Made by a program: the position numbers and the translations under genes
Shown: positions 1 through 64,000 of the stretch, piece after piece
Layout: each line of letters opens with the position of its first letter
How positions within the stretch are numbered: position 1 is the stretch's first letter
NCBI RefSeq assembly: GCF_003703975.1
Contig: NZ_QTJY01000018.1
Span: forward strand, 1 to 64,000
Reading direction: 5' to 3'
Length of the DNA stretch: 64,000 bases
DNA from: Larkinella soli
GTDB lineage: Bacteria; Bacteroidota; Bacteroidia; Cytophagales; Spirosomataceae
Notes under the pieces: generated by a model
Databases searched by the model: none
What the model was told of the DNA's origin: nothing
What the model saw: the letters and a program-made list of their open reading frames with translations, nothing else

Positions 1-211
1 GGGCGTAGTAGGTCCTTTGTTCGAGCAGGTAGCGACGCAGGACGGTACGGAAAAAGCCCTGCACGACGCCCTGGCCGTCGGGTTGGGCGGAGAGCAGAGG
101 CTCGGCCTCAATTAGTTGTAAAAGCAAGCGTCGGAGTATGCCGCTGGGCCGGTAGTAGGCTTTGGGGTAATCCGGGCGGGATTGGGAGGAGGCATTGGCT
201 GAACTTCGCAT
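1..211 (-). CDS. Hypothetical protein, 3' part outside window
   Basis: The frame is open from an ATG at 211 to the left edge, giving the first 70 residues. The N-terminus is Ser/Arg rich (MRSSANASSQSR), followed by a likely helical stretch with GILRRLLLQLIEAEPLL and then VVQGFFRTVLRRYLLEQRTYY. I recognise no family. I call it real because a canonical promoter and a structured leader lie just upstream, and the same leader type precedes the S24-like gene ending at 18140. No signal peptide is evident. The remainder of the gene is needed for a functional call. Confidence 0.55.
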   Translation of the reverse strand, partial: MRSSANASSQSRPDYPKAYYRPSGILRRLLLQLIEAEPLLSAQPDGQGVVQGFFRTVLRRYLLEQRTYYA

Positions 212-240
212 AACCAAAGGATGAGATGGTGGAAAAGATT

Positions 241-311
241 GGCCGGTCACTGCGAAGCTTACCATTGCTTAAAGCATAGGGAAGACCAAGGACTTGCACC
301 TTTTGCCGGCC
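241..311 (-). ncRNA. Structured 5' leader element, copy 1
   Basis: On the minus strand this 71-nt core opens with GGCCGGCAAAAGG and closes with GCAGTGACCGGCC, so the ends can form a 6-bp GGCCGG/CCGGCC stem. Inside are a small hairpin AAGG-TGCAAGT-CCTT and a second hairpin around GCTTTAAGC. Copy 2 at 18569-18646 keeps the opening and closing blocks and both hairpins, with different bases in the stems. The element lies between a promoter and the start codon at 211. GGTGCAAGTCC resembles the P5 loop of cobalamin riboswitches and some group II intron hairpins, but the other hallmarks of both are absent. Its function is unknown. Confidence 0.55.
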
Positions 312-358
312 GTCCTTTGGTTAAGATCTTCCCAGAAAAAAACTTTAATAAACAACAA
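269..358 (-). CDS. Possible leader peptide overlapping RNA element copy 1
   Basis: A 29-codon frame runs from tandem TTG codons at 358 to a TAA ending at 269, inside the structured element. It contains AGKRCK, and the peptide in copy 2 has AGKRVK at the equivalent place. No ATG start exists and TTG initiation is inferred, so this may be non-coding. The predicted transcription start lies only a few bases upstream. Confidence 0.22.
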   Translation of the reverse strand: MLFIKVFFWEDLNQRTAGKRCKSLVFPML

Positions 359-372
359 TAAACTTCGCGGTT

Positions 373-403
373 CAAAGGTAGGGGGAGGAGGGGAAGGATG
401 CAA
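373..403 (-). promoter_or_regulatory. Bacteroidota-type promoter for leader copy 1
   Basis: On the minus strand TTG (403-401) is separated by exactly 20 bases from TACCTTTG (380-373), matching the TTG-N19..21-TAnnTTTG pattern. Transcription should begin near 366. The promoter of leader copy 2 has the same -7 octamer, the same spacing and the same following bases (GA, then A or G, then CCGC). Confidence 0.7.
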
Positions 404-432
404 GAGGGCTGGGGAAGGAGTGCCATTCGGCA

Positions 433-537
433 CACCACCCCCCGGCCCCCTCCTAAAACAGGAGGGGGTGGCTTCGCGGTGCGTAGGAATGGCGCAGCAC
501 TCCCCCTCCTTATCAAGGAGGGGGCCGGGGGGTGGTC
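433..537. repeat. REP pair (BIME-like) downstream of the mutarotase gene
   Basis: Two copies of a GC-rich palindrome lie head to head. The first, 433-471, reads CCACCCCCCGGCCCCCTCC, a short loop, then GGAGGGGGTGG. The second, 499-537, is its inverse, ending GGGGCCGGGGGGTGGTC. The pair starts 4 bases past the stop codon of the gene at 542-1411, so it may also act as its transcription terminator. Related copies occur near 8.1, 19.0 and 32.7 kb. Confidence 0.8.
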
Positions 538-541
538 TTCT

Positions 542-1411
542 TTACGACAGCCCGATCGTGAACCCGGCTTCGAACTGGCCGTTGGGGGCAACGTGCTGGA
601 TGGCTTCCTTTTCCCCGATGGGAACGGGCGTTCCTTCGCGGTCGGCGTAACCCAGCCAGGGTTCAATGCAGACGAACGGAGCGCCGGGTTTGGCCCAGAT
701 GCCCAGCGACGGAAAAGCCGTGAAGCCGACCGTTACGGCGTGGTCGTGGTTTCGGCTGCGGATGGTCACCTGCCGCGAATCGAGGCTCTTGAACACCAGC
801 GCATCCTGATTGAACAGGTCGCGGGTGAGGGGCAGGTCGCGGCCGACGGTCAGGACCGGCTCAGTGTCGCCGGTGAAATAGCCTTTCGCTGACAGCAGGT
901 GCCGTTCGAGCGTTTCTTCCTTCTGGAACTCCAGAAAATAGTCCTCGTAGCTTTCGTTCGGCCGGAAGGGGACGTTGAAGGCCGGGTGCGCCCCGACCGA
1001 AAAATACATGGTTTCGCTACTCTGGTTGAACACCCGGTAGATGACCGACAGCACCTGCTCGTCGATGCGGTATTCGATCTGGAAGTCGAATGGATACGGA
1101 TAGACCGCCAGCGTCTTTTCGCTGGAGGGCAGCGAGTAGCGAACCTGCGTCGGCGACACGTCCACGACCGTAAATTCGGAATGCCGGGCGAAGCCGTGCC
1201 GTTCCATCGGATACGTCCGGCCGTCGATGAGCAACTCATTGTCCAGCATACCGCCCACCACCGGGAACAGGTTGGGCGCGTGCCAGGCCCAGACGGCCGG
1301 GTCGGCCTGCCAGAGGTGTTCGATGCCTGTTTTTTTATGGAAGAGGGAAGTCAGTTCGGCCCCTTTCGGGCGGATGGTGACGCGGAGCGCGTCATTTTCG
1401 AGTGTGGTCAT
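542..1411 (-). CDS. Aldose 1-epimerase family protein (LacX-like)
   Basis: A 289-residue protein of the galactose mutarotase-like fold, expected to interconvert sugar anomers or bind hexoses in the cytoplasm; the substrate is unknown. Visible family motifs are HGFAR near residue 70, GAHPAFN near 140 and CIEPWLG near 255, which supply the usual His, His and Glu. The start ATG at 1411 gives the N-terminus MTTLENDALRV typical of the LacX branch; a longer reading to 1450 adds an unlikely hydrophobic stretch. It diverges from the exporter gene at 1494, leaving about 80 bases for both promoters. A REP pair directly follows its stop. Confidence 0.88.
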   Translation of the reverse strand: MTTLENDALRVTIRPKGAELTSLFHKKTGIEHLWQADPAVWAWHAPNLFPVVGGMLDNELLIDGRTYPMERHGFARHSEFTVVDVSPTQVRYSLPSSEKTLAVYPYPFDFQIEYRIDEQVLSVIYRVFNQSSETMYFSVGAHPAFNVPFRPNESYEDYFLEFQKEETLERHLLSAKGYFTGDTEPVLTVGRDLPLTRDLFNQDALVFKSLDSRQVTIRSRNHDHAVTVGFTAFPSLGIWAKPGAPFVCIEPWLGYADREGTPVPIGEKEAIQHVAPNGQFEAGFTIGLS

Positions 1412-1493
1412 GGCGATGGTTTGAATCCGTAAACTTAAAAAGCTAAACACGAAAAACTGAAAAACCGGTAACTTTCGACAAAATCATTACCGC

Positions 1494-2744
1494 ATGGCTC
1501 AGCAACGGAATCGGGCGCTTACGTTCATCTTTATTACCATTCTGATCGATTGCACGGGCATCGGGGTCATCATCCCGGTGACTCCCCGGCTGATCGAGCA
1601 GCTTACCGGCGGAGACCTGAGCATTGCTTCCCAGTACGGCGGCTGGCTCACCTTCTCCTACGCCATCATGCAGTTTCTGTTTTCGCCCGTGCTGGGGGGG
1701 CTGAGCGACCGCTACGGCCGCCGGCCGGTGCTGCTGGTGTCGCTGCTGGGGCTGGGCGTCGACTACGTGTTTCTGGCTCTGGCGCCGACCATCGAATGGC
1801 TTTTCGTCGGGCGGGTCATTGCCGGGGTCTGCGGAGCCAGCTTCACGACGGCCGCGGCCTACATCGCCGACGTGAGCCCGCCGGAGAAGCGGGCGCAGAA
1901 CTTCGGGCTGGTGGGGGCGGCTTTCGGGCTGGGCTTCATCATCGGGCCGGTGGTGGGCGGGGTGTTCAGCCAGTTCGGGGTGCGCGCGCCGTTTCTGATC
2001 GCGGCCGGGCTGTCGCTGCTGAACGCGCTGTACGGGTATTTTATCCTGCCCGAATCCCTGTCGAAGGAAAACCGCCGGGCGTTCGACTGGCGACGGGCCA
2101 ACCCCATCGGGTCGATGGCGAACCTGAAACGGTATCCGGCCATCATGGGCATGGTCAGCGCGCTGGTACTCCTTTATATAGCGGGCCAGGCACCGCAGTC
2201 GGTCTGGACGTATTATACGATGGAGAAATTCCACTGGGACGAGTCGTGGGTCGGCTATTCGCTGGGGTTCGTCGGGCTGACGGTGGCCGTGGTGCAGGGC
2301 GGGCTGATCCGGGTGGCGATCCCGAAGCTGGGCCAGGAACGGGCGCTGTATGTAGGACTGGTGTTTTACATCGTCGGTTTTACGCTGTTTGCCTTCGCGA
2401 CGCGCGGCTGGATGATGTTCGCCTTCATGATTCCGTATGCGCTGGGCGGTCTGGCCGGCCCGTCCATCCAGGGGCTGGTATCGACGCAAGTGCCTCCCAA
2501 CGAACAGGGTGAGTTACAGGGCGCTCTGACGAGTCTGGCCAGCGTAACCTCCATCGTCGGGCCCTTGCTAATGACGAATCTCTTTGCCTATTTTACGAAA
2601 CCCGAAGCGCCGGTATATTTTCCGGGTGCGCCCTTTCTGACGGGCGCCGTGCTGACGTTCATCAGTGTCTTTCTGGTGGCCGGCGCTTTAGGAAACCGCC
2701 GATCTCTGGTACCCGAACCGGAAGAACCGTCTTCCGGCCACTGA
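1494..2744 (+). CDS. MFS exporter, TetA/DHA1 type
   Basis: A 416-residue inner-membrane protein with about 12 hydrophobic helices. It has the loop 2-3 signature [14 protein letters not shown] and the DHA1 feature [16 protein letters not shown] in helix 5, as in tetracycline and multidrug proton antiporters. The N-terminus [19 protein letters not shown] is characteristic of TetA-like proteins. The substrate cannot be read from sequence, and many such proteins in this phylum are not resistance genes. The next gene begins 5 bases after the stop, so the two are probably co-transcribed. Confidence 0.9.
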
Positions 2745-2749
2745 TACCC

Positions 2750-3262
2750 ATGAAATACACCACCGTCTACGACATTTCGGCCCGAGGCTACGAGGAATGG
2801 CTATGGGCGTATATTTCCGCCGGCCTGGCCCTCGCCACGCTCATCGTCTTTCTTTTTTTCCGGAACTGGCAATACCGCTACGGCCTGCTGACCGTAGCCG
2901 GTATCGTGATCCTGATCACTTTCGTTATTCCGTTCTGGGATTACAACCGCCTGAAGAAGATGCTCGATTCCGGCGACTGCCGTAAGGCAGAAGGCCCCGT
3001 CACGCGGCAGTGGGAGAAGAAGTGGTGGGACCGCAAGGACGGCAAAACCCGCTCGTTCCATTTTGAAGGATTTACGGTCGGAAACGTCGATTTCGGCTAT
3101 TATATCCAGGGCGGAGGCAGCGCGGCCGGCTTTCAGAACAACGATTCCGTGCGGGTGCCCATCAAAGAGGGCATGTTCATGCGCGTCCATTATTACCCCG
3201 AACCTGTCATCACCAACGGCACCGTCGACAACCGGATTCTGAAGATCGAGGTGCTTCAGTGA
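2750..3262 (+). CDS. Hypothetical two-helix membrane protein
   Basis: A 170-residue protein with two hydrophobic segments near residues 20-38 (YISAGLALATLIVFLFF) and 44-62 (YGLLTVAGIVILITFVI). A soluble C-terminal domain follows, containing CRKAEGPVTRQWEKKWWDRKDGK and a beta-rich end. I recognise no family. The tight spacing to the MFS exporter suggests one transcript. A strong inverted repeat at 3282-3318 follows the stop. No catalytic motif is visible. Confidence 0.75.
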   Translation: MKYTTVYDISARGYEEWLWAYISAGLALATLIVFLFFRNWQYRYGLLTVAGIVILITFVIPFWDYNRLKKMLDSGDCRKAEGPVTRQWEKKWWDRKDGKTRSFHFEGFTVGNVDFGYYIQGGGSAAGFQNNDSVRVPIKEGMFMRVHYYPEPVITNGTVDNRILKIEVLQ

Positions 3263-3281
3263 GCGGCCCCGCTCCAGTATT

Positions 3282-3318
3282 CCGGGTTTTCCGAAGTGGT
3301 GTGGTTCGGAAAACCCGG
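3282..3318. terminator. Perfect 14-bp inverted repeat, probable terminator
   Basis: CCGGGTTTTCCGAA and its exact complement TTCGGAAAACCCGG flank a 9-base loop just after the stop of the gene ending at 3262. No U-tract follows on either strand, so this could instead be an mRNA 3'-end stabiliser. From 3319 to 3502 I see only an AC-rich leader before the next gene. Confidence 0.5.
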
Positions 3319-3502
3319 GGCACTACGTAAAAGTACCTGTTTCGGAAAATCCGTATATCCCCTCTATTTTCCAACCCGCCGATCCCCCAATTTTGTATCG
3401 TCGATTGAGACACGGGGCGCCGACACGCACGACAACAACATACTAGTGAACAACAGGAACAACGAGTAAACAACACAATCCACACCACAACAACAAGTAC
3501 TG

Positions 3503-4201
3503 ATGGAAAAGCAATTTTGGGCAGAATCGTGGGAATTGGAGGGGCATTACACCAGCTTTCACCGGAGGGACGTTCACCCGTACGTACTGAAACACCTGAC
3601 GCCGTATGCGCTGATGGACAAGTCGGTTTTCGTGCCGCTCTGCGGCAAATCGATCGACCTGGTATATTTCAGTCAGTTTGCGGAGCGTGTCGTCGGGGTA
3701 GAGCTGGTCGAGAAAGCCATCCTCCGGTTTTTCGAGGAAAACCATCTTGCTTACGAGAAAAAAGGGGAGCGGTACGTGTCGGGGAATCTGACGATCTTCT
3801 GTAAGGATCTGTTTGCCCTGACACCGGAAGACATCGGTGAGATCGACATCGTATATGATCGGGCCTCGCTGGTTGCCTTACCGCTTCCCATGCGGGTCGA
3901 GTACCTGCAGAAAATGGAGGAACTAACCTCGCCGGGCACGCTGTATTTCCTCAACACACTGGAATATGCCCCGACGATGGACAACCCGCCCTTCAGCATT
4001 GCACCGGACGACGTGTACGGCTACTACCCGAACTACCTCATCGAGCATGTGGAAAGTCCGGAACTGCCCAACCACGGCATGGTGCGCAAACACAATCTGT
4101 ATTACCTGAAAGAACACGGTTTCATGATGCGGAAACTGCACGACGCAGCCTTTGCGTCGCTGGTCGAGTCGGCCACGCGCAGTTTCTACGAATTCTCGTA
4201 A
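3503..4201 (+). CDS. Thiopurine S-methyltransferase (TPMT) family protein
   Basis: A 232-residue SAM-dependent methyltransferase. The start FWAESWELEGHYTSFHR matches the TPMT family, and VFVPLCGKSIDL near residues 42-53 followed by VVGVEL near 63 forms the SAM-binding loop and acidic end of strand 2. Family members methylate thiols, iodide, selenium or similar nucleophiles; the physiological substrate here is unknown. The leader from about 3425 to 3502 is strikingly rich in CA/AAC triplets and probably unstructured. The gene converges with the chitinase at 4206, with 4 bases between them. Confidence 0.85.
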   Translation: MEKQFWAESWELEGHYTSFHRRDVHPYVLKHLTPYALMDKSVFVPLCGKSIDLVYFSQFAERVVGVELVEKAILRFFEENHLAYEKKGERYVSGNLTIFCKDLFALTPEDIGEIDIVYDRASLVALPLPMRVEYLQKMEELTSPGTLYFLNTLEYAPTMDNPPFSIAPDDVYGYYPNYLIEHVESPELPNHGMVRKHNLYYLKEHGFMMRKLHDAAFASLVESATRSFYEFS

Positions 4202-4205
4202 CCGC

Positions 4206-5327
4206 TTATTTCAACTGCCGGTCGATTTCGGTCAGCAGGTAATCTTTCGGGTCGCTGAAGTATTCCCAGAACATCACACCACCCAGCCCGTTCTTTTTTA
4301 CATACCGACATTTGTGCCGTACCGATTCCTCGTCGTCGTAGGAGATGAAAAACTTCTGCTCCGGCCGGAACAGGTACGGCGCTTTTGCTTTTTTGTCCCA
4401 GTGCCGCACAAAAGCCGGGTTGGTGAGCAGGCTGTCCCTGATGTAGGTATAGCCGCCTACCCGGTTCACTTTACAGATCAGTTTAGGCTGCGCTTCGGGG
4501 TCATTGCCGGCCAGTTCCCACCCCCGGCCGTAGAAGGCCACCCCCATCACCAGCTTTTCGGCCGGAACCCCGGCCTGCCTATACCGCTGCACCGCCCGGT
4601 CGGCCGACTGTTCCGACTCGTCGTTCGTAACGGCATAGAGGTTGGTATGGTGCCCGGCTTTCGGGCCGCCCGTAAAATGGTCATACGACATGACGTTGAC
4701 GTAATCCAGATACTGCTGGGCCTGTCCCATGTCGGTATGCGTGAAGATCTCCCGAAAGCCGGGCATGGCGGTCGTGATCAGGTAGTATTTGCCGGTTTGC
4801 TGCTGGAGGGCGTTGAGGTGCTGGCGGAGAGCCTGAAACATCAGCGTGAAATGTTCGCGGTCTTCGGGCCGGAACACGTTGTCTTCGCCCTTCATGCCCG
4901 GATACTCCCAGTCGATGTCGATGCCGTCGAGGTTATACTGCCGGACGATGTCGGTGGCTGAGGAAGCGAACGCCTGGCGGGAGGTGTCGCTCAGAACCGC
5001 ATCCGAAAAATTTTCGCTCCACGCCCAGCCGCCGATGGAAATCAGGATTTTCAGGTCCGGGTTGCGTTTCTTCAGCCCGTTCAGGTTCCGGAAGTTGGTC
5101 GTGTCGGTCGCCAGGTTGTGCAGCCAGGCGCGGTTGTTCTTAATATCGACAAAGGCGTAGTTGATGTGCGTCAGCTTTTCGGCCGCGATCCGGTCGGCGT
5201 TGACCAGCCCGCGAAAACCGCCCACGTAGGCGATCACGACCGGTTTGGCCGGCTTTCTGGCGATCATGCCGAGAAAAAAGACCGGTACCGAAAGAAGGAA
5301 AAGCCGGAGAATAATACGTTGAGTCAT
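4206..5327 (-). CDS. Glycoside hydrolase family 18 (chitinase-like)
   Basis: A 373-residue enzyme with an N-terminal hydrophobic signal or anchor (IILRLFLLSVPVFFLGMI), so probably exported. The catalytic strand DGIDIDWEYPG near residues 132-142 carries the DxxDxDxE motif with the Glu acid. ISIGGWAWSENF near 98 is the second GH18 signature, and MSYDHFTG holds the substrate-contact Tyr and Asp. It should cleave beta-1,4-linked GlcNAc polymers. The acyltransferase-like gene lies 48 bases upstream on the same strand, which suggests linked amino-sugar metabolism. Confidence 0.9.
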   Translation of the reverse strand: MTQRIILRLFLLSVPVFFLGMIARKPAKPVVIAYVGGFRGLVNADRIAAEKLTHINYAFVDIKNNRAWLHNLATDTTNFRNLNGLKKRNPDLKILISIGGWAWSENFSDAVLSDTSRQAFASSATDIVRQYNLDGIDIDWEYPGMKGEDNVFRPEDREHFTLMFQALRQHLNALQQQTGKYYLITTAMPGFREIFTHTDMGQAQQYLDYVNVMSYDHFTGGPKAGHHTNLYAVTNDESEQSADRAVQRYRQAGVPAEKLVMGVAFYGRGWELAGNDPEAQPKLICKVNRVGGYTYIRDSLLTNPAFVRHWDKKAKAPYLFRPEQKFFISYDDEESVRHKCRYVKKNGLGGVMFWEYFSDPKDYLLTEIDRQLK

Positions 5328-5375
5328 ACGGTTCAGGGAATGGGTCAGAATACCTGTAAAAGTAAGAAACGGGAC

Positions 5376-6566
5376 TTAAACCCGGATGAATATCTTTTTC
5401 CGGTACATCCAGTACAGAATCAGCCAGAACACCAGCAGCACCATACCCCCGCTGGCCAGAGGCTCATACGGCCCGAACTGCTCGAATATCGACTGCCCGA
5501 GGTGCGTCCGGAAGGTGTCCTTGATGAAGTGCTCGATCAGGTGGGCGAGGCAGTAGATGGCGATGGAGTTCATGCCGATCACCACCAGCGGGAACGCCCA
5601 GCCGCGCCATTGCCGCACGTCGATAACGTAGTAAAAGGCTGCCAGCAGCAGGAAGCACCATCCCCCGCTGAACAGCACCCAGCCCGGCGTCCAGATGCGC
5701 TTGATGGAAGGCGCAATGCCGGTGACGGTCAGCAGCCAGCCCGACGCCAGCCCCACGGCCCCGGCAATCAGAAACCGCCGGAACAGCTCGCGGTCGGTCA
5801 GTCTGGCCCGCAGCCACCGGCCGGCCTGTAGCCCGAGCAGCATCGTTCCGAGGGTCGGGATGAAACTCAGCGTGGCATAGCCTCCGCCGTTGTACAGAAA
5901 CGTTTTGGCGCGGGGAAACAGGTTCAGAAACCAGGTGTCGAAGGCCCAGGCGAGGTTGCTGTTCTTATTGAAATGGGCGGCCATGCCGGTGGCGTGGTTC
6001 GGCCAGTCGGGCGGAACGCCCACGGCTTCGTAGGAGAAACCGGGGCCGGGCAGCGGATACAGAATGAAGGCCAGCCAGTAGCCGACCATGATGACCGCCA
6101 GCGCCACCCAGCCCGTCCGCTCGGAGCGGAAGCCGAGCAGCCACAGGAACGGATAGCCCAGACCGATCTGGGTCAGCGTATCCTCAAACGTGAAGTTGGT
6201 CTGCTGGCGACCGACCGAGCGCAGGAAAATGCCGAGCAGAATCAGCACCAGCGACCGGCGCAGCGTGCTGAGGAACATCCGGCCGAAGCGGTCGCCCCTG
6301 GCCTGGCGGCTGGCGATGGAGTAGGGGAGGGCCACGCCTACCAGAAATGAAAACGACGGCTGGATCAGGTCGTGGAGCGAGCAGCCGAACCACTCGGCAT
6401 GGCTCTGGTGGAAGGCCAGAAACCGCCAGAAGGAACTCTCCGGCAGCGTTTCGGAGATATGCTCGAACCGAAGTACTTCGGCCGCCATCAGAAACATGAC
6501 AAAGCCGCGATACGCATCCATCGACATAAGCCGACCGGCGCGAAATTCAGACGAAAGGGTAGTCAA
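5376..6566 (-). CDS. DUF5009 / heparan-alpha-glucosaminide N-acetyltransferase-like membrane protein
   Basis: A 396-residue polytopic protein with about ten hydrophobic helices. [16 protein letters not shown] near residues 12-27 is the family hallmark (RxxSxDxxRG), and an Asp-containing loop [19 protein letters not shown] follows. Homologues move acetyl groups across the membrane onto terminal glucosamine. Together with the downstream GH18 gene this suggests periplasmic amino-sugar processing, which is inference. The start used is a TTG at 6566 because it retains the conserved Arg-Leu before the motif; an ATG at 6527 is the alternative. Confidence 0.8.
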
Positions 6567-6658
6567 GGGAATACGGAATTAGGAGCCTGCAAGAAAGGAA
6601 ATATTCCTGATTCCCGAAAACTTCGTAAGTTACGGCTGAACCTAAAGCCCTTACCTAC

Positions 6659-8050
6659 TTGATTCCTTCCGACGTATCGTCGACCGGCGGCCGACAGCCT
6701 GCGGTCGATGACCCCTATGCACTCTCTGCGGCCCAGATACGGCCCGCTCCCGAAACGTTCGGGGGGCGGATGCGGCAGCTGGGCCCCGGCTTCATTCTGT
6801 CGGCCGCCATCGTCGGTTCCGGCGAATTGATTGCGACCACGGCCCTCGGGGCCAAAGCCGGCTTCGTTACCTTCTGGGTCATTCTGGTTAGTTGTCTGAT
6901 GAAAGTGGCTTTGCAGCTGGAGTTCGGGAAAAATGCGGTCTACTCCGGCCTGCCGACCATGCAGTCGCTCAACCGGATGCCGGGGTGGCGGCTGGGCCGG
7001 GCGCACTGGACGCTCTGGCTGTGGTTCTCCCTGCAAAGCCTCAAGGTACTTCAGGTGGGCGGCATCGTGGGCGGGGTGGCCATCGTGCTGAACATGGCCG
7101 TGCCGCTGGTGCCGACCGGCGTCTGGGCGGTGCTGTCGGCCGTCGTGACGGCCTGGCTGATCGCCCGGAACTACTACACCTGGGTCGAGAGAGGTTCTCT
7201 GCTGATGATCGTTCTGTTCACCGGCCTCATCGTACTCTCGCTGGTAATGCTCCAGTCTACCCAATACGCCATCACCGGCGACCAACTGGGCGAGGGCCTG
7301 CGGTTCAACCTGCCGCCCGAAACCGTCGGGGTGGCGCTGGCGGCTTTCGGCATCACCGGCGTCGGGGGTGACGAGATCATGTACTATAGTTACTGGTGTA
7401 TCGAAAAAGGCTATGCGGCTTATACCGGCCCCAACGACGGCACCCCTGAGTGGGCCGACCGCGCCCGGGGCTGGATCAGGGTCATGTATCTCGACGCCTT
7501 CTGCTCAATGCTCGTCTACACCACCGTCACGGCGGCTTTTTACCTGCTCGGGGCCTCGCTGCTGCACGAGCAGGGGCAGGTTCCGGATGGATACGCCATG
7601 GTCGAAACGCTTTCGCGGCTGTTCACGGTAACGCTGGGGCCGGGAGCGAAAGCCGTCTTTCTGGTCGGCGCCTTCTTTGTGCTGTATTCGACCCTGTTTA
7701 CGGCCACGGCCAGCTGGGCGCGCATTTTTGCCGACGCGTTCGGACAGTTCGGCTGGGTGCGGTTTCAGGACCCGGTGGCGCGTCGGCGGGTCATCGCCAC
7801 CCTGTCCTGGGCATTTCCGATCCTGTGGTGTCTGCTGTATCTGTTCCTTCAGGTGCCCGTGCTGATGGTTCTTCTGGGCGGGATTGCCACGTCCGTTCTG
7901 CTGATCGTGGTGATCTGGGGGGCGCTGGAATTCCGTTACCGGCAGCTTCCCGCGAGCCTGAAACCATCCCGTTTTTATGATATCTGCTTCTGGGCCAGTG
8001 TAGGGTCGATCCTTTTCGTGGGATTGTATGGAGTCTGGCAGTTGCTTTGA
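6659..8050 (+). CDS. Nramp-related divalent-metal/solute transporter, atypical
   Basis: A 463-residue membrane protein with about 11 helices. LGPGFILSAAIVGSGELIATTALGA aligns with helix 1 of Nramp (SLC11) proteins, and the spacing of later helices fits. The canonical helix 1 DPGN is replaced by VGSGE, and the helix 6 MPH by a region reading GITGVGGDEIMYYSYWCIEKGY. Metal specificity is therefore uncertain. The TTG start at 6659 is provisional, because the first in-frame ATG comes only at the Met before RQLGPG. It diverges from the DUF5009 gene across 92 bases. A repeat cluster begins 12 bases after the stop. Confidence 0.78.
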   Translation: MIPSDVSSTGGRQPAVDDPYALSAAQIRPAPETFGGRMRQLGPGFILSAAIVGSGELIATTALGAKAGFVTFWVILVSCLMKVALQLEFGKNAVYSGLPTMQSLNRMPGWRLGRAHWTLWLWFSLQSLKVLQVGGIVGGVAIVLNMAVPLVPTGVWAVLSAVVTAWLIARNYYTWVERGSLLMIVLFTGLIVLSLVMLQSTQYAITGDQLGEGLRFNLPPETVGVALAAFGITGVGGDEIMYYSYWCIEKGYAAYTGPNDGTPEWADRARGWIRVMYLDAFCSMLVYTTVTAAFYLLGASLLHEQGQVPDGYAMVETLSRLFTVTLGPGAKAVFLVGAFFVLYSTLFTATASWARIFADAFGQFGWVRFQDPVARRRVIATLSWAFPILWCLLYLFLQVPVLMVLLGGIATSVLLIVVIWGALEFRYRQLPASLKPSRFYDICFWASVGSILFVGLYGVWQLL

Positions 8051-8061
8051 CTACCCCCGCC

Positions 8062-8099
8062 GGACCACCCCCCGGCCCCTCCTTGGTAAGGAGGGGGTG
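8062..8099. repeat. REP palindrome
   Basis: GGACCACCCCCCGGCCCC, TCCTTGGTAAGGA, GGGGGTG. This single copy follows the stop of the Nramp-like gene and has the same orientation as the left halves of the pairs at 433 and 19022. Confidence 0.75.
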
Positions 8100-8120
8100 T
8101 TTTTGTCTTCCCGTTCTTTT

Positions 8121-8207
8121 GTCATCCCGAGGAACGAGGGATCTGGTGCCCGGGAACTTCAGGTAATGAGAAATTCATCCACAGGGTCCCTCCTGCGTCG
8201 GGATGAC
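8121..8207. repeat. Second repeat family: GTCATCCCGA inverted repeat
   Basis: The left arm 8121-8141 (GTCATCCCGAGGAACGAGGGA) is an imperfect complement of the right arm 8187-8207. Similar arms occur at 32608-32626 with 32673-32693 and, degenerate, within 18990-19140. It looks like a small non-coding mobile or processed repeat, and no ORF is inside. Confidence 0.65.
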
Positions 8208-8230
8208 AAACCATTTCGGGAGGATAAAGC

Positions 8231-8260
8231 GGACCACCCCTCCTGAGTAAGGAGGGAGTG
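8231..8260. repeat. Shortened REP palindrome
   Basis: GGACCACCCC, TCCTGAGTAAGGA, GGGAGTG: a degenerate copy missing the central CCGGCCCC block, between the GTCATCCCGA repeat and the ilvD leader. Confidence 0.6.
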
Positions 8261-8338
8261 AGTTTGATGGATTGCCGATGTATTTTATGGATGACTATTT
8301 GAAAATTCATTTTTCTTAAAAACTTCACAAAACCCTCA

Positions 8339-8378
8339 TCACCCCCTCTTTGGTAAGGAGGGGGCCGGGGGGTGGTCC
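8339..8378. repeat. Inverted REP palindrome in the ilvD leader
   Basis: TCACCCCCTCTTTGGTAAGG followed by AGGGGGCCGGGGGGTGGTCC. The repeat ends 8 bases before the ilvD ATG at 8387, so it must be transcribed as part of that mRNA or lie across its promoter. 8051-8386 contains only repeats; I saw no gene. Confidence 0.75.
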
Positions 8379-8386
8379 TTCCTGCT

Positions 8387-10096
8387 ATGATCCTTAACAA
8401 ATACAGCCGTACGCTGACCGAGAATGAAGATCAGCCCGGCTCGCAGGCCATGCTGTTCGGGGCCGGTCTGACCGAAACGACCATCCGGTATCCGCAGGTC
8501 GGGATTGCCAGCGCGGGTTTCGCCGGGAATCCCTGCAACATGCACCTCAACGATCTGGCCGGGGAAATTGCCCGGTCGATGGAGCCCGAACAACTTGTCG
8601 GGCTGACCTTCCACACCATCGGCGTCAGCGACTCGATCAGCATGGGTACTTCCGGTATGCGGTATTCGCTGCCCTCCCGCGACCTGATCGCGGACTGCAT
8701 CGAAACCATGGTATCGGCGCAGTGGTACGACGGGCTGGTGGCCGTCATGGGCTGCGACAAGAACATGCCGGGGTCGATCATCGCCATGGGGCGGCTGAAC
8801 CGCCCGGCCCTCATGGTCTACGGCGGCAGTTCGCTTTCCGGGCAGCATAACGGCAGGAATATCAGCATTCTATCGTCGTTCGAGGCCTATGGGGCTAAGG
8901 TCGCCGGGTTGATCGACGAGTCGGAGATGCGGGCCATCATCCGCCATGCCTGCCCGGGGGCCGGAGCCTGCGGGGGCATGTATACCGCTAACACCATGTC
9001 GTCGTCCATCGAAGCGCTGGGGCTGAGCCTGCCTTACAGTTCGTCATATCCGGCCACCAGCCTGGAGAAACGGCAGGAGTGCGCGCAGGTGGGTAAAGCC
9101 ATGAAAAAGCTGCTGGAACTGGACCTGAAACCGCGCGACATCGTCACGCAGCGGTCGCTGGAAAACGCGCTGGTGGGCGTGATGGCCCTGGGCGGCTCGA
9201 CCAACGCGGTACTGCATTACCTCGCCATGGCCCGCGCCTTCGGTCTGCGGCTCGAACTGGCCGACTTTCAGCGGATCAGCGACCAGGTGCCGCTCATCGC
9301 CGATCTGCGGCCCAGCGGCAAATACCTGATGGAAGATGTGCATGTAAGCGGAGGCACGCCCGCGATCCTGAAGATTCTGCTCGACGAGGGCCTGCTGCAC
9401 GGCGACTGCCTGACGGTGACGGGCCAGACCCTGCGACAGAACCTCGAAGGCATTCCCGAATGGAACAACGACCGGAATATCCTTGTGCCGTTCGACCGGC
9501 CGCTGAAGAAATCCGGGCATATCCAGATTCTGTACGGCAACCTGGCCCCCGAAGGCTCCGTCGCCAAGATCACCGGCAAGGAGGGCGAGTTTTTTCGGGG
9601 ACCGGCGCGGGTCTTCGACAAGGAGGCCGTCGCCATCGAAGCCATCAAAGCCGGGCGGGTTCGGGCCGGGGAGGTGGTCGTGATCCGGTATGAAGGACCG
9701 AAAGGCGGCCCCGGCATGCCCGAGATGCTGAAAGCCACCTCGGCCCTCATGGGCGCCGGGCTGGGTAAAGAGGTGGCGGTCATCACCGACGGGCGGTTTT
9801 CGGGCGGAACGCACGGTTTTGTGGTCGGACATATTACCCCGGAGGCCGTGGACGGCGGTCTGATCGGCCTGCTCGAAGACGGAGACATGATTTCCATCGA
9901 TGCGGTCGACAACCGGCTCGATGTGGTGCTGACGGACGATGAAATTGCCCGGCGGAAGCAGGGCTGGAAACCGCCCGAGACGCAATACGACAGCGGTATT
10001 CTCTATAAATACAGCCGGCTGGTGTCGTCGGCAGCGGAGGGGTGTGTGACCGACGGCCGGCGCGAAAACCGGGTGGTTACAGCGTCTGGTCTTTAG
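8387..10096 (+). CDS. ilvD: Dihydroxy-acid dehydratase
   Basis: A 569-residue iron-sulfur enzyme of valine and isoleucine (and pantothenate) synthesis, converting 2,3-dihydroxy acids to 2-keto acids. Cluster-binding cysteines are visible in NPCNMH near residue 46, GCDKNMPG near 120 and [16 protein letters not shown] near 190. The C-terminal swivel domain has [10 protein letters not shown] and [11 protein letters not shown]. The ATG at 8387 is preferred over an in-frame GTG at 8372 that lies inside a REP repeat. No other branched-chain genes are adjacent. The 3' end overlaps the convergent glycosylase gene by 20 bases. Confidence 0.96.
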
Positions 10097-10895
10097 GGCA
10101 GAAGTAGGTGGTCCGGCCGCCGACTTCCTTTTTCTCGATGCGGGTGCCGCAGCGGGGGCAGAATTTGTGCGCTTCGACGTCGTCGTAAGGGGAGTCGTCC
10201 CACTCGCGGACATGAATCAGGAAACCGATCGGGAAGTCGCGGTAAGTGGCTTCGTGACGGATGGCCGTGGTCAGGACGAGCCGGATGGCGTCGTGAAGCG
10301 CTTCAATTTCGGCGTCGGTCAGGCTTTCGGTGCGTTTTTCGGGATGAACCCGTGCCTGAAACAGCACTTCATCGACGATCCAGTTACCCAGTCCGGCGAC
10401 CGTACTCTGGTCCATCAGAACGGGTTTGATCAACGCCTTTTTTCGTCGAATCCGGGCCGTTAGCTCAGAAAGACGGATCTCCAGCCCGTCTTTGCCGATT
10501 TTCTTTTGCGCCAGATACGTATCTATGTCGTGGATCAGACCGATTCGCTCGAACTTGCGGGGGCAGATAAAGCCGAGATTGAAGCCGTTCCGGAAGTGAA
10601 AAACGATCCGGGCATATTTCGGCCGGGTAATGGAGGAGTGGTAATATTCGAGGTCGCCGGTCATGCCGAAATGCATATGCACGATGACCTTCCCGGGAGC
10701 ATTGGTCAGCACGAACAGGTTTTTACCGACCCGGCTCGTTCCCGTGAAGGAATGGCCGATCAGGGCTTCCTGAAGCGTAGAAAGGTCGGTGGTCAGGAGT
10801 TTAAAATCTTCCACCTCGATGGCTTCGATGGGCTGGTGCAGAGAGGAAGTTTCAAGGTACCGGCGGTAGATTTCCACTTCGGGGAGTTCAGGCAT
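10077..10895 (-). CDS. mutM: Formamidopyrimidine-DNA glycosylase (Fpg/Nei family)
   Basis: A 272-residue base-excision repair enzyme. The N-terminus MPELPEVE carries the catalytic Pro and Glu, which sets the start at 10895. RVGKNLF near 60 has the conserved Lys, and [18 protein letters not shown] is the helix-two-turn-helix. The C-terminal finger reads FCPRCG and then [12 protein letters not shown]. The fourth zinc ligand, Cys in the usual CPxCQ, is Asp here. Whether it prefers oxidised purines (Fpg) or pyrimidines (Nei) cannot be decided. The stop overlaps the end of ilvD on the other strand. Confidence 0.9.
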
Positions 10896-11193
10896 AAAGT
10901 CGAAACGCAGGAACTTTATAAAATGATTCAGGTGTTGTATATAACAATTCAAAGCCTAAACCAGTTTTAGGTAACGAATCATCCCGGAAACGTTAAATAC
11001 GCTTTCGAAGAATTTGTTTTGCTAAAATTTAATTTTCGAGGATAATAATTACCAATAGTGCCCGTTATGGTTACAATGTTTTGTATCAGCAAGGCACTCC
11101 CGAACGCATGTTGTTCAATTAATTTTACTGAATGGAGGTTAGAAATTTACGTAATCAATTCTGTCTAATTTAAATAAATCGCACAAAGTAGTT

Positions 11194-12132
11194 ATGGAAA
11201 ACAACAAGCCAAAAGCAAACGGGGCGCTGGTAGCTGCCCTGGTTATTATGACAATTCTGGCCGGCGTGTCAAGCTATCTGCTGTACGAACAAAAAGAGGT
11301 TAGCAAAAACCAGGAAGCGACGATTGCCACGCGAGTGGAAGAATTAGCAACGACCCGTACTCGTCTGGATTCCATCTCGACGGCTTTGGATGCCAAAATT
11401 GCAGAGGTAAGGAAACTGGGTGGTGACGTTACCGACCTGGAGCGTGTAAAAGTACAGCTTGAGAAAGACAAAGCCGCTCTTCGCAGAGGCCAGCGAATCT
11501 CGATTGCCAAGTACGAAGCTAAAATCAAGCAATACGAAGCGTTCCTGGCGGAAAAAGACACGCTGATCGCTCAGCTGCAAACCGAAAACCAGGTTCTGAC
11601 AACCAACAACCAGGTTCTGAACGACGAAAACACGACCCTGAAAACGGTGAAGCAGACGCTGGAAGATTCGGTTAACACCATTTCGACGGTTAACAAGGAT
11701 CTTTCCGAAAAAGTCACCCGGGCTGCCGCTCTGAAAGCCCAGAACGTTCGGGTTTTCGCCCTGAACTCGCGCGGTAAGCAACGCGATGCAACCGCCGATG
11801 AAGTGAAGGCGAAACGCGTGGATAAACTGAAAGTGGTTTATATGCTGCCTGAAAACCCGCTGACCAAACAGGAGGAGAAAGAAGTCTACGTTCGGGTGCT
11901 CGATCCGACGGGGGCTGTCGTTTCCGACATGGCCAACGGTTCCGGCACGTTCCAGGTGAACGGCCAGGAGCAGGTGTATACCGTGAAGCAGACGGTTCCT
12001 TTTACGAACAACAACCAGAACGTCGAACTGACCTACACCCGGGGCGGTATTCCCTACAAGCCGGGTAAATATACGATCGAGTTCTATTCGGAAGGTTTCC
12101 GGATCGGCGAAGGATCATTTGCCATCAAGTAA
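11194..12132 (+). CDS. Membrane-anchored coiled-coil protein, unknown function
   Basis: A 312-residue protein with a single N-terminal membrane helix (ALVAALVIMTILAGVSSYLLY, residues 10-30). A long coiled coil follows to about residue 185, rich in Glu, Lys, Thr and Asn (repeats such as TENQVLTTNNQVLNDENTTL). A C-terminal beta-rich domain contains KLKVVYMLPENPLTKQEEKEVYVRVLDP. The topology suggests a periplasmic domain on a rod. I recognise no named family. 10896-11193 is AT-rich with no further gene. A strong terminator follows. Confidence 0.82.
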   Translation: MENNKPKANGALVAALVIMTILAGVSSYLLYEQKEVSKNQEATIATRVEELATTRTRLDSISTALDAKIAEVRKLGGDVTDLERVKVQLEKDKAALRRGQRISIAKYEAKIKQYEAFLAEKDTLIAQLQTENQVLTTNNQVLNDENTTLKTVKQTLEDSVNTISTVNKDLSEKVTRAAALKAQNVRVFALNSRGKQRDATADEVKAKRVDKLKVVYMLPENPLTKQEEKEVYVRVLDPTGAVVSDMANGSGTFQVNGQEQVYTVKQTVPFTNNNQNVELTYTRGGIPYKPGKYTIEFYSEGFRIGEGSFAIK

Positions 12133-12156
12133 AGATCGATCAGGTAACTGACCTGA

Positions 12157-12195
12157 AGAAAACGCGGCACCCGACGGTGCCGCGTTTTCTTTTTG
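12157..12195 (+). terminator. Rho-independent terminator
   Basis: AAAACGCGGCACC, a 4-base loop, GGTGCCGCGTTTT, then CTTTTT: a 13-bp stem with a T-run, 25 bases after the stop at 12132. Confidence 0.88.
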
Positions 12196-12297
12196 CAATT
12201 TATCTGACTGAAAGCGTAGCTATTCGTCTATTTATCAGGTAAATTCGTAGTTTAATTTCCTCAACAAACCCAGTCTTAAAACCGCAGATTGCTTCTT

Positions 12298-14325
12298 ATG
12301 AGAATTGTCTGTTTGCCGGTGCTGGCCGTCGCCGTCGGGCTGATGGCCGCCACTCCTCCAAAAGATCCCAAAAAGAAATTTATCGACCCCGCCAACATGG
12401 ACACGAGCGTGAAGCCGGGCGATAACTTCTACCAGTATGCCAATGGAACGTGGCTGAAAAATAACCCGATTCCGGCCTCGAAAACCCGTTGGGGCAGTTT
12501 CAACGAATTGCAGGAAAAGAGTTTGCAGGCCATGAAAACCCTGCTGGAAGAGTCCTCCCGCGGTTCGGAAGCCGGCCGCAGCCGTACCCGGCAGATGGTG
12601 GGCGACTTCTACGCCAGCGGCATGGACAGCCTCCGGGTTGAGAAGCTCGGCTATACCCCCATCCGCCCCGACCTCGACCGCATTGCCGCCGTCGCGGACA
12701 AAGCCGGGCTGCTCGATGAAATGACCCGGCAGCGGGCGCAGGGAAACCCCATGCTGTTCGGGTTCTCGGTGTCGCAGGACCGCAAGAACGTCAATAAGTA
12801 TCTTCCGCAACTCGGTCAGGGCGGCACGACGCTCCCCGACCGCGACTACTACCTCAAAAACGACGCCCGCAGCCGGGCCGTCCGGGAAGCTTATCAAGAC
12901 CACCTGACGAAGATGTTCGGGCTGATCGGTGAAACTCCGGAAAAAGCCGCAAAGGACGCAGCCACGGTGCTGCGGCTGGAAACCGCGCTGGCCGGTGCGC
13001 AGATGAGCCGGGTCGAAATGCGGGACCCCTACAAGACCTACAACAAGTTCGGCGTCGCCGATTTTTCCAAAACCACCCCGGCGCTGGACTGGAGCCGGCT
13101 GCTGGACCGGATGGGTGCCGGAAAGCAGGATACGGTCCTGGTGGCCAACCCGGCTTTTTTCCGCTCGGTGGACAGCCTGCTGACGGCCACGCCCGTCGAC
13201 GAAATGAAGACCTACCTCCGCTGGAACGTCCTGAAGGGCGCGGCCCCGTATCTGGGCAACGCCTTCGTGACGCAGAACTTCGCCTTTACGAAGGTGCTGA
13301 GCGGTCAGAAGGAAATGGCGCCCCGCTGGCAGCGCATCAGCAACCTCGTCGACACCCAGCTCGGTGATCTGCTCGGGCAGCTGTATGTGCAGACCTACTT
13401 CAAACCCGAAGCCAAAGAGCGGATGATGAAGCTGGTCGATAACCTGGAAGCCTCGTTCCGGGAACATATCAACGGCCTCGACTGGATGAGCGCCGAAACC
13501 AAAAAGCGGGCCCTCGTCAAACTGACCTCGTTCAAACGGAAGATCGGCTACCCCGACAAGTGGGAAACCTACGAAGGGGTGACGATCCGGCCGGACGATT
13601 TTTACGGCAACGTCAAACGCAATAGCCAGTGGGCGTATAACTACATGGTAACCCGGCTGGGCAAACCCGTCGACCGGACCCGCTGGGGTATGACTCCGCC
13701 GACGATCAACGCCTATTACAGCCCGGTCAACAACGAGATTGCGTTTCCGGCCGGGATTCTCCAGTTTCCTTTCTTCGACCCCGAAGCCGACGACGCCGTG
13801 AACTACGGGGGCATCGGGGCCGTGATCGGTCACGAAATGACGCACGGCTTCGACGACTCGGGCCGGCAGTATGACGCCGACGGAACCCTGCGCGACTGGT
13901 GGACCAAAACCGACGCCGAGCAGTTTAAACAGCGCGCCGACCGCGTGGCGACCCAGTATTTCGGCTATAAAGTGCTGGATTCACTGGCCGTAAACGGTAA
14001 ACTGACGCTGGGTGAGAACCTGGCCGATCTGGGCGGGCTGGCGATTGCCTTCGACGCCTTCAAAAAGACGAAACAGGGGCAGGCCGGTGAAAAGATCGAC
14101 GGATTTACGCCCGATCAGCGGTTTTTTCTGTCCTGGGCGCAGGTCTGGCGGAGCAATACCCGGCCCGAAACCCAGGCCCAGCTGATCCTGACCGACCCGC
14201 ATTCACCCGGGATTTATCGCTGCAACGGTCCGCTGACCAACATCGACGCGTTCTATCAGGCGTTCAACGTCCAGCCCGGCGATAAGATGTATAAGCCCAA
14301 AGAAGAACGAATCCGGGTCTGGTAA
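12298..14325 (+). CDS. M13 family zinc metallopeptidase (neprilysin/PepO-like)
   Basis: A 675-residue exported peptidase with signal peptide MRIVCLPVLAVAVGLMAATP and no lipobox. FIDPANMDTSVKPGDNFYQYANGTWL is the M13 N-terminal signature. The active site VIGHEMTHGFDDSGRQYD near residue 510 gives HExxH, and GENLADLGG near 572 gives the third zinc ligand Glu. NAYYSPVNNEIAFPAGILQ is the substrate-binding strand. The C-terminus ends with CNGPLTNIDAFYQAFN as in the family. It probably degrades oligopeptides in the periplasm. The ATG at 12298 is chosen over an in-frame TTG 9 bases upstream. Confidence 0.94.
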   Translation: MRIVCLPVLAVAVGLMAATPPKDPKKKFIDPANMDTSVKPGDNFYQYANGTWLKNNPIPASKTRWGSFNELQEKSLQAMKTLLEESSRGSEAGRSRTRQMVGDFYASGMDSLRVEKLGYTPIRPDLDRIAAVADKAGLLDEMTRQRAQGNPMLFGFSVSQDRKNVNKYLPQLGQGGTTLPDRDYYLKNDARSRAVREAYQDHLTKMFGLIGETPEKAAKDAATVLRLETALAGAQMSRVEMRDPYKTYNKFGVADFSKTTPALDWSRLLDRMGAGKQDTVLVANPAFFRSVDSLLTATPVDEMKTYLRWNVLKGAAPYLGNAFVTQNFAFTKVLSGQKEMAPRWQRISNLVDTQLGDLLGQLYVQTYFKPEAKERMMKLVDNLEASFREHINGLDWMSAETKKRALVKLTSFKRKIGYPDKWETYEGVTIRPDDFYGNVKRNSQWAYNYMVTRLGKPVDRTRWGMTPPTINAYYSPVNNEIAFPAGILQFPFFDPEADDAVNYGGIGAVIGHEMTHGFDDSGRQYDADGTLRDWWTKTDAEQFKQRADRVATQYFGYKVLDSLAVNGKLTLGENLADLGGLAIAFDAFKKTKQGQAGEKIDGFTPDQRFFLSWAQVWRSNTRPETQAQLILTDPHSPGIYRCNGPLTNIDAFYQAFNVQPGDKMYKPKEERIRVW

Positions 14326-14350
14326 CCGCCTGACCGCCTTCCGGAAAAGA

Positions 14351-14382
14351 AAAAAAGCCGGCCTGATCAGGCCGGCTTTTTT
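14351..14382 (+). terminator. Rho-independent terminator
   Basis: AAAAAAGCCGGCCTGATCAG and GCCGGCTTTTTT form a near-perfect palindrome 25 bases after the peptidase stop. A-rich left and T-rich right sides mean it could work in both directions. Confidence 0.85.
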
Positions 14383-14475
14383 GATAGTCAGACAATTTAT
14401 TGGCTACTAAGTAAGACAGAATGGAGACAGAGAAGAGAATAAGACAGAGAAAAATATCGGTAGAACAGAGAAGAA

Positions 14476-14829
14476 TCAGGAGATCATGGCCCGCTGCAGG
14501 CTGTTCCATTTCCGCAGGATGGACGGCGTCTGCTTGCGGCTGACGGCCAGCGTCCGGCCCGTGATCAGCTCGACCAGCGGCAGCGGAAAATCAGGGAAAT
14601 CGGCCGGATGAAAGCGGTAGATCAGGGCCGGGTTGATCAGATACGACTGGTTGATCCGCCAGAAATCCGGCAGTTTCTTTTCCCAATGTTCGAGAGGCAT
14701 GGAAATGGAGGCACAACGCAGGGCGGAGTGATCGAAATAGACGATCCAGGTTTGCTGGTCTTCGCTGTGGAGGTAGACGATGTCCGTCATGGCGACCGGT
14801 GGGAGTTGGGCTTCGTTGCTGGAGGACAT
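14476..14829 (-). CDS. Stand-alone LytTR DNA-binding domain protein
   Basis: A 117-residue protein that is essentially one LytTR domain: DIVYLHSEDQQTWIVY, then WEKKLPDFWRINQSYLINPALI and a C-terminal TGRTLAVSRKQTPSILRKW. LytTR domains bind direct repeats in promoters. There is no receiver domain, so the input is unknown. It lies 5 bases downstream of a second LytTR-only gene on the same strand, indicating a two-gene operon. Confidence 0.85.
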   Translation of the reverse strand: MSSSNEAQLPPVAMTDIVYLHSEDQQTWIVYFDHSALRCASISMPLEHWEKKLPDFWRINQSYLINPALIYRFHPADFPDFPLPLVELITGRTLAVSRKQTPSILRKWNSLQRAMIS

Positions 14830-14834
14830 GACAT

Positions 14835-15230
14835 TCAGCGGGTTTCGAGAGTAAAATGCCGCTCGATTTCCTCCCAGCGACGGCGGGAGATGGTCAGGGT
14901 CGTACCGGTTTCGAGGTAAACGAGGCCCCCTCCGTTTTTTAGCTGCTCCAGCCGTTCCACATACCGGCAGTTGACGATGCAGTTCCGATGAAGCCGCACA
15001 AAGTCCCCGGCGGGCAGCATCGACATGAAGTATTTCAGCGTTTTCGAGACCAGCATCGACGGCCGGTCTTTCCAGTGCAGCCAGGTATAATTGGCATCGC
15101 CCTGAAGATAAACCAGTTCCGAAGTATCGAAAAGACGCTGTCGGTTTCCCCGGGCGTAGACCTGGAGAACGGCGGTCGGCGTATTCGATACAATCTTGGC
15201 AGGGAAATTGGTAGTCTTAAGGGTCAGCAT
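14835..15230 (-). CDS. Stand-alone LytTR DNA-binding domain protein
   Basis: A 131-residue LytTR protein: LVYLQGDANYTWLHW, LKYFMSMLPAGDFVRLHRNCIVNCRYV and TGTTLTISRRRWEEIERHF. The motif order (ANYT, FxRxHRxxIVN) is the classic DNA-binding module, without a receiver. The ATG at 15230 is chosen; a TTG at 15266 would add 12 residues. It is first in an operon with the gene at 14476 and diverges from the receiver-LytTR regulator at 15449. The two may heterodimerise, but that is speculation. Confidence 0.87.
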   Translation of the reverse strand: MLTLKTTNFPAKIVSNTPTAVLQVYARGNRQRLFDTSELVYLQGDANYTWLHWKDRPSMLVSKTLKYFMSMLPAGDFVRLHRNCIVNCRYVERLEQLKNGGGLVYLETGTTLTISRRRWEEIERHFTLETR

Positions 15231-15316
15231 GGTCTGGTCTGTTTTACTTCGTGGGCGGTTTGACAATGTAAAGATGGCGATCGCTATATCGCTTTGCTTG
15301 CAAAAGGCAGTTAACG

Positions 15317-15340
15317 ACGGTTTTTGGTCACCAAACGGTT
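15317..15340. promoter_or_regulatory. Possible LytTR binding direct repeats
   Basis: ACGGTT occurs at 15317-15322 and 15335-15340, 18 bases apart, in the divergent region between two LytTR regulator genes. LytTR proteins bind paired repeats with a central GTT, usually spaced about 21 bases, so the match is only suggestive. Confidence 0.3.
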
Positions 15341-15448
15341 AATTTTGGTAATGGAAGCGCAATGTGGAGAAATATTTGTATTGCAATTGATTAGCAATGC
15401 CGCCAAATAACTGTTAATATTACCATAAATATTGTCCCTTAATAAAGT

Positions 15449-16231
15449 ATGGAGGAGGAACAAATCCAGATTCTCGTAGTAGAGGACGAAGCCGTTCTGG
15501 CCATGTATTTGTGCGATATACTTGAAGAGGAGGGATACAATGTGGTCGGAACGGTCAATAATGGCCGAAAAGCCCTGGATTTATTTAAAAAACTGCGGGT
15601 CGATCTGGTGATCTGCGACATACAACTCAAGGGCGACTGGGACGGCATCGAGACCGTCGGTCAGTTGCAGGCGGTCCGTCATGTCCCGGTGATCTATACC
15701 ACCGCGTTGTCTGGTAAAGAAGTACTGGACCGGGCCAAACTCACCCGGCCGGCGGCCTACCTCACCAAGCCCGTCGCCATCAGCAATCTGCGCATTGCCA
15801 TCGAACTGGCGCTATATAACTTTAGCCATAAACTCGAAGCGAGGCCCCACGACGATGCGCACGAACTGCACAGTCTGCTGGAGAAGGATGCCCCTTCCCG
15901 CGAAACCATTCTGCGGATCGACAATCTCATCTTCATCAAGCATAATTACCAGTTCGTCAAGATTCCGCTGGAAGACATTATGTTCCTGGAAGCCGACGGC
16001 GCCTATACCACCATCACTACCCACGACCGCAAATTTGCCATCCGGCTCACCCTCAGCACCCTGCTCGACCGGCTGAGCGAAACGCAGCTCGTGCGCGTAC
16101 ACCGATCCTTTGCCGTCCATATTAAAAAAGTCGAAGGCTTCTCCGACCGTGAGATCACCGTCGGGAAGCATATCGTGCCGCTTGGACGCCAGTATAAACC
16201 GGCCTTTATCCAGCAATTTCAGATCTGGTAG
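15449..16231 (+). CDS. LytTR-type response regulator
   Basis: A 260-residue regulator. Receiver domain residues 6-120: ILVVEDEAVLA acidic pocket, VICDIQLKGDWDGIE with the phospho-acceptor Asp near 56, and YLTKPV with the conserved Lys near 107. A linker follows, then a LytTR domain from about 150 (DIMFLEADGAYTTI, QLVRVHRSFAVHIKKV). It is 38 bases upstream of a histidine kinase gene and in the same orientation, so they are likely a cognate pair. Confidence 0.93.
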   Translation: MEEEQIQILVVEDEAVLAMYLCDILEEEGYNVVGTVNNGRKALDLFKKLRVDLVICDIQLKGDWDGIETVGQLQAVRHVPVIYTTALSGKEVLDRAKLTRPAAYLTKPVAISNLRIAIELALYNFSHKLEARPHDDAHELHSLLEKDAPSRETILRIDNLIFIKHNYQFVKIPLEDIMFLEADGAYTTITTHDRKFAIRLTLSTLLDRLSETQLVRVHRSFAVHIKKVEGFSDREITVGKHIVPLGRQYKPAFIQQFQIW

Positions 16232-16269
16232 CCGACCTGATTTCGTTTTAACCCTACCCGACCCCTACC

Positions 16270-18132
16270 GTGAAACGTTTCTTGCTTCTCTGGGCAATAC
16301 AGCTATTGTTGCAGGACAGTTTTGCCCAATCCGCCGAAACCACCGACTACACCCGCTTTAAAACCGAGATTGCCGCCCAACCCGATACGGTCCGGATTGC
16401 CCGCATGGGCGACTTTGCCCAGCGTCTGATCGAGAAAGGACGGGCCGGTGAGGCCCTGACGGTGCTGAACGAGGCTCTGGCGATTGCCGAAGGGCTTCAG
16501 GATGACCGGCAGCTCAGCCGCGTGCAGATGTATTTTGGTCGGATGGAACTCGATCAGGGCGCTTATCCGGCTGCCCTGGAGCGTTTCCAGACCGCCGTCG
16601 ACCTGCTGAAAAACACACCGGATCATCGGCAGAAGATCGTCCTGCACCTCCGCATCGGGCAAACCTACTTCCTGAGCAACGATCTTACCCAGGCCGAGCG
16701 CTATTTTCTGGAAGCCCTGAAGCTGGCCCGGACCCATAAAAAAGAACTGCTGACGGCCGACACCTATTCCGAACTGGCGAATCTGGAGGACAGCCGTAAG
16801 AATCCGCACAAAGCCCTGATCTACAACGCTAAAGCCATCGCCATCTACAAAGCCCACGGTGAGGACTACATTTCGACGCTGTTCAACCGCGCCATCGAAT
16901 ACAAAAACGCGGGTAATTACGTCGAATCGGAACGCATCTACCGCCAGGTGCTGAAGTATGCCGACGAACACAACGACGACTTTATCCGCGGTTACGTCCA
17001 CGTCAACCTGCCCAATACGCTTCTGCTGCTCGACCGGCCCGACGAGGCCGAACGCTACGCCCGGCTGGCGCTGAAATGGAGCGAAAACGGCCCCGACCGG
17101 CTGAAAATCCGGGAGGACTTGTTCGACGTCCTGACGCGCATATACGAAAAACGGGGCCGGTTTGCCCAGGCGCTGGCTTATGCCCGGCAGAAAGCCGTCT
17201 ACCGCGACAGTGTCCTGAATGCCGACAAGGCCCGGCAGCTGGTTATGGCCGAAAGCCGCTTTCAGGCCAGACAGCAGCAAGCCCGGATTCAGGACCTCGA
17301 CGAGGCCAACCTCCGGAAAAACCGCCAGCTTTTGTGGGTCAGCGCGGGCCTGATCGTGGTGGTCGGGCTGCTTGGCCTGTTGTTCCGGCAAAACCGCCTG
17401 ATCCGGCGAACCAACGCCCGCCTTACGGAAAATAACCGGATCATTACGGAGAACAACCGTAAGATCAGCGAGCAGTCGGAACAGCTGAAAATCCTGCTGC
17501 GGGAGCTGCACCATCGCGTCAAGAACAACCTTGCCATCGTGTCGAGCCTGCTTCGGCTGCAATCCCGGCGGCTGAAAGACGAGGGGGCCGTCGAGGCCGT
17601 CCGGACGGGCCAGCAGCGCGTCGAAGCGATGGCGCTCATCCACCAGCAGTTGTATCAGGTCGATTCGGTGACGGCGGTCAACATCCGGGAGTACATTACC
17701 GAACTGTATGAGGGGCTGGTTCAGGCCTACGGCTACGACAAGAAGCCGTTCGACGGCCGGCTGCACATCGAGCCGGCCGTGCTGGACGTCGACCTGTCCA
17801 TCCTGCTCGGCCTGATCCTGAACGAAATCCTGACCAACGCCTTCAAACATGCCTACGAGGGCGTCGATGATCCGCACCTCAGCATCCGCCTGCTGGCCGA
17901 CGGCTCCGGGTCGCCGAATCTGGTCCGCCCCGGCCTGACACTTGAAGTACAGGACAACGGCAACGGTCTGGACCTCAGCCACTGGGAGCGGCCGACGGGT
18001 TCATTCGGCAAGCGGCTCATCGTGTCGCTGAGCGAGCAGGTGGGCGGGAAGCTGGAGGTGCAGAACCGCAACGGCACGTATTTCCGGCTGGTGATTCCGC
18101 CGGTGTTCGAGACGGAGCCGGTGGCGGCTTAA
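16270..18132 (+). CDS. TPR-containing sensor histidine kinase (HisKA_2 type)
   Basis: A 620-residue kinase. It has a signal-like N-terminus (FLLLWAIQLLLQDSFAQ), a tetratricopeptide array about residues 35-300 that would face the periplasm, and one membrane helix near 355-375 (LLWVSAGLIVVVGLLGLLF). A short coiled coil and the dimerisation segment LRELHHRVKNNLAIVSSLLRLQ follow, carrying the phospho-His near 413. The ATPase domain has N-box LNEILTNAFKHAYEG and VQDNGNGLD. It pairs with the LytTR regulator upstream. The input signal is unknown. It converges with the S24-like gene, with 7 bases between. Confidence 0.92.
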   Translation: MKRFLLLWAIQLLLQDSFAQSAETTDYTRFKTEIAAQPDTVRIARMGDFAQRLIEKGRAGEALTVLNEALAIAEGLQDDRQLSRVQMYFGRMELDQGAYPAALERFQTAVDLLKNTPDHRQKIVLHLRIGQTYFLSNDLTQAERYFLEALKLARTHKKELLTADTYSELANLEDSRKNPHKALIYNAKAIAIYKAHGEDYISTLFNRAIEYKNAGNYVESERIYRQVLKYADEHNDDFIRGYVHVNLPNTLLLLDRPDEAERYARLALKWSENGPDRLKIREDLFDVLTRIYEKRGRFAQALAYARQKAVYRDSVLNADKARQLVMAESRFQARQQQARIQDLDEANLRKNRQLLWVSAGLIVVVGLLGLLFRQNRLIRRTNARLTENNRIITENNRKISEQSEQLKILLRELHHRVKNNLAIVSSLLRLQSRRLKDEGAVEAVRTGQQRVEAMALIHQQLYQVDSVTAVNIREYITELYEGLVQAYGYDKKPFDGRLHIEPAVLDVDLSILLGLILNEILTNAFKHAYEGVDDPHLSIRLLADGSGSPNLVRPGLTLEVQDNGNGLDLSHWERPTGSFGKRLIVSLSEQVGGKLEVQNRNGTYFRLVIPPVFETEPVAA

Positions 18133-18139
18133 ACCCCGG

Positions 18140-18547
18140 TCAGGCGGCCATGCGGGTCAGGCGGTAGGCTTCGTACAGCGTCGCGATGTGTTCGGTCCGG
18201 TAAGCGCCGGGCGGGTAGGCGGGGTTGTCGAAGCAGAGGGCGATGCCGTCGGCGGTGACGGCGAGGACGCGCCCGCAGGTGCAGCGCCCGTTGACCAGTT
18301 CGATCACGACGATGCCGGAAACCCGGCCCCAGTCTTCCCGCCCGACCGGGAAGCCGACGATGGTTTCGTGGCGGTCGAGCGTCGGCGCCATGTGTTCGGT
18401 CAGCACCTCGAAAGGGCGGGGCTGGTGAAGCCGACTACGGCTTTCCGGCGGGCCGACAAAGGGCTGGGGAGGAGTTTCGAGGAGGAAATGGGATTGGTGC
18501 TGAGACTTCTTTGACGAAATCCCAGATTTACTCTTTCTGTTGGGCAT
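18140..18547 (-). CDS. Solo degenerate S24 (LexA/UmuD-like) domain protein
   Basis: A 135-residue protein with a low-complexity N-terminus (MPNRKSKSGISSKKSQHQSH) and a C-terminal half that aligns with the S24 domain of the HTH-S24 protein at 31680-32396. EDWGRVSGIVVIEL matches SNWEYQSGGIYAVIY, and ALCFDNPAYPP matches TLHSDNPNGG. The catalytic Ser of the usual GxSMxP is His here (EHMAPTL), and the Lys region reads RCTCGRV instead of VVKR. No HTH is present. It is probably non-cleaving, perhaps a partner or antagonist of full-length S24 repressors; that role is inference. It sits behind leader element copy 2. Confidence 0.7.
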   Translation of the reverse strand: MPNRKSKSGISSKKSQHQSHFLLETPPQPFVGPPESRSRLHQPRPFEVLTEHMAPTLDRHETIVGFPVGREDWGRVSGIVVIELVNGRCTCGRVLAVTADGIALCFDNPAYPPGAYRTEHIATLYEAYRLTRMAA

Positions 18548-18568
18548 AAGAAAGAAGGATTAAAAATA

Positions 18569-18646
18569 GGCCGGTCACTGCCCAACAGTTACTCATCACT
18601 CAAGAGCAATGGTAAGAGAGTGGGGACTTTCACCCTTTTGCCGGCC
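18569..18646 (-). ncRNA. Structured 5' leader element, copy 2
   Basis: This 78-nt core on the minus strand has the same opening (GGCCGGCAAAAGG) and closing (GCAGTGACCGGCC) blocks as the element at 241-311. The first hairpin is GGG-TGAAAGT-CCC, where copy 1 has AAGG/CCTT, a compensatory difference. The second is CATTGCTC-TT-GAGTGATG flanked by TTAC/GTAA. It lies 22 bases upstream of the S24-like start codon and about 69 bases into the predicted transcript. It matches no riboswitch class that I recognise. Confidence 0.6.
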
Positions 18647-18675
18647 AGGCTTTTGAACGTCTCTTTTTGTACCAT
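18589..18675 (-). CDS. Possible leader peptide overlapping RNA element copy 2
   Basis: A 28-residue frame starts at ATG 18675, preceded by a Shine-Dalgarno-like CAGGAGC, and ends with TAA at 18589 inside the element's second hairpin. It carries AGKRVK; the frame in copy 1 has AGKRCK encoded by the same GCCGGCAAAAGG block. Translation would pass through the 5' strand of the closing stem and stop before its 3' strand. Coding status is unproven. Confidence 0.38.
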   Translation of the reverse strand: MVQKETFKSLAGKRVKVPTLLPLLLSDE

Positions 18676-18721
18676 GCTCCTGAGTGATTAGAGTGAGTAA
18701 ATAGTAACTAATTGGGCGGCT

Positions 18722-18752
18722 CAAAGGTAGAAGCTTGCGATATGGGAAGCAA
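18722..18752 (-). promoter_or_regulatory. Bacteroidota-type promoter for leader copy 2
   Basis: On the minus strand TTG (18752-18750), exactly 20 bases, then TACCTTTG (18729-18722). Transcription should start near 18715, well upstream of the S24-like start at 18547. It is identical in -7 octamer and spacing to the promoter at 373-403. Confidence 0.7.
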
Positions 18753-18972
18753 GACGAAGAATTGAGAAGCCGCCCGGCCAGCCCAAAAAGTGCCAAACCG
18801 CACTTTCTGACCTGGCCCCGTAGCGGCCCTGTCTTTAAAAACCGAACCCCGCAAAAACAATCAAAAGTGCCTTTAAGCACTGATTCGCTTGCTGCCGTCT
18901 TTTAGTACCTACAAACATTCGGTCGCAGAGCGACCCGATTGAAGGGTGTGCCCTTCCCGTGTCCGCCCGGCC

Positions 18973-19170
18973 CTTGAGAGGTGGTTTGGGGAAGCGTTCA
19001 TCCTGAAGAACGAGGGACGCCGGACCACCCCCCGGCCCCCTCCTTAGCAAGGAGGGGGTGAGCGCGCTGCCCCTTTTCAGTCCTGCGGAGCCACCCCCTC
19101 CTTAGCAAGGAGGGGGCCGGGGGGTGGTCGGCGGGATGACAAAAACCCTTTCCCAAAAACAACCTCTAAG
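18973..19170. repeat. Composite nested inverted repeat with a REP pair
   Basis: Outer arms (left CTTGAGAGGTGGTTTGGGGA, right ending CCCAAAAACAACCTCTAAG) enclose degenerate GTCATCC arms, which enclose a REP pair at 19022-19060 and 19091-19129. The same outer arm occurs at 32582, so this is a repeated unit about 200 bases long. Apart from this unit, the leader of the S24-like gene and the hairpin at 19197, I see nothing in 18548-19306. Confidence 0.72.
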
Positions 19171-19196
19171 AGGGCTGGGTTGCCGGTGCGGTTGGG

Positions 19197-19227
19197 GGTA
19201 AAAATCCGACCGGAGTCGGTTTTTACC
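19197..19227 (-). terminator. Probable terminator hairpin
   Basis: GGTAAAAATCCGACC and GTCGGTTTTTACC flank a GGA loop, about 80 bases past the stop of the thioredoxin-like gene on the minus strand. The stem is AT-rich at its base, and the assignment is moderate. Confidence 0.45.
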
Positions 19228-19306
19228 GACCTGTTGTCGCAACCAATCGGACCCTCGATTTGTAGCCGGATTTTGAAATTCTAAACAGGAGAGCAAAGGC
19301 ACGACG

Positions 19307-20419
19307 TTATTTCCCCAGCAGCACGGCTACTTTCTTCTGTAAGGCCGCTTCTTCCAGATTTCGGGCGACGATGCGGCCCTGCTGGTCGATCAGGTAGGTT
19401 TGCGGGATTTCGGTAATGGCATACCGGTCTTTCACTTCCTGATTCGTTCCGGCCAGCAATTGAAGACCTGCCGGCCGGTGTCTCCGGAGTGCCTGTTTCC
19501 ACTGCCGCTCGTTGTCGTCGATGGAAATGCCGATCACCGTAAGGCCCTGCCCGGCATAGGCGGTATGGAGTCGCTTCAGGGCAGGCACCTGTTTGAGGCA
19601 CGGGCCGCACCAGCTGGCCCAGAAATCCACCACCACCAGCTTTTTCGCCGGTGATTTCAGCCGATGCATGGCCCCGCTGCTGTCCGGCAGCGTAAAATTG
19701 AAGGCGGCCTGGCCCGGTTCCGTGGCCTGTCGGCGGGCGGTCCGTTTTTTAAGCTCCTGATCCAGTCGCGCAAAGGTCGCATAGTGACCCATTTGCCCTT
19801 TGAATTCGGCCAGTTGGGCGGCCGTAAATTCTTCCCCCAGATTCTCCCAATACTGACCCAGCAGATACAGATTGAAAAAGGTGAAAGGACGCCGGGTAAT
19901 GAAGTTCTGACGGTGGGTGAAAAAATAGATACTGACGGAGTCGTTCTGCTTCTTTAACCTGGAAACCAGGGCGGTATCTCCTTTGGCCTGAGCCGCCGTT
20001 TTTTCCGAGTACAAACGGACCAGTTCGTCCCGAATAGGTGCAATAAACCGGTTTTCGTACTGATCCCATTCCGAATGCAGTTTCGACCCGCTAACCGCAT
20101 ACGTTTCGTCGTCGTGTATCTCCATCCGGATCGGGGCTTGTTCCAGAAAAACCGGGTAGGTTTTGCGGAAGGTATCGATCCGGACGGCATACAACCCCGG
20201 CTCCGTCAGGTTCCCTTTAAAAACAAAATCGGCCCCGTTGCTCCTGACCGAATCGACGGGCGTCTGGTCGGCGGCCAGCAGGTATAGGTTCGACTGAACG
20301 GCTTTAGGCAGACGACCGTTCAGCGTGAACGATGACGGAGGGTCGGATGGCGAGCAGCCGAAGGCAAATACGGCCAGCAGGCTAAGGCTGAAAAACCGGG
20401 CAGAAGTGAAGGCTTTCAT
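19307..20419 (-). CDS. TlpA-like thioredoxin-fold lipoprotein with DUF4369-like N-terminus
   Basis: A 370-residue protein with a lipoprotein signal (SLLAVFAFGC, Cys near residue 22). The N-terminal beta domain reads FTLNGRLPKAVQSNLYLL, as in DUF4369 proteins, and the C-terminal thioredoxin domain has VVDFWASWCGPCLKQVPAL with the CxxC pair. The cis-Pro segment is ITEIPQTYLID. It probably reduces periplasmic disulfides from a membrane anchor. ATG 20419 is used because it begins a good signal peptide; a longer frame begins at 20452. A possible -7 box TATCTTTC lies just upstream. Confidence 0.9.
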   Translation of the reverse strand: MKAFTSARFFSLSLLAVFAFGCSPSDPPSSFTLNGRLPKAVQSNLYLLAADQTPVDSVRSNGADFVFKGNLTEPGLYAVRIDTFRKTYPVFLEQAPIRMEIHDDETYAVSGSKLHSEWDQYENRFIAPIRDELVRLYSEKTAAQAKGDTALVSRLKKQNDSVSIYFFTHRQNFITRRPFTFFNLYLLGQYWENLGEEFTAAQLAEFKGQMGHYATFARLDQELKKRTARRQATEPGQAAFNFTLPDSSGAMHRLKSPAKKLVVVDFWASWCGPCLKQVPALKRLHTAYAGQGLTVIGISIDDNERQWKQALRRHRPAGLQLLAGTNQEVKDRYAITEIPQTYLIDQQGRIVARNLEEAALQKKVAVLLGK

Positions 20420-20500
20420 GGCGGAGTGTGGACGGAAAGCCGTTGCCGGCATTGGCTGAAAGATACGAAATTAACCGATTCGCCGACCCTGCCGGCCGCT

Positions 20501-21811
20501 TTACTTCTCCGCGGCCTGATATACCATTTTTCCGCCTTTAATGACGGTTTTTACCTTCGTCAATGACCGGGGGAAGGTCTGTTCCAGGTCGCCGTCGAAC
20601 GCCACCAGATCGGCTTTCATGCCTTTTTTGAGAATGCCCGTATGCGTCAGAATGCCGAGTGCTTTGGCGGCATGGTAGGTGGCCGTGCGGAGGGCGTCCG
20701 CGGCCGAAAGGCCCGCTTCGAAATAGGACAGCACCACGTCTACCGAACCCTCACCCCGTCCGACGCCTTTGATGTCAAAATAATAATCCGACCCGGCCAC
20801 GATCATGACACCCTTTTCCCGGGCCCGTCGGATGCGGTCATGGAAGGTGTTGAGGCTGGTGGCGATGTAGTCCTCGGCTTCCTTGCCTTTCATCCCGATG
20901 CCGGCCACCATGATGGCGGCTTTTTCGCGCGAGACGTCCGTCGGCACCACATAGGCCCCCCGCTTCGCCATCAGGATTAAGGTGCTGTCCGACAGTGCAT
21001 AGCCGTGTTCGATGCCGTCGACGCCGGCCAGCACCGCATCCCGCGCCGACTCGTCGTAGGTGGCATGGGCCGTGACGGGAATACCGTTCTCATGGGCGGT
21101 GGCGACGATGGCTTTGATTTCTTCCGGGGCCAGCACCCGGTTATCCGTGTTCATGCACACCTTGATGACGTTGACGCCCTGCTTCAGGTGTTCGAGCACG
21201 GCCGCCCGGGCGTCGGCGGCCCCCCGAATAACCCGGTACTCCTGTTTGATAACGAAGGTGTCGGCCGGGGCCAGCTTTCCGAACTGCCCGCCCGGCGGAC
21301 TCAGGATCGGCCCTGAAACGTACATGGTCGGACCGGGCGCTTTCCCCTCGGCCAGCAGTTTCCGGAGCTGCACGTCCAGAAACTGTCCGGAGTTGCCGAC
21401 GTCGCGCACGGTGGTGATTCCGGCCTCCAGGTCGGCTTTGGCAAAGGCCAGGGCCTGCCGCATCCGTTCTTCTGCCGGTATTTTGGAGGCATCTTCCATC
21501 CCGGTCCGGGTTTGTTTCTGGTTGAGCAACAGGTGCGTATGCGCATCGATCAGACCGGGTGCAACCGTGTGGCGGCTCAGATCGAGGACGATGGCGCCTT
21601 TAGGAGCCGACAGACGGGGGCCGATCTGACGGATGACCCCGTCCTGAATCAGAATTTCCTGTTTGGAAAGAAAGCTGTTTTTCTCGCTGTCGTACAGCTT
21701 CCCGGCCCGGATCAGGATCGGTTTTGAAGCCGGTGGCTGGGCATTGGCGGTGAGGATAAGACTGGAAAAGAGTACAGTTGTAATAAAAAGGCGGGTAAAA
21801 GCCGGGAACAT
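20501..21811 (-). CDS. Exported metal-dependent amidohydrolase
   Basis: A 436-residue protein with signal peptide LFITTVLFSSLILTANAQ. The amidohydrolase motifs are APGLIDAHTHLLL near 75 (HxH), a mid-domain Lys in NVIKVCMN, VTAHATY and IEHGYAL for the next two His, and AGSDYYFDIKG for the Asp. It resembles imidazolonepropionase/prolidase-like periplasmic amidohydrolases, and the substrate is not inferable. The C-terminus returns to the small beta domain with GMKADLVAFDGD. It begins 81 bases upstream of the thioredoxin-like gene on the same strand. 21812-22052 shows no gene. Confidence 0.9.
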   Translation of the reverse strand: MFPAFTRLFITTVLFSSLILTANAQPPASKPILIRAGKLYDSEKNSFLSKQEILIQDGVIRQIGPRLSAPKGAIVLDLSRHTVAPGLIDAHTHLLLNQKQTRTGMEDASKIPAEERMRQALAFAKADLEAGITTVRDVGNSGQFLDVQLRKLLAEGKAPGPTMYVSGPILSPPGGQFGKLAPADTFVIKQEYRVIRGAADARAAVLEHLKQGVNVIKVCMNTDNRVLAPEEIKAIVATAHENGIPVTAHATYDESARDAVLAGVDGIEHGYALSDSTLILMAKRGAYVVPTDVSREKAAIMVAGIGMKGKEAEDYIATSLNTFHDRIRRAREKGVMIVAGSDYYFDIKGVGRGEGSVDVVLSYFEAGLSAADALRTATYHAAKALGILTHTGILKKGMKADLVAFDGDLEQTFPRSLTKVKTVIKGGKMVYQAAEK

Positions 21812-22052
21812 AGGTCGGGTATGGTATGTATCAGGAACAAACTGAAAATTGACTAAAAACAATGGAAGGAAGAAATTATCCGTCGGGATATAAAGTCCCG
21901 CTGTGCAATGTGCTACTGATCAACTGCATGGATTCTGACCAATAAAAGGGAGTCGGGTAACCGTTGGCTCGACTTATCCGGTTTATCGCGCGGTGCCGAA
22001 ACCCCGGCCTACCACACCGGTTTCCGTTTAGGTAACCAAATCAAGCAACCTT

Positions 22053-22565
22053 ATGGAAACTCAACGGACTCTGAACGCCCTGGAACTGGATAAGCTCCGG
22101 GACAGAATCAAGGACATCCGCATCTGTATGCTCACCACCCAGGAAGCGGACGGCGATTTCCACACCCGCCCGATGGCCACCCACGACATGGACCCGGACG
22201 GCTCCCTGTGGTTCTTTACCTATGAAAACTCGAACAAAGTGGACGAGATCCGGCAGAACCCGCGGGTGGCGCTGGCCTTTGCCGACACCGATTCGGAGGT
22301 CTACGTCTCCACCACCGGCTATGCCGAAGTGGTAAAAGACCGGGGCAAAATCGACGAACTCTGGAGCGACATTCTGAAAACCTGGTTTCCCAACGGCAAG
22401 GACGATCCCGAAATCACGCTGCTGAAGGTAACCACCAACGCGGGCGAATATTGGGACCGGCCGGGCGGCAAAATGGTCAAGCTGTTTGAAATGGCGAAAG
22501 GCGCCCTGACCGGCGCGTCCGACAAAACCGGCCGGAATGAAAAGTTTGGCGACGAGCCGGTTTGA
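22053..22565 (+). CDS. Pyridoxamine 5'-phosphate oxidase-like (general stress FMN) protein
   Basis: A 170-residue split-barrel flavin-binding protein of the general stress protein 26 type: IRICMLTTQEADGDFHTRPMATHDMDPDGSLWFFTYENSNK, followed by PRVALAFADTDSEVYVSTTGYAEV. Members bind FMN or F420-like cofactors, and few have proven activity. The stop is followed within 10 bases by a very strong terminator, so the gene is monocistronic. Confidence 0.88.
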   Translation: METQRTLNALELDKLRDRIKDIRICMLTTQEADGDFHTRPMATHDMDPDGSLWFFTYENSNKVDEIRQNPRVALAFADTDSEVYVSTTGYAEVVKDRGKIDELWSDILKTWFPNGKDDPEITLLKVTTNAGEYWDRPGGKMVKLFEMAKGALTGASDKTGRNEKFGDEPV

Positions 22566-22571
22566 CGTCAG

Positions 22572-22620
22572 GGAGGGCCGCCGGATCGCCGGCCTGGCGA
22601 TCCGGCGGCCCTCCTTTTTT
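22572..22620 (+). terminator. Very strong rho-independent terminator
   Basis: GGAGGGCCGCCGGATCGCC and GGCGATCCGGCGGCCCTCC form a perfect 19-bp stem around a 5-base loop, followed by six T. Confidence 0.92.
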
Positions 22621-22665
22621 CGGATAACCCATTCATTCTTCCCGGACGGCCGGAGCCGCTCCCAT

Positions 22666-23988
22666 TCAGGCGATCCGGTAGCGGGAGGCCAGCCCAACGA
22701 CGGCGATGGCCCCAAGTACCAGCCCGCCGGCCAGCAGCCCGATGGAGGGAGCGGAGAACCGGCTCAACGCCATCCCCGCGACGAACGACCCGGTTACGTC
22801 CGAGAAGTTGACCAGCGCCATATAGGTAGTAAACTGCGAACCTTCAACGCCCTTCCGGCATATTGCCATCAGGACGGGCATAGCCGCGATGCTCAGGCAG
22901 GGGTCCATGATGTACCAGGTAATCAGGGCATTACGGGTGAAAGACCGCTCGGCCCAGTAGGAAGCCAGCGCGTTGATTCCGATCAGGTAGACCGCCGTCA
23001 GCAGCATGACCCAGATCAGCAGCCGCCGGGGGCCGAGCCAGTCGGCCAGATAGCCGCCCAGCAGGCTGACCCCCATCGCCAGCAGCATGCCGTAGGTTCC
23101 GGTCAGCACCGATACCTCGGTATCCGCCCAGCCCAGCCGACGGATCAGATGGAAATTAAAAACCCGGATGAACAGGCTGTGGCTGATGTAAACCAGCAGA
23201 ATGGAGCCGAACAACACCAGACTCCGTCTTGAAAACAGGCCCCGGAACAATTCCCGGAACAGCCATCGGTAGGATCGGCCGGGCGGGCGGTCTGCGGGTT
23301 CCGGGCGTTTCCGTCCGAAAGGCAGAAGCCGGTCTTCGGGCCGTTCGCGGAGGAAAAACGTCAGCACGGTAAGCGCCAGCAGCAGTCCTGATTGAGCCAG
23401 GGCCGCCACCCGGAACCCTTCACTGCGCAGCAGGTAGGCAAAAACCACCGCGCCGAAGCCGGTACCCCCCAGAAACCCCGCCCGCATGAACGCATTGATC
23501 CGCCCCCGTTCGGATTCCGGAATCACCGAAATAGCCATCGCGTCGACGCCGGCATCCTGCACGGACGCAAACACGGAGTGAACCAGGAAAGTGGTCGCCA
23601 GCAGGCCGGTCTGGGTGACCGGGTCCTGAACCAGCAGCAAGCCGAGCGAAGCCAGAAAAGCCATCAGCTGCGAACCCAGCACCCAGGGCCGGCGCCGGCC
23701 CATCGGAGAACTCTGGTAACGGTCGATAAAAGGCCCCCAGAGGAACTGAAATGCCCACGGCAGGCCGACGGTGGCGACAAAGGCGCCGATTACCTGCGGT
23801 TTTACGCTTTCGGCCGTCAGGTAGTTGGATAGCGCCGTAAGCGAAAAACCGGCCGGAATTCCCTGGAGGGCGTAGAGGTAAAAAAAGGTAAAATACCGCA
23901 GCCCCCTGCTTTCGCTGAGTACGGTCGGAAGCGACCACCGGGGCGATTCGGTAAGTTTACCGGCGGAGGGAGTGGAGGGGGTCGGCAT
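22666..23988 (-). CDS. MFS permease, AmpG-like
   Basis: A 440-residue protein with about 12-14 hydrophobic helices. YLYALQGIPAGFSLTALSNYL near residue 40 and LPWAFQFLWGPFIDRY near 75 are typical of AmpG/acetyl-CoA transporter-type MFS proteins. FASVQDAGVDAMAISVIPESERGRINAFM matches the conserved loop. AmpG imports anhydro-muropeptides for cell-wall recycling, but this clade in Bacteroidota is functionally broad, so the substrate is tentative. It is convergent with the FMN protein gene. Confidence 0.82.
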   Translation of the reverse strand: MPTPSTPSAGKLTESPRWSLPTVLSESRGLRYFTFFYLYALQGIPAGFSLTALSNYLTAESVKPQVIGAFVATVGLPWAFQFLWGPFIDRYQSSPMGRRRPWVLGSQLMAFLASLGLLLVQDPVTQTGLLATTFLVHSVFASVQDAGVDAMAISVIPESERGRINAFMRAGFLGGTGFGAVVFAYLLRSEGFRVAALAQSGLLLALTVLTFFLRERPEDRLLPFGRKRPEPADRPPGRSYRWLFRELFRGLFSRRSLVLFGSILLVYISHSLFIRVFNFHLIRRLGWADTEVSVLTGTYGMLLAMGVSLLGGYLADWLGPRRLLIWVMLLTAVYLIGINALASYWAERSFTRNALITWYIMDPCLSIAAMPVLMAICRKGVEGSQFTTYMALVNFSDVTGSFVAGMALSRFSAPSIGLLAGGLVLGAIAVVGLASRYRIA

Positions 23989-24134
23989 GAAAGATCCGGA
24001 GCGGAAAGACGTTGCTGAGAAGCCAACCTTCTGTTTGCGGGGAATGTTTGATCGCTTTCCTTCCTGCCTTCTTCCGACGGCCCCTGTAGCCTCCGGGACC
24101 GGTTGCCTGTCTGACAGACACCAGCCGATTTCAG

Positions 24135-25193
24135 TTAACTTCCTAAAATACCTTTCAGAATGTCTGAGACCGGCCCGGCCAGAATAGGCCCCAGCACGGC
24201 CAGTATTCGGGGGAGCGTGGAAGAAAAAAAGGAAGGGTTATTCTGCTCCTTTAACAGGGCGGACCTCTCCGGCTCCCTGAATCCCCGAACGATGATGATT
24301 CGTCTTTTTTCATCCAGAATGTAGGCGGCCGGCAAATACAGAGCCGCAAGAACCAGGGTATGGAATCCGCCGATTACGGCCGTAAATACTTTGCCGAACT
24401 CCTTGGCAGGAACGCTTAAATCCCTGGCTCCATGCGGTATATAGGCATAAGTCCAGGTAAGGGTGGCGCTCTGGCGCAGAACACCGGCAATCAATAGGGC
24501 CGTAGCACAATAGAGAAAAAGTCTTAAATATCGGATTTGCTCGTTCGTTGCTTTTAACTGAAAGGCATACTCCTTATTGACCCATTGTCTGGGCCAGATG
24601 AAAATCGTCACCGTCAGAATAACTGCCAGGGCAACTCCATAAGTGAATGAGTTTACCAACCGCATGGACTCCATGATATTGGAGAAATTAAATTCCTTCG
24701 AGCGATGGGCGATGCTTTGGCTGATAATTTCTTCGATCAGGTACAAATGACCTCCATAAAAATAATATAAAACGACACCGACGCCGGCCGAAACACCGGC
24801 GATTCCTGCTGACTTTACCAGGAAACGCTTTCGGTCGGACGAATCGACATACAATAAGAACAGGATGACGAAGGATATACAAACGCAGATAAACGTGTTT
24901 ACGGCCACTGAAAAAACCCAGATCAATCTTCCGTTAAACCGCTGGGAAACAATGGTGGCACTTGTCATCCGGTGGGAAATGCTGTCGCCCTGAACATAAG
25001 CTGCCGACGGTTTATGGATACCCTGGTTCTTCAATGGATATTTCAATTTCTCATCCAGCGTATAAAGCAGTGACGGTTTCAGCTTCCTGTAAATGTATTT
25101 CTCGGAATAATAGCCGTACAGGCCAATGAGAACAACCACCAGAAAGAGCGGAATGAGTGCAATCAGCTTTCTTTCAAAAATATCTTCTCTCAT
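24135..25193 (-). CDS. Hypothetical polytopic membrane protein, AT-richer than neighbours
   Basis: A 352-residue protein with about six hydrophobic segments: residues 9-28, about 85-115, 128-150, 190-210, 230-250 and 280-305. A soluble loop near 30-80 contains a Lys/Tyr-rich stretch. The C-terminus (PRILAVLGPILAGPVSDILKGILG) may be amphipathic. I recognise no family. Codon and base composition are visibly less GC-rich than the flanking genes, which may mean recent acquisition. It has no obvious operon partner. Confidence 0.78.
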   Translation of the reverse strand: MREDIFERKLIALIPLFLVVVLIGLYGYYSEKYIYRKLKPSLLYTLDEKLKYPLKNQGIHKPSAAYVQGDSISHRMTSATIVSQRFNGRLIWVFSVAVNTFICVCISFVILFLLYVDSSDRKRFLVKSAGIAGVSAGVGVVLYYFYGGHLYLIEEIISQSIAHRSKEFNFSNIMESMRLVNSFTYGVALAVILTVTIFIWPRQWVNKEYAFQLKATNEQIRYLRLFLYCATALLIAGVLRQSATLTWTYAYIPHGARDLSVPAKEFGKVFTAVIGGFHTLVLAALYLPAAYILDEKRRIIIVRGFREPERSALLKEQNNPSFFSSTLPRILAVLGPILAGPVSDILKGILGS

Positions 25194-25420
25194 AATCTGC
25201 TGTATATAAGCCCGTCAGGCAATGAAGATTAATGGAAGAAAGTTAATGAAACCGCGGTCGTCCCAACACGGGCAATCTCCCGTTTTCCCGCCGTATTTTA
25301 CCTGTAATCCGGCTGGTTATGAATGAATAAAGGTGTTACTTTTTCGAGGGTTTCAAGTCTTAGTAGTTGAGGGGCAACCAGAACCGTTGCACTGATCGTC
25401 AACAGGACCGATTGAAATCC

Positions 25421-26041
25421 ATGAACACCGCTAAAATCGCTACGGGCTTTTCCCGGCTCCGCGAACGCGAACTTGAGCACAAGGCCCGACACATTCTCTC
25501 CTGCCTGACCGACAATCCCGCTTTTCCCAGGCCGATTCCCTCGCTGGCCGACATCCGCGCGACGCTCGACGCCTACAGTGCCGCCCTGATCAGCGCCATC
25601 GACGGCTCGCCCGAAGACCTGAGCTTCAAACGTCAGAAGCGCGCCCAGCTCGAAGGAGAGCTGAACCTGCTGGCTCTCTACGTGCAGGTCGCCGGCCACG
25701 GCAAACGCGAGGTGCTCCTGACCTCCGGCTTCGACCTGTCGAAAATACCCTGGCCGATTGAGCCGCTGCCCCGGCCGCAAAACTTCCGGGTCGAGCCGGG
25801 CAACCGGCAGGGGAGTGTCCGGCTGAGTGTGCAGGGCGTCGACGGCGCCGTCAACTACCTGTTTCAGTATGCCTCTTTGCCGGTCCGTTCCGACAGCGAC
25901 TGGGTCAATTTCGTATCCTTCAGGGCCCAGGCAAAGATCGATAACCTGACCAGCGGCAAACAGTATGTTTTCCGGGTCGCCGGGGTCGGCAGCCATCCCG
26001 TGCGGGTATTTTCCGAGGAAGTTTGCAGCGTAGTGACGTAA
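25421..26041 (+). CDS. Fibronectin type III-like domain protein
   Basis: A 206-residue protein. Residues 1-110 are mostly helical (FSRLRERELEHKARHIL, then FKRQKRAQLEGELNLLALYVQ). Residues 120-205 read as a fibronectin type III domain: PRPQNFRVEPGNRQGSVRLSVQGVDGAVNYLFQYA and LTSGKQYVFRVAGVGS. There is no signal peptide. Similar small proteins of unknown function are common in the phylum. ATG 25421 is chosen, since the frame extends upstream without another ATG. The esterase gene follows on the same strand. Confidence 0.75.
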   Translation: MNTAKIATGFSRLRERELEHKARHILSCLTDNPAFPRPIPSLADIRATLDAYSAALISAIDGSPEDLSFKRQKRAQLEGELNLLALYVQVAGHGKREVLLTSGFDLSKIPWPIEPLPRPQNFRVEPGNRQGSVRLSVQGVDGAVNYLFQYASLPVRSDSDWVNFVSFRAQAKIDNLTSGKQYVFRVAGVGSHPVRVFSEEVCSVVT

Positions 26042-26050
26042 AAATTACCG

Positions 26051-26058
26051 TATTTTTG
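26051..26058 (+). promoter_or_regulatory. Possible -7 promoter box
   Basis: TATTTTTG fits TAnnTTTG and lies 37 bases upstream of the esterase ATG at 26095. No well-spaced TTG is present, so confidence is limited. Confidence 0.4.
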
Positions 26059-26094
26059 GAGGCTTCAACCCTTTCAAACCCTCCTTTTTCGTTT

Positions 26095-26907
26095 ATGCGC
26101 CTTCTGTGCGTTGCCCTGCTTCTTCTGCCGGCCTGGTTTTCCGCCCGGGCCGGCCGGGTCGATACCGTTCAGGTGGAAAGCCCGGCCATGCGCCGTGCGG
26201 TTTCCTGCGTGGTCATCTCGCCCGACCGACATTCGGCTTCCTCTACGGACCGTTTCCCGGTCGTCTACCTGCTGCACGGCTACGGCGGTAATCACCGCGA
26301 CTGGATCACGAAAGTACCCGAACTCACCACCCTCGCCGACCGCTACGGTGTGCTGATCGTTTGTCCGGACGGCCGCAACAGCTGGTATTTCGACAGCCCT
26401 CTCGACCCGGCCGTCCGCTACGAGACCTTCATGACCCGCGAACTGCCGGCTTTCGTCGACGCCCGCTACCCTACCCTGGCCGACCGCCGGCACCGGGCCA
26501 TCACCGGCCTTTCCATGGGCGGACACGGCGCCTTGTATCTGGCCCTCCGGCACCGCGACCTCTACGGACAGGCCGCCAGCCTGAGCGGGGGCGTCGATAT
26601 CCGGCCTTTTCCCAACAACTGGGAAATTAAAAAATCGCTGGGCGAACTGGCGGCCCATCCCGAAAACTGGGATCGCCATACCGTCATCAACCAGACGGAC
26701 AGCCTCCGCAACGGCGACCTGCGCCTGCTGATCGACTGCGGCATCAAGGACTTTTTCTTCGACGTCAACCGCAGCCTGCATCAGAAACTGGTGGGTCAGG
26801 GAATCGACCACGATTACGTCGAGCGGCCGGGAGCGCATACCTGGGAGTACTGGCGCAGCAACGTCGAATACCATCTGCTTTTTTTCTCCAAAGGCTTCGG
26901 GCAGTAA
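26095..26907 (+). CDS. Exported alpha/beta-hydrolase esterase (esterase D / antigen 85-like)
   Basis: A 270-residue protein with signal peptide LLCVALLLLPAWFSARAG. PVVYLLHGYGGNHRDW near 62 is the oxyanion region, GLSMGGHGAL near 143 holds the nucleophile Ser, and GAHTWEYW near 250 the catalytic His; an Asp in LLIDCGIKDFF near 212 is likely the acid. Such enzymes hydrolyse acyl or feruloyl esters. The adjacent GH2 gene suggests carbohydrate de-esterification, as inference. ATG 26095 gives a clean signal peptide. Confidence 0.88.
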   Translation: MRLLCVALLLLPAWFSARAGRVDTVQVESPAMRRAVSCVVISPDRHSASSTDRFPVVYLLHGYGGNHRDWITKVPELTTLADRYGVLIVCPDGRNSWYFDSPLDPAVRYETFMTRELPAFVDARYPTLADRRHRAITGLSMGGHGALYLALRHRDLYGQAASLSGGVDIRPFPNNWEIKKSLGELAAHPENWDRHTVINQTDSLRNGDLRLLIDCGIKDFFFDVNRSLHQKLVGQGIDHDYVERPGAHTWEYWRSNVEYHLLFFSKGFGQ

Positions 26908-26970
26908 CCGGAAACCGTGCTCTTTCGTAAGATTCCGAAACCCACACCTTTTTTCGTGGTTTATTCCGTT

Positions 26971-28884
26971 ATGCACATGAATACGGAATGGCCGGAAGGG
27001 CTGTTCCGGCTACTACCCCGTTCACCGATGCAATCGACTCAATGTAATTTTAACCTGACGGAGAGCCAGAAGAAACCCGTCATCACCGAAGCTTCCAACC
27101 CGCTGCCCCGGGCCGTTCTGCGACCAAATTCGTATATGCTCCTCGACGGCGAATGGCGTTTTGCCGTCGATCCCGACGATCACGGTCTGCTCGAACAATG
27201 GTATCTGGGTCACGACTACCAGGACGTGGCCCACTGGCCGGGTGCCGTGGAAGACCATATGCGGGCCGGCCGCGAAGACTCCGAAGCCTTCGGCTGGCAG
27301 GACAAAATCGTCGTATGGTATGAGCGCGAGTTTACGCTGCCCGCGAAAGACCCGGACTCCGGCCCGAAAGCCATGCACCAGCTCACCTTCGGCGCCTGCG
27401 GTTATGAAACCCGGGTCTGGCTCAACGGCCGACCGCTGAAAACCATCGAGGGCGATGAAACCCACGTTGGGGAATATACCTCCTTTTCGTACGAACTGGA
27501 GGAAGACTGCCTCCAGCCCGTCAACCGGCTGACCGTCCGGATTGCCGACACCATGGACGCCGAAATTCCGCGCGGCAAGCAGGAGTCGCACGTTTACAAA
27601 CGCGGAGGCATCTGGTACCAGACTTACACCGGTGCCGTCCGGAGCGTCTGGCTGGAAACGGTGGAACGGAACCGGCTGCGCTCCCGGGTGGGCGTCGTCA
27701 GCATCGTGGAGGACGAGCTGGTCCGGTTCAACCTCACCACCCGCGTCCATGACCCCGGCAGCTACACCCTCCGGCTTCAGATTTTTGAGCGCGACGGGCA
27801 CCCCGTCGAACCGGTGGCGGTATCGGATTTCCCGCTGCGGCTTGAAGCGGGTCAGAAAAACCAGCGGGTGGTGGTCGAAGTACCGAAGGCCCGTCTCTGG
27901 TCGCCCGACGATCCGCACCTGTATCGGCTGGTGGCCCAGCTGATCGACTCCGACGGTCATGCTTCCCAGATCGAAGCGCACTTCGGTCTCCGGAAAGTGG
28001 AATCCCGGGGGTGCTGCGTCTATCTGAACGGAAAGCCGATCTACCTCGACGGCATTCTGTACCAGCCGGGTACGGCCACCTACCAGGAGATGGAGCGGCA
28101 TTTTTACGCCATGCAGAAACTGGGATGCAATCTTGTCCGGGTACATATTGCCGGCGTCGATCCCCGCATCTATAACCTGGCCGACGAACTGGGGCTGCTG
28201 TTATGGGTAGAGGTGCCGAGTCCGCACAGTTCGAGCCACCGCAGCCGCGAAAACCACCGGGCCGAAATGCTCCGGATGCTGGCTCTGATCGAAACGCACC
28301 CGTCCATCGTCATCTGGAGCCTCTATAACGAGGACTGGGGGGCGCAGGACATCGCGTCCAACCCCGAAACCCGGCAGTACATCGTCGAAATGTACCACTA
28401 TATGCAGATCAACCACCCGCAGTTTCTGGTGGTCGACAATGACGGCTGGCACCATGTTTCCCTGGAAGGCCGGCTGAAGTCCGATCTGCTGACGGCTCAC
28501 CTTTATACGCCCGATCTGACTCGCTGGCGCGAACTGCTCGACGGCCTCACCAAGGGGGACATCGAAGGAGTAGCGGCCTTTCCGTTGGTGGTAGGTGACC
28601 CGTTCTTCTACCGTCGGCAGGTGCCGCTGGTCGTCAGCGAGTGGGGCGGCTTCGGTTTTGCCGATTATGGCGGGCCGACCGAGTCGGAAGACCGTTCGGA
28701 GCGGATCCGGATGTTCAAGGAAGAACTGCGCCGGCGGTCCATCGCCGGAGACGTCTACACCCAGGCCACCAACATTGAGGAGGAACGCAACGGGCTGATC
28801 GATCCGCATACCGGTGAACTGACCGTGCCGGAAGGGCTGCTCGCGTCTCCGAAAAGGCAGCCTGCCGAAACCACGACCGGTTAA
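26971..28884 (+). CDS. Glycoside hydrolase family 2 protein
   Basis: A 637-residue enzyme, cytoplasmic by appearance, with the sugar-binding jelly roll (LDGEWRFAVDPDD, WYEREFTLPA, FGACGYETRVWLNG), an immunoglobulin-like domain and a TIM barrel. The acid/base Glu lies in WSLYNEDWG near residue 454 and the nucleophile in VVSEWGGFGF near 555. It fits the beta-galactosidase/beta-glucuronidase/mannosidase group; the exact sugar is unclear. The start could be ATG 26971 or 27028, and I prefer the first because its upstream region is AT-rich. The stop overlaps the transglutaminase stop by 4 bases. Confidence 0.88.
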   Translation: MHMNTEWPEGLFRLLPRSPMQSTQCNFNLTESQKKPVITEASNPLPRAVLRPNSYMLLDGEWRFAVDPDDHGLLEQWYLGHDYQDVAHWPGAVEDHMRAGREDSEAFGWQDKIVVWYEREFTLPAKDPDSGPKAMHQLTFGACGYETRVWLNGRPLKTIEGDETHVGEYTSFSYELEEDCLQPVNRLTVRIADTMDAEIPRGKQESHVYKRGGIWYQTYTGAVRSVWLETVERNRLRSRVGVVSIVEDELVRFNLTTRVHDPGSYTLRLQIFERDGHPVEPVAVSDFPLRLEAGQKNQRVVVEVPKARLWSPDDPHLYRLVAQLIDSDGHASQIEAHFGLRKVESRGCCVYLNGKPIYLDGILYQPGTATYQEMERHFYAMQKLGCNLVRVHIAGVDPRIYNLADELGLLLWVEVPSPHSSSHRSRENHRAEMLRMLALIETHPSIVIWSLYNEDWGAQDIASNPETRQYIVEMYHYMQINHPQFLVVDNDGWHHVSLEGRLKSDLLTAHLYTPDLTRWRELLDGLTKGDIEGVAAFPLVVGDPFFYRRQVPLVVSEWGGFGFADYGGPTESEDRSERIRMFKEELRRRSIAGDVYTQATNIEEERNGLIDPHTGELTVPEGLLASPKRQPAETTTG

Positions 28885-29678
28885 ACCGGTTCGGTGACCT
28901 TCTCGGCCGACACCCACACTTTCATTCCTTTCAGCGTCATGGGGCCGTACTGCGTCGCCAGGGCTACGTCGGCGGCATCTCGACCGTAGGCCACCACGAT
29001 CCGGTTGCCCCGCGGCTGCTCCTGGGTGGCGTCGAAGGTATACCAGCGGCCGTCGACAAAAGCCTCGAACCAGGCATGCAGGTCCATCGGATCGAGCCGG
29101 TAAAGGTATCCGACCACCATGCGGGCCGGGATACTGAGGCTACGGCAAAGCGCAATGCCGAGGTGCGCGAAGTCCCGGCAGACGCCGATGCGTTTTTCGG
29201 CCGTATCGACGGCCGATGTCGTCGCATCGCTGGTACCGTACTGGTAGGTGATGTGGGTATGAATCCAGTTCCGGATCGCTTCGGCCTGGTCGTAGCCGGG
29301 TGTGAAGCCCTCCGTAATGTCGAGAGCCTGGGGTCCAAGGCGGTCCGACTGGCAGTAGCGGCTTGGCAGCAGATAATGCAGAACGTCGGGGGGCAGGTCC
29401 TGAACGGGGGTGAATGGCGCACCGGGGGCCGTATCGATGACGTCGGCGGTTTCGGCTACCACGGCGGTATGGACAGTGAACGACCCGGCCGGGGCCAGCA
29501 GCCGCTGGCAAAGATTGCCGTACAGATCGGTATACTCCACGACAGGAATGCCCGGTTTCAGAAGATATTCTTCCGACAGAACCCACTGCCCGGCACCGGA
29601 GCGGGGGCGGAGCATCAGCACGACGGGTACGGGGGCAGGAACTTCGTACTGGAGTTCGCAGCCGGCGTAAAGTTTCAT
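28881..29678 (-). CDS. Transglutaminase-like cysteine protein
   Basis: A 265-residue protein with an N-terminal beta-rich domain and a C-terminal transglutaminase core. The catalytic Cys is in RIGVCRDFAHLGIALCRSL near 168, the His in MDLHAWFEAFVDGRW near 202 and the Asp in YTFDATQ near 219. Bacterial members act as proteases or amidases more often than cross-linkers. No signal peptide is visible. It is convergent with the GH2 gene. Confidence 0.9.
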   Translation of the reverse strand: MKLYAGCELQYEVPAPVPVVLMLRPRSGAGQWVLSEEYLLKPGIPVVEYTDLYGNLCQRLLAPAGSFTVHTAVVAETADVIDTAPGAPFTPVQDLPPDVLHYLLPSRYCQSDRLGPQALDITEGFTPGYDQAEAIRNWIHTHITYQYGTSDATTSAVDTAEKRIGVCRDFAHLGIALCRSLSIPARMVVGYLYRLDPMDLHAWFEAFVDGRWYTFDATQEQPRGNRIVVAYGRDAADVALATQYGPMTLKGMKVWVSAEKVTEPV

Positions 29679-29718
29679 AATGGATAAACGGGATAGATCA
29701 ATCAGGTTTGCACAAAAC

Positions 29719-29740
29719 GAGCAGCGCGATCGCGCTGCTC
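29719..29740. repeat. Perfect 22-bp palindrome
   Basis: GAGCAGCGCGA and its exact complement TCGCGCTGCTC sit in the 126-base gap between the transglutaminase and thioredoxin-like genes. No T-run follows, so it could be a hairpin terminator or a protein-binding palindrome. Confidence 0.5.
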
Positions 29741-29804
29741 TGCTTCCTAACTCGCTTCCTTCCCGAATTGTTGCCGTATAAGACGGAAAGTCAGGCCGAT
29801 TGGG

Positions 29805-30365
29805 TTATTTCGTTGCGTATTTCTGGGCGTAGGTCGAGGTTTTGAACTGCTCGAACGGCTCCTTTTTGTAATGATCACCGCCGAAGAAGGTAATAACCTG
29901 GTGAAAAACCGGGGCCTCCATAAACCCGGCCACCGGCTGTATCACCTGGAATTTTTCGTCCAGAAACACCACCGTCGGATAGCTCAGCTGATTGCGCAGC
30001 AGGGCTGCGGCCAGCTGATGGTACCCCCGGCCGCCCTGCCCGACATACACAAATTTGTCTTTTCCCAGAACGATGTCGGCTTTCTGTTCCGCATCCAGTT
30101 TGACGGCGTAGTAATTCCTGTTGATGTAATCGGCCACGGCCGGGTTCGAAAACGTCTTGCGGTCCATCACCTTGCACCAGCCGCACCAGTCGGTGTAGAC
30201 GTCGACGACCATTTTCCGGGGAGTCTTCTGGTTGAGGGCGAAGGCTTCCTCGATGGTCAGCCATTTGATTTTGCCTTCCTCCTTCGTCGGCTGTGGCCGA
30301 AACGAAACCAGACCGCCGGTGACCACCAGAAGGAGGATAACGAGGGAAAACAGCTTATTCATCAT
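29805..30365 (-). CDS. Exported thioredoxin-fold protein (DUF255-like)
   Basis: A 186-residue protein with signal peptide LFSLVILLLVVTGGLVSF. The redox motif is VVDVYTDWCGWCKVMDRKTF near residues 54-73 (CxxC), and the cis-Pro segment is LSYPTVVFLDEKF. It resembles single-domain thioredoxin-like proteins that act in periplasmic disulfide chemistry. A possible -7 box TATCTTTC lies upstream. There is no co-directional partner closer than the polymerase gene, which begins far upstream on the same strand. Confidence 0.88.
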   Translation of the reverse strand: MMNKLFSLVILLLVVTGGLVSFRPQPTKEEGKIKWLTIEEAFALNQKTPRKMVVDVYTDWCGWCKVMDRKTFSNPAVADYINRNYYAVKLDAEQKADIVLGKDKFVYVGQGGRGYHQLAAALLRNQLSYPTVVFLDEKFQVIQPVAGFMEAPVFHQVITFFGGDHYKKEPFEQFKTSTYAQKYATK

Positions 30366-30467
30366 TGGCGCTTTTTTGAATAACGAAAGATACGCAGAAA
30401 ACCGCTGGATCCACAGCCGGATTTCCGACCTCTTATTTGGACTTCGAAAACCCGCAATAGTAACGAT

Positions 30468-31562
30468 TTAAAATGGATTCCGGTCGTCGTCCAGCTCGCG
30501 GATCGTGCCGGGGGGCGGAGCGTCGCGGTAGGTGGGGTGGCGGCCCAGTTCAGCCGCGCGGAGCAGCTTGTCGGCTCCGAAACGCGCTTTCCCTTCGTAC
30601 AAAGCCTGCCGCAGCCGGTTTTTCCGGGTGTCGTTCTCAAACTGGCTGAACGGAACCAGTTGTGCCGGCATAAACCGCTGCACGGTAACGCTCAGATACT
30701 TTAGCGGAGCGCCGAATACCGGCTCCGTATGCCCGGTTTTCTCAAATCGTTCCATCCGATCCCGAATTATCCGGTACAGTTCAAGGCCGTCCTGCCCCGG
30801 TTCAGGGAGCCGGATTTCGTCCGTATACTGTTTTTCGTCCAGATACCGGAACTGAATGACCGCCTTCCGGTAAAAGACGGCTTTCCGTACCATCCGCCGT
30901 TCGAGCGTCAGACAAAGGGTTTCCAGCAGTTCGTGCAGCAGGCCCGTCAGCCCCTGGAGTTCGGCCGGAACGGTGCGCCGGGCCTGCATGGTTCGGTCGG
31001 GGCGCGTTTCAAGGTCGATTTCTCCGCTGAAATTCAGCCGCATATGCCAGTGCCACCCGATCAGGCTCCCGCATTCGGTCTGAAGCCGTTCGGGCGAGGC
31101 CGACCGTAGATCGAGGGGCGTCCGGATGCCGTGTTGCCGCAGGCGGTCGGCCATGGCGTCATCGATGCCGGGCAGACCGGTCAGCGGCAGCGGTTTCAGC
31201 ACATCCTCGATCGTGTCGGGCGTCAGGACGATCATGGCGCCCGGCCGGCCCAGCCCGGCCGCCAGCTTGGCCAGGAAAATATTCGGCGCCAGCCCGATCG
31301 ACCCGCGAAACCGGTTTCCGGTTTTTTCGGACAGGGCTCTCTGAATCCGGAGAGCCGTCGCGTTGCCGTCCGGAAACAATACCGGGCAGGCACCCAGGTC
31401 CACGACCGCCCCCGTCGCCCCGGCGGGAAATACGTCCGGTGAAAATTCTTTCAGCATTTCGATCAGTGTCTTCTGGTCGGTTTGCCCCTCCAAACGCCCG
31501 GGAAAGCTTGGTATTTTCACATAGAGAACCGTCGGTTCCGTATTCTCCCCCAACCGCATCAT
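30468..31562 (-). CDS. ImuB-like, probably inactive Y-family DNA polymerase homologue
   Basis: A 364-residue protein with Y-family features: SIGLAPNIFLAKLAAGLGRPGAMIVL near residues 88-113 and LPLTGLPGIDDAMADRLRQHGIRTPLDL with the helix-hairpin-helix, then a little-finger-like C-terminus. The catalytic acidic sites are missing: the usual DMDxFF position reads VKIPSF and the usual SxDE reads VVDLGACPVLF, with a shortened stretch between. That is the ImuB pattern (non-catalytic mutasome subunit). It diverges from an HTH-S24 repressor gene across 117 bases, which suggests DNA-damage control. Neither ImuA nor DnaE2 is in the window. Confidence 0.72.
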   Translation of the reverse strand: MMRLGENTEPTVLYVKIPSFPGRLEGQTDQKTLIEMLKEFSPDVFPAGATGAVVDLGACPVLFPDGNATALRIQRALSEKTGNRFRGSIGLAPNIFLAKLAAGLGRPGAMIVLTPDTIEDVLKPLPLTGLPGIDDAMADRLRQHGIRTPLDLRSASPERLQTECGSLIGWHWHMRLNFSGEIDLETRPDRTMQARRTVPAELQGLTGLLHELLETLCLTLERRMVRKAVFYRKAVIQFRYLDEKQYTDEIRLPEPGQDGLELYRIIRDRMERFEKTGHTEPVFGAPLKYLSVTVQRFMPAQLVPFSQFENDTRKNRLRQALYEGKARFGADKLLRAAELGRHPTYRDAPPPGTIRELDDDRNPF

Positions 31563-31626
31563 AAAAATTCTGGAATCGGTGTGATATAATTCTGGCAGGC
31601 TGTTACCAATCTGACGGAATTTTTAG

Positions 31627-31634
31627 TAAATTTG
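31627..31634 (+). promoter_or_regulatory. -7 promoter box of the S24 regulator
   Basis: TAAATTTG matches TAnnTTTG, with a TTA about 21 bases upstream instead of TTG. ATG follows 45 bases later. AATTCTGG occurs twice in 31563-31600 and could be part of an operator shared with the divergent polymerase gene. Confidence 0.5.
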
Positions 31635-31679
31635 ATCACAATATATTTTACTTATATTATAAAAGCCAATAGCTGTATT

Positions 31680-32396
31680 ATGTTTAACGAACCGGGAAAA
31701 ACTATTGAAGAAGGTTTGGAGCCGATTCAGGAACGGCTGCGGCAGGTATTTGATGCCCTGGAGATTAGTATTTATCAGGCAGCCAAGGATTTGGGTGAGA
31801 ACTCATCCAAATTTTATAATATCCTGAACGGACGGGCCAAACCCTCTTACGATACGATTATGCGCCTGCTGGAGCAGTATCCGCAGGTGCGTGCCGATTT
31901 TCTGCTCCGGGGCCAGCGGCCGGTGCTCGACGAACCCGAACCCAACGGAAAGGTCATCGAGCTTCAGGTGCGGTATACGGATCTGCCCTTCGTTCCGACC
32001 CGCTTCTATGCCAGCTTTATCGAAACCTACATCGAAGGGCTGAGCATGGACCAGCTGGAAATCTACCGGGTTCCGGTCGATGTGGTCGGGAACCATAAGA
32101 ATGTAGTGGTGATCGAGGTAGCCGGCAACAGCATGAGCCCCCAACTGGCCAACGGAGCCAAGGTGCTGGCCGTACTCGTCGACCCCAGTAACTGGGAGTA
32201 TCAGTCCGGGGGTATTTATGCGGTGATCTATCGCGACTTTTTTGTCGTGAAGCGCATCAAGGACAACGAACTGCTGACGAAGCAGCGGCTGACGCTGCAC
32301 TCCGACAATCCGAACGGCGGCACGGTTACCATTCCGCTCAAGGACATTCGCGGCATCTGGAAGGTCGTTCGCGTGATCGACTCTCCGGTGGAGTAA
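31680..32396 (+). CDS. HTH (XRE-like) plus S24 peptidase-domain regulator
   Basis: A 238-residue LexA/CI-like protein. The N-terminal HTH about residues 15-60 reads IQERLRQVFDALEISIYQAAKDLGENSSKFYNILNGRAKPSYDTI. The C-terminal S24 domain has IEVAGNSMSPQLANGAKV with the nucleophile Ser near 151 and FFVVKRIKD with the Lys near 191, so self-cleavage is plausible. It probably represses itself and the divergent ImuB-like gene and is relieved by DNA damage; this is inference from arrangement. The start ATG at 31680 is used because the upstream TTG lies within the promoter. A terminator follows. Confidence 0.88.
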   Translation: MFNEPGKTIEEGLEPIQERLRQVFDALEISIYQAAKDLGENSSKFYNILNGRAKPSYDTIMRLLEQYPQVRADFLLRGQRPVLDEPEPNGKVIELQVRYTDLPFVPTRFYASFIETYIEGLSMDQLEIYRVPVDVVGNHKNVVVIEVAGNSMSPQLANGAKVLAVLVDPSNWEYQSGGIYAVIYRDFFVVKRIKDNELLTKQRLTLHSDNPNGGTVTIPLKDIRGIWKVVRVIDSPVE

Positions 32397-32471
32397 GCCG
32401 GGATTTTTTACCTGATTCCCTAACCCCTGCCTTCTGCTTAAGATCAATCGAATTGAAACTGGTATTGAACG

Positions 32472-32507
32472 AAACCAGTCAGGTTTTAAAACCTGACTGG
32501 TTTTTTG
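32472..32507 (+). terminator. Rho-independent terminator
   Basis: AACCAGTCAGGTTTT and AAAACCTGACTGGTT form a perfect 15-bp stem followed by a T-run, 76 bases past the S24 regulator stop. Confidence 0.9.
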
Positions 32508-32581
32508 TTTTAAATCAACGGGATAGGAAACCTGAATCAGCCGGCAGATCGAGAGTCGGGGCGACTCGGAGGCCACCTGCT

Positions 32582-32879
32582 GAGAGGTGGTTTGGGGAAG
32601 CGGTTTATCATCCCGACGCAGGAGAGACCCTGTGTTCTGTTGACTAATCATTGTGACCGACGAAGCCCAAAATCTCTACTGCGTCGGGATGACAAACCGT
32701 GCCCAGCCTGACCACCCCCCAGCCCCCTCCTTGCTAAGGAGGGGGTGGCTCCGCAGGATTTGAATCTGGCAGCGCTCTCCCCCTCCTTAGCAAGGAGGGG
32801 GCTGGGGGGTGGTCGGATGGCCCTTGTTCCCCAGGAGGACCATCCGGCCTGGAAGCAAAAACCTTTCCCAAACCACTCG
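32582..32879. repeat. Composite nested repeat abutting the RAYT gene
   Basis: Outer arms GAGAGGTGGTTTGGGGAAGC (left, 32582) and its imperfect complement ending CCCAAACCACTC (32878) enclose a GTCATCCCGA inverted repeat (32608-32626 and 32673-32693) and a REP pair (32710-32748 and 32776-32814). The unit stops directly before the RAYT stop codon at 32880. The same module order, more decayed, is seen at 18973-19170. 32397-32879 holds only this and the terminator. Confidence 0.78.
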
Positions 32880-33497
32880 CTATATGGTTACGGGCGGGGG
32901 CTGGCTATGGAAGCTGAGGAAGGCATCCCGGCCCCCGAACCACTCCAGCAACTCGTCACGACACAGGTAGGTGGGCTGATCCGAACTCAATACGGGCCAG
33001 GAGGAGTGGGGCCATTGCGAAGCGGTTCCGCAAAGGCCCTGCGCGACGGGCTGAAGATGCATGTCCCGAATCAGGCTCCGGCGGCAGGCTTTGGCGTCTA
33101 TTTCCTTCCTTTTGAAATAATCGGTGAACAGGGAGCCCTGCCGTCCGTAGCGCCGGTTATAGGCCTTTGCATATGAATTGAACAGGTTCGCAAACCGACG
33201 GCTCAGCTGAACGTTCAGGACATCGTCGACTTCCCAGGGGCGCAGGGAACCGTCTTTGATTCCGAACTGGCGGAAAAGGTCGGCGGTTGGCCGGATGCGG
33301 ACGAAAAAATGGAACTGATACGGCATCAGGCAATAGGCAAACGTATCGGTAACCGGCCGACAGAATTCCTCATACTTCCTGAGAAAGAAGATGTAATTGT
33401 CCGTTTCCCGGAATAACGGTTCCTCGCTGTTATGAAAATTGAAAATGTGATAATAGTGTCCGGGAAGCAGGGGAAGGCGTAAGGCATACATGGGCAT
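32880..33497 (-). CDS. REP-associated tyrosine transposase (RAYT / Y1_Tnp family)
   Basis: A 205-residue IS200-like transposase relative. PGHYYHIFNFHNSEEPLF near residue 12 is the family's first strand. CLMPYQFHFFVRI near 57 is the site of the HUH motif, here QFH, so the first His is replaced by Gln. FNSYAKAYNRRYGRQGSLFTDYFKRKEID near 105-133 contains the helix with candidate catalytic Tyr residues and the RxGSLF motif. RAYTs are single-copy domesticated transposases linked to REP palindromes, and the adjacent composite repeat fits. An in-frame ATG at 33491 is an alternative start. Confidence 0.85.
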   Translation of the reverse strand: MPMYALRLPLLPGHYYHIFNFHNSEEPLFRETDNYIFFLRKYEEFCRPVTDTFAYCLMPYQFHFFVRIRPTADLFRQFGIKDGSLRPWEVDDVLNVQLSRRFANLFNSYAKAYNRRYGRQGSLFTDYFKRKEIDAKACRRSLIRDMHLQPVAQGLCGTASQWPHSSWPVLSSDQPTYLCRDELLEWFGGRDAFLSFHSQPPPVTI

Positions 33498-33555
33498 CCG
33501 GCTTTTTTTTATTTAGACGAGCCGATGCCGGAAAAGGAACGGCCGAATACGAAAA

Positions 33556-33589
33556 AACCTGCGGAGTCCGGGGACGGACTCCGCAGGTT
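33556..33589 (-). terminator. Terminator of the receptor/GLPGLI operon
   Basis: AACCTGCGGAGTCC and GGACTCCGCAGGTT form a perfect 14-bp stem. On the minus strand six T follow, 48 bases past the GLPGLI stop. Confidence 0.85.
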
Positions 33590-33636
33590 CCACAAAATCA
33601 ACTCCCCAACTCTTAAACCCCCAAACTCCTTAACGC

Positions 33637-34383
33637 TCAATACCGGATCGTCCAGTACGGGTTCTCCTGAGCCTTGATGGCGGTTTTGATATGGTCGGTT
33701 AGCAGTTTGTCGTACTCGGCGGCTTTGATCTTTTTGCCTTTTATCTTTTTAACGGCCGCCAGTTCCTTCGACACATCCTTCAGTTCCACCTGGGTGGCCG
33801 TCACGACCACGTCGCCGTCGTTGATGTCCAGTTCGAGGATCAGGCCGGGCAGGCCGTAATACATCTCGGGGCCGGCCGAAACCGGAATGTCCTGCGCAAA
33901 CCAGGCGGTGATCTTCTGGCTCTTGATCGGGTCGTCGGTTTCGGCTTTCATGCAGACGTGGCCGGCGATGTCCTTCAACTGGTTCAGAATCTTCCACTTC
34001 GGCTCGGCCAGCGAATCCTCGACGATGAAGGTCTTGCCGAGCATTTCGATGATTTCCGTGCGGGTGCCCTGTTTGAAGTCCCGGCGGATGACGTAGTCGC
34101 TGTTCCGCCAGCTCCAGCGGCCGTCTTCGCTCCGGGTGTAGTCGCTTTCATACGAATACAGGCTCTGGTCGGCGTTGAAGTAAAGCTTCATGATGCTTTT
34201 GGAGCCGGTGTAGTTCTTGTAGGTCGATTTGATGCGTTCCTTCTGGTCGAGACTCAGATAGGGCAGACGGGACGCGATTTTGATCCAGTCCTGGCTGTAT
34301 TCGTAGGTCACCACGCCCCGCAGTTCCTGGGCCCGGGCCTGAATGCCGGCGAAAATCAGAAGAAAGAACAAAAGCTTTTTCAT
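33637..34383 (-). CDS. GLPGLI family protein
   Basis: A 248-residue exported protein with signal peptide LLFFLLIFAGIQARAQ. AWFAQDIPVSAGPEMYYGLPGLILELDINDG near residues 160-190 contains the family's name motif GLPGLI. These proteins are found only in Bacteroidota, usually next to a large outer-membrane barrel, and their molecular role is unknown. It begins 21 bases after the barrel gene on the same strand, so they are one operon. Confidence 0.92.
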   Translation of the reverse strand: MKKLLFFLLIFAGIQARAQELRGVVTYEYSQDWIKIASRLPYLSLDQKERIKSTYKNYTGSKSIMKLYFNADQSLYSYESDYTRSEDGRWSWRNSDYVIRRDFKQGTRTEIIEMLGKTFIVEDSLAEPKWKILNQLKDIAGHVCMKAETDDPIKSQKITAWFAQDIPVSAGPEMYYGLPGLILELDINDGDVVVTATQVELKDVSKELAAVKKIKGKKIKAAEYDKLLTDHIKTAIKAQENPYWTIRY

Positions 34384-34404
34384 GCCTGAATTAAGAAGTT
34401 AAAT

Positions 34405-37236
34405 TTACCAGCCGTTGTTCCGGCGCATTTGTGATTTAAGACCGCGTACGTTGTACGTGAAGGAAAGCATGAAATACCGCGCCAGCGTCTGCACCTGTTC
34501 CGTCTGGAGGATATTCTGATAGGCCTGCTGCGTAATGCCCTGGTTCTTGTTGAACACGTCGTAGGCCGACAGCCGGACCTCTGCCTTGTTGTCTTTCAGG
34601 AACAGTTTGTACACCGACAGGTTCAGAATGGGCAGTTGCTGGTTGAAGCCGAATTTCTCGTTTTTGTAGATCTGATAGTTCAGCCGGCCGTTGAAGTAAA
34701 TACCGCCCGGCATCTGAACGTTGAGGTCACCGCCGTAGCGGAAATTGTAAATCTGAAGGTTCTGAGTTTTGTTGACCGAATACCGCGTATCGGTCAGGTT
34801 CCAGTTGAAGTTCGGATACAGCGTAAACTTCTCGCTCGGTGTCAGATCGAGGTTCAGGCCGAAATTGTAATAGTTCGTATTGGTCTGGTTCAGCACATTG
34901 TTGATATACGTCGGGTTGCGGCCGAAATTGAGCGAGCTGTAGACGTTCAGCGTGGCCTTGGTCTTTTTCAGCGGGAAACCGAAGCCGAGGTAGGAGCCGA
35001 AGTTCTTTCCTCCGTCGATATTTTCGGGACGGCTCGTAGTCACCAGCCGCTCATCGACCGTCTGGTTGTAAACGATCTGGTTGATGTTATACCCGAAGTT
35101 GACGTTGCTGTAAAAGTGAACGAAACTGCCCGGATTATAGGTGTTGAAACCGGCGCTCACCCGGTGGGTCAGCTGGGGCAGCAGGTTGGGGTTCCCTTCC
35201 CGGATGAAACGCGGATTGCTGTTGTCGATTACCGGCTGAAGGTCGGCGGTGGAGGGCTGCCGGACATCGACATTGTAATTGGCGTTCAGGTTCCGGTTCT
35301 TCATGTTATAGTAGACCGTCACGTTCGGGACCACCGAAAAGAAACTCCGGTTGACGGAGGTGAAGGTCGAGGCCGTCTGGTCGGGAGCGAACCGCCCGGC
35401 CTGATTGAACCACATCCCCGCCAGCCCGCCGGAGACGTTCAGCCCCTTGTTGGAATAGCGGACGCTTGTCCCGATCCGGTTATACGTGAAGTCGTTCGTG
35501 TAATACCGGCTCAGGCTGTTGTTGCGGATACGGCCCTGGTCGGAGACGTCGAACACGTCACGGTCGACCCGGTCGGTCCGGAAGCTGAAGTTGTAGAAGG
35601 TCTCCCAGGAGACGGTTTTCGACAGCGGCTCAATAAAGTCGAGGCTGGATTTCAGCTCGTTGCGCAGGCTGCTCGTCATGTTGTCCTGGTTGAGCCGAAA
35701 GGAGGCCGGAGGGCCGGTCGAGGTCGTGTCGTCGAAATACCGGTTGTTCGACTGCTGGTTGCCCGACCCGTCGGTATCGTTGATGTTGTAGGAGAGGCTG
35801 GCGGCAAAGTTTCGGCCTTTCTTCCGGAATTTGTGCCGATAGATGGCCGTCGAGGCCAGTTGAAAGGCGCTGAACGAGTTCCGGTTGTTAATTTCGGTCA
35901 GGCTGCTGGGCGTCTCGCGGCTCATACCCCGGAAGAAGTTCTGCGTGCTGCTGAACCGCTCGGTTCCGTTGTTGAAGCGGGCGTTGCCGATGATAACCAG
36001 CGTATTGAGCGAATCGAGGTTCTTCTCGAAGCGGGCGCTGGCGCGGTGGTTATTGTTCAGTGTGCTCCGATTGCTTTTTTCGAGCGTCAGGAAGGACCCG
36101 TTGGGCAGGAATGTTTCCTTGTTAAGGTCGGTGTCGAAGGTCTGGCCGGTCTGGTTGAAGAAGTAGTTCGAACTGAGCTTGGTCTTCTTGGTGTCGTAGT
36201 TGTAGTTTCCGCCCCCGGCATAGTTGCGGGAGAAACCCCGGTTGCTGCTGTTCCCGCCGTTGATCGGAATCCCGATACCGTTGCCGTCGTCACCGCCGAA
36301 GTAGTAGAAACCGGAGTTGAACCCGAAATCCCCGTTGTCCTGCCAGTTGAACGACTGGCTGCCCCGGAAGTCCTGGTAATCGTCGAACGACAGACCGGTC
36401 TGGTTGATGTTGTTGGCGAAGCCCAGCACCGAAAACTGCTCTTTCTGGTTGAAGCGGTTGTAGTTCCCGCGGACCTGGGCCCGTTCTTTGGTGCCTATGC
36501 CGGCCGTCACCTTGCCGAAACCGCCTTTCTTGTGGCTTTCCTTCAGTTCGAGGTTGACGGTTTTTTCGCGCTTGCCGTCGTCGATGCCGGTGGTTTTGGC
36601 GGCTTCCGTCTTATCGTTGAACACCTGCACTTTCGAGATGGCTTCGGCGGGCAGGTTCTTGGTCGCCAGCTTGGGGTCGGCGCCGAAGAACTGCTTGCCG
36701 TCGACCGTCACTTTCTGAACGGTCTGGCCCTGCGCCTTGATGTTACCGTCCTGATCAACCTGCATACCCGGCAGTTTGCGGAGCAGTTCCTCGACGCTCG
36801 AACCGGGCGGGACTTTGAACGAAGAGGCATTGTATTCGATGGTATCGCCCCGGATGCTCAGCGGGGCGCGGGCGGTCTTCACCACCACTTCGAACAGTTC
36901 TTTCTGGATGGGCTTGATTTTCAGCGCACCCAGATCGGTTATGTCGCCCGCATCGGGTGTAAATTCTTTCTGGAGAGGAAGGAAGCCGACGTAGGAAACC
37001 TTCAGAATGTAAGGGCCGCGTTTCATGTTCCGGAACTCGAAGGTACCCTTGTCGCTGGTGCGGCCGAAACTGACCAGCGCCGAGTCTTTGGGCGTCAGGA
37101 GCATCACGGTTGCTCCCGGCATGACGACGCTGGCCGTATCAACAATGGACCCCCGGACAGTTACGCGGGCAGATTGCTGGGCGAAAGCCGTGCAGCAGCA
37201 GACGACCAGCAACAGCAGAGAGAAAAGGTTTTTCAT
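34405..37236 (-). CDS. TonB-dependent receptor-like outer-membrane beta-barrel protein
   Basis: A 943-residue protein with signal peptide LFSLLLLVVCCCTAFAQ. A carboxypeptidase-regulatory-like beta domain spans about 27-110 (VRGSIVDTASVVMPGATVML, GPYILKVSYVGF), and a plug domain about 115-240 includes VEELLRKLPGMQVDQDGNI and TVDGKQFFGADPKLATKNLP. A long Asn/Tyr/Phe-rich beta barrel follows and ends LSFTYNVRGL. It probably takes up or secretes a substrate with the linked GLPGLI protein. A palindrome lies in its promoter region. Confidence 0.92.
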   Translation of the reverse strand: MKNLFSLLLLVVCCCTAFAQQSARVTVRGSIVDTASVVMPGATVMLLTPKDSALVSFGRTSDKGTFEFRNMKRGPYILKVSYVGFLPLQKEFTPDAGDITDLGALKIKPIQKELFEVVVKTARAPLSIRGDTIEYNASSFKVPPGSSVEELLRKLPGMQVDQDGNIKAQGQTVQKVTVDGKQFFGADPKLATKNLPAEAISKVQVFNDKTEAAKTTGIDDGKREKTVNLELKESHKKGGFGKVTAGIGTKERAQVRGNYNRFNQKEQFSVLGFANNINQTGLSFDDYQDFRGSQSFNWQDNGDFGFNSGFYYFGGDDGNGIGIPINGGNSSNRGFSRNYAGGGNYNYDTKKTKLSSNYFFNQTGQTFDTDLNKETFLPNGSFLTLEKSNRSTLNNNHRASARFEKNLDSLNTLVIIGNARFNNGTERFSSTQNFFRGMSRETPSSLTEINNRNSFSAFQLASTAIYRHKFRKKGRNFAASLSYNINDTDGSGNQQSNNRYFDDTTSTGPPASFRLNQDNMTSSLRNELKSSLDFIEPLSKTVSWETFYNFSFRTDRVDRDVFDVSDQGRIRNNSLSRYYTNDFTYNRIGTSVRYSNKGLNVSGGLAGMWFNQAGRFAPDQTASTFTSVNRSFFSVVPNVTVYYNMKNRNLNANYNVDVRQPSTADLQPVIDNSNPRFIREGNPNLLPQLTHRVSAGFNTYNPGSFVHFYSNVNFGYNINQIVYNQTVDERLVTTSRPENIDGGKNFGSYLGFGFPLKKTKATLNVYSSLNFGRNPTYINNVLNQTNTNYYNFGLNLDLTPSEKFTLYPNFNWNLTDTRYSVNKTQNLQIYNFRYGGDLNVQMPGGIYFNGRLNYQIYKNEKFGFNQQLPILNLSVYKLFLKDNKAEVRLSAYDVFNKNQGITQQAYQNILQTEQVQTLARYFMLSFTYNVRGLKSQMRRNNGW

Positions 37237-37319
37237 AGGGGAATAGGGAGGGGGTTGGTGTTGGAAAGCGGTAAATTGAAAAGAATTATCATCCGTTGGT
37301 GAAAGTTAACAATTTTTAA

Positions 37320-37331
37320 TAGTTGCAACTA
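37320..37331. promoter_or_regulatory. Candidate operator palindrome upstream of the receptor operon
   Basis: TAGTTGCAACTA is a perfect 12-bp palindrome 84 bases upstream of the receptor start, in an AT-rich region. On the minus strand a -7-like TAACTTTC lies about 20 bases downstream of it, so a bound regulator would sit near -33. The cognate regulator is unknown. 37337-37485 shows nothing further. Confidence 0.4.
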
Positions 37332-37485
37332 TATAAGTAGTTAAAAATTTCATTTTTAATTGAAATCCGGAAGAATACAAAAAATGGGAGGGTGCTGACT
37401 TTGGATGGAAAGACATCGGATACAACGAAACGTTGCATCAGGTATCGGCAAAACGGCGCATTTCAGGCAATCGTATGAAAGATAA

Positions 37486-38298
37486 CTAAAATAACTGATC
37501 GACCCGCACGAACCGGTAGTTTCTCTTTTTGAGGTAGATCAATAGTTCATCCAGGTGGGCATAAAGCTTGTCGGTCCGGGCCGGATGCGTGCCGACGTGC
37601 ATCAAGAGGATGAAGCCGTTCAGGCCCGCCGGCCGGTGTTGTTCGTAGTCGTATATGGATTGGAGAATGGTGCGGCTGGGGCGGTAGTTCTTCAGGTCGG
37701 GCGTGGTGTAATCGGCGTGGCTGAGCGTACCGGGGGTGAAGTTGATCAGTTCCAGCTGCTCGGTCCGGGTCCAGGCCGAGATGGTATCGTTATACCACTC
37801 GTAGGGCGGCAGAAAAAACCGGGCCTCCTCTTTCCGGATGCCGAAGGTCCGCATGGCGTCGTAATTCCGGCGAAGGTCGTCCCGGAACTGCTCGCGGCCG
37901 ATCAGCAGGCTGTCGCGTTGGGTCCAGTCGCAGTACAGCAGGTGCTGGTCGGAGTGGGCGCCGAGGTAGTGCCCGTCCCGGCGCAGGTCCCGGATCAGCG
38001 TTTGGAAAGCCGGGTTGCGGTAAAACCGCCCGGTGAAGAAGAAGGAAACCGGCACTTTCCGGCGTCGGAGGGTCTGCCGGATGACCGGGCCGCCGTCGGC
38101 GTATTCGTCACCCGTGAAAACGAGGGCCAGTCGGCGGAGGCTGCTGTCGCCCCGGATCAGGGCGCCCCGGTGCGAAACAAATTTTTTCCGGATTGTGTCG
38201 GCCCGTGCAACGTCCGGGAGCCGGCCTGCATCTTTGCAGAAATCCGCTTCGGCGGAAACCACACCCCAGCGAAGAATTAACATCCAGATCAGCACCAT
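37486..38298 (-). CDS. Polysaccharide deacetylase-like (NodB) protein
   Basis: A 270-residue exported protein with a short hydrophobic N-terminus (VLIWMLILRWGVVSAEA). The NodB barrel is recognisable from ALVFTGDEYADGG near 59 (motif 1, normally TFDDG), YLGAHSDQHLLYCDW near 110 (HxxxH metal site), FFLPPYEWYND near 160 (normally RxPYG) and FILLMHVGTHP near 228. The divergent first motif makes deacetylase activity uncertain. ATG 38283 is an alternative start. It diverges from the small gene at 38366. Confidence 0.78.
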   Translation of the reverse strand: MVLIWMLILRWGVVSAEADFCKDAGRLPDVARADTIRKKFVSHRGALIRGDSSLRRLALVFTGDEYADGGPVIRQTLRRRKVPVSFFFTGRFYRNPAFQTLIRDLRRDGHYLGAHSDQHLLYCDWTQRDSLLIGREQFRDDLRRNYDAMRTFGIRKEEARFFLPPYEWYNDTISAWTRTEQLELINFTPGTLSHADYTTPDLKNYRPSRTILQSIYDYEQHRPAGLNGFILLMHVGTHPARTDKLYAHLDELLIYLKKRNYRFVRVDQLF

Positions 38299-38365
38299 AT
38301 CGCAGAAAAACTACCTCATAGAAATCCGTTTGACATTGATGAACCCCTGGGCTGCACGAACGATT

Positions 38366-38665
38366 ATGGCCACGCCGTTGACCAATTACACCGTAGAGAT
38401 GGAACAGACCGGTTTGTCCGGCTGGATCAGCTACCGTGAACCCCTGCTGTCGTTACGGTTTGCCTACGAGCGTATGCTGACTTCCGTGTATATCTTCGTT
38501 CCGGGCGATGGGCAGTGGGCGGCCTACTGCCGGAGTTCGGGCGCCCGCAACGCCACGACCCGGCGGGCCGAGATCATCCAGCGCATTGCCAACGAGGTGC
38601 GCAACCGGCATTCGTCCACCGGAGGGGTACAGATCTCCGACTTCGGCATCGAGGTGCTGTTCTGA
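38366..38665 (+). CDS. Small hypothetical protein
   Basis: A 99-residue soluble protein (start MATPLTNYTVEMEQ; an in-frame ATG at 38339 would add nine residues). It contains LSLRFAYERMLTSVYIFVPGDGQWAAYC followed by a basic helix RRAEIIQRIANEVRNRH. I recognise no family. Coding looks real from composition and because the opposite strand is occupied only by flanking genes. It is convergent with the GH9 cellulase gene, 19 bases away. Confidence 0.65.
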   Translation: MATPLTNYTVEMEQTGLSGWISYREPLLSLRFAYERMLTSVYIFVPGDGQWAAYCRSSGARNATTRRAEIIQRIANEVRNRHSSTGGVQISDFGIEVLF

Positions 38666-38684
38666 CCGGTTCCGCCGAAGCGTT

Positions 38685-40598
38685 CTACCGCCTTCTTCGT
38701 TTTTTCGAAGACGACCGCCGGGCCGTCGATTTTTTCCGTCCGGACGAGCGTCTGACCGTTTTCTTCTTCACCGGCGCTTTTTTCCTCACCGCCACCGGCG
38801 CCTTCTCGGCAGCCGCCGTCGTTTCACCCTCTTTGGCCGCCAGCAGGTAGATCAGCGAAGCCGTACCGTCCATGGTCGGCTCGTTAGTGCTGTAATCGCC
38901 GTAGTCGTCGTGGTAGACGACGAGGTCGCTCTGGAAAGCCTCGTATTCGTCGGCGTCTTTCAACTGAATCCCGAGCAGGCTTTTATAGATACGGCCGTAA
39001 ACCGGGCCGTCGACCAGTCCGCCGTCGATCGGATAATTATTCAGATGCGTAAAGGCCGAGTGTGGGTCGGCGGGTGTGTCGGCGCCGGCCGGAAGCCCGT
39101 AGACAAAGCTCGTACCCCAGGGATTACAGCCGAACAGCCAGTCGAAACAGGCCTGTTCCAGTGGAGCGAAGCGGTTATCACCGGTCAGTTTCCGGTACCA
39201 GTAGCACTGGATGGCGAAGGAGGTGGTCAGGTTGTTGCTGCACCAGATGAACGGCACGCCCCGGTAGAAGGCGTTGTTCTGCGCCCTGGCCCATACCTTT
39301 TCGATGCCGTCCCGGTAAAAGCCGATGAGATGCTGTTTGCGGGAGTCGGTCAGCCGTTTGGCGACTTCGAAATGGCCGATGTTGATGAACGGATACCACT
39401 GATAATGCCGGGCGGTATCGGACCCCAGCCAGGGCGTCACCGGCTCGATAAGGCCGTAGGCGTAGGCACTGTTGAGGTAATCGGCGGCTTTCAGACCCCG
39501 CGACCGGGCCGCGTTGTATAATTCGACGGCCGCCAGTTCCATGTCGTCGACGTAATTGTCTTCCTCATAAAAATACGGCGACCGGCCCGGAGCCGTCTGG
39601 CTGACACCCGGTTTCTTCAAACCGAGCGTATAGGCGGTCTGGGCCCGCTGCCACAGGGTTTCGGCGTAGTCCTGGTCCTTCCGGCGCAGGAGCTGATAGC
39701 CCAGGGCAAATGCGCTGCTGAACTTCCCGGCCGTGGAGGCTACGCCCGTCGCCCGGTTTTTGTGGTTGAACAGGCCCTGGGGCTGCCCGGTGGCGAAGTA
39801 GACGGGCCGTTCGAAGCCTTTGCCGTAGAAATTGTCCTGCTTCGGTATCCGCATACCGGCGTGGTCACGGTCGTCGGCCAGCTGGTTGAACATCCAGTCG
39901 TCTTTGGGGTGCATTTTGAGCAGCCAGTTCAGCCCCCAGCGGGCTTCGTCCAGCACATCGGGCTGGCTGTTGGCGCCCTCCAGCCCGTTGGACTGGTGGT
40001 TGTCGGCAAACACCTTCGGAAAATCGCGGTAGGCCGCCAGCAGGTGATAGGTGGCGTTGGCCGAAGTGGTTACGTATTGCAGGTAGTCGGATGCGTCGTG
40101 CCAGCCTCCGGAGACGTCGATGTGGGTACTGTCGGGCATGGGCCCGTACATGGTGTAGCCGTCCTGCGTATGGCAGGAGTCTTTCAGGTAGGGGTTGTAA
40201 CCGCTTCGCTGCTGCCGCATATAGCGCAGGCAGAAGTCGGCGGCCCCGTGATACACGTCGTCGGCGATCCGGAATTCCGATGACTGCTGCGTGCCGGTTT
40301 TCAGGTAATACCGGCCGGGTTTGCGGAAGGCCGAAAAATCCAGCCGGTAGGTCTGCACGAACGGGCCGTAAGCGCCGAACGGTTTCCCGGCCGTATTTTC
40401 GTATACTACTTTACCGGTCTGGGCTTCAACAAGTTGGAACTGATGAACCGCTTCTTCGGTTTTGCCCGCCCAAACGGCTACTTTCGGCCCTCCGGGACGG
40501 TATCCGAGCAGGTTGGTTCGTATCCAGGCTTGTTCTTCAACGGTGGGCCTGAAGGCCCCGATCCATGCAACCAGGCAGGCAAACAGAAAAATTCTCAT
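38685..40598 (-). CDS. Glycoside hydrolase family 9 (cellulase-like) with basic C-terminal tail
   Basis: A 637-residue exported enzyme with signal peptide IFLFACLVAWIGAF. An N-terminal immunoglobulin-like domain (IRTNLLGYRPGGPKVAVWAG) precedes the alpha-barrel: HIDVSGGWHDASDYLQY near 160-176 holds the catalytic Asp pair, and YSTNEPTMDGTASLIYLLA near 566-584 the acid Glu. It should act on beta-1,4-glucans. The last 40-50 residues are extraordinarily rich in Lys, Arg and Ser (VRKKAPVKKKTVRRSSGRKK and onward, ending KKRRRR), not a normal part of GH9. ATG 40598 starts the signal peptide. Confidence 0.88.
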   Translation of the reverse strand: MRIFLFACLVAWIGAFRPTVEEQAWIRTNLLGYRPGGPKVAVWAGKTEEAVHQFQLVEAQTGKVVYENTAGKPFGAYGPFVQTYRLDFSAFRKPGRYYLKTGTQQSSEFRIADDVYHGAADFCLRYMRQQRSGYNPYLKDSCHTQDGYTMYGPMPDSTHIDVSGGWHDASDYLQYVTTSANATYHLLAAYRDFPKVFADNHQSNGLEGANSQPDVLDEARWGLNWLLKMHPKDDWMFNQLADDRDHAGMRIPKQDNFYGKGFERPVYFATGQPQGLFNHKNRATGVASTAGKFSSAFALGYQLLRRKDQDYAETLWQRAQTAYTLGLKKPGVSQTAPGRSPYFYEEDNYVDDMELAAVELYNAARSRGLKAADYLNSAYAYGLIEPVTPWLGSDTARHYQWYPFINIGHFEVAKRLTDSRKQHLIGFYRDGIEKVWARAQNNAFYRGVPFIWCSNNLTTSFAIQCYWYRKLTGDNRFAPLEQACFDWLFGCNPWGTSFVYGLPAGADTPADPHSAFTHLNNYPIDGGLVDGPVYGRIYKSLLGIQLKDADEYEAFQSDLVVYHDDYGDYSTNEPTMDGTASLIYLLAAKEGETTAAAEKAPVAVRKKAPVKKKTVRRSSGRKKSTARRSSSKKRRRR

Positions 40599-40651
40599 CG
40601 ACCGGCAAGTTACAATTTTTAACGGTTGGGAGGGCACCACCCTGAACAGAT

Positions 40652-40692
40652 TAGCCCACCCCGCCATCGGAACCGATGGATGAGGTGGGCTA
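40652..40692 (-). terminator. Probable terminator of the small gene at 40722
   Basis: TAGCCCACC pairs with GGTGGGCTA, enclosing an inner hairpin CCATCGG-AA-CCGATGG. It lies 30 bases past the stop on the minus strand. There is no strong T-run. Confidence 0.5.
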
Positions 40693-40721
40693 CCCGTTTA
40701 TGGACAGAAATACCGAAAGAA

Positions 40722-40922
40722 TCAGAAGCGACGTTCCAGAATCTCCAGAATCCGCAGCCAGGGCATACCGCTCCGAATATATTGATCTAACGGCTTCTGA
40801 TACAGAAGGTTGAAACGCTTTTCCAGGCTCTCTTCGAATTTCTGCTTATTGGGGGAAGACTGTTCTTTATACAGTTCATCTCCCATCATGCTCGACAGGA
40901 GATAGAAGCGATTATATTGCAT
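40722..40922 (-). CDS. Small hypothetical protein with canonical promoter
   Basis: A 66-residue protein (start MQYNRFYLLSSMMGDELYK) ending in LEILERRF, rich in Tyr, Leu, Glu and Lys, with predicted amphipathic helices and no membrane segment. I recognise no family. It is supported by an exact promoter 26 bases upstream of the ATG and a hairpin after the stop, so it is probably a monocistronic gene. It may be a small regulator or partner protein, but nothing shows which. Confidence 0.65.
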   Translation of the reverse strand: MQYNRFYLLSSMMGDELYKEQSSPNKQKFEESLEKRFNLLYQKPLDQYIRSGMPWLRILEILERRF

Positions 40923-40947
40923 GAGGTTACTTAACTTTTCGTTGGTA

Positions 40948-40978
40948 CAAAGGTACGGTACAATTGGGCATGTTCCAA
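40948..40978 (-). promoter_or_regulatory. Bacteroidota-type promoter
   Basis: On the minus strand TTG (40978-40976), 20 bases, TACCTTTG (40955-40948). The start codon of the small gene follows at 40922. 40979-41134 shows nothing else. Confidence 0.75.
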
Positions 40979-41134
40979 CCCGTTTAAACAGATTGTTGCC
41001 ATTAACTCGCTTTTAATCAGTTAAAAAGCGTTTCAATAGTCTGCTTCTGAAGCCCGGATGGCACGGTAATTTACCCGGCAATTTCTACTTATGGTTACCA
41101 CGCGACGAAATTCGCTCGGTCATGAGTTGTTTTG

Positions 41135-44100
41135 TTAGTTTATGGTTAGGGTGCCGCGGCCCGAATAACTCCGCAAACTGCCGTCATACATCGCATCTGC
41201 CGACACGGGACCCCTGGTAAAGCGGCCTTTCGAAACTACCCGGACGAGGTAGTAAAATGTTTTTGCGGTTGCTCCCGCAGAAGTGAAAAAATGAATACGG
41301 TCGTCACGCACGTCGAAGTGTTCGGGCGTGGCCGCCCCTTTCACCCACGGCAGTTCGCGCGGTTCGGTCAGGCGCGGATTTTCGATCTCGAAGCCGGCGG
41401 GCAGCATGTCCGTCACCACGACGTTATCGACCGGCACGCCCGTTTCACCGGAAAGCGTGATCCGCACCACCACCAGGTCGTTCTGCCGGAACGAGGAAGC
41501 CGGCACCCCGTCGCGCGTCAGGTACTCCCGCCGGACCCGCAGCCCGGCGTCTTCCTCGGTAAAGGTGCCGGTGGCGCTCAGGCCCTCCGTCTGCGTAAAC
41601 CAGTACAGGCTGCCGCTGCCCTGCGCCGTCAGCGTAACTTTTCGACCGGCAATGCCGCCGGTCAGCCGGAGGTCTTTTCCGGTAAAGGGAGCGAGGGGCT
41701 TTCCGTCGGCGGTCAGGGTGGCGGTAGCGGTCGACGTCGCCACTTTTTTCGCCACCTTTCCGAGGGCCAGCACGGCAAACGCCGACTCCTGGGTGTTCAG
41801 ATACGAGCCGGTATTCAGCGCCTGGGAGAGCTGACGGGCCAGCACCGGAATCTGAAGGTTGTCGGGGTCGGCTTCGAGCAGGGTGTTCAGCACCAGCGCC
41901 AGGTTCCGGATGGGGGAGGCATAGCTCCCGCCGGACTGCCGGACGTTGGTGGTGTTGGTGTATTTTTTGGGCAGCAGGGCGTTGTAGCTCCGCGCATCGC
42001 CGGTCAGGAAGAAGGCCGAGGCCAGCAGATACCGGCTGTCCGATGTAAGCTGAGCGACGTTCTGCTTGTAATAGTTCATGGCCGGGCGGTTCGGCTGACC
42101 GCTCAGGGCCAGCACGTACAGGCCGTAAATCGTTTGCCGGCTCGCTACTTTCCGGACGGTTCGGCCGCCGGTTTCGTCAAAAACCACTTCATCTTCCGTC
42201 GCCGGGGTGCCGGTGCGGGTGCTGAGCCGGTCCACGGCTTTGGCGTAAACCGCCGGACTGATTTCAAAACCGGCCCGCTGGGCTTCGGTCAGGAAATGAA
42301 CCGCATAGGCCGACGCCCAGCCGTCTTCCTGCTCGGCCGACCCGGCCGCGGCCACGCCCGGCCACATGCTGAAGCCCCCGTTGAACAGCTGCATCGACTC
42401 CACCCGCCGGATGGCCTCCTGCACTGTGTAGGTGGGGTTCAGGTCACTTTGTCCCGAACGCACGAAGTAGGTGCCCGGTTTCCCGATGGTTTTCATGACC
42501 TCCGCGAAATACAACTGGGGGAAAGCCTTCGATATGGTTTGTTCGATGCACCCGTACGGGTAGCCGAGCAGGTAGGAAAACTCCCGGTTGAGCTGGATCA
42601 TCGGCGACCGGCTGACCACCAGTTCGCTCCGGACAGTACCCGGCATAAAGGCGTTAGTCAGGTCGATGGTCTGCGACCGACCGGCCGCCACCACGCCCGA
42701 CTGGGCGGTTTTGAGCAGGGAGGTCACCGGCCGGACGGTCAGGTCGGTGCTTTCCGTAAAGGTTTCGTTCAGCCCCCGGACGGAAACCGTAATGTTACCG
42801 GTCCCGATGGCCGACCCGGCTTTGGCGGCGAAGGCGGCCCGCGCTTCCTGGCCGGGGCCGATGGTCAGCTGCTGCGTGGGTGAACCGGCCGCCTGGAGCA
42901 GGCCGGAAAGTTTGAGCGAGGCCGTCACCGTGGCCGGTTTTTGGGTGGTGTTGCTGATCGTGACGGGCAGGCTCAGTTCGTCGTTGGGGCTGAGGAAGCG
43001 CGGTGCGCCGGTGCTGATCACGATCGGATCGGCCACTTTCATGTTCTTGGAAGCCGAGCCGAAGGCTTTTCCTTTATAAGCCACGGCCATGACGCGCAGG
43101 TCGCCCGAAAATTGCGGGATGGCAATGTCGAACGAAGCTTCCCCGCTGCCGTCGGCTTTCAGAATACCGCTCCACAGGGCCACCAGTTTGACGCGCCCGT
43201 TGCTCAGGGGGTTGATACGTTTGCCCAATTCGTAACCGTCACCACCCGTCGAGGAGCTTCCGGCAATGGACAATTCCGGAAAGAGAAACGCGTAGAGATC
43301 ATGACTGCCGACCTCCAGCGCCCGCTTCTGATAAAAAAAGCCGTGCATATCCGGTGTCTGAAAGTTCTTCAATTGCAGAATGCCTTCATCGACCACGGCC
43401 ACGGTCAGCTCCGCATTGGCTGCTGTTTTGATCGAAATGCGCTGTCTGATTTTCGAGCGCGACTGGCCGGCGGCCGTGATCTGCACCGGTAGTTTCGTGT
43501 CGGCGTCCTCCACCGGCACCGAGGCAAAGCCGTGGGCGACGGTCAGCGGAAGGTTGGCGCCGTCGAGCGGCCGGATGAGGGTAGCCGTGACGTAAACGTT
43601 GGGCAGGTGCTCGTCGCTCAGACCGAAGCTGAGTTCGGCGGATTTGGCGTCGGTATCCAGCACATGGGTTTCCAGCACCCGGTTTCGTTCCAGCGTCACC
43701 AGAAGTTTTCCGTCGAAGGGCGTTTTAAACAGGGCTTTGGCTTTCTCCCCGGCCTGATACTGCGTTTTGTCCAGCTGAATCAGAACCTGACCTTCCGAAC
43801 TGACTTCAAACGACGAACTCTGGGTGGTGCCGTACCCATAGGCATAAAATGAAACCGCCGTATAGCCCGGAGCCGCTTCTCCCGGCGCCCCCGGCCGCCG
43901 AACCCGGACTTCGTATTCGCCCGAAACCGTCGGCACATAGCGGATCCGGGCCTTGCCGTCGCCGAAGGTCAGGTTGTTGACGTAGACGACTTTCTCCCGT
44001 TTCTTCGACACGTACCGAAGCTGGTCGTCCTGCTTCTCGATGACGGTCTGGTAGTCCATCCGGACCACCTCTACCCGCGCCGTAGCTCCATTTCCTAAAG

Positions 44101-46591
44101 CCCCGTTCCGGTCGACGGCGATCAGATCGACGGGCAGCGGAGCGTTCGTGCCGACGTAGGAATCCGCCAGCCGAACGCCGTAGAACGTTTCCTGCGTAAA
44201 GACGTCGAATCGTTTCACCCGGTTGATCGGACGGCTGTTTTCGTCGAAGATCGTGACGAACAGCCGGCCTTCCAGCACCCCGATGTCTCGGTAGCCGGTC
44301 GAAACCGGAAACCGTTCGACGGCCTGCCCCTGCGCGTTGGTGACGCCCTGGCGCAGTTCCTTTTCGAAGGAGGTATTGTTTTCAATCGCAAAGGTATATT
44401 CCGGGAATTGCTTAGCCGTGAAGGCGCGGGGTTTCAGCTGCAATTCCATTTCGTAGGTCCGGCCGGTGGCGGGCGGCCCGAACAGGTTGGTGGCCGTAGC
44501 CGTCATCGTGACGGTTTCGCCGGTTCGGTAGGCGTCCCGCTCCGTGCGGGCCTCCACCCGGATGCGGTCCGGGATGAATTCCTCCACGCTGAGGTTGCGC
44601 GACGCCAGCAGGACCTCGTTGGCGTTGTAGATTTCGGCGACATAGGTGCCGGTGACGGCCGCCGGGTCGATCGGGACGTCGGTGGCGACGGCGCCCTGTT
44701 CGTTGGTATTCTGGCGAAACACGCGGTATTCCCTTCCGTTGGGGGTCAGAATGCGAATTTTCAGCGGAATCTGACCGACGCTTTCCCAGGCCGGGTTGCG
44801 GACGACGGTGTTGAAGTGCATCGTTTCACCGGGGCGGTAAATGTCCCGGTCGCCGTAGACGAAGGCATCGAAACCGGACGGATTGTCGCGTTTCCCCTCG
44901 ACCTCGAAGCGGGAGGTCTCGACCCGGGTATCCTGTAGAAGCAGATAATTGAAATCGTCGCCGGTCCGGGCGGTGATCAGGGCGACTTTAAAACCGGGGG
45001 CCTTTTCGGAGAGCTTCTCAAAATGAGCGACGCCCTTGCCGTTGGTCTGGGCCGTGGCGACCACCTGATTATTGCTGCTGACCAGGCTGACCTCGACGTT
45101 CGCCAGCGATTCGGCGGTTTTGATCGAGTTGGCGAATACCCAGACTTCGTCGCTGCCCTGTTTGGCGATCAGCCCGACGTCCGACACCGAGACGAGTTTG
45201 GTCGCGCCCATGTAGGCCTGTTCCTTCGAGCTGACGGTCACCAGATAAATGCCCCGGAGGCTGTTCTGATCCGGCAGCGACAGGTTCAGGACCGATGCAC
45301 CCCTGACCTTCGGCAGGTTGGCCGTCGAAACCGTTTTGTCGACGATGAGGTCGCTGTGGTTCTGCTGTTCGTCCTCATAATAGACATAAGAACCCATCGG
45401 CTGCCAGCTGCCGTCGACCTCGCCGTACTCTTCATACCGTCCCGTCCGGACGTAACTCAGGATATTATTTTCATAGACTTTGGCGACTTTCACCTGCACC
45501 TGCGGGACGTTGGTGATGTTGACGCCGATGTTCTTCGCGCCTTTCGACGACAGATACAGGGCTTTTTTCTGGACGAACGCGATACCCGCCGGCATTTTTC
45601 CGAAGAACAGATCCCGGCTGACTTCTTCGTCCAGTGCCGCCCCAAGCACCCCTTTGACGGCTTTGGTCAGGGTGAGAACGTAGGTTTCGGTTTCGTTGAA
45701 ATTTCCCCGGATCAGAAAGCCGTTGTCGGTGGGTTCGGTTCGCGTTTCGATTTCAGGGGAAAGCGTAAAGTATTCATTGATGCGATCGGCCTGCAGTTCC
45801 TGCGTCGTGACGACCCGGATGACGCCCTCATTGTTCTCAAAGCCGGTTTTGACGTCCACGATCTCCAGCGCATACTGGGAGGGCAGGGCGGTTTTCTGCT
45901 CGACGGCTTCCTGCGTCACGAAGGCTGCATTCTGCATTTTAAGCCCCTTTTCGATCCGGACCGCCACCGGTGCGGGGTTACGGGAGGCCGGGGCGTTGGG
46001 CAGGGTCACCGGAACGGTTTCGCCGGGAGCGGCCTGGCTGATCTGGGTCGTCAGGGCGGTTTGGGGGTCTTCGGTTTCAAGTTTCAGCCGGCCCGCCAGT
46101 TCACTGCCGCTGACCGGGTAGTTGAAGTTCAGCCGGGCTTTGGCGACCGGCCGGCCGGTTTCGCGGGAGCGCGTCCACCAGAATTCCGTATCGACCAGCT
46201 GGAGGTAGGGCGTGTGGAAGGTGATCGTTTCCCGGTCGATGCCGTACTTGCGGTCGCTCACCGCATCGACCAGGGCGTCGGTCAGTTCGGCCCGGTATTC
46301 CGTCGCCGGTTTCAGGGCGGTAGTGGGAGAGAATACCAGTTCGTTGGGGGCCGTCCATTTGTACTTGCCTGCAATGGCCGGTTCGAACGACACGTAGCGG
46401 GTGGAGTCCCACGCGTTGAGCCGCCCCGCCGGCACCAGGTCCTTACTGAACGTAAACACGAGGTTCTGGGTACGGGCCACCTCGTCTTCAAAATTCCGGC
46501 TGATGACGCGGACGTCGTTGCTGAGTCGGGAGCAGGTAGAAAACAGAAGCAGGATACCAACGGCGGGCAGCAGACGCAGAAGCGGTTTCAT
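41135..46591 (-). CDS. Bacterial alpha-2-macroglobulin family lipoprotein
   Basis: An 1818-residue protein with a lipoprotein signal (GILLLFSTC, Cys near 20). It has repeated macroglobulin beta domains, an MG2-like FDAFVYGDRDIYRPGETMHFNTVVRN near 570 and a bait-region stretch. The A2M core reads ALWSGILKADGSGEASFDIAIPQFSGDLRVMAVAYKG near 1140. A thioester motif YGCIEQ lies near 1347 in the alpha-helical toroid. Such proteins trap proteases in the periplasm, usually with a penicillin-binding protein 1C, which is not adjacent here. The intact CxEQ means covalent trapping is possible. Confidence 0.93.
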   Translation of the reverse strand: MKPLLRLLPAVGILLLFSTCSRLSNDVRVISRNFEDEVARTQNLVFTFSKDLVPAGRLNAWDSTRYVSFEPAIAGKYKWTAPNELVFSPTTALKPATEYRAELTDALVDAVSDRKYGIDRETITFHTPYLQLVDTEFWWTRSRETGRPVAKARLNFNYPVSGSELAGRLKLETEDPQTALTTQISQAAPGETVPVTLPNAPASRNPAPVAVRIEKGLKMQNAAFVTQEAVEQKTALPSQYALEIVDVKTGFENNEGVIRVVTTQELQADRINEYFTLSPEIETRTEPTDNGFLIRGNFNETETYVLTLTKAVKGVLGAALDEEVSRDLFFGKMPAGIAFVQKKALYLSSKGAKNIGVNITNVPQVQVKVAKVYENNILSYVRTGRYEEYGEVDGSWQPMGSYVYYEDEQQNHSDLIVDKTVSTANLPKVRGASVLNLSLPDQNSLRGIYLVTVSSKEQAYMGATKLVSVSDVGLIAKQGSDEVWVFANSIKTAESLANVEVSLVSSNNQVVATAQTNGKGVAHFEKLSEKAPGFKVALITARTGDDFNYLLLQDTRVETSRFEVEGKRDNPSGFDAFVYGDRDIYRPGETMHFNTVVRNPAWESVGQIPLKIRILTPNGREYRVFRQNTNEQGAVATDVPIDPAAVTGTYVAEIYNANEVLLASRNLSVEEFIPDRIRVEARTERDAYRTGETVTMTATATNLFGPPATGRTYEMELQLKPRAFTAKQFPEYTFAIENNTSFEKELRQGVTNAQGQAVERFPVSTGYRDIGVLEGRLFVTIFDENSRPINRVKRFDVFTQETFYGVRLADSYVGTNAPLPVDLIAVDRNGALGNGATARVEVVRMDYQTVIEKQDDQLRYVSKKREKVVYVNNLTFGDGKARIRYVPTVSGEYEVRVRRPGAPGEAAPGYTAVSFYAYGYGTTQSSSFEVSSEGQVLIQLDKTQYQAGEKAKALFKTPFDGKLLVTLERNRVLETHVLDTDAKSAELSFGLSDEHLPNVYVTATLIRPLDGANLPLTVAHGFASVPVEDADTKLPVQITAAGQSRSKIRQRISIKTAANAELTVAVVDEGILQLKNFQTPDMHGFFYQKRALEVGSHDLYAFLFPELSIAGSSSTGGDGYELGKRINPLSNGRVKLVALWSGILKADGSGEASFDIAIPQFSGDLRVMAVAYKGKAFGSASKNMKVADPIVISTGAPRFLSPNDELSLPVTISNTTQKPATVTASLKLSGLLQAAGSPTQQLTIGPGQEARAAFAAKAGSAIGTGNITVSVRGLNETFTESTDLTVRPVTSLLKTAQSGVVAAGRSQTIDLTNAFMPGTVRSELVVSRSPMIQLNREFSYLLGYPYGCIEQTISKAFPQLYFAEVMKTIGKPGTYFVRSGQSDLNPTYTVQEAIRRVESMQLFNGGFSMWPGVAAAGSAEQEDGWASAYAVHFLTEAQRAGFEISPAVYAKAVDRLSTRTGTPATEDEVVFDETGGRTVRKVASRQTIYGLYVLALSGQPNRPAMNYYKQNVAQLTSDSRYLLASAFFLTGDARSYNALLPKKYTNTTNVRQSGGSYASPIRNLALVLNTLLEADPDNLQIPVLARQLSQALNTGSYLNTQESAFAVLALGKVAKKVATSTATATLTADGKPLAPFTGKDLRLTGGIAGRKVTLTAQGSGSLYWFTQTEGLSATGTFTEEDAGLRVRREYLTRDGVPASSFRQNDLVVVRITLSGETGVPVDNVVVTDMLPAGFEIENPRLTEPRELPWVKGAATPEHFDVRDDRIHFFTSAGATAKTFYYLVRVVSKGRFTRGPVSADAMYDGSLRSYSGRGTLTIN

Positions 46592-46682
46592 ACAGGCGGA
46601 AAAGGTACGGTAGAAAAGGGCACAGGAAATACCGGGCCTAAGGTTGAAAAACCTTTGCTATTAATCAATAATCCCGTCGACT

Positions 46683-46747
46683 AAAAAAGCCGCCCTTTCG
46701 TGAGCGGCATGAAACAATAAAGCCGACCGCGATTCCGCAGCCGGCTT
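46683..46747 (-). terminator. Tandem terminator hairpins
   Basis: 46683-46708 (AAAAAAGCCGCC, loop, GCGGC) and 46719-46747 (AAAGCCG, loop, CGGCTT) lie downstream of the acyl-CoA dehydrogenase on the minus strand. The first gives a T-run on that strand. Confidence 0.65.
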
Positions 46748-46807
46748 ATACAATTTATTGGTCTTTAGTTCAGAAGTAAAATCTTGACACGGAGGGCACT
46801 TCCCCGA

Positions 46808-48619
46808 TCAGAAAAAAAATTTGTTCTCGGCAATCATCGCATCGGCGATCCGACGGCGGGCGTCTTTGAGATTCATCGGTTCAATTTTGGTGAAGCGCTT
46901 GAGGCCCATCAGCATCACGCGCTGTTCGTCGCCTTCGGCAAAGGAGGTAATGGCGGCCCGGCCGGCCATGTTGACTTTCTCGACGGCTTCGTGCAGGTAC
47001 ACCAGCGCCAGATCGTTCTGCAGGGCCACCGCCGAAGCGCCCCGTGTGCCGATGAGCTTCTCGACACGCAGCAGCACCGACTCGGCTGCGTACACTTCGA
47101 TGGCCATGTCGGCCAGCGCCATCAGGATTTCCTGTTCTTCCGACAGTTTCATCATGAACTTCTGCACGGCGGCTCCGGCCACCATCAGGACGGCTTTTTT
47201 GAGGTTTCGCAGTACCTTTTTCTCGGCGGCAAACAGCGTTTCGTCTTCCTCGGTGCTGAAGTCGGGAATCGACAGAATCTCTTTGGAAACCGCCATGGCC
47301 GGACCCATCAGGTCGAGTTCGCCTTTCATGGCCCGCTTCAGGAGCATATCCACCGTCAGCATCCGGTTGATTTCGTTAGTACCCTCGAAAATCCGGTTGA
47401 TGCGGGCGTCGCGGTAGGCGCGGTCCATCGGCGCGTCGGCCGAGTAGCCCATGCCGCCGTACACCTGAACGCCTTCATCCACCACATAATCGAGCATTTC
47501 GGAGCCGTGGACCTTCATCATGGCGCATTCGATGGCAAACTGCTCCAGCGCCTTCAGCCTGGCGTCGGCGTCCGGGGTACCTTTGGCTTTCAGGTCTTCG
47601 ATGAGGTCGTCGATGTTCTGCCCGATGCGGTAACAGGCGGTTTCGGTCGCATACACCCGCACCGCCATCTCGCCGAGTTTATGCCGGATGGCGCCGAACG
47701 AAGCGATCGGTACGCCGAACTGACGGCGCTCATTGGCATACTGTACGGCGTTATGGATCACCTGTTTGGCCCCGCCGACGGCGGCAATGCCGAGCTTGAT
47801 CCGGCCGATATTCAGGATGTTGACGGCAATTTTGAATCCGTTACCGCGCGACGACAGCAGGTTCTCGACCGGTACCAGGCAGTCGTTGAAGAAGATCTGG
47901 CGGGTGTCGGAACCCTTGATGCCCATTTTATGCTCCGGCTCATTCATGGTAATGCCGCTGAAGCTTTTCTCGACGAGGAAGGCCGACAGGTTTTTGTCCG
48001 TCTGACCGCCTTCCTCGATTTTGGCGAAGACGATGAAAACGTCGGCAAACCCACCGTTCGTAATCCACATCTTCTGTCCGTTGATGATATAATGTTTACC
48101 GTCTTCCGACAGCCGGGCTTTGGTTTTGCCCGAGTTGGCATCGGAGCCGGAATCCGGTTCGGTGAGGCAGTAGGCGGCTTTCCATTCGCCGGTCGCCAGT
48201 TTGGGCAGATACCGGGCTTTCTGTTCTTCGTTGCCGTAGTAGACGACCGGCAGCGTGCCGATGCCGGTGTGGGCCGAGAGCGCCACCGAGAAGGAGTGAC
48301 CCGCGCCCGTTACTTCGGCCACCAGCATCGACGTATTGAAATTCATTCCGAAACCGCCGTATTCTTCCGGCACCGACGTCCCGAGCAGGCCCAGTTCCCC
48401 GGCTTTATCCATCAGGGAGGAAATCAGTTCCGGCGATTGGGCGTGGTCGATTTCGTCCAGACGGGTCCAGATTTCGCGTTCCAGAAACTCCCGGCACGTA
48501 GCCGCGATCATCTGCTGCTCTTCCGAAAATTCCTCCGGAATAAACACCTGTGAGGCATCCGTTTCCTTCACCAGAAACTCTCCGCCTTTAATGGATGCTT
48601 TGTGTTCGGTTGCGATCAT
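46808..48619 (-). CDS. Acyl-CoA dehydrogenase (VLCAD-like, long form)
   Basis: A 603-residue flavoenzyme for the first step of fatty-acid beta-oxidation. AYCLTEPDSGSDANSGKTKA near 150 and KMWITNGGFADVFIVFA near 185 are the FAD-binding signatures. VQVYGGMGYSADAPMDRAYRDARINRIFEGTNEINR near 395-430 is the second family signature. An extra C-terminal helical domain of about 170 residues places it with the long VLCAD/ACAD9-like forms. Two palindromic operators matching the one in front of the MarR gene lie 30-95 bases upstream, so it probably belongs to that regulon. Confidence 0.94.
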   Translation of the reverse strand: MIATEHKASIKGGEFLVKETDASQVFIPEEFSEEQQMIAATCREFLEREIWTRLDEIDHAQSPELISSLMDKAGELGLLGTSVPEEYGGFGMNFNTSMLVAEVTGAGHSFSVALSAHTGIGTLPVVYYGNEEQKARYLPKLATGEWKAAYCLTEPDSGSDANSGKTKARLSEDGKHYIINGQKMWITNGGFADVFIVFAKIEEGGQTDKNLSAFLVEKSFSGITMNEPEHKMGIKGSDTRQIFFNDCLVPVENLLSSRGNGFKIAVNILNIGRIKLGIAAVGGAKQVIHNAVQYANERRQFGVPIASFGAIRHKLGEMAVRVYATETACYRIGQNIDDLIEDLKAKGTPDADARLKALEQFAIECAMMKVHGSEMLDYVVDEGVQVYGGMGYSADAPMDRAYRDARINRIFEGTNEINRMLTVDMLLKRAMKGELDLMGPAMAVSKEILSIPDFSTEEDETLFAAEKKVLRNLKKAVLMVAGAAVQKFMMKLSEEQEILMALADMAIEVYAAESVLLRVEKLIGTRGASAVALQNDLALVYLHEAVEKVNMAGRAAITSFAEGDEQRVMLMGLKRFTKIEPMNLKDARRRIADAMIAENKFFF

Positions 48620-48649
48620 GGGTTTATAAATAAGAATTAGCTACGTTCG

Positions 48650-48663
48650 GTATGCAGGCATAC
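48650..48663. promoter_or_regulatory. MarR-type operator, proximal copy
   Basis: GTATGC-AG-GCATAC, 31 bases upstream of the acyl-CoA dehydrogenase start. It has the same arms as the sites at 48697 and 55535. Confidence 0.65.
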
Positions 48664-48696
48664 TGCTTTAGCCGTAAAAATAATGAAAGCCTAAAT

Positions 48697-48712
48697 AGTA
48701 TGCAAGCATACT
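48697..48712. promoter_or_regulatory. MarR-type operator, distal copy
   Basis: AGTATGC-AA-GCATACT, with 7-bp arms, centred 48 bases from the proximal copy. The remaining part of 48620-48957 holds only the promoter of the LysM gene. Confidence 0.7.
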
Positions 48713-48878
48713 TTTAAAAAAATTGGCTCCCCGGGTTTCGGTCGATTCAGTTTTACGGGCACCGGTTGCCTTTCTGCCTTAATTTCTTACTTTTACCTCC
48801 GTTAAATTGCCTGGTTTTCAGTGTGTTACTGATATGTTATTTCAATAAATGTCAAAGCGGAATTTGTTGGCATATTGC

Positions 48879-48908
48879 TTGTACACATATACTAAAAGTG
48901 TAACTTTA
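48879..48908 (+). promoter_or_regulatory. Probable promoter of the LysM protein gene
   Basis: TTG (48879-48881), 19 bases, TAACTTTA (48901-48908), one base off TAnnTTTG. ATG follows at 48958. Confidence 0.5.
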
Positions 48909-48957
48909 GATTCAAATGATTACGTATCGATCGAGGTGAGCGATAAACCGTAACCGA

Positions 48958-51147
48958 ATGATGTGGAAAAATGTAAATGACCGCGGACCGGTCAGGTGGG
49001 GGCTGGTCCTGCTGACCGGATATATGCTGGCCTTCGGGGCGGCTCAGGCTCAGGGCGTTCCTCAGATCGGAAACCGGATGGAATTTGCCGGCGTCACGAT
49101 CCACCTGACCGAATCCACGCAATATGCCGTTCAGCAGGAGGCCGAGTTGCTTTATCTCAACCGCTCGCTGGTTCGGCTGCGTCTGGAGCAGATGAGTCTG
49201 TATTTCCCCGTGATCCGACCCCTGCTGGAAGAGCACTCCCTTCCCACCGATTTCCTGTTTCTGGCCCTGCAGGACAGTGCCGCTTTTCCGCCCGGCCCGG
49301 TACCCGGCTTCTGGGCTCTCCCGAAAACGAACCCTCTGGGCCTGAGAGTCGATGCGGCCGTCGATGAACGCCTGCACCTGACGTCGGCTTCCGGTGCGGC
49401 CATCGACCGGCTGAAGCAGCTTAGCCGCCGGAGCCGTAACTGGATCGACGTGATCCGGCATTTCGACCGGATATTGCGGGCCGATACCACAGCCGCCGGT
49501 CATCCGAACACCGACCAGGAATCGTTTTTTGCCCTGACCGATACCCACGATGATTTTCTGATCCGGTTGCTGGCTTCCAAAACGGTTCTCGAACGCGCCT
49601 TTTCGCTCTATCATCCGGCCCGTCAGGAGGTTCTTTTTCAGTATGAGGAAGCCAAAGGGAAAACCGTCCGGCAACTGGCGGAGGAATTCGAAGTGGCGGA
49701 GGCCGACCTGCACCGTCATAACCGGTGGCTGAAGGGCAGCCAGGTGCCGCCCGACCGGGAGCTTACGGTTTTTATTCCGGTTTCAGTCGAGCGGCTCCCC
49801 GACCTCAGGCGCCGGGCGGCTGCCGCAGCGCAGAATGCGGTGGCCCGGCAGGATGCCGGGTTTCCGATGATTCAGAAAGAAACCATGCAGCCCGACGAAC
49901 GCGGAGCCGTGTTTCACCGCATCAACGGGAAGAAAGGTATTCAGGCCCTGCTGTACGACAATCCGATCACGCTCGCCTATCGGGGCCGCATCAGCGTGGA
50001 AGAATTTCTGCGTTATAACGACCTGCAACGGGGAGAACCGGTTTTTATCGGAGAGGTCTATTATCTGGAAAAAAAGGAGAAGCGGGCGAAGGTGCCGTTC
50101 CATGTCGTCGCGAAGGGACAGTCGCTCCGGGAGATTGCCCAGCAATACGGTATTCAACTGGCTTCTCTAATTACTTATAACGACCTGAATCCGGAGCAGA
50201 AGCCGGCTCCCGGCCGCATCCTCTGGCTTCAGAAAAAACGGCCGGACGGCGTGCCGGTCGAGTACTTCAAACCGGAACCCTCCGACCGGCCTCCGGTAAC
50301 GGCAACGGCCTACCCGTCTTCCCCGTCTTCGGTACCATCCCGGCCTGATTCGGCAACGGCCCGCCCGGCTTCTGCCCAGAGTAGCAGCGCTCTGACGGTC
50401 CAGACGACGCCCTCACCGGCCGACAGCCTGACGCCCCTCCCGGACCAACGCCTTGCGGTGGCCGGTCCTGCTCCCGAACCGGTCATCCGGAGCGGTGCCA
50501 CCAAGACGGTTCGGCCGACGGTTACCCCGCCGGAGTCCGCACCCGTAAGCCCTCCGGTGTCGGAGCCGGCGGAAAGTGAGACGGAATCGGAAGAGGCCGG
50601 CCCGCTGATTATGCACCTGGCCGAGCAAGGCGACACCTATGCCTCGGTGGCCCGGCGGTATAACGTTACCGTCCGGGATCTGCTGCTCTGGAATAACCTT
50701 TCCGCCGGAAAACCGCTTCGGGCGGGCCAGTCGCTGCTGATCGACCTGGCGCGACCTTCCCGGCCGGCGAGCAAGGCAGCCGTTCCGGCGGCTTCGGGAG
50801 GAGAACGCACCCATGTGGTGCGTTACGGAGAAAATCTGTTCCGGATCGGCCTGAAATACCAGGTCACGGCCGAACAGCTCCGCCGGTGGAATCACCTGCC
50901 CGACCAGCAGGCCGTCATGGCGGGTCAGACGCTGGTCGTGGGTCCGGCCGATCCGGGAACCGTCCGGGCCGCAGCAGAAGAGGCAGAAACCGCCAAAGCG
51001 ATCATCCATACCGTGAAAAGTGGAGAAAATCTTTTCCGCATCGGCCTGAAATACAACGTGACTCCCGAGCAGATACGGGAATGGAATAACCTGCCGAACC
51101 TGACGGCCGTGAAAGGGACGCGGCTGGTGATCAGGAGGGGAAATTAA
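48958..51147 (+). CDS. Multi-LysM protein with degenerate lytic-transglycosylase-like domain
   Basis: A 729-residue exported protein (signal WGLVLLTGYMLAFGAAQAQ). Residues about 80-170 resemble an MltD-type SLT domain: YFPVIRPLLEEHSLPTDFLFLALQDSAAF, then FWALPKTNPLGLRVDAAVDERL. The catalytic Glu of the usual ALVESG is Asp in ALQDSA, and the GLWQF region is altered. LysM modules lie near 380-425, 553-597, 618-661 and 683-727, with one or two divergent ones near 228-275 and 318-372. A Pro/Ser/Thr-rich linker spans about 435-545. It probably binds peptidoglycan, and catalytic activity is doubtful. Confidence 0.85.
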   Translation: MMWKNVNDRGPVRWGLVLLTGYMLAFGAAQAQGVPQIGNRMEFAGVTIHLTESTQYAVQQEAELLYLNRSLVRLRLEQMSLYFPVIRPLLEEHSLPTDFLFLALQDSAAFPPGPVPGFWALPKTNPLGLRVDAAVDERLHLTSASGAAIDRLKQLSRRSRNWIDVIRHFDRILRADTTAAGHPNTDQESFFALTDTHDDFLIRLLASKTVLERAFSLYHPARQEVLFQYEEAKGKTVRQLAEEFEVAEADLHRHNRWLKGSQVPPDRELTVFIPVSVERLPDLRRRAAAAAQNAVARQDAGFPMIQKETMQPDERGAVFHRINGKKGIQALLYDNPITLAYRGRISVEEFLRYNDLQRGEPVFIGEVYYLEKKEKRAKVPFHVVAKGQSLREIAQQYGIQLASLITYNDLNPEQKPAPGRILWLQKKRPDGVPVEYFKPEPSDRPPVTATAYPSSPSSVPSRPDSATARPASAQSSSALTVQTTPSPADSLTPLPDQRLAVAGPAPEPVIRSGATKTVRPTVTPPESAPVSPPVSEPAESETESEEAGPLIMHLAEQGDTYASVARRYNVTVRDLLLWNNLSAGKPLRAGQSLLIDLARPSRPASKAAVPAASGGERTHVVRYGENLFRIGLKYQVTAEQLRRWNHLPDQQAVMAGQTLVVGPADPGTVRAAAEEAETAKAIIHTVKSGENLFRIGLKYNVTPEQIREWNNLPNLTAVKGTRLVIRRGN

Positions 51148-51162
51148 GGCCGGGAGGCTATA

Positions 51163-51205
51163 AAAAAGCGGACCCGCTTCATTTCCAGGAGCGGGTCCGC
51201 TTTTT
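51163..51205. terminator. Bidirectional terminator
   Basis: AAAAAGCGGACCCGCT and AGCGGGTCCGCTTTTT flank a short loop between the convergent LysM and thiolase genes. The A-run and T-run suit both directions. Confidence 0.88.
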
Positions 51206-51223
51206 ACTGTCTATCCGGGTGGA

Positions 51224-52402
51224 TCAGGAGAGCCGTTCAAAGACGCCGGCCACGCCCTGACCTCCGCCCACGCAGGCCGAAACCATGCCGTATTTCTGGT
51301 CCCGGCGTTCCATTTCATTCAACAGCTGAACCGACAGACGGGCGCCCGTCGAGCCGAGCGCGTGACCGAGGGCGATGGCACCGCCGTTCGGGTTGATCCG
51401 GCTCCGGTCGAGGTCCAGTTCCTTGATGACGGCCAGCGACTGGGCGGCAAAGGCCTCGTTCAGTTCGATCAGTTCGATGTCGTCCTGCTTCAGTCCGGCT
51501 TTTTTCAGCGCGAGCGGGATGGCGTTGACGGGTCCGATTCCCATAATGCGGGGCTCGACGCCGGCCGTGGCGTAGGAGACCATGCGGGCCTTCGGCTTCA
51601 GGCCCAGTTCGTTCACCAGCCGTTCGGACATGACGATGACGAACGCGGCTCCGTCGGAGGTCTGTGAGGAGTTTCCGGCCGTGACCGACCCGCCGTTGGC
51701 AAACACCGGTTTCAGTTTCCCCAGGGCTTCCAGACTCGTATCGGCCCGCGGGCCTTCGTCTTTGCTGACGGCCCACTCGCGGGTTTTCTTCTTGCCTGCC
51801 TCCGTATCGAAATAGGTTTCCTTTACCGAAACCGGCACGATCTCGTCGTCGAACTTACCGGCCGCCTGAGCCGCCAGCGCTTTCTGGTGCGATTCGTAGG
51901 CGAACTGGTCCTGCTCGTCCCGGCTGATTTTGAACTGCTCGGCCACCTGCTCGGCGGTCAGGCCCATGCCGATGTAATAATCCGGATGCTTCTGGGCAAT
52001 CTCGAAGTTCAGGGCGGTTTTCCAGCCCATCACCGGCACGAGCGACATCGACTCCGTACCGCCGGCGACGATGCAGTCGGCCAGCCCGGAATGAATCTTG
52101 GCCGACGCGATGGCGATGGCTTCCAGCCCGGAGCCGCAATACCGGTTGATGGTCATTCCCGGCACGCTTTCCGGCAGCGACAGCAGCGCAATATACCGGG
52201 CAATCTGCATGCCCTGTTCGGCCTCCGGCACGGCATTGCCGACGATGAGGTCGTCGACGCGGGCGGGGTCGAAGTTCGGGAGCTGCCCGAGCAGGTGTTT
52301 GATGACTTCAGCCGCCATGTCGTCCGGACGGGTAAAGCGGAAGCCCCCGCGGGGCGCTTTTCCGACGGCCGTCCGGTAACCGGCTACAATATAGGCGTCC
52401 AT
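51224..52402 (-). CDS. Acetyl-CoA C-acyltransferase (thiolase)
   Basis: A 392-residue thiolase completing the beta-oxidation cycle. The nucleophile Cys is in [14 protein letters not shown] near 90, and [19 protein letters not shown] near 340 has the conserved His. [18 protein letters not shown] near 375 has the second active Cys. It is third in a minus-strand operon after the MarR regulator and the bifunctional hydroxyacyl-CoA dehydrogenase, 70 bases behind the latter. Confidence 0.95.
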
Positions 52403-52472
52403 ATGAATGCGATGTTTCTTTTAAAACAATTTCGGTTACTTATAAATTTCCGACCGGGTTCGGTCTTCCGGC

Positions 52473-54911
52473 TCAGTTCCGCAGCGGCTTTCCGCCCTGG
52501 AGCAGGCTCTGAATCCGTTCCAGGGTTTTCTTTTCACCCGTCAGCGACAGGAAGGCTTCGCGCTCCAGATCGATCAGGTACTGCTCACTGACGGTCTGGG
52601 GCGTGCTGAGGTCGCCCCCGCAAATGACGTAAGCCAGTTTTTCGGCGATCTTCTGATCATGTTCGGAGATAAACCGGCCCATGCGCATCGCCGTAATTCC
52701 GGCTTTGAACAGGGCGATGCCGGTCCGGCCCTGCACCTTGATGTCCTTGCGTGGTTTGGGCTGGGTGTAACCGTTTTCGGCGAGTTCGATAGCGGCCTGT
52801 TTGGCTTCGGCGATCAGCCGGTTGCGGTTCAGCACGATCTGGGCCGACGGCAGCAGGTAGTTCATGTCCCGGGCTTCCTGCGCCGAGGTCGACACCTTAG
52901 CCGTGGCGATGTTCATGAAAATGTTCTGCAGGATGTTCAGCTCCGGGTCACCGGTCTGGTAGAGGTCACTCGCCCGGGCGGCCATCTCCTTGGTGCCGCC
53001 CCCGGCCGGAATCAGCCCGACGCCCACTTCGACCAGTCCCATATACAGCTCGGCATGGGCCACGACGCGGTCGGCGTGGAGATTCAGTTCACAGCCTCCG
53101 CCCAGGGCCAGGGAATGGGGCGCCGTCACGACCGGAATCGAGGAATACCGCGCCCGCATCATCGTCTGCTGGAACTGCGCGATCATCAGGTTGATCTCGT
53201 CGAACTCCTGCTCGATGCCGAACATGAACAGGGTAGCCAGGTTGGCCCCCGCCGAGTAGGCCTCGTTCGACTCGTTGCCGATGACCAGCCCGCGAAAATC
53301 CTTCTCCCCGATGCTGATGGCTTTGTTGAGGCCCTCGATCACCTCGGCTCCGAAGGTGTTCATCTTGCTGCGGAATTCGAGGTTCAGAATGCCGTCGCCG
53401 ATGTCGTACAGGGCCGCGCCGGCATTTTTCCAGACGACGTTGCCGCTCAGGTTTTCGAGCAGGATGAAGCTCTCCGTTCCCGGAATGGCCTTGTAGGCTT
53501 TGGTCGGGAGGTCGTAGTATTTCCGGACACCGCCCTCCACTTTATAAAAGCTGTCGAACCCGGCTTCGAGCATTTCATACACCCAGGCGGCCGGTTTCTG
53601 CCCCTGCGATTCGAGCAGTTCGACGCCCTTCCGGAGGCCGATGGCATCCCAGGTTTCGAACAGGCCCATCTGCCAGCCGAACCCCGCCGTGATGGCGGCA
53701 TCGATGCGGTAAAGCTCGTCGGCAATTTCGGGAATGCGGTAGGTGGCGTAGCGGAAGCTGTCGGCGAAGGTCTTTCGGTAAAACTCCCCGGCCTTGTCGG
53801 AGCCGGCCAGCAGGACCGGGAAGCGTTTTTTCAGCGAGTCGATGCTTTTGGTGCCTTCGAGCGTCGCGAACTTCACCTTCTGGGACGGCTTGTATTCGAA
53901 CGTTTTCAGGTCGAGGGCCAGAATGACCGACTGGCCTTTTTCGTCCTTGACCTTTTTATAGAAACCCTGGCCGGTTTTGTCGCCGAGCCATTTGTTGTCA
54001 TAGAGTTTCTGCATGACCGGCGGCAGCCGGAAGGCCTCCTTCGACTCGTCGTTGGTCAAAACTTTCAGCAGATTGGTCGCAACGTTGACGGTCGTATCCA
54101 GCCCTACGACGTCGGAGAGCCGGAAAGTGCCGGATTTGGGTCGGCCGGTGACCGGGCCGGTCAGTTTATCGACTTCTTCCACCGTCAGCCCCATCTCTTC
54201 GGCCACCCGGATCGTCTGGATCATGGCGTAAATACCGAGCCGGTTGGCGATGAAGGCGGGCGTGTCCTTGCAGAGTACGGTCGTTTTGCCCAGATACAGG
54301 TCACCGTAACTCATCAGGAAGTCGATGACGGCGGGGTCGGTAGCGGGGCCGGGAATAATTTCGAGCAGGCGGAGGTAGCGGGGCGGGTTGAAGAAGTGCG
54401 TTCCGCAGAAATGCCGCCGGAAATCCTCGCTCCGGCCTTCCGTCAACAGGTGCATCGGGATGCCGGAGGTATTCGAGGTGATCAGCGTGCCGGGCTTGCG
54501 GTATTGTTCGACCCGCTCGTAGAGTGACCGCTTGATGTCCAGCCGCTCGACGACCACCTCGATCACCCAGTCGTATTTACCGATTTCGGAAAGGTTATCG
54601 TCGAAGTTGCCCAGTTTGATGCGCTCCGCGAATTTCGGGCTGTAGAGGGCGGCAGGGGTAGCTTTCAGCGTGTTCTGAAAAGCCTCGTTCACCACCCGGT
54701 TGCGCACGGCCGGATGGTCGAGCGTTAGTTTTTTAGCTTCTTCGGCCGGAGTCAGGGCGTTCGGGACGATGTCCAGCAGCAGCACTTCCACGCCGATGTT
54801 GGCGAAGTGGCAGGCGATCCGCGAGCCCATGATGCCGGAGCCGAGAACGGCTACCCGTCGGATGCTGCGGTTTCTGGTGGTGGTCAGGGGTTTCGAAAGG
54901 GTTGCTTCCAT
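52473..54911 (-). CDS. 3-hydroxyacyl-CoA dehydrogenase / enoyl-CoA hydratase fusion
   Basis: An 812-residue bifunctional beta-oxidation enzyme with the dehydrogenase first. The NAD site is VAVLGSGIMGSRIACHFANIG near 19-39, the signature HFFNPPRYLRLLEIIPG near 172, and two C-terminal 3HCDH domains follow. The hydratase/isomerase part lies at about 500-700 and includes VVTAPHSLALGGGCELNLHADRVVAHAE near 605. This domain order is the reverse of FadJ/FadB and is the form usual in Bacteroidota. It sits between the MarR gene and the thiolase gene. Confidence 0.94.
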   Translation of the reverse strand: MEATLSKPLTTTRNRSIRRVAVLGSGIMGSRIACHFANIGVEVLLLDIVPNALTPAEEAKKLTLDHPAVRNRVVNEAFQNTLKATPAALYSPKFAERIKLGNFDDNLSEIGKYDWVIEVVVERLDIKRSLYERVEQYRKPGTLITSNTSGIPMHLLTEGRSEDFRRHFCGTHFFNPPRYLRLLEIIPGPATDPAVIDFLMSYGDLYLGKTTVLCKDTPAFIANRLGIYAMIQTIRVAEEMGLTVEEVDKLTGPVTGRPKSGTFRLSDVVGLDTTVNVATNLLKVLTNDESKEAFRLPPVMQKLYDNKWLGDKTGQGFYKKVKDEKGQSVILALDLKTFEYKPSQKVKFATLEGTKSIDSLKKRFPVLLAGSDKAGEFYRKTFADSFRYATYRIPEIADELYRIDAAITAGFGWQMGLFETWDAIGLRKGVELLESQGQKPAAWVYEMLEAGFDSFYKVEGGVRKYYDLPTKAYKAIPGTESFILLENLSGNVVWKNAGAALYDIGDGILNLEFRSKMNTFGAEVIEGLNKAISIGEKDFRGLVIGNESNEAYSAGANLATLFMFGIEQEFDEINLMIAQFQQTMMRARYSSIPVVTAPHSLALGGGCELNLHADRVVAHAELYMGLVEVGVGLIPAGGGTKEMAARASDLYQTGDPELNILQNIFMNIATAKVSTSAQEARDMNYLLPSAQIVLNRNRLIAEAKQAAIELAENGYTQPKPRKDIKVQGRTGIALFKAGITAMRMGRFISEHDQKIAEKLAYVICGGDLSTPQTVSEQYLIDLEREAFLSLTGEKKTLERIQSLLQGGKPLRN

Positions 54912-54999
54912 AATTTTTATAATAATACAGCGGTTTGAAGAAAAGCCGCCGGGCCGGGGCTGTCGGCAAAACGCTCAGGCTGCCTGCGTTTTTAAACCA

Positions 55000-55470
55000 T
55001 TATTCAACCGTTAATTCCTCCGTACCGCTGGCTTTCAGTTTGGAGTTTTCTTCCTCCACCAGCCGGTTGATCTCCTTCATGACGTCGAAGAAGACCACGA
55101 GCTTATCGAGCGGGATATTCTCCCGGATGAGGTTATTGAACTGAATGACGCCCTCGCGGGCAATCTCCCGCTTCTTCTTGCCTTCGCTGGTCAGGAAAAT
55201 ACGAACGAACCGCTTGTCGTTTTCGTCGACCACCCGTTTGATCCAGCCCCGTTCTTCCAGGCTTTTCAGCATCCTGACCAGGCTGCGGGGCTCCATTCCC
55301 AGCAGGGGGCCGATCTTGGTAGCCGGGGTTCCCTGCTCCATGTCGATGTTCAGCAGAACGTAGCCGATTGCCATCGTCATGTCGTAGCGCGCTGCATAGG
55401 TGTTATACATGCGTGAAACGGCATGCCACCCCCACTTGATGTGAAAATCGACGGTTTTTTCCTTTTTCAT
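55000..55470 (-). CDS. MarR family transcriptional regulator
   Basis: A 156-residue regulator. The winged helix includes TPATKIGPLLGMEPRSLVRMLKSLEERGWIKRVVDENDKRFVRIFLTSEG (about 66-115), and dimerisation helices lie at both ends. The start ATG at 55470 is used; a longer frame to 55521 would run into the promoter. It heads the beta-oxidation operon. A TATGC-AA-GCATA palindrome overlaps its promoter and recurs twice before the acyl-CoA dehydrogenase gene, so I infer it represses both. An acyl-CoA or fatty acid is the likely effector, by analogy only. Confidence 0.9.
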   Translation of the reverse strand: MKKEKTVDFHIKWGWHAVSRMYNTYAARYDMTMAIGYVLLNIDMEQGTPATKIGPLLGMEPRSLVRMLKSLEERGWIKRVVDENDKRFVRIFLTSEGKKKREIAREGVIQFNNLIRENIPLDKLVVFFDVMKEINRLVEEENSKLKASGTEELTVE

Positions 55471-55534
55471 CTCGGTATCGCTCGGGCGTTTGGTGTCGGG
55501 CCGACCCCGTAAAGCTACCAAAATAAAAGAGTAT

Positions 55535-55546
55535 TATGCAAGCATA
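55535..55546. promoter_or_regulatory. MarR-type operator of the beta-oxidation operon
   Basis: TATGC-AA-GCATA. On the minus strand it lies about 10 bases upstream of a -7-like TATTTTG (55525-55519), so binding would block RNA polymerase. It is identical in core to 48697-48712. Confidence 0.7.
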
Positions 55547-55614
55547 CTATTGAAGAATTCTGGATGAAAGAGGGAAAAAGTAGAAGGGAAGCGAGGAATC
55601 CTATTAAAAAAGAA

Positions 55615-55651
55615 ACCTGCCGGCGATCCGCGGAAACGGTCACCGGCAGGT
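55615..55651 (-). terminator. Terminator of the peroxiredoxin-like gene
   Basis: ACCTGCCGG and CCGGCAGGT form the stem. On the minus strand TTTCTTTTTT follows, 35 bases past the stop at 55686. Confidence 0.8.
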
Positions 55652-55685
55652 CAAATGTAATAAAACCTGCTGAATATGGGTGGCC

Positions 55686-56333
55686 TCAGGCAGCCGAGCG
55701 GTCGTAGTAAGCCAGCACTTCCGTAGCGGAAGGCTGCTCCAGCCGCTCCAGGACTTCCCGGCGCGGAAAATCCTCCGTAAAATCCTTATCCACGTAGCTG
55801 AACAAAACCTCCCGGTTTTGCCCGACGACGAACAGACCCGGAAAGGGTACGTCTTCCGTGATTCCGGCAATACGGTTCCAGACCAGGTCGCTGGCCGAGT
55901 GAACACCGAACTGGTCGGCAATAAAGTTATCCGCGTCCTGGGCGATGGTGAACGGCAGGTCCTGCTGCTCGACCAGTGATTGCAGATGATCCACCGAATC
56001 CGGCGACAACACCAGCAGATTCGTACCGGCCTGGCGAAGGCGGGTGTAAAGCCGGGTCAGTTTCTGCAGATAGGGTTCGGCATAGCCGTTCCAGCCGGAG
56101 CTGTAGAAGGCCACGACCAACGGGCCGTTCACCAGCAGATCATGCAGGTGAATGGTGCCGGCCGAATCGGTCTGCCAGGTGATGTACTGCCATACGGCCA
56201 GCCGACGCGGCAGGTTGATCAGGGGCGCCTTGGCACCCGGCCGCAGCGGGGCGACGGAAACGGTTTTGCGGAAGATCTGAGGAACGGAGTACAGGTCGGT
56301 GTCCTCGGGAACGGTATCGAAATAAGGAGTCAT
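55686..56333 (-). CDS. Peroxiredoxin-like (AhpC/TSA) protein lacking cysteine
   Basis: A 215-residue protein with thioredoxin-fold features of the AhpC/TSA family: GAKAPLINLPRR, LLVNGPLVVAFYSSGWNGYAEPYLQKL near 65-92, LLVLSPDSVDHLQSL and PFTIAQDADNFIADQFGVHS. In active relatives the FYRGxWCPYC motif supplies the peroxidatic Cys; here it reads FYSSGWNGYA, and there is no Cys anywhere in the protein. It cannot be a thiol peroxidase. It may be a sensor, a chaperone-like fold or a remnant. A long leader with a Cys-rich upstream frame precedes it. Confidence 0.78.
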   Translation of the reverse strand: MTPYFDTVPEDTDLYSVPQIFRKTVSVAPLRPGAKAPLINLPRRLAVWQYITWQTDSAGTIHLHDLLVNGPLVVAFYSSGWNGYAEPYLQKLTRLYTRLRQAGTNLLVLSPDSVDHLQSLVEQQDLPFTIAQDADNFIADQFGVHSASDLVWNRIAGITEDVPFPGLFVVGQNREVLFSYVDKDFTEDFPRREVLERLEQPSATEVLAYYDRSAA

Positions 56334-56477
56334 GGCAGCAGGTTTTTAGAATGGCACGTATCGTGACTGAGCCTTAATCAAGCCGGGTTATGCCGGGCAA
56401 ACGGCCCATCGACGTTGCCGGGCCGGTATTCAGAAAAAAGTTAAGCAGATTGGGCAGGGTAATGAAGGGGCGGTGTC

Positions 56478-56588
56478 CTAATGGCACACCATATGCATTC
56501 GACAACAACACCGACCCGTAGAAGGAGGGGAGGTCTCTACAACCGGACGGCGCCGGCGGGGGGTCGTATGGCGATTGGTCAGATGCAT
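56478..56588 (-). CDS. Poly-cysteine upstream ORF (probable leader peptide)
   Basis: A 36-residue frame starts at ATG 56588, about 20 bases after the predicted transcription start, and ends at TAG 56478. Its C-terminal part is GRCCCRMHMVCH, encoded with three consecutive TGT codons. Poly-Cys upstream frames act as cysteine-responsive attenuators in mycobacteria. After the Cys codons a hairpin GGTGT-G-CC-ATTA-GG-ACACC covers the stop. A second GGTGT lies over the Cys codons and could compete for the same ACACC. The 144 bases that follow lead to the peroxiredoxin-like gene. Confidence 0.58.
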   Translation of the reverse strand: MHLTNRHTTPRRRRPVVETSPPSTGRCCCRMHMVCH

Positions 56589-56615
56589 TAATATACTATG
56601 TCAATAGATTATGTG

Positions 56616-56647
56616 CAAATATAGGCAACAGTTTAAATACGCTCCAA
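56616..56647 (-). promoter_or_regulatory. Bacteroidota-type promoter of the Cys-leader transcript
   Basis: On the minus strand TTG (56647-56645), 21 bases, TATATTTG (56623-56616). Predicted start near 56609, giving a leader of about 275 bases before the ATG at 56333. The rest of 56334-56667 is this leader; a T-run at about 56437-56432 (minus strand) lies between the upstream frame and the gene. Confidence 0.65.
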
Positions 56648-56667
56648 ATTTCTGAGCGTTAATTTTA

Positions 56668-57942
56668 TTATTTGGCAGGACGGTAGGCTACCGAAACCGG
56701 CTGAGCCGCGTCCGGTTCGGCCTCCCCGGCCTCGACGGTTTCCGGCCGGGTTTCCTCGATGGGCCGGACCATGCGGCCGATCAGAATGCTGGAAAGGATG
56801 ACCGCCATGGCCACATACCCCACCCAGGAGTAGTGGATGAGCTGCCCGCCCGGCGTTTTGCTGACGATCAGACCGGCCCCGTAGGTGGCGGCCGCCTGGG
56901 CCAGCAGCTGCACCGACGAGTTGATGCTCATGAACCCACCCCGGTGCTTCGGTTCCACGACGGAAGAAACCATGGCCTGGGTCGGAATCATGCGGCCATT
57001 GGAGAAAATGAAAAAGATGGCAGCCACGAACATGATGTAGGCAACACTGGCCGGCTCCATGGTAGTGATCAGGTAGATGGGCAGTACCGAGAGCAGGGCG
57101 AAAATCGCGAAAACCGGGTATTTACCGCGTTGATCCGCCAGCTTTCCGACCAGCGGGGCGCTGAAGATCGTCACCAGGCCGCCGGTCAGGTAGATCAGAT
57201 ACAGGTTGTTCTCACTCAGACCGACGTTGGCGACCATATAGGGGGAAAGCATCGGGATGATGCTGAAGTGGCCCAGCATGATGGTGGTCGTCAGCCAGAG
57301 CGCGCGAAGCTGGTTCGGATTGCGGGCAACGGCCGTCACCACTTCCAGCGGATTAAAGCGGACTTCCGCCCGCTGCAGGTGCTGGTCCAGTTTCGGTACG
57401 AACCGGACGATCAGGCCGATGACGACCAGGCCGAGGCCGCCCAGCACCAGAAACGGCGCATGCCAGCTGATCTCCGTAGCCAGATACAGCCCGGCCGGAA
57501 CACCCACGACGGAAGCCACCGAAAAGGCGCTCATGATGAGCGACATGGCCTGCCCCCGGCGCTCATACGGCACCACGTCGGCCACGATGGCCAGGACCTG
57601 CGCCCCCAGCACCCCTCCGAAAACTCCGGCGGTCGTGCGGGCCACGATCAGCCAGCCGAAGGTAGGGGCCAGACCGCAGGCGATGGTTCCGAGGACGAAG
57701 CCGAGGTAAGCCCAGAAAATCACTTTCTTCCGGTCGAACCGGTCGACGAAGAAGGCGGCCAGAAAACCGGAGATGCCGGCGCTGAGGCTGTAGGCGGATA
57801 CGATGAAGCTGAACTGCTGGGGACTGAGACTGAAAAACCGCATCAACTGAGGCCCCATCGGCATCATGATCATGAAGTCGATAATGTGGGTGAAGTTGAT
57901 GCAGGCAAGCACGAAAAGAAGCAATTTTTCCTGACGGGACAT
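56668..57942 (-). CDS. MFS transporter (DHA1-like)
   Basis: A 424-residue protein with 12 predicted helices. FTHIIDFMIMMPMGPQLMRFF starts helix 1, AFFVDRFDRKKVIFWAYLGF is the loop 2-3 motif, and GVFGGVLGAQVLAIVADVVPYERRGQAMS matches drug/arabinose-type DHA1 exporters. The C-terminal tail (about 35 residues, Glu/Pro/Ala rich) is cytoplasmic. The substrate is unknown. It starts 39 bases after the TlpA-like gene on the same strand, a likely operon. Confidence 0.88.
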   Translation of the reverse strand: MSRQEKLLLFVLACINFTHIIDFMIMMPMGPQLMRFFSLSPQQFSFIVSAYSLSAGISGFLAAFFVDRFDRKKVIFWAYLGFVLGTIACGLAPTFGWLIVARTTAGVFGGVLGAQVLAIVADVVPYERRGQAMSLIMSAFSVASVVGVPAGLYLATEISWHAPFLVLGGLGLVVIGLIVRFVPKLDQHLQRAEVRFNPLEVVTAVARNPNQLRALWLTTTIMLGHFSIIPMLSPYMVANVGLSENNLYLIYLTGGLVTIFSAPLVGKLADQRGKYPVFAIFALLSVLPIYLITTMEPASVAYIMFVAAIFFIFSNGRMIPTQAMVSSVVEPKHRGGFMSINSSVQLLAQAAATYGAGLIVSKTPGGQLIHYSWVGYVAMAVILSSILIGRMVRPIEETRPETVEAGEAEPDAAQPVSVAYRPAK

Positions 57943-57981
57943 GGTGTGTTCGTATTTGTTGTGGATGGTGCGGACGGGGGT

Positions 57982-59223
57982 TTACAGTTCCTCGGCCAGA
58001 AGTTTATCAATCAGACGATTGAAGTCTTCAACAAACGTGTCGTAATAATTTCCGGTTCCCGGGCCGGTGAAGCCGGTATGGATCTGACGCACGTTTCCCT
58101 TCCGATCCAGAACGATGGTGGTCGGAAAGCCGATCACCCGGTTGAGCATCGGAAGCGTTTTTGAGGCTTCTGCCTTATTGTTGGTACCCGCCAGCAGCAC
58201 CGGATACCCGATCGAGTACCGTTCGATCATTCGCTGCAGTTTGGGAGCAGATTCTTTCAGATCGGCCGACTTCTCATAGGCCAGCCCCACGATCTCAACC
58301 CCCCGGTCTTTGTTCTTCCGGTACCACGGACTCAGGAAATTCGTCTCGTCCATACAGTTGGGGCACCAGGAACCAAGCAGCTGCACCACCACCACCTTGT
58401 TGCGGAACCGTTCGTCGGCCAGGGAGACGGGTTTGCCGCTGAGATCAGGGAAGCTGAAGGTCAGGGTCTTATGCCCCGGTTTCAGGTAAGTCAGTTGGGT
58501 GGCGTCGGGCAATTCGGCGGCCGGGTCGAAGCGGGCCTGCCAGGTTTCGTAACCGGTTACGCCGGACCAGAACCCGCCCTGGAGCGTTCCGTCGGGCCTG
58601 CGGGCGGCTTTGAACAGGTAGGCGTGGGTGCCGTCGAAGCAGGAAAGCAGCAGGCTGTCGCCCACCGCGTTGCCTTCCAGGAAGCGGTAGTCGCCGGTCG
58701 GCGTCAGGAACGTTCCGGTGACCGTACCGCCCTGCTGCCGGAAAATCCCGACGGCCTGCGTGGTGTCCGATTCGGAGCGGAAGGTGGTCGCCCATTTGCC
58801 GGTAAAGCTGGTTTTGGGCGGTTCGGCCGTATTCGTGAAGCGGTGACGCTCGCCGAACCGGGCCTCGAAGGGGATGAAGGTATAACTCTGAAGGGTGCGC
58901 CGGCGCTGGAAGATGCCCTGCATGGTGTTGCTCGACACTCTGGCCCGGATCTCGGATTCGAAGATCGACATCGGAATCCGGATCGAGTCGCCCTGGAACG
59001 TTGCCGTGTCGAATTTCAGCCGTTCCTTGCCGTTGAGGACGTAGACGGACCAGGTGGTACTGTCGGCGTTGGGTACCAGTTCGAGCCCGAACGGAAGGTC
59101 GCCCCCTTTGGTTTTCAGCGTGGCCCGCCAGATGCCTTTTTTTACTTTCGGCGCCGAATCGGACGCACAGGAAAACGGAAACCAAAACGCGGCTGCGACC
59201 AGCAGGGCAAGCATTTTTTTCAT
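57982..59223 (-). CDS. TlpA family thioredoxin-fold lipoprotein
   Basis: A 413-residue lipoprotein (signal LALLVAAAFWFPFSC, Cys near 19). About 230 residues of beta-rich sequence (KKGIWRATLKTKGGDLPFGLEL, SFTGKWATTFRSESD) precede the thioredoxin domain. VVVVQLLGSWCPNCMDETNFL near 282-302 holds CxxC, and VIGFPTTIVLDRKGNVRQIHTGFTG contains the cis-Pro. It is probably a periplasmic disulfide reductase. ATG 59223 begins a proper signal; the frame extends upstream across the divergent promoter region. The MFS gene follows 39 bases downstream. Confidence 0.9.
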   Translation of the reverse strand: MKKMLALLVAAAFWFPFSCASDSAPKVKKGIWRATLKTKGGDLPFGLELVPNADSTTWSVYVLNGKERLKFDTATFQGDSIRIPMSIFESEIRARVSSNTMQGIFQRRRTLQSYTFIPFEARFGERHRFTNTAEPPKTSFTGKWATTFRSESDTTQAVGIFRQQGGTVTGTFLTPTGDYRFLEGNAVGDSLLLSCFDGTHAYLFKAARRPDGTLQGGFWSGVTGYETWQARFDPAAELPDATQLTYLKPGHKTLTFSFPDLSGKPVSLADERFRNKVVVVQLLGSWCPNCMDETNFLSPWYRKNKDRGVEIVGLAYEKSADLKESAPKLQRMIERYSIGYPVLLAGTNNKAEASKTLPMLNRVIGFPTTIVLDRKGNVRQIHTGFTGPGTGNYYDTFVEDFNRLIDKLLAEEL

Positions 59224-59279
59224 ACGATAAAAAGATGGAGGATGCGGGAGTCTTCTCGTAGAAATAGGGGCGGTTTTGT

Positions 59280-59287
59280 TAAGTTTG
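59280..59287 (+). promoter_or_regulatory. -7 promoter box of the division cluster
   Basis: TAAGTTTG matches TAnnTTTG, 38 bases upstream of the rsmH ATG. The expected TTG 20 bases upstream is not clear. Confidence 0.5.
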
Positions 59288-59325
59288 TAACGGATGTTCT
59301 TTTTAAAATAGTTCCTGAAATACGA

Positions 59326-60237
59326 ATGACGAATACCGCTTACCACGATCCGGTTCTGCTCCAGGCCTGCATCGAAGGGCTTGCTCTGAAACCGGGGGGC
59401 ACTTATGTCGACGTGACGTTCGGCGGGGGAGGTCATTCCCGCGAGCTGCTTCGGCAACTGGAAGGCGGCCGGCTGATCGCCTTCGATCAGGACCCAGACG
59501 CCCGGCGGAATGCCGGGGAGGTCAATGACCCGCGGCTAACGTTCGTGGCGGCCAACTTCCGGCACCTGAAGCGGTATCTCAGACTGTATAAAATCGACCA
59601 CGTAGACGGTATTCTGGCCGACCTGGGCATTTCCTCGCACCAGATCGACACGCCCGAACGCGGTTTCTCGACCCGCTTCGACGCCGACCTCGACATGCGG
59701 ATGAACCAGTCCGGCGAACAGACGGCCCGCAAAGTGCTCAACGAGTATCCTGAAGAACAGCTTCACAAAATTCTGGGCATGTACGGCGAGGTAATCAACG
59801 CCCGCACGCTGGCCGGAGCCATCGTGGCCGCCCGGGCGCGGCAGCCCATCGAAACCATCAGCGACCTGAAGGGCGTCCTGCAGCGGTATGCTCCGCGGGG
59901 CCGGGAAAATAAATACTATGCGCAGGTGTTCCAGGCGCTGCGCATCGAAGTGAACGAAGAACTGACCGTTCTGGAGGAATTCCTGACGCAGGTGCCGGAG
60001 GTGCTGGCGCCGGGCGGGCGGCTGGTGGTGATGGCCTACCATTCGCTGGAAGACCGGCTGGTGAAAAACTTCATCAAAGCCGGTAACTTCAGGGGAGACA
60101 TCGAGAAAGACCTGTACGGGAACGAAATCAAACCGCTCCGGGGCATCACCCGCAAACCGATCGAAGCGTCGGCCGAGGAAGTGAGCCGCAACCCGCGGGC
60201 CAGAAGCGCAAAACTCCGGATCGCCGAGAAACTGTAA
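59326..60237 (+). CDS. rsmH: 16S rRNA (cytosine(1402)-N(4))-methyltransferase
   Basis: A 303-residue SAM enzyme (formerly MraW). YHDPVLLQACIEGL near 5, VDVTFGGGGHSRELLRQL near 27-45 and LIAFDQDPDA near 50 form the SAM site. GILADLGISSHQIDTPERGFSTRFDADLDMRMNQ near 95-127 is the family signature, and VMAYHSLEDRLVKNF near 236 is the C-terminal motif. It methylates N4 of C1402 in 16S rRNA. It is first in the division/cell-wall cluster with no mraZ ahead of it. The frame is open far upstream, and ATG 59326 is set by homology. Confidence 0.96.
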   Translation: MTNTAYHDPVLLQACIEGLALKPGGTYVDVTFGGGGHSRELLRQLEGGRLIAFDQDPDARRNAGEVNDPRLTFVAANFRHLKRYLRLYKIDHVDGILADLGISSHQIDTPERGFSTRFDADLDMRMNQSGEQTARKVLNEYPEEQLHKILGMYGEVINARTLAGAIVAARARQPIETISDLKGVLQRYAPRGRENKYYAQVFQALRIEVNEELTVLEEFLTQVPEVLAPGGRLVVMAYHSLEDRLVKNFIKAGNFRGDIEKDLYGNEIKPLRGITRKPIEASAEEVSRNPRARSAKLRIAEKL

Positions 60238-60254
60238 ACGGGCCACCCGAACCT

Positions 60255-60665
60255 ATGGCACAGAATACGTTCAAACACCAGCAGTCCGAGCCGAGAGCCC
60301 CGAAGGTGAAAAAGAAGCGGGAAAACCGGCTGTACAATTACCTGAACCAGACGGTCGGAATCGAGCGGATTTTCGGGGAGGACAACGCCTGGCCCATCAA
60401 GCACTTCGACCGCATCATGTGGGTGTCGCTGCTGCTGATCGTCTACATCGGTTTCAACCACAACGCCGAGCGGCTGGTGCGCCGGATTCAGCGGACCAAA
60501 TCCGAAGTGGACGAACTGCTTGCCCACTACACGACCCTGAAGGCCGACTTCATGAAAAGCGGGAAACAGTCGGAAATTACGAAGCAGGTGGCCCCGATGG
60601 GCCTCACCGAGCCGACCACTCCGCCCTACAAAATTGTCGTTAAACCGGAAGCCCCTCAGCCATGA
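60255..60665 (+). CDS. ftsL: FtsL-like division protein
   Basis: A 136-residue protein with a basic cytoplasmic N-terminus (about 60 residues), one membrane helix IMWVSLLLIVYIGFNHNAERLV near 56-77, then a heptad-rich stretch (IQRTKSEVDELLAHYTTLKADFMKSGKQ) as in FtsL. Its place between rsmH and ftsI is the usual place of ftsL in this cluster, which is the main support since FtsL sequences are poorly conserved. Its stop overlaps the ftsI start (ATGA), indicating translational coupling. Confidence 0.8.
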   Translation: MAQNTFKHQQSEPRAPKVKKKRENRLYNYLNQTVGIERIFGEDNAWPIKHFDRIMWVSLLLIVYIGFNHNAERLVRRIQRTKSEVDELLAHYTTLKADFMKSGKQSEITKQVAPMGLTEPTTPPYKIVVKPEAPQP

Positions 60666-62830
60666 ACATTAAAAAGGATATTCTGCGCCGGGCGAGGCTG
60701 GCTTCCATCGCGATCTGCCTGTTTGCCGCCGGGATCGTCGGGAAGATGTTCCACGTCCAGTTCGTTCAGAAGCAGGACGGTAAATTGTGGAAGGAGCGCA
60801 TCGCCGAATACCATATCAAGAAGGATACGCTGCGGGCCAACCGGGGCAATATTTATTCCCATAACGGCAGCCTGCTGGCGACTTCCCTGCCTTATTACTA
60901 CGTCGGGATCGATCCGCGCGTGGCGAAGGAGGAGTTTTTCAACCAGAAGATCGACTCGCTGGGGATGCTGCTGTCGCGGCACTTCGGCGACCACTCCCGC
61001 AACGAATACGTCTACATGATCAAAAAGGCCCGGGAGCACGGGCGAAAGTATGTGCTCCTGAGCCGCAAAAAAATTACCTTCAAAGACCGGCTGGCGATGC
61101 TGAAATGGCCGTTTTTCCGCCGGGATCGCCGGAATCAGGGGGGCGGCAAGTTCGACCCGGTCTACCTGCGGTATAACCCGTTCGGGCGGATGGCCCTGCG
61201 GACGGTCGGCTACCTGAGCCCCGAAACCGGGCGCGGGCTGGTGGGGCTGGAAGCCAGTTACCAGAAAGAACTCGCCGGAAAAGACGGCGTCGGGCTGGTG
61301 GAGGTGCTTTCGGGCGGGGTCCAGATGCCGGTCGAGGACGGGTCCGACATTAAACCCGAGCCGGGCGTGGACGTCTACACGACCATCGACGTCAATTTTC
61401 AGGACATGGCCGAAACCGCCCTGCTGCACGGGCTGGAGAAGTACCAGGCCGAGAAAGGGTCGCTGGTGGTCATGGAGGTGGCTACGGGCGAAATCCGGGC
61501 CATGGCGAACCTGACCCTGCGCAACGGTAAATACGTCGAGAACTTCAACCACGCGCTGGCCGGCGGGACGGACCCGGGTTCGACCTTCAAGCTGGCAACC
61601 ATGATGGCACTCCTGGAGGAACGCGCAATCCGGCCCGACCAGCTGGTGAACACCGGGGGCGGGTTTGTCCGTTACCACGGCATGGGCATCGCCGACGCCA
61701 AGCGGGGCGGCCACGGAACGATCACCGCGCAGGAGGTATTCGAAAAATCGTCGAACGTCGGCGTGCACATGCTGATGAGGTACTTCTACAGCCGCCCGGA
61801 ACTCTATTGCCGGTACCTGCGTCAGTTCCGGCTGCATAAACCCATCGGGCTGAAGCTGTACGGCGAAACGATGCCCTATATCCCGAATCCGCAGTCACGG
61901 CGGTGGAGCAAGCTGTCGCTGCCTTCCATGTCGTACGGCTACGAACTGCGGCTGACGCCCCTGCAGATGCTGGCGTTCTACAACGCCGTGGCCAACGACG
62001 GCAAGTGGGTGCAGCCGATGCTGGTGAAGCAGATTCGCCGGGCCGACGAAGTGATCGAGGATTATCAGCCGTATGTCGATCCGGAACCGATCTGCCGTCA
62101 GGAAACCATCCGCAAGGTGAAGAAGATGCTGGAGGGGGTCGTCGAGCGCGGAACCGCCAAAAAGAGCCAGAGTCCCTATTATAAATTCGCCGGGAAAACC
62201 GGAACGGCCCAGAAACTGATCAACGGCCGCTATCAGGTCGGCAAATATTATACCTCGTTCATCGGGTATTTTCCGGCCGACAAACCGAAATACTCCTGCG
62301 TCGTCGTGGTCGATAGTCCCAAAGGAGCCCACATCGACCTGCTTTACGGAGGCAGCGTGTCGGCGCCGGTGTTCCGGGAGATTGCCGACCGCATCTACGC
62401 CTACGACGTGCGGATGCACCAGCCGGTGGCGATTGCCTCCCGACCGGTCCGGCAGTCGGGCGCCGGCATCAAAGCCGGCTTTGCCGACGACCTCCGGACC
62501 ATCGGAACCGAGCTGAACATCGACAGCCAGCCGGGCCCGGACGGGTGGGTGAAAGCCGAAACCCAGGGAACGAAAGTGCAGTGGGTGAGCCAGGCGACCA
62601 AAACCCAGGTGCCGGACCTGCGCGGCATGAGCCTGCGCGACGCCCTGCATCTGCTCGAAAACCGCGGCTTCCGCGTCCGCTTCGAGGGAATCGGCAAAGT
62701 GGTGGAGCAGTCCGTTCCACCCGGAAGTCCGCTGCCCGAGCCGCGCCGGATCACCCTGACCCTCCGGCAAACCGCCCGCCCCGACACCCTGATGACCGCT
62801 TCGAAAGACATTGCCAAACATGATCTGTAA
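60662..62830 (+). CDS. ftsI: Septal penicillin-binding protein (FtsI/PBP3-like) with PASTA domain
   Basis: A 722-residue class B transpeptidase. A membrane helix lies near 15-35 (SIAICLFAAGIVGKMFHVQF), the dimerisation domain includes LRANRGNIYSHNGSLLATSLPYYYVGIDP, and the transpeptidase has GGTDPGSTFKLATM (SxxK, near 303), EKSSNVGVHML (SxN, near 361) and KFAGKTGTAQK (KTG, near 511). A C-terminal PASTA module (VPDLRGMSLRDALHLLENRGF, near 645-665) follows. It cross-links septal peptidoglycan and is coupled to ftsL by a 4-base overlap. Confidence 0.95.
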   Translation: MNIKKDILRRARLASIAICLFAAGIVGKMFHVQFVQKQDGKLWKERIAEYHIKKDTLRANRGNIYSHNGSLLATSLPYYYVGIDPRVAKEEFFNQKIDSLGMLLSRHFGDHSRNEYVYMIKKAREHGRKYVLLSRKKITFKDRLAMLKWPFFRRDRRNQGGGKFDPVYLRYNPFGRMALRTVGYLSPETGRGLVGLEASYQKELAGKDGVGLVEVLSGGVQMPVEDGSDIKPEPGVDVYTTIDVNFQDMAETALLHGLEKYQAEKGSLVVMEVATGEIRAMANLTLRNGKYVENFNHALAGGTDPGSTFKLATMMALLEERAIRPDQLVNTGGGFVRYHGMGIADAKRGGHGTITAQEVFEKSSNVGVHMLMRYFYSRPELYCRYLRQFRLHKPIGLKLYGETMPYIPNPQSRRWSKLSLPSMSYGYELRLTPLQMLAFYNAVANDGKWVQPMLVKQIRRADEVIEDYQPYVDPEPICRQETIRKVKKMLEGVVERGTAKKSQSPYYKFAGKTGTAQKLINGRYQVGKYYTSFIGYFPADKPKYSCVVVVDSPKGAHIDLLYGGSVSAPVFREIADRIYAYDVRMHQPVAIASRPVRQSGAGIKAGFADDLRTIGTELNIDSQPGPDGWVKAETQGTKVQWVSQATKTQVPDLRGMSLRDALHLLENRGFRVRFEGIGKVVEQSVPPGSPLPEPRRITLTLRQTARPDTLMTASKDIAKHDL

Positions 62831-62909
62831 AGGGTTGTAAACCCGGGTTTGCCGCGACGGCCTGATCGTCGCGGAAACCGGCGGGCCAACGCCTTTGTGT
62901 GCTTTTACC

Positions 62910-64000
62910 ATGCAGTTAACCGATCTTCTTTATAAAGTCCCTCTGCTGGCTACCTCCGGAAACATGAATGTGGAGGTGACCCAACTGACCATGGATTCGC
63001 GCCGGGCCGGGGCGGGCAGCCTGTTTGCCGCCGTCCGCGGTACGCAGACCGACGGTCACCAGTTTATCCCGAAAGCCGTAGAACAGGGGGCCACCGTCAT
63101 CCTTTGCGAGGCACTTCCGCCGATGGAAGCGGACGACCGGCCCGGAGCCGCCGTTACCTACGTACAGGTGCAGGACAGCGCCTACGCCCTCGGCCTGCTG
63201 GCGGCCAATTTTTTCGGCCATCCCTCCCGGAAGCTGAAGCTGGTCGGGGTGACCGGCACAAACGGGAAGACCTCGACGGCTACCCTGCTGTTCCGGCTGT
63301 TTCGGCGGCTGGGTTACCGGGTCGGGCTGCTCTCCACCGTGCAGAACCAGATCGACGAAACCGTCATCCCGGCCACCCATACCACGCCCGACACCCTGGC
63401 ACTCAACGAACTGCTGGTGCAGATGGTCCAGCGGGGCTGTACGCACTGTTTCATGGAAGTGAGTTCGCACGCGGTGGTGCAGCAGCGCATTGCCGGGCTG
63501 CAGTTTGCGGGGGGAATCTTCACCAACATTACCCACGATCACCTCGATTTTCATAAGACCTTCGACAATTACATCAAAGCCAAGAAAGGGTTTTTCGACC
63601 AGTTGCCGGCTTCGGCTTTTGCCCTGACGAACCTCGACGACAAGCGCGGGCTGGTCATGCTCCAGAACACGGCGGCCCGGAAGGAAAGCTATTCCCTGCA
63701 GACGGTAGGCTCCTTCAAGGGCAAGATTCTGTCGGAGGGGCTGTTCGGCCTGCATATGGAGATTGACGGCCGGGAGGTGTGGTTCAAGCTGACGGGCCGG
63801 TTCAACGCCTACAACCTGCTGGCGGTCTACGGTTCGGCGGTGCTGCTGGGGGAGGAGGCCGAGGAGGTGCTGACCCAGCTCTCCGATCTGTCCAGCCCGC
63901 CGGGCCGTTTCGAAACCATCATTTCGGAGCAGAAAATCATCGGAATCGTCGACTACGCCCATACGCCCGACGCCCTGCAAAACGTTCTGGAAACGATCTC
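62910..64000 (+). CDS. murE: UDP-N-acetylmuramoyl-tripeptide synthase, 3' end outside window
   Basis: Open from ATG 62910 to the right edge (363 codons). The N-terminal domain has TMDSRRAGAGSLFAAVRG near 28-45, the ATP loop is GVTGTNGKTSTATLLFRLF near 107-125, THTTPDTLALNELL follows near 155, and FTNITHDHLDFHKTFDNYIKAK near 205-226. These are Mur ligase features with MurE-type substrate motifs. The partial sequence ends at GIVDYAHTPDALQNVL, the start of the C-terminal domain. The residue added (usually meso-diaminopimelate) is decided by sequence beyond the edge. Confidence 0.95.
   Translation, partial: MQLTDLLYKVPLLATSGNMNVEVTQLTMDSRRAGAGSLFAAVRGTQTDGHQFIPKAVEQGATVILCEALPPMEADDRPGAAVTYVQVQDSAYALGLLAANFFGHPSRKLKLVGVTGTNGKTSTATLLFRLFRRLGYRVGLLSTVQNQIDETVIPATHTTPDTLALNELLVQMVQRGCTHCFMEVSSHAVVQQRIAGLQFAGGIFTNITHDHLDFHKTFDNYIKAKKGFFDQLPASAFALTNLDDKRGLVMLQNTAARKESYSLQTVGSFKGKILSEGLFGLHMEIDGREVWFKLTGRFNAYNLLAVYGSAVLLGEEAEEVLTQLSDLSSPPGRFETIISEQKIIGIVDYAHTPDALQNVLETI

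Follow-up and report, generated by a model that had tools for sequence, protein, structure and literature searches.

A conserved upstream frame with tandem Cys codons before a cysteine-free redoxin gene of Larkinella: a candidate cysteine-responsive leader peptide

Introduction

Does the short frame with tandem Cys codons that precedes a redoxin gene in Larkinella soli act as a leader peptide through which cysteine supply could control that gene? The question was raised by an earlier note, which had proposed a poly-cysteine attenuator at this locus of the window, that is, the whole 64,000-nt stretch of DNA that was analysed. Classical attenuators, including the trp, his and ilv leaders, encode a short leader peptide in which the codons of a single amino acid serve as the control. 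With respect to cysteine, the portions of PMC9031893 and PMC9094748 dealing with the polycysteine leaderless sORFs of mycobacteria (Canestrari et al. 2020) describe downstream control that depends on cysteine. In its relevant sections, the study of Seliverstov et al. 2005 (PMC1262725) described leader peptides with Cys runs and no conserved terminators in Actinobacteria, the cases being Mycobacterium, Propionibacterium cys operons and Bifidobacterium cbs, and suggested the involvement of Rho. A passage of PMC13236596 mentions cysteine biosynthesis genes as being under translation attenuation, and the abstract of PMC9373788, which makes no mention of Cys codons, reports a Sinorhizobium SAM-II riboswitch with a second downstream control. 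The earlier note knew of no equivalent in this clade; our search of the open-access literature likewise found no described Bacteroidota counterpart, which is weak evidence.

Results

Layout of the leader in the window

The features of the locus are given below in the order of transcription.

56644..56648, minus strand: -33 box TTTGG of a presumed Bacteroidota-type promoter, read from the sequence and invariant in 10/10 orthologous leaders
56616..56623, minus strand: -7 box TATATTTG, in which TA.ATTT is invariant in 10/10 leaders and the last G is kept in 9/10
56586..56607, minus strand: motif CTATTGACnnAGTATAnTAATG, whose end is the start codon of the upstream frame (uORF), present in 10/10 leaders
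56478..56588, minus strand: uORF of 36 codons plus stop, MHLTNRHTTPRRRRPVVETSPPSTGRCCCRMHMVCH, from the sequence and the alignment of ten leaders
56502..56510, minus strand: tandem Cys codons 27-29 (TGT TGT TGT), the proposed stalling site, from Cys conservation
56484..56486, minus strand: Cys codon 35 (TGC), close to the stop; Cys is among the final two residues in 10/10 leaders
56471..56491, minus strand: putative hairpin around the uORF stop codon, GGTGT/ACACC in the window, from covariation
56334..56477, minus strand: C-rich interval of 144 nt between the uORF stop and the redoxin start, a possible Rho entry region, from composition
55686..56333, minus strand: target gene of the AhpC-TSA/redoxin family, 215 aa, Cys-free (PF00578, E 1.8e-16)

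The boxes TTTGG and TATATTTG, which we take to form a Bacteroidota-type promoter, showed a spacing of 21 nt from TTTG to TATATTTG. Transcription was predicted to start a few nt past the -7 box, at about 56611; counted from this position to the redoxin start at 56333, the leader is about 275 nt long. The uORF ATG was found 27 nt from the -7 box, a spacing conserved among the leaders, and some 23 nt after the predicted start of transcription, indicating that the frame, unlike the mycobacterial case, is probably not leaderless. Rechecking of the coordinates bore out the canonical promoter, the 36-residue frame and the leader of about 275 bases claimed by the earlier note, and promoter and frame recurred in 10/10 leaders. 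The three tandem TGT codons were also confirmed, with one GGTGT overlapping them at 56512-56508, a second downstream at 56490-56486, and ACACC at 56476-56472, all on the minus strand. The end of an MFS gene lies upstream of the promoter, and a MarR-family regulator is encoded downstream of the redoxin gene (window 55000-55470, minus strand). An Rfam scan of the window yielded no match above gathering scores.

Conservation of the upstream frame

A redoxin orthologue was found in all eight other Larkinella genomes examined, with 60-62% identity (60% in L. knui), and in G048, a genome of another genus, with 49% identity. The ten leaders, comprising nine of Larkinella and that of G048, all carried the same promoter, the same motif and a frame of 33-37 codons before the redoxin orthologue. 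All ten frames began at the ATG inside CTATTGACnnAGTATAnTAATG; eight were 36 codons long, and those of G016 and G100 had 33 and 37 codons, respectively. Alignment of the leaders revealed that the first two adjacent Cys codons were kept in every case. The third was kept in eight and was replaced by Gln in G100 and by Trp in G108, and a Cys was one of the last two residues in all ten, its position shifting by one residue. The first Cys sat 10 codons before the stop in each frame and was encoded by TGT in seven leaders and by TGC in three. A uORF with tandem Cys codons close to the stop was present as CC in 10/10 leaders and as CCC in 8/10. The rest of the peptide mostly drifted; a pattern recurred at its C-terminus, often G-C-C-C-x4-M-[GC]-C. 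The reading frame was kept despite the differences in length, and the gap behind the stop varied from 143 to 150 nt within the genus.

Across the ten uORFs, pN (0.43) was lower than pS (0.57), and pN was below pS in 40 of 45 pairs. Among the seven 36-codon Larkinella sequences, the variable columns by codon position numbered 26, 24 and 30 of 35, showing little third-position excess; this would be expected if a few codons, and not the peptide, were under selection. The earlier note had held that lack of conservation of the Cys codons would speak against a leader peptide. The Cys pair was kept in all ten leaders, and frame, position and Cys codons were all conserved, which supports the claim of a Cys-codon leader peptide.

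Specificity of the upstream frame

A model of the promoter, the motif and the uORF start (R1, the first 76 positions) was built from these ten leaders. Among 222 genomes of the family, R1 matched all nine Larkinella genomes and G048 at E <= 6.3e-16, and the next best match had an E of 8.1e-4. Among 241 genomes drawn from the order, only the own genome scored well; four others passed E 0.001 (best 9.4e-5), and no uORF of a similar kind was found at them. When 20 weak matches and the four from the order were opened, no Cys frame beginning in the motif was found. Short CC frames near weak R1 matches in L134 and L291 (MSGCLSKCCSISDNSIL and MQCCIKGRR) were taken for chance. The narrow spread, with the uORF in 10/222 family genomes, was counted against the proposal.

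The own genome was then scanned over 324 kb, consisting of 13 stretches of 20 kb and the window, for frames of 8-60 codons whose ATG lies 18-61 nt past a TAnnTTTG box. The 98 boxes yielded 16 promoter-proximal short frames, and CC or CCC occurred only in the window's frame. The earlier note had suggested a search for CCCR-type frames in related genomes, to see whether they precede sulfur or redox genes. Frames with CC preceded the redoxin gene in ten leaders, but the same promoter test, applied to seven sulfur-gene stretches (three around cysH, three around the SAM riboswitches of the own genome and one around a metY-like gene of G048), gave 14 promoter-proximal short frames, none with CC, and no CC was found in any frame within 700 nt upstream of cysH in nine genomes. 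The CCC pattern occurred at 52 places in the own genome. The 28 inspected places contained no intergenic short ATG frame: 20 lay in stop-to-stop frames of fewer than 80 codons overlapping ORFs of at least 90 codons, and 8 lay in frames of 86-263 codons; the window's own place belongs to the other 24. Collectively, the comparative sequence results indicated that the lineage-specific, conserved Cys-codon leader peptide frame is real.

A second Cys frame behind the SAM riboswitch of metY

Eight genomes were queried in a comparison of metY leaders. In seven Larkinella loci and in G048, a SAM riboswitch was followed 7-9 nt later by a frame reading MxNIRCCMP or near to it. RCCMP was found in 7/8 metY loci, and G071 had RWCMP; wobble changes were seen in the codons (CGN TGY TGT ATG CCC), and the position of the stop was not fixed. 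The own-genome case lies at G000:C15:141750-141902 (L156, L281). Loci with both riboswitch and RCCMP uORF were L149-L155, L275-L280, L282, L283, L286, L289 and L290. RF00162 scored above its gathering score in 5/6 metY loci submitted to Rfam, the sixth (L157) being a contig-edge metY fragment that does not have this leader. This second frame, since it lies behind a riboswitch, falls outside the promoter-proximal frame test.

In the 222 family genomes, an ungapped pattern was found at 31 places in 30 genomes, compared with 4 in the reversed control. Twelve of the 30 with a locus carried, no more than 190 nt upstream, what a text match identified as a SAM-riboswitch core: eight Larkinella genomes, G048, G026, G018 and G120. 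The target was metY, with a MetX-like gene in G120. RF00162 was detected at the matching places of G000, G016, G043, G058, G048, G026, G018 and G108, and for G120, G082, G091 and G100 the riboswitch call is based on the text match. Among the 60 best-scored other SAM-riboswitch loci, a core could be recognised in 48, of which 8 had a short CC or C.C frame behind it; none of the eight frames contained RCCMP. At one SAM riboswitch of another family (L221, in G261), the short frame MTITSSKSTFQACCITRMR lies behind and may be a Cys uORF or chance.

It is conceivable, albeit on balance somewhat doubtful, that Larkinella and its near kin read cysteine and methionine supply by the ribosome at several sulfur genes, with a Cys leader and an operator-like motif at the redoxin gene, a SAM riboswitch and a Cys-Cys-Met leader in series at metY, and a like arrangement in three more genera. 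If this were true, an end-product riboswitch and a codon-based precursor sensor would act in series on one mRNA.

RNA structure and composition of the leader

The earlier note had proposed that the two GGTGT copies could pair alternatively with the same ACACC, so that stalling at the Cys codons would select between two structures. The nine Larkinella leaders showed no shared pairing of the Cys-codon segment with the 60 nt that follow the stop (mean z -0.12), and mutually exclusive helices involving the control codons were not found across the leaders. The window alone paired more strongly than shuffles there (z -3.4), with a partner other than ACACC. The two-GGTGT switch was rejected as a shared mechanism, the pairing being above shuffles in the window only, and is possible as a peculiarity of the window. 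What survived of the proposal is the GGTGT-ACACC pairing around the stop, which falls on a hairpin with compensatory changes in the relatives.

In this stop-codon hairpin (A2 columns 166-174 with 178-186), 64 of 81 cells were paired (79%), and sliding the partner by 1-3 columns reduced the pairing to 30-57%. Four of the nine pairs showed changes on both sides. The covariation score was reached by 1/500 shuffles and the number of double-change pairs by 88/500, values that overstate significance for related sequences and refer to a structure derived from the same alignment. The local fold (-9.4 kcal/mol, z -0.84) was not clearly better than that of shuffles. Judged from the aligned leaders, the stop-codon hairpin is the best-supported shared RNA feature. 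A 76-nt piece of the window with a long helix (-19 kcal/mol, z -0.65) folded no better than shuffles. A pairing from RNAalifold between TATTGAC in the 5' motif and GTCTATA before the redoxin start was rejected as evidence, because double changes are missing from it and part of the second partner is gone from the window.

A scan of window 55640-56700 gave no terminator-like site. A loose terminator rule was matched by 4/10 leaders, through the stop hairpin itself in G108 and G091 and elsewhere in G071 and G016. The gap behind the uORF stop of the window was C-rich (C 0.34, G 0.20). In comparison with 92 leaders drawn from the own and three related genomes, the C minus G value of the nine Larkinella gaps was reached by 0-11% of the comparison leaders, four of the nine exceeding all of them, and that of the 66-nt gap of G048 was reached by 33%. 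The gaps were not clearly unstructured: folding z against mononucleotide shuffles ranged from -2.9 to +1.3 and was negative in seven of ten. A C-rich, G-poor gap of this kind would fit Rho.

The conserved 5' motif and a possible DNA layer

The promoter together with the 5' motif was the most conserved part of the leader. CTATTGACnnAGTATAnTAATG was exact in 8/9 Larkinella genomes, and G100 showed three mismatches and one extra T. As a reasonable guess, CTATTGACnnAGTATAnTAATG is possibly a DNA operator, for which we suspect the Rrf2 type. Elsewhere, a rhodanese gene (L132) and two fatty-acid-hydroxylase-type genes (L139, L145) have a similar motif after the -7 box, the gene type of L139 being confirmed by Pfam. 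In these three loci, a motif like CTAT..AGTATAnTAAT stands directly behind the -7 box, and the genes are without a Cys uORF; perhaps they form one sulfur regulon. A second AT-rich motif, with the core ATAGTCTATAAACT, abuts the redoxin ATG in the eight other Larkinella genomes (L031-L038) and is absent from the window and G048. TAGACTATATAGATT, a partial reverse complement of this second motif, was found upstream of the uORF-less homologues L045, L055 and L057. Because part of it also lies upstream of redoxins without a uORF, the second motif is likelier a DNA site than an RNA pairing partner.

The redoxin and its relatives

The earlier note had called the downstream gene a redox-fold gene. The family assignment stood, with a Pfam AhpC-TSA match (PF00578) at E 1.8e-16 and 60.6 bits against a cut-off of 26, and the closest solved chain was an AhpC/TSA protein (E 9.4e-4). 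The protein nevertheless contains no Cys, as is true of all ten uORF-bearing orthologues, and the peroxidatic cysteine of AhpC/TSA peroxiredoxins is absent with it. Where some homologues have a CPC site (FYCPCWGAYAEP in L088), the window redoxin reads FYSSGWNGYAEP; homologues of other genera show, e.g., FYCPCWGAYAEP or FLSGGWNEYGLK at this place. A sulfur-sparing role for the Cys-free redoxin is possible; against it, Cys-free proteins are not rare among ORFs of 190-240 aa (8/48), and genera that do not have the uORF also contain Cys-free forms.

To examine the gene context, 20 wider stretches around homologues in other genera were used, of which 19 were counted, the ORF scan of L087 having recovered none. 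In 10/19 stretches, an Rrf2 regulator, metY (O-acetylhomoserine sulfhydrylase) or a methionine aminotransferase lay within three genes of the homologue, a raw count irrespective of how common such neighbours are. Rrf2 was found in L076, L079, L085 and L088, metY in L086, L091 and L093, and the aminotransferase in L084, L086, L092 and L095. Profiles confirmed Rrf2 in L076, L079 and L088, metY in L086 and the aminotransferase in L095, and the others were named by eye. The nearest specific NCBIfam model for the Rrf2 protein of L076 was CymR, below its cut-off; CymR is a cysteine regulator. These neighbours suggest a link between the redoxin family and sulfur amino acids. No role in cysteine synthesis is known for the redoxin gene, which was counted against the proposal. 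Two tandem redoxin homologues were observed in other genera (L077:4739-6077 and L080:6582-7962).

Discussion

We propose that the uORF is probably a cysteine-responsive leader peptide of the attenuator type; the case for sensing is built on the conserved codons, the gene context and precedent. The second Cys uORF before metY in Larkinella and G048 was counted in favour of this reading. In the proposed mechanism, the promoter would start an mRNA whose first frame, of 36 codons, has a run of two or three Cys codons and a last Cys at the stop. With Cys-tRNA charged, the ribosome would reach the stop codon, open the stop hairpin and be released, and the 144 nt of C-rich untranslated RNA that follow would then favour loss of the message through Rho or poor initiation at the redoxin gene. 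With Cys-tRNA in short supply, the ribosome would wait at codons 27-29; the hairpin downstream of it could then form, and more of the Cys-free redoxin would be expressed. Here we infer that the frame is transcribed and translated and that ribosomes stall at its Cys codons; the direction of the response, and Rho or initiation as the output, are likewise inferred. Rho-dependent, intrinsic and translational outputs, and either sign of the response, would all be compatible with the leaders; a hairpin that terminated transcription upon ribosome stalling would reverse the proposed direction.

Several other explanations were weighed against the same observations. The uORF might be translated and regulatory with the nascent Cys-rich peptide sensing a metal or an oxidant instead of Cys-tRNA charging, as the motif-like C-terminal pattern and the redoxin fold of the target would suggest. 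We consider this unlikely, since the third Cys is lost in two of ten leaders, the last Cys varies in position by one residue, the remaining positions drift, and sulfur amino acid genes lie near homologues. A similarly small likelihood attaches to a uORF without a sensing role, which would modulate translation of the mRNA or feed reinitiation at the redoxin gene. Such a role would not preserve Cys codons in 10/10 leaders, and the 144 nt from stop to start are long for reinitiation. In its favour, a passage of PMC4833913 proposes that leader genes raise downstream translation by reinitiation.

Control by a DNA-binding regulator of the Rrf2/CymR-like kind at CTATTGACnnAGTATAnTAATG, with the uORF incidental, would account for the motif, which together with the promoter is the most conserved part of the leader and has similar counterparts before the rhodanese gene and the two other genes without a Cys uORF; Rrf2 regulators near four homologues, one of them closest to CymR below the cut-off, point the same way. 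This regulator would leave unexplained why the Cys codons some 80 nt further downstream are conserved, and we regard it as the sole layer of control as improbable, even more so than the two explanations above; the two layers may coexist. That the frame arose by chance in an intergenic region, where short frames are common, is very improbable indeed in view of its conservation and specificity.

The cysteine-responsive leader peptide thus proposed resembles several known systems in part. Like the mycobacterial polycysteine sORFs, it has Cys codons in an uninterrupted row within a short upstream frame, and the cysteine-dependent downstream control that is reported for mycobacteria in parts of the cited work is here a proposal for Larkinella. 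It differs in phylum, in not being leaderless, in its Cys-free redoxin target and in its stop-codon hairpin. With the leaders of PMC1262725, as described in parts of that paper, it shares Cys-codon runs near the stop, the lack of a conserved terminator hairpin and a pyrimidine-rich gap suggesting Rho, whereas the genes and the phylum differ. The excess of C over G is common to the nine Larkinella leaders, whereas PMC1262725, in the part concerned, calls its own motifs not conserved. As in the trp, his and ilv attenuators, a short leader peptide holds control codons of a single amino acid; in contrast to these, the window leader is without a terminator-like site, and no shared mutually exclusive pairing was found. 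The target shares the Pfam AhpC-TSA domain with the AhpC/TSA-redoxin family, but the Larkinella protein is without cysteine.

Cysteine sensing by leader peptides is reported in mycobacteria and predicted in other Actinobacteria. A conserved Bacteroidota counterpart, acting on another target, would demonstrate that the sensing of cysteine by the ribosome has arisen or spread beyond the Actinobacteria. The leader is a small, testable system in a cultured genus, and its uORF would connect sulfur supply with a family of uncharacterised redoxins that are often Cys-free.
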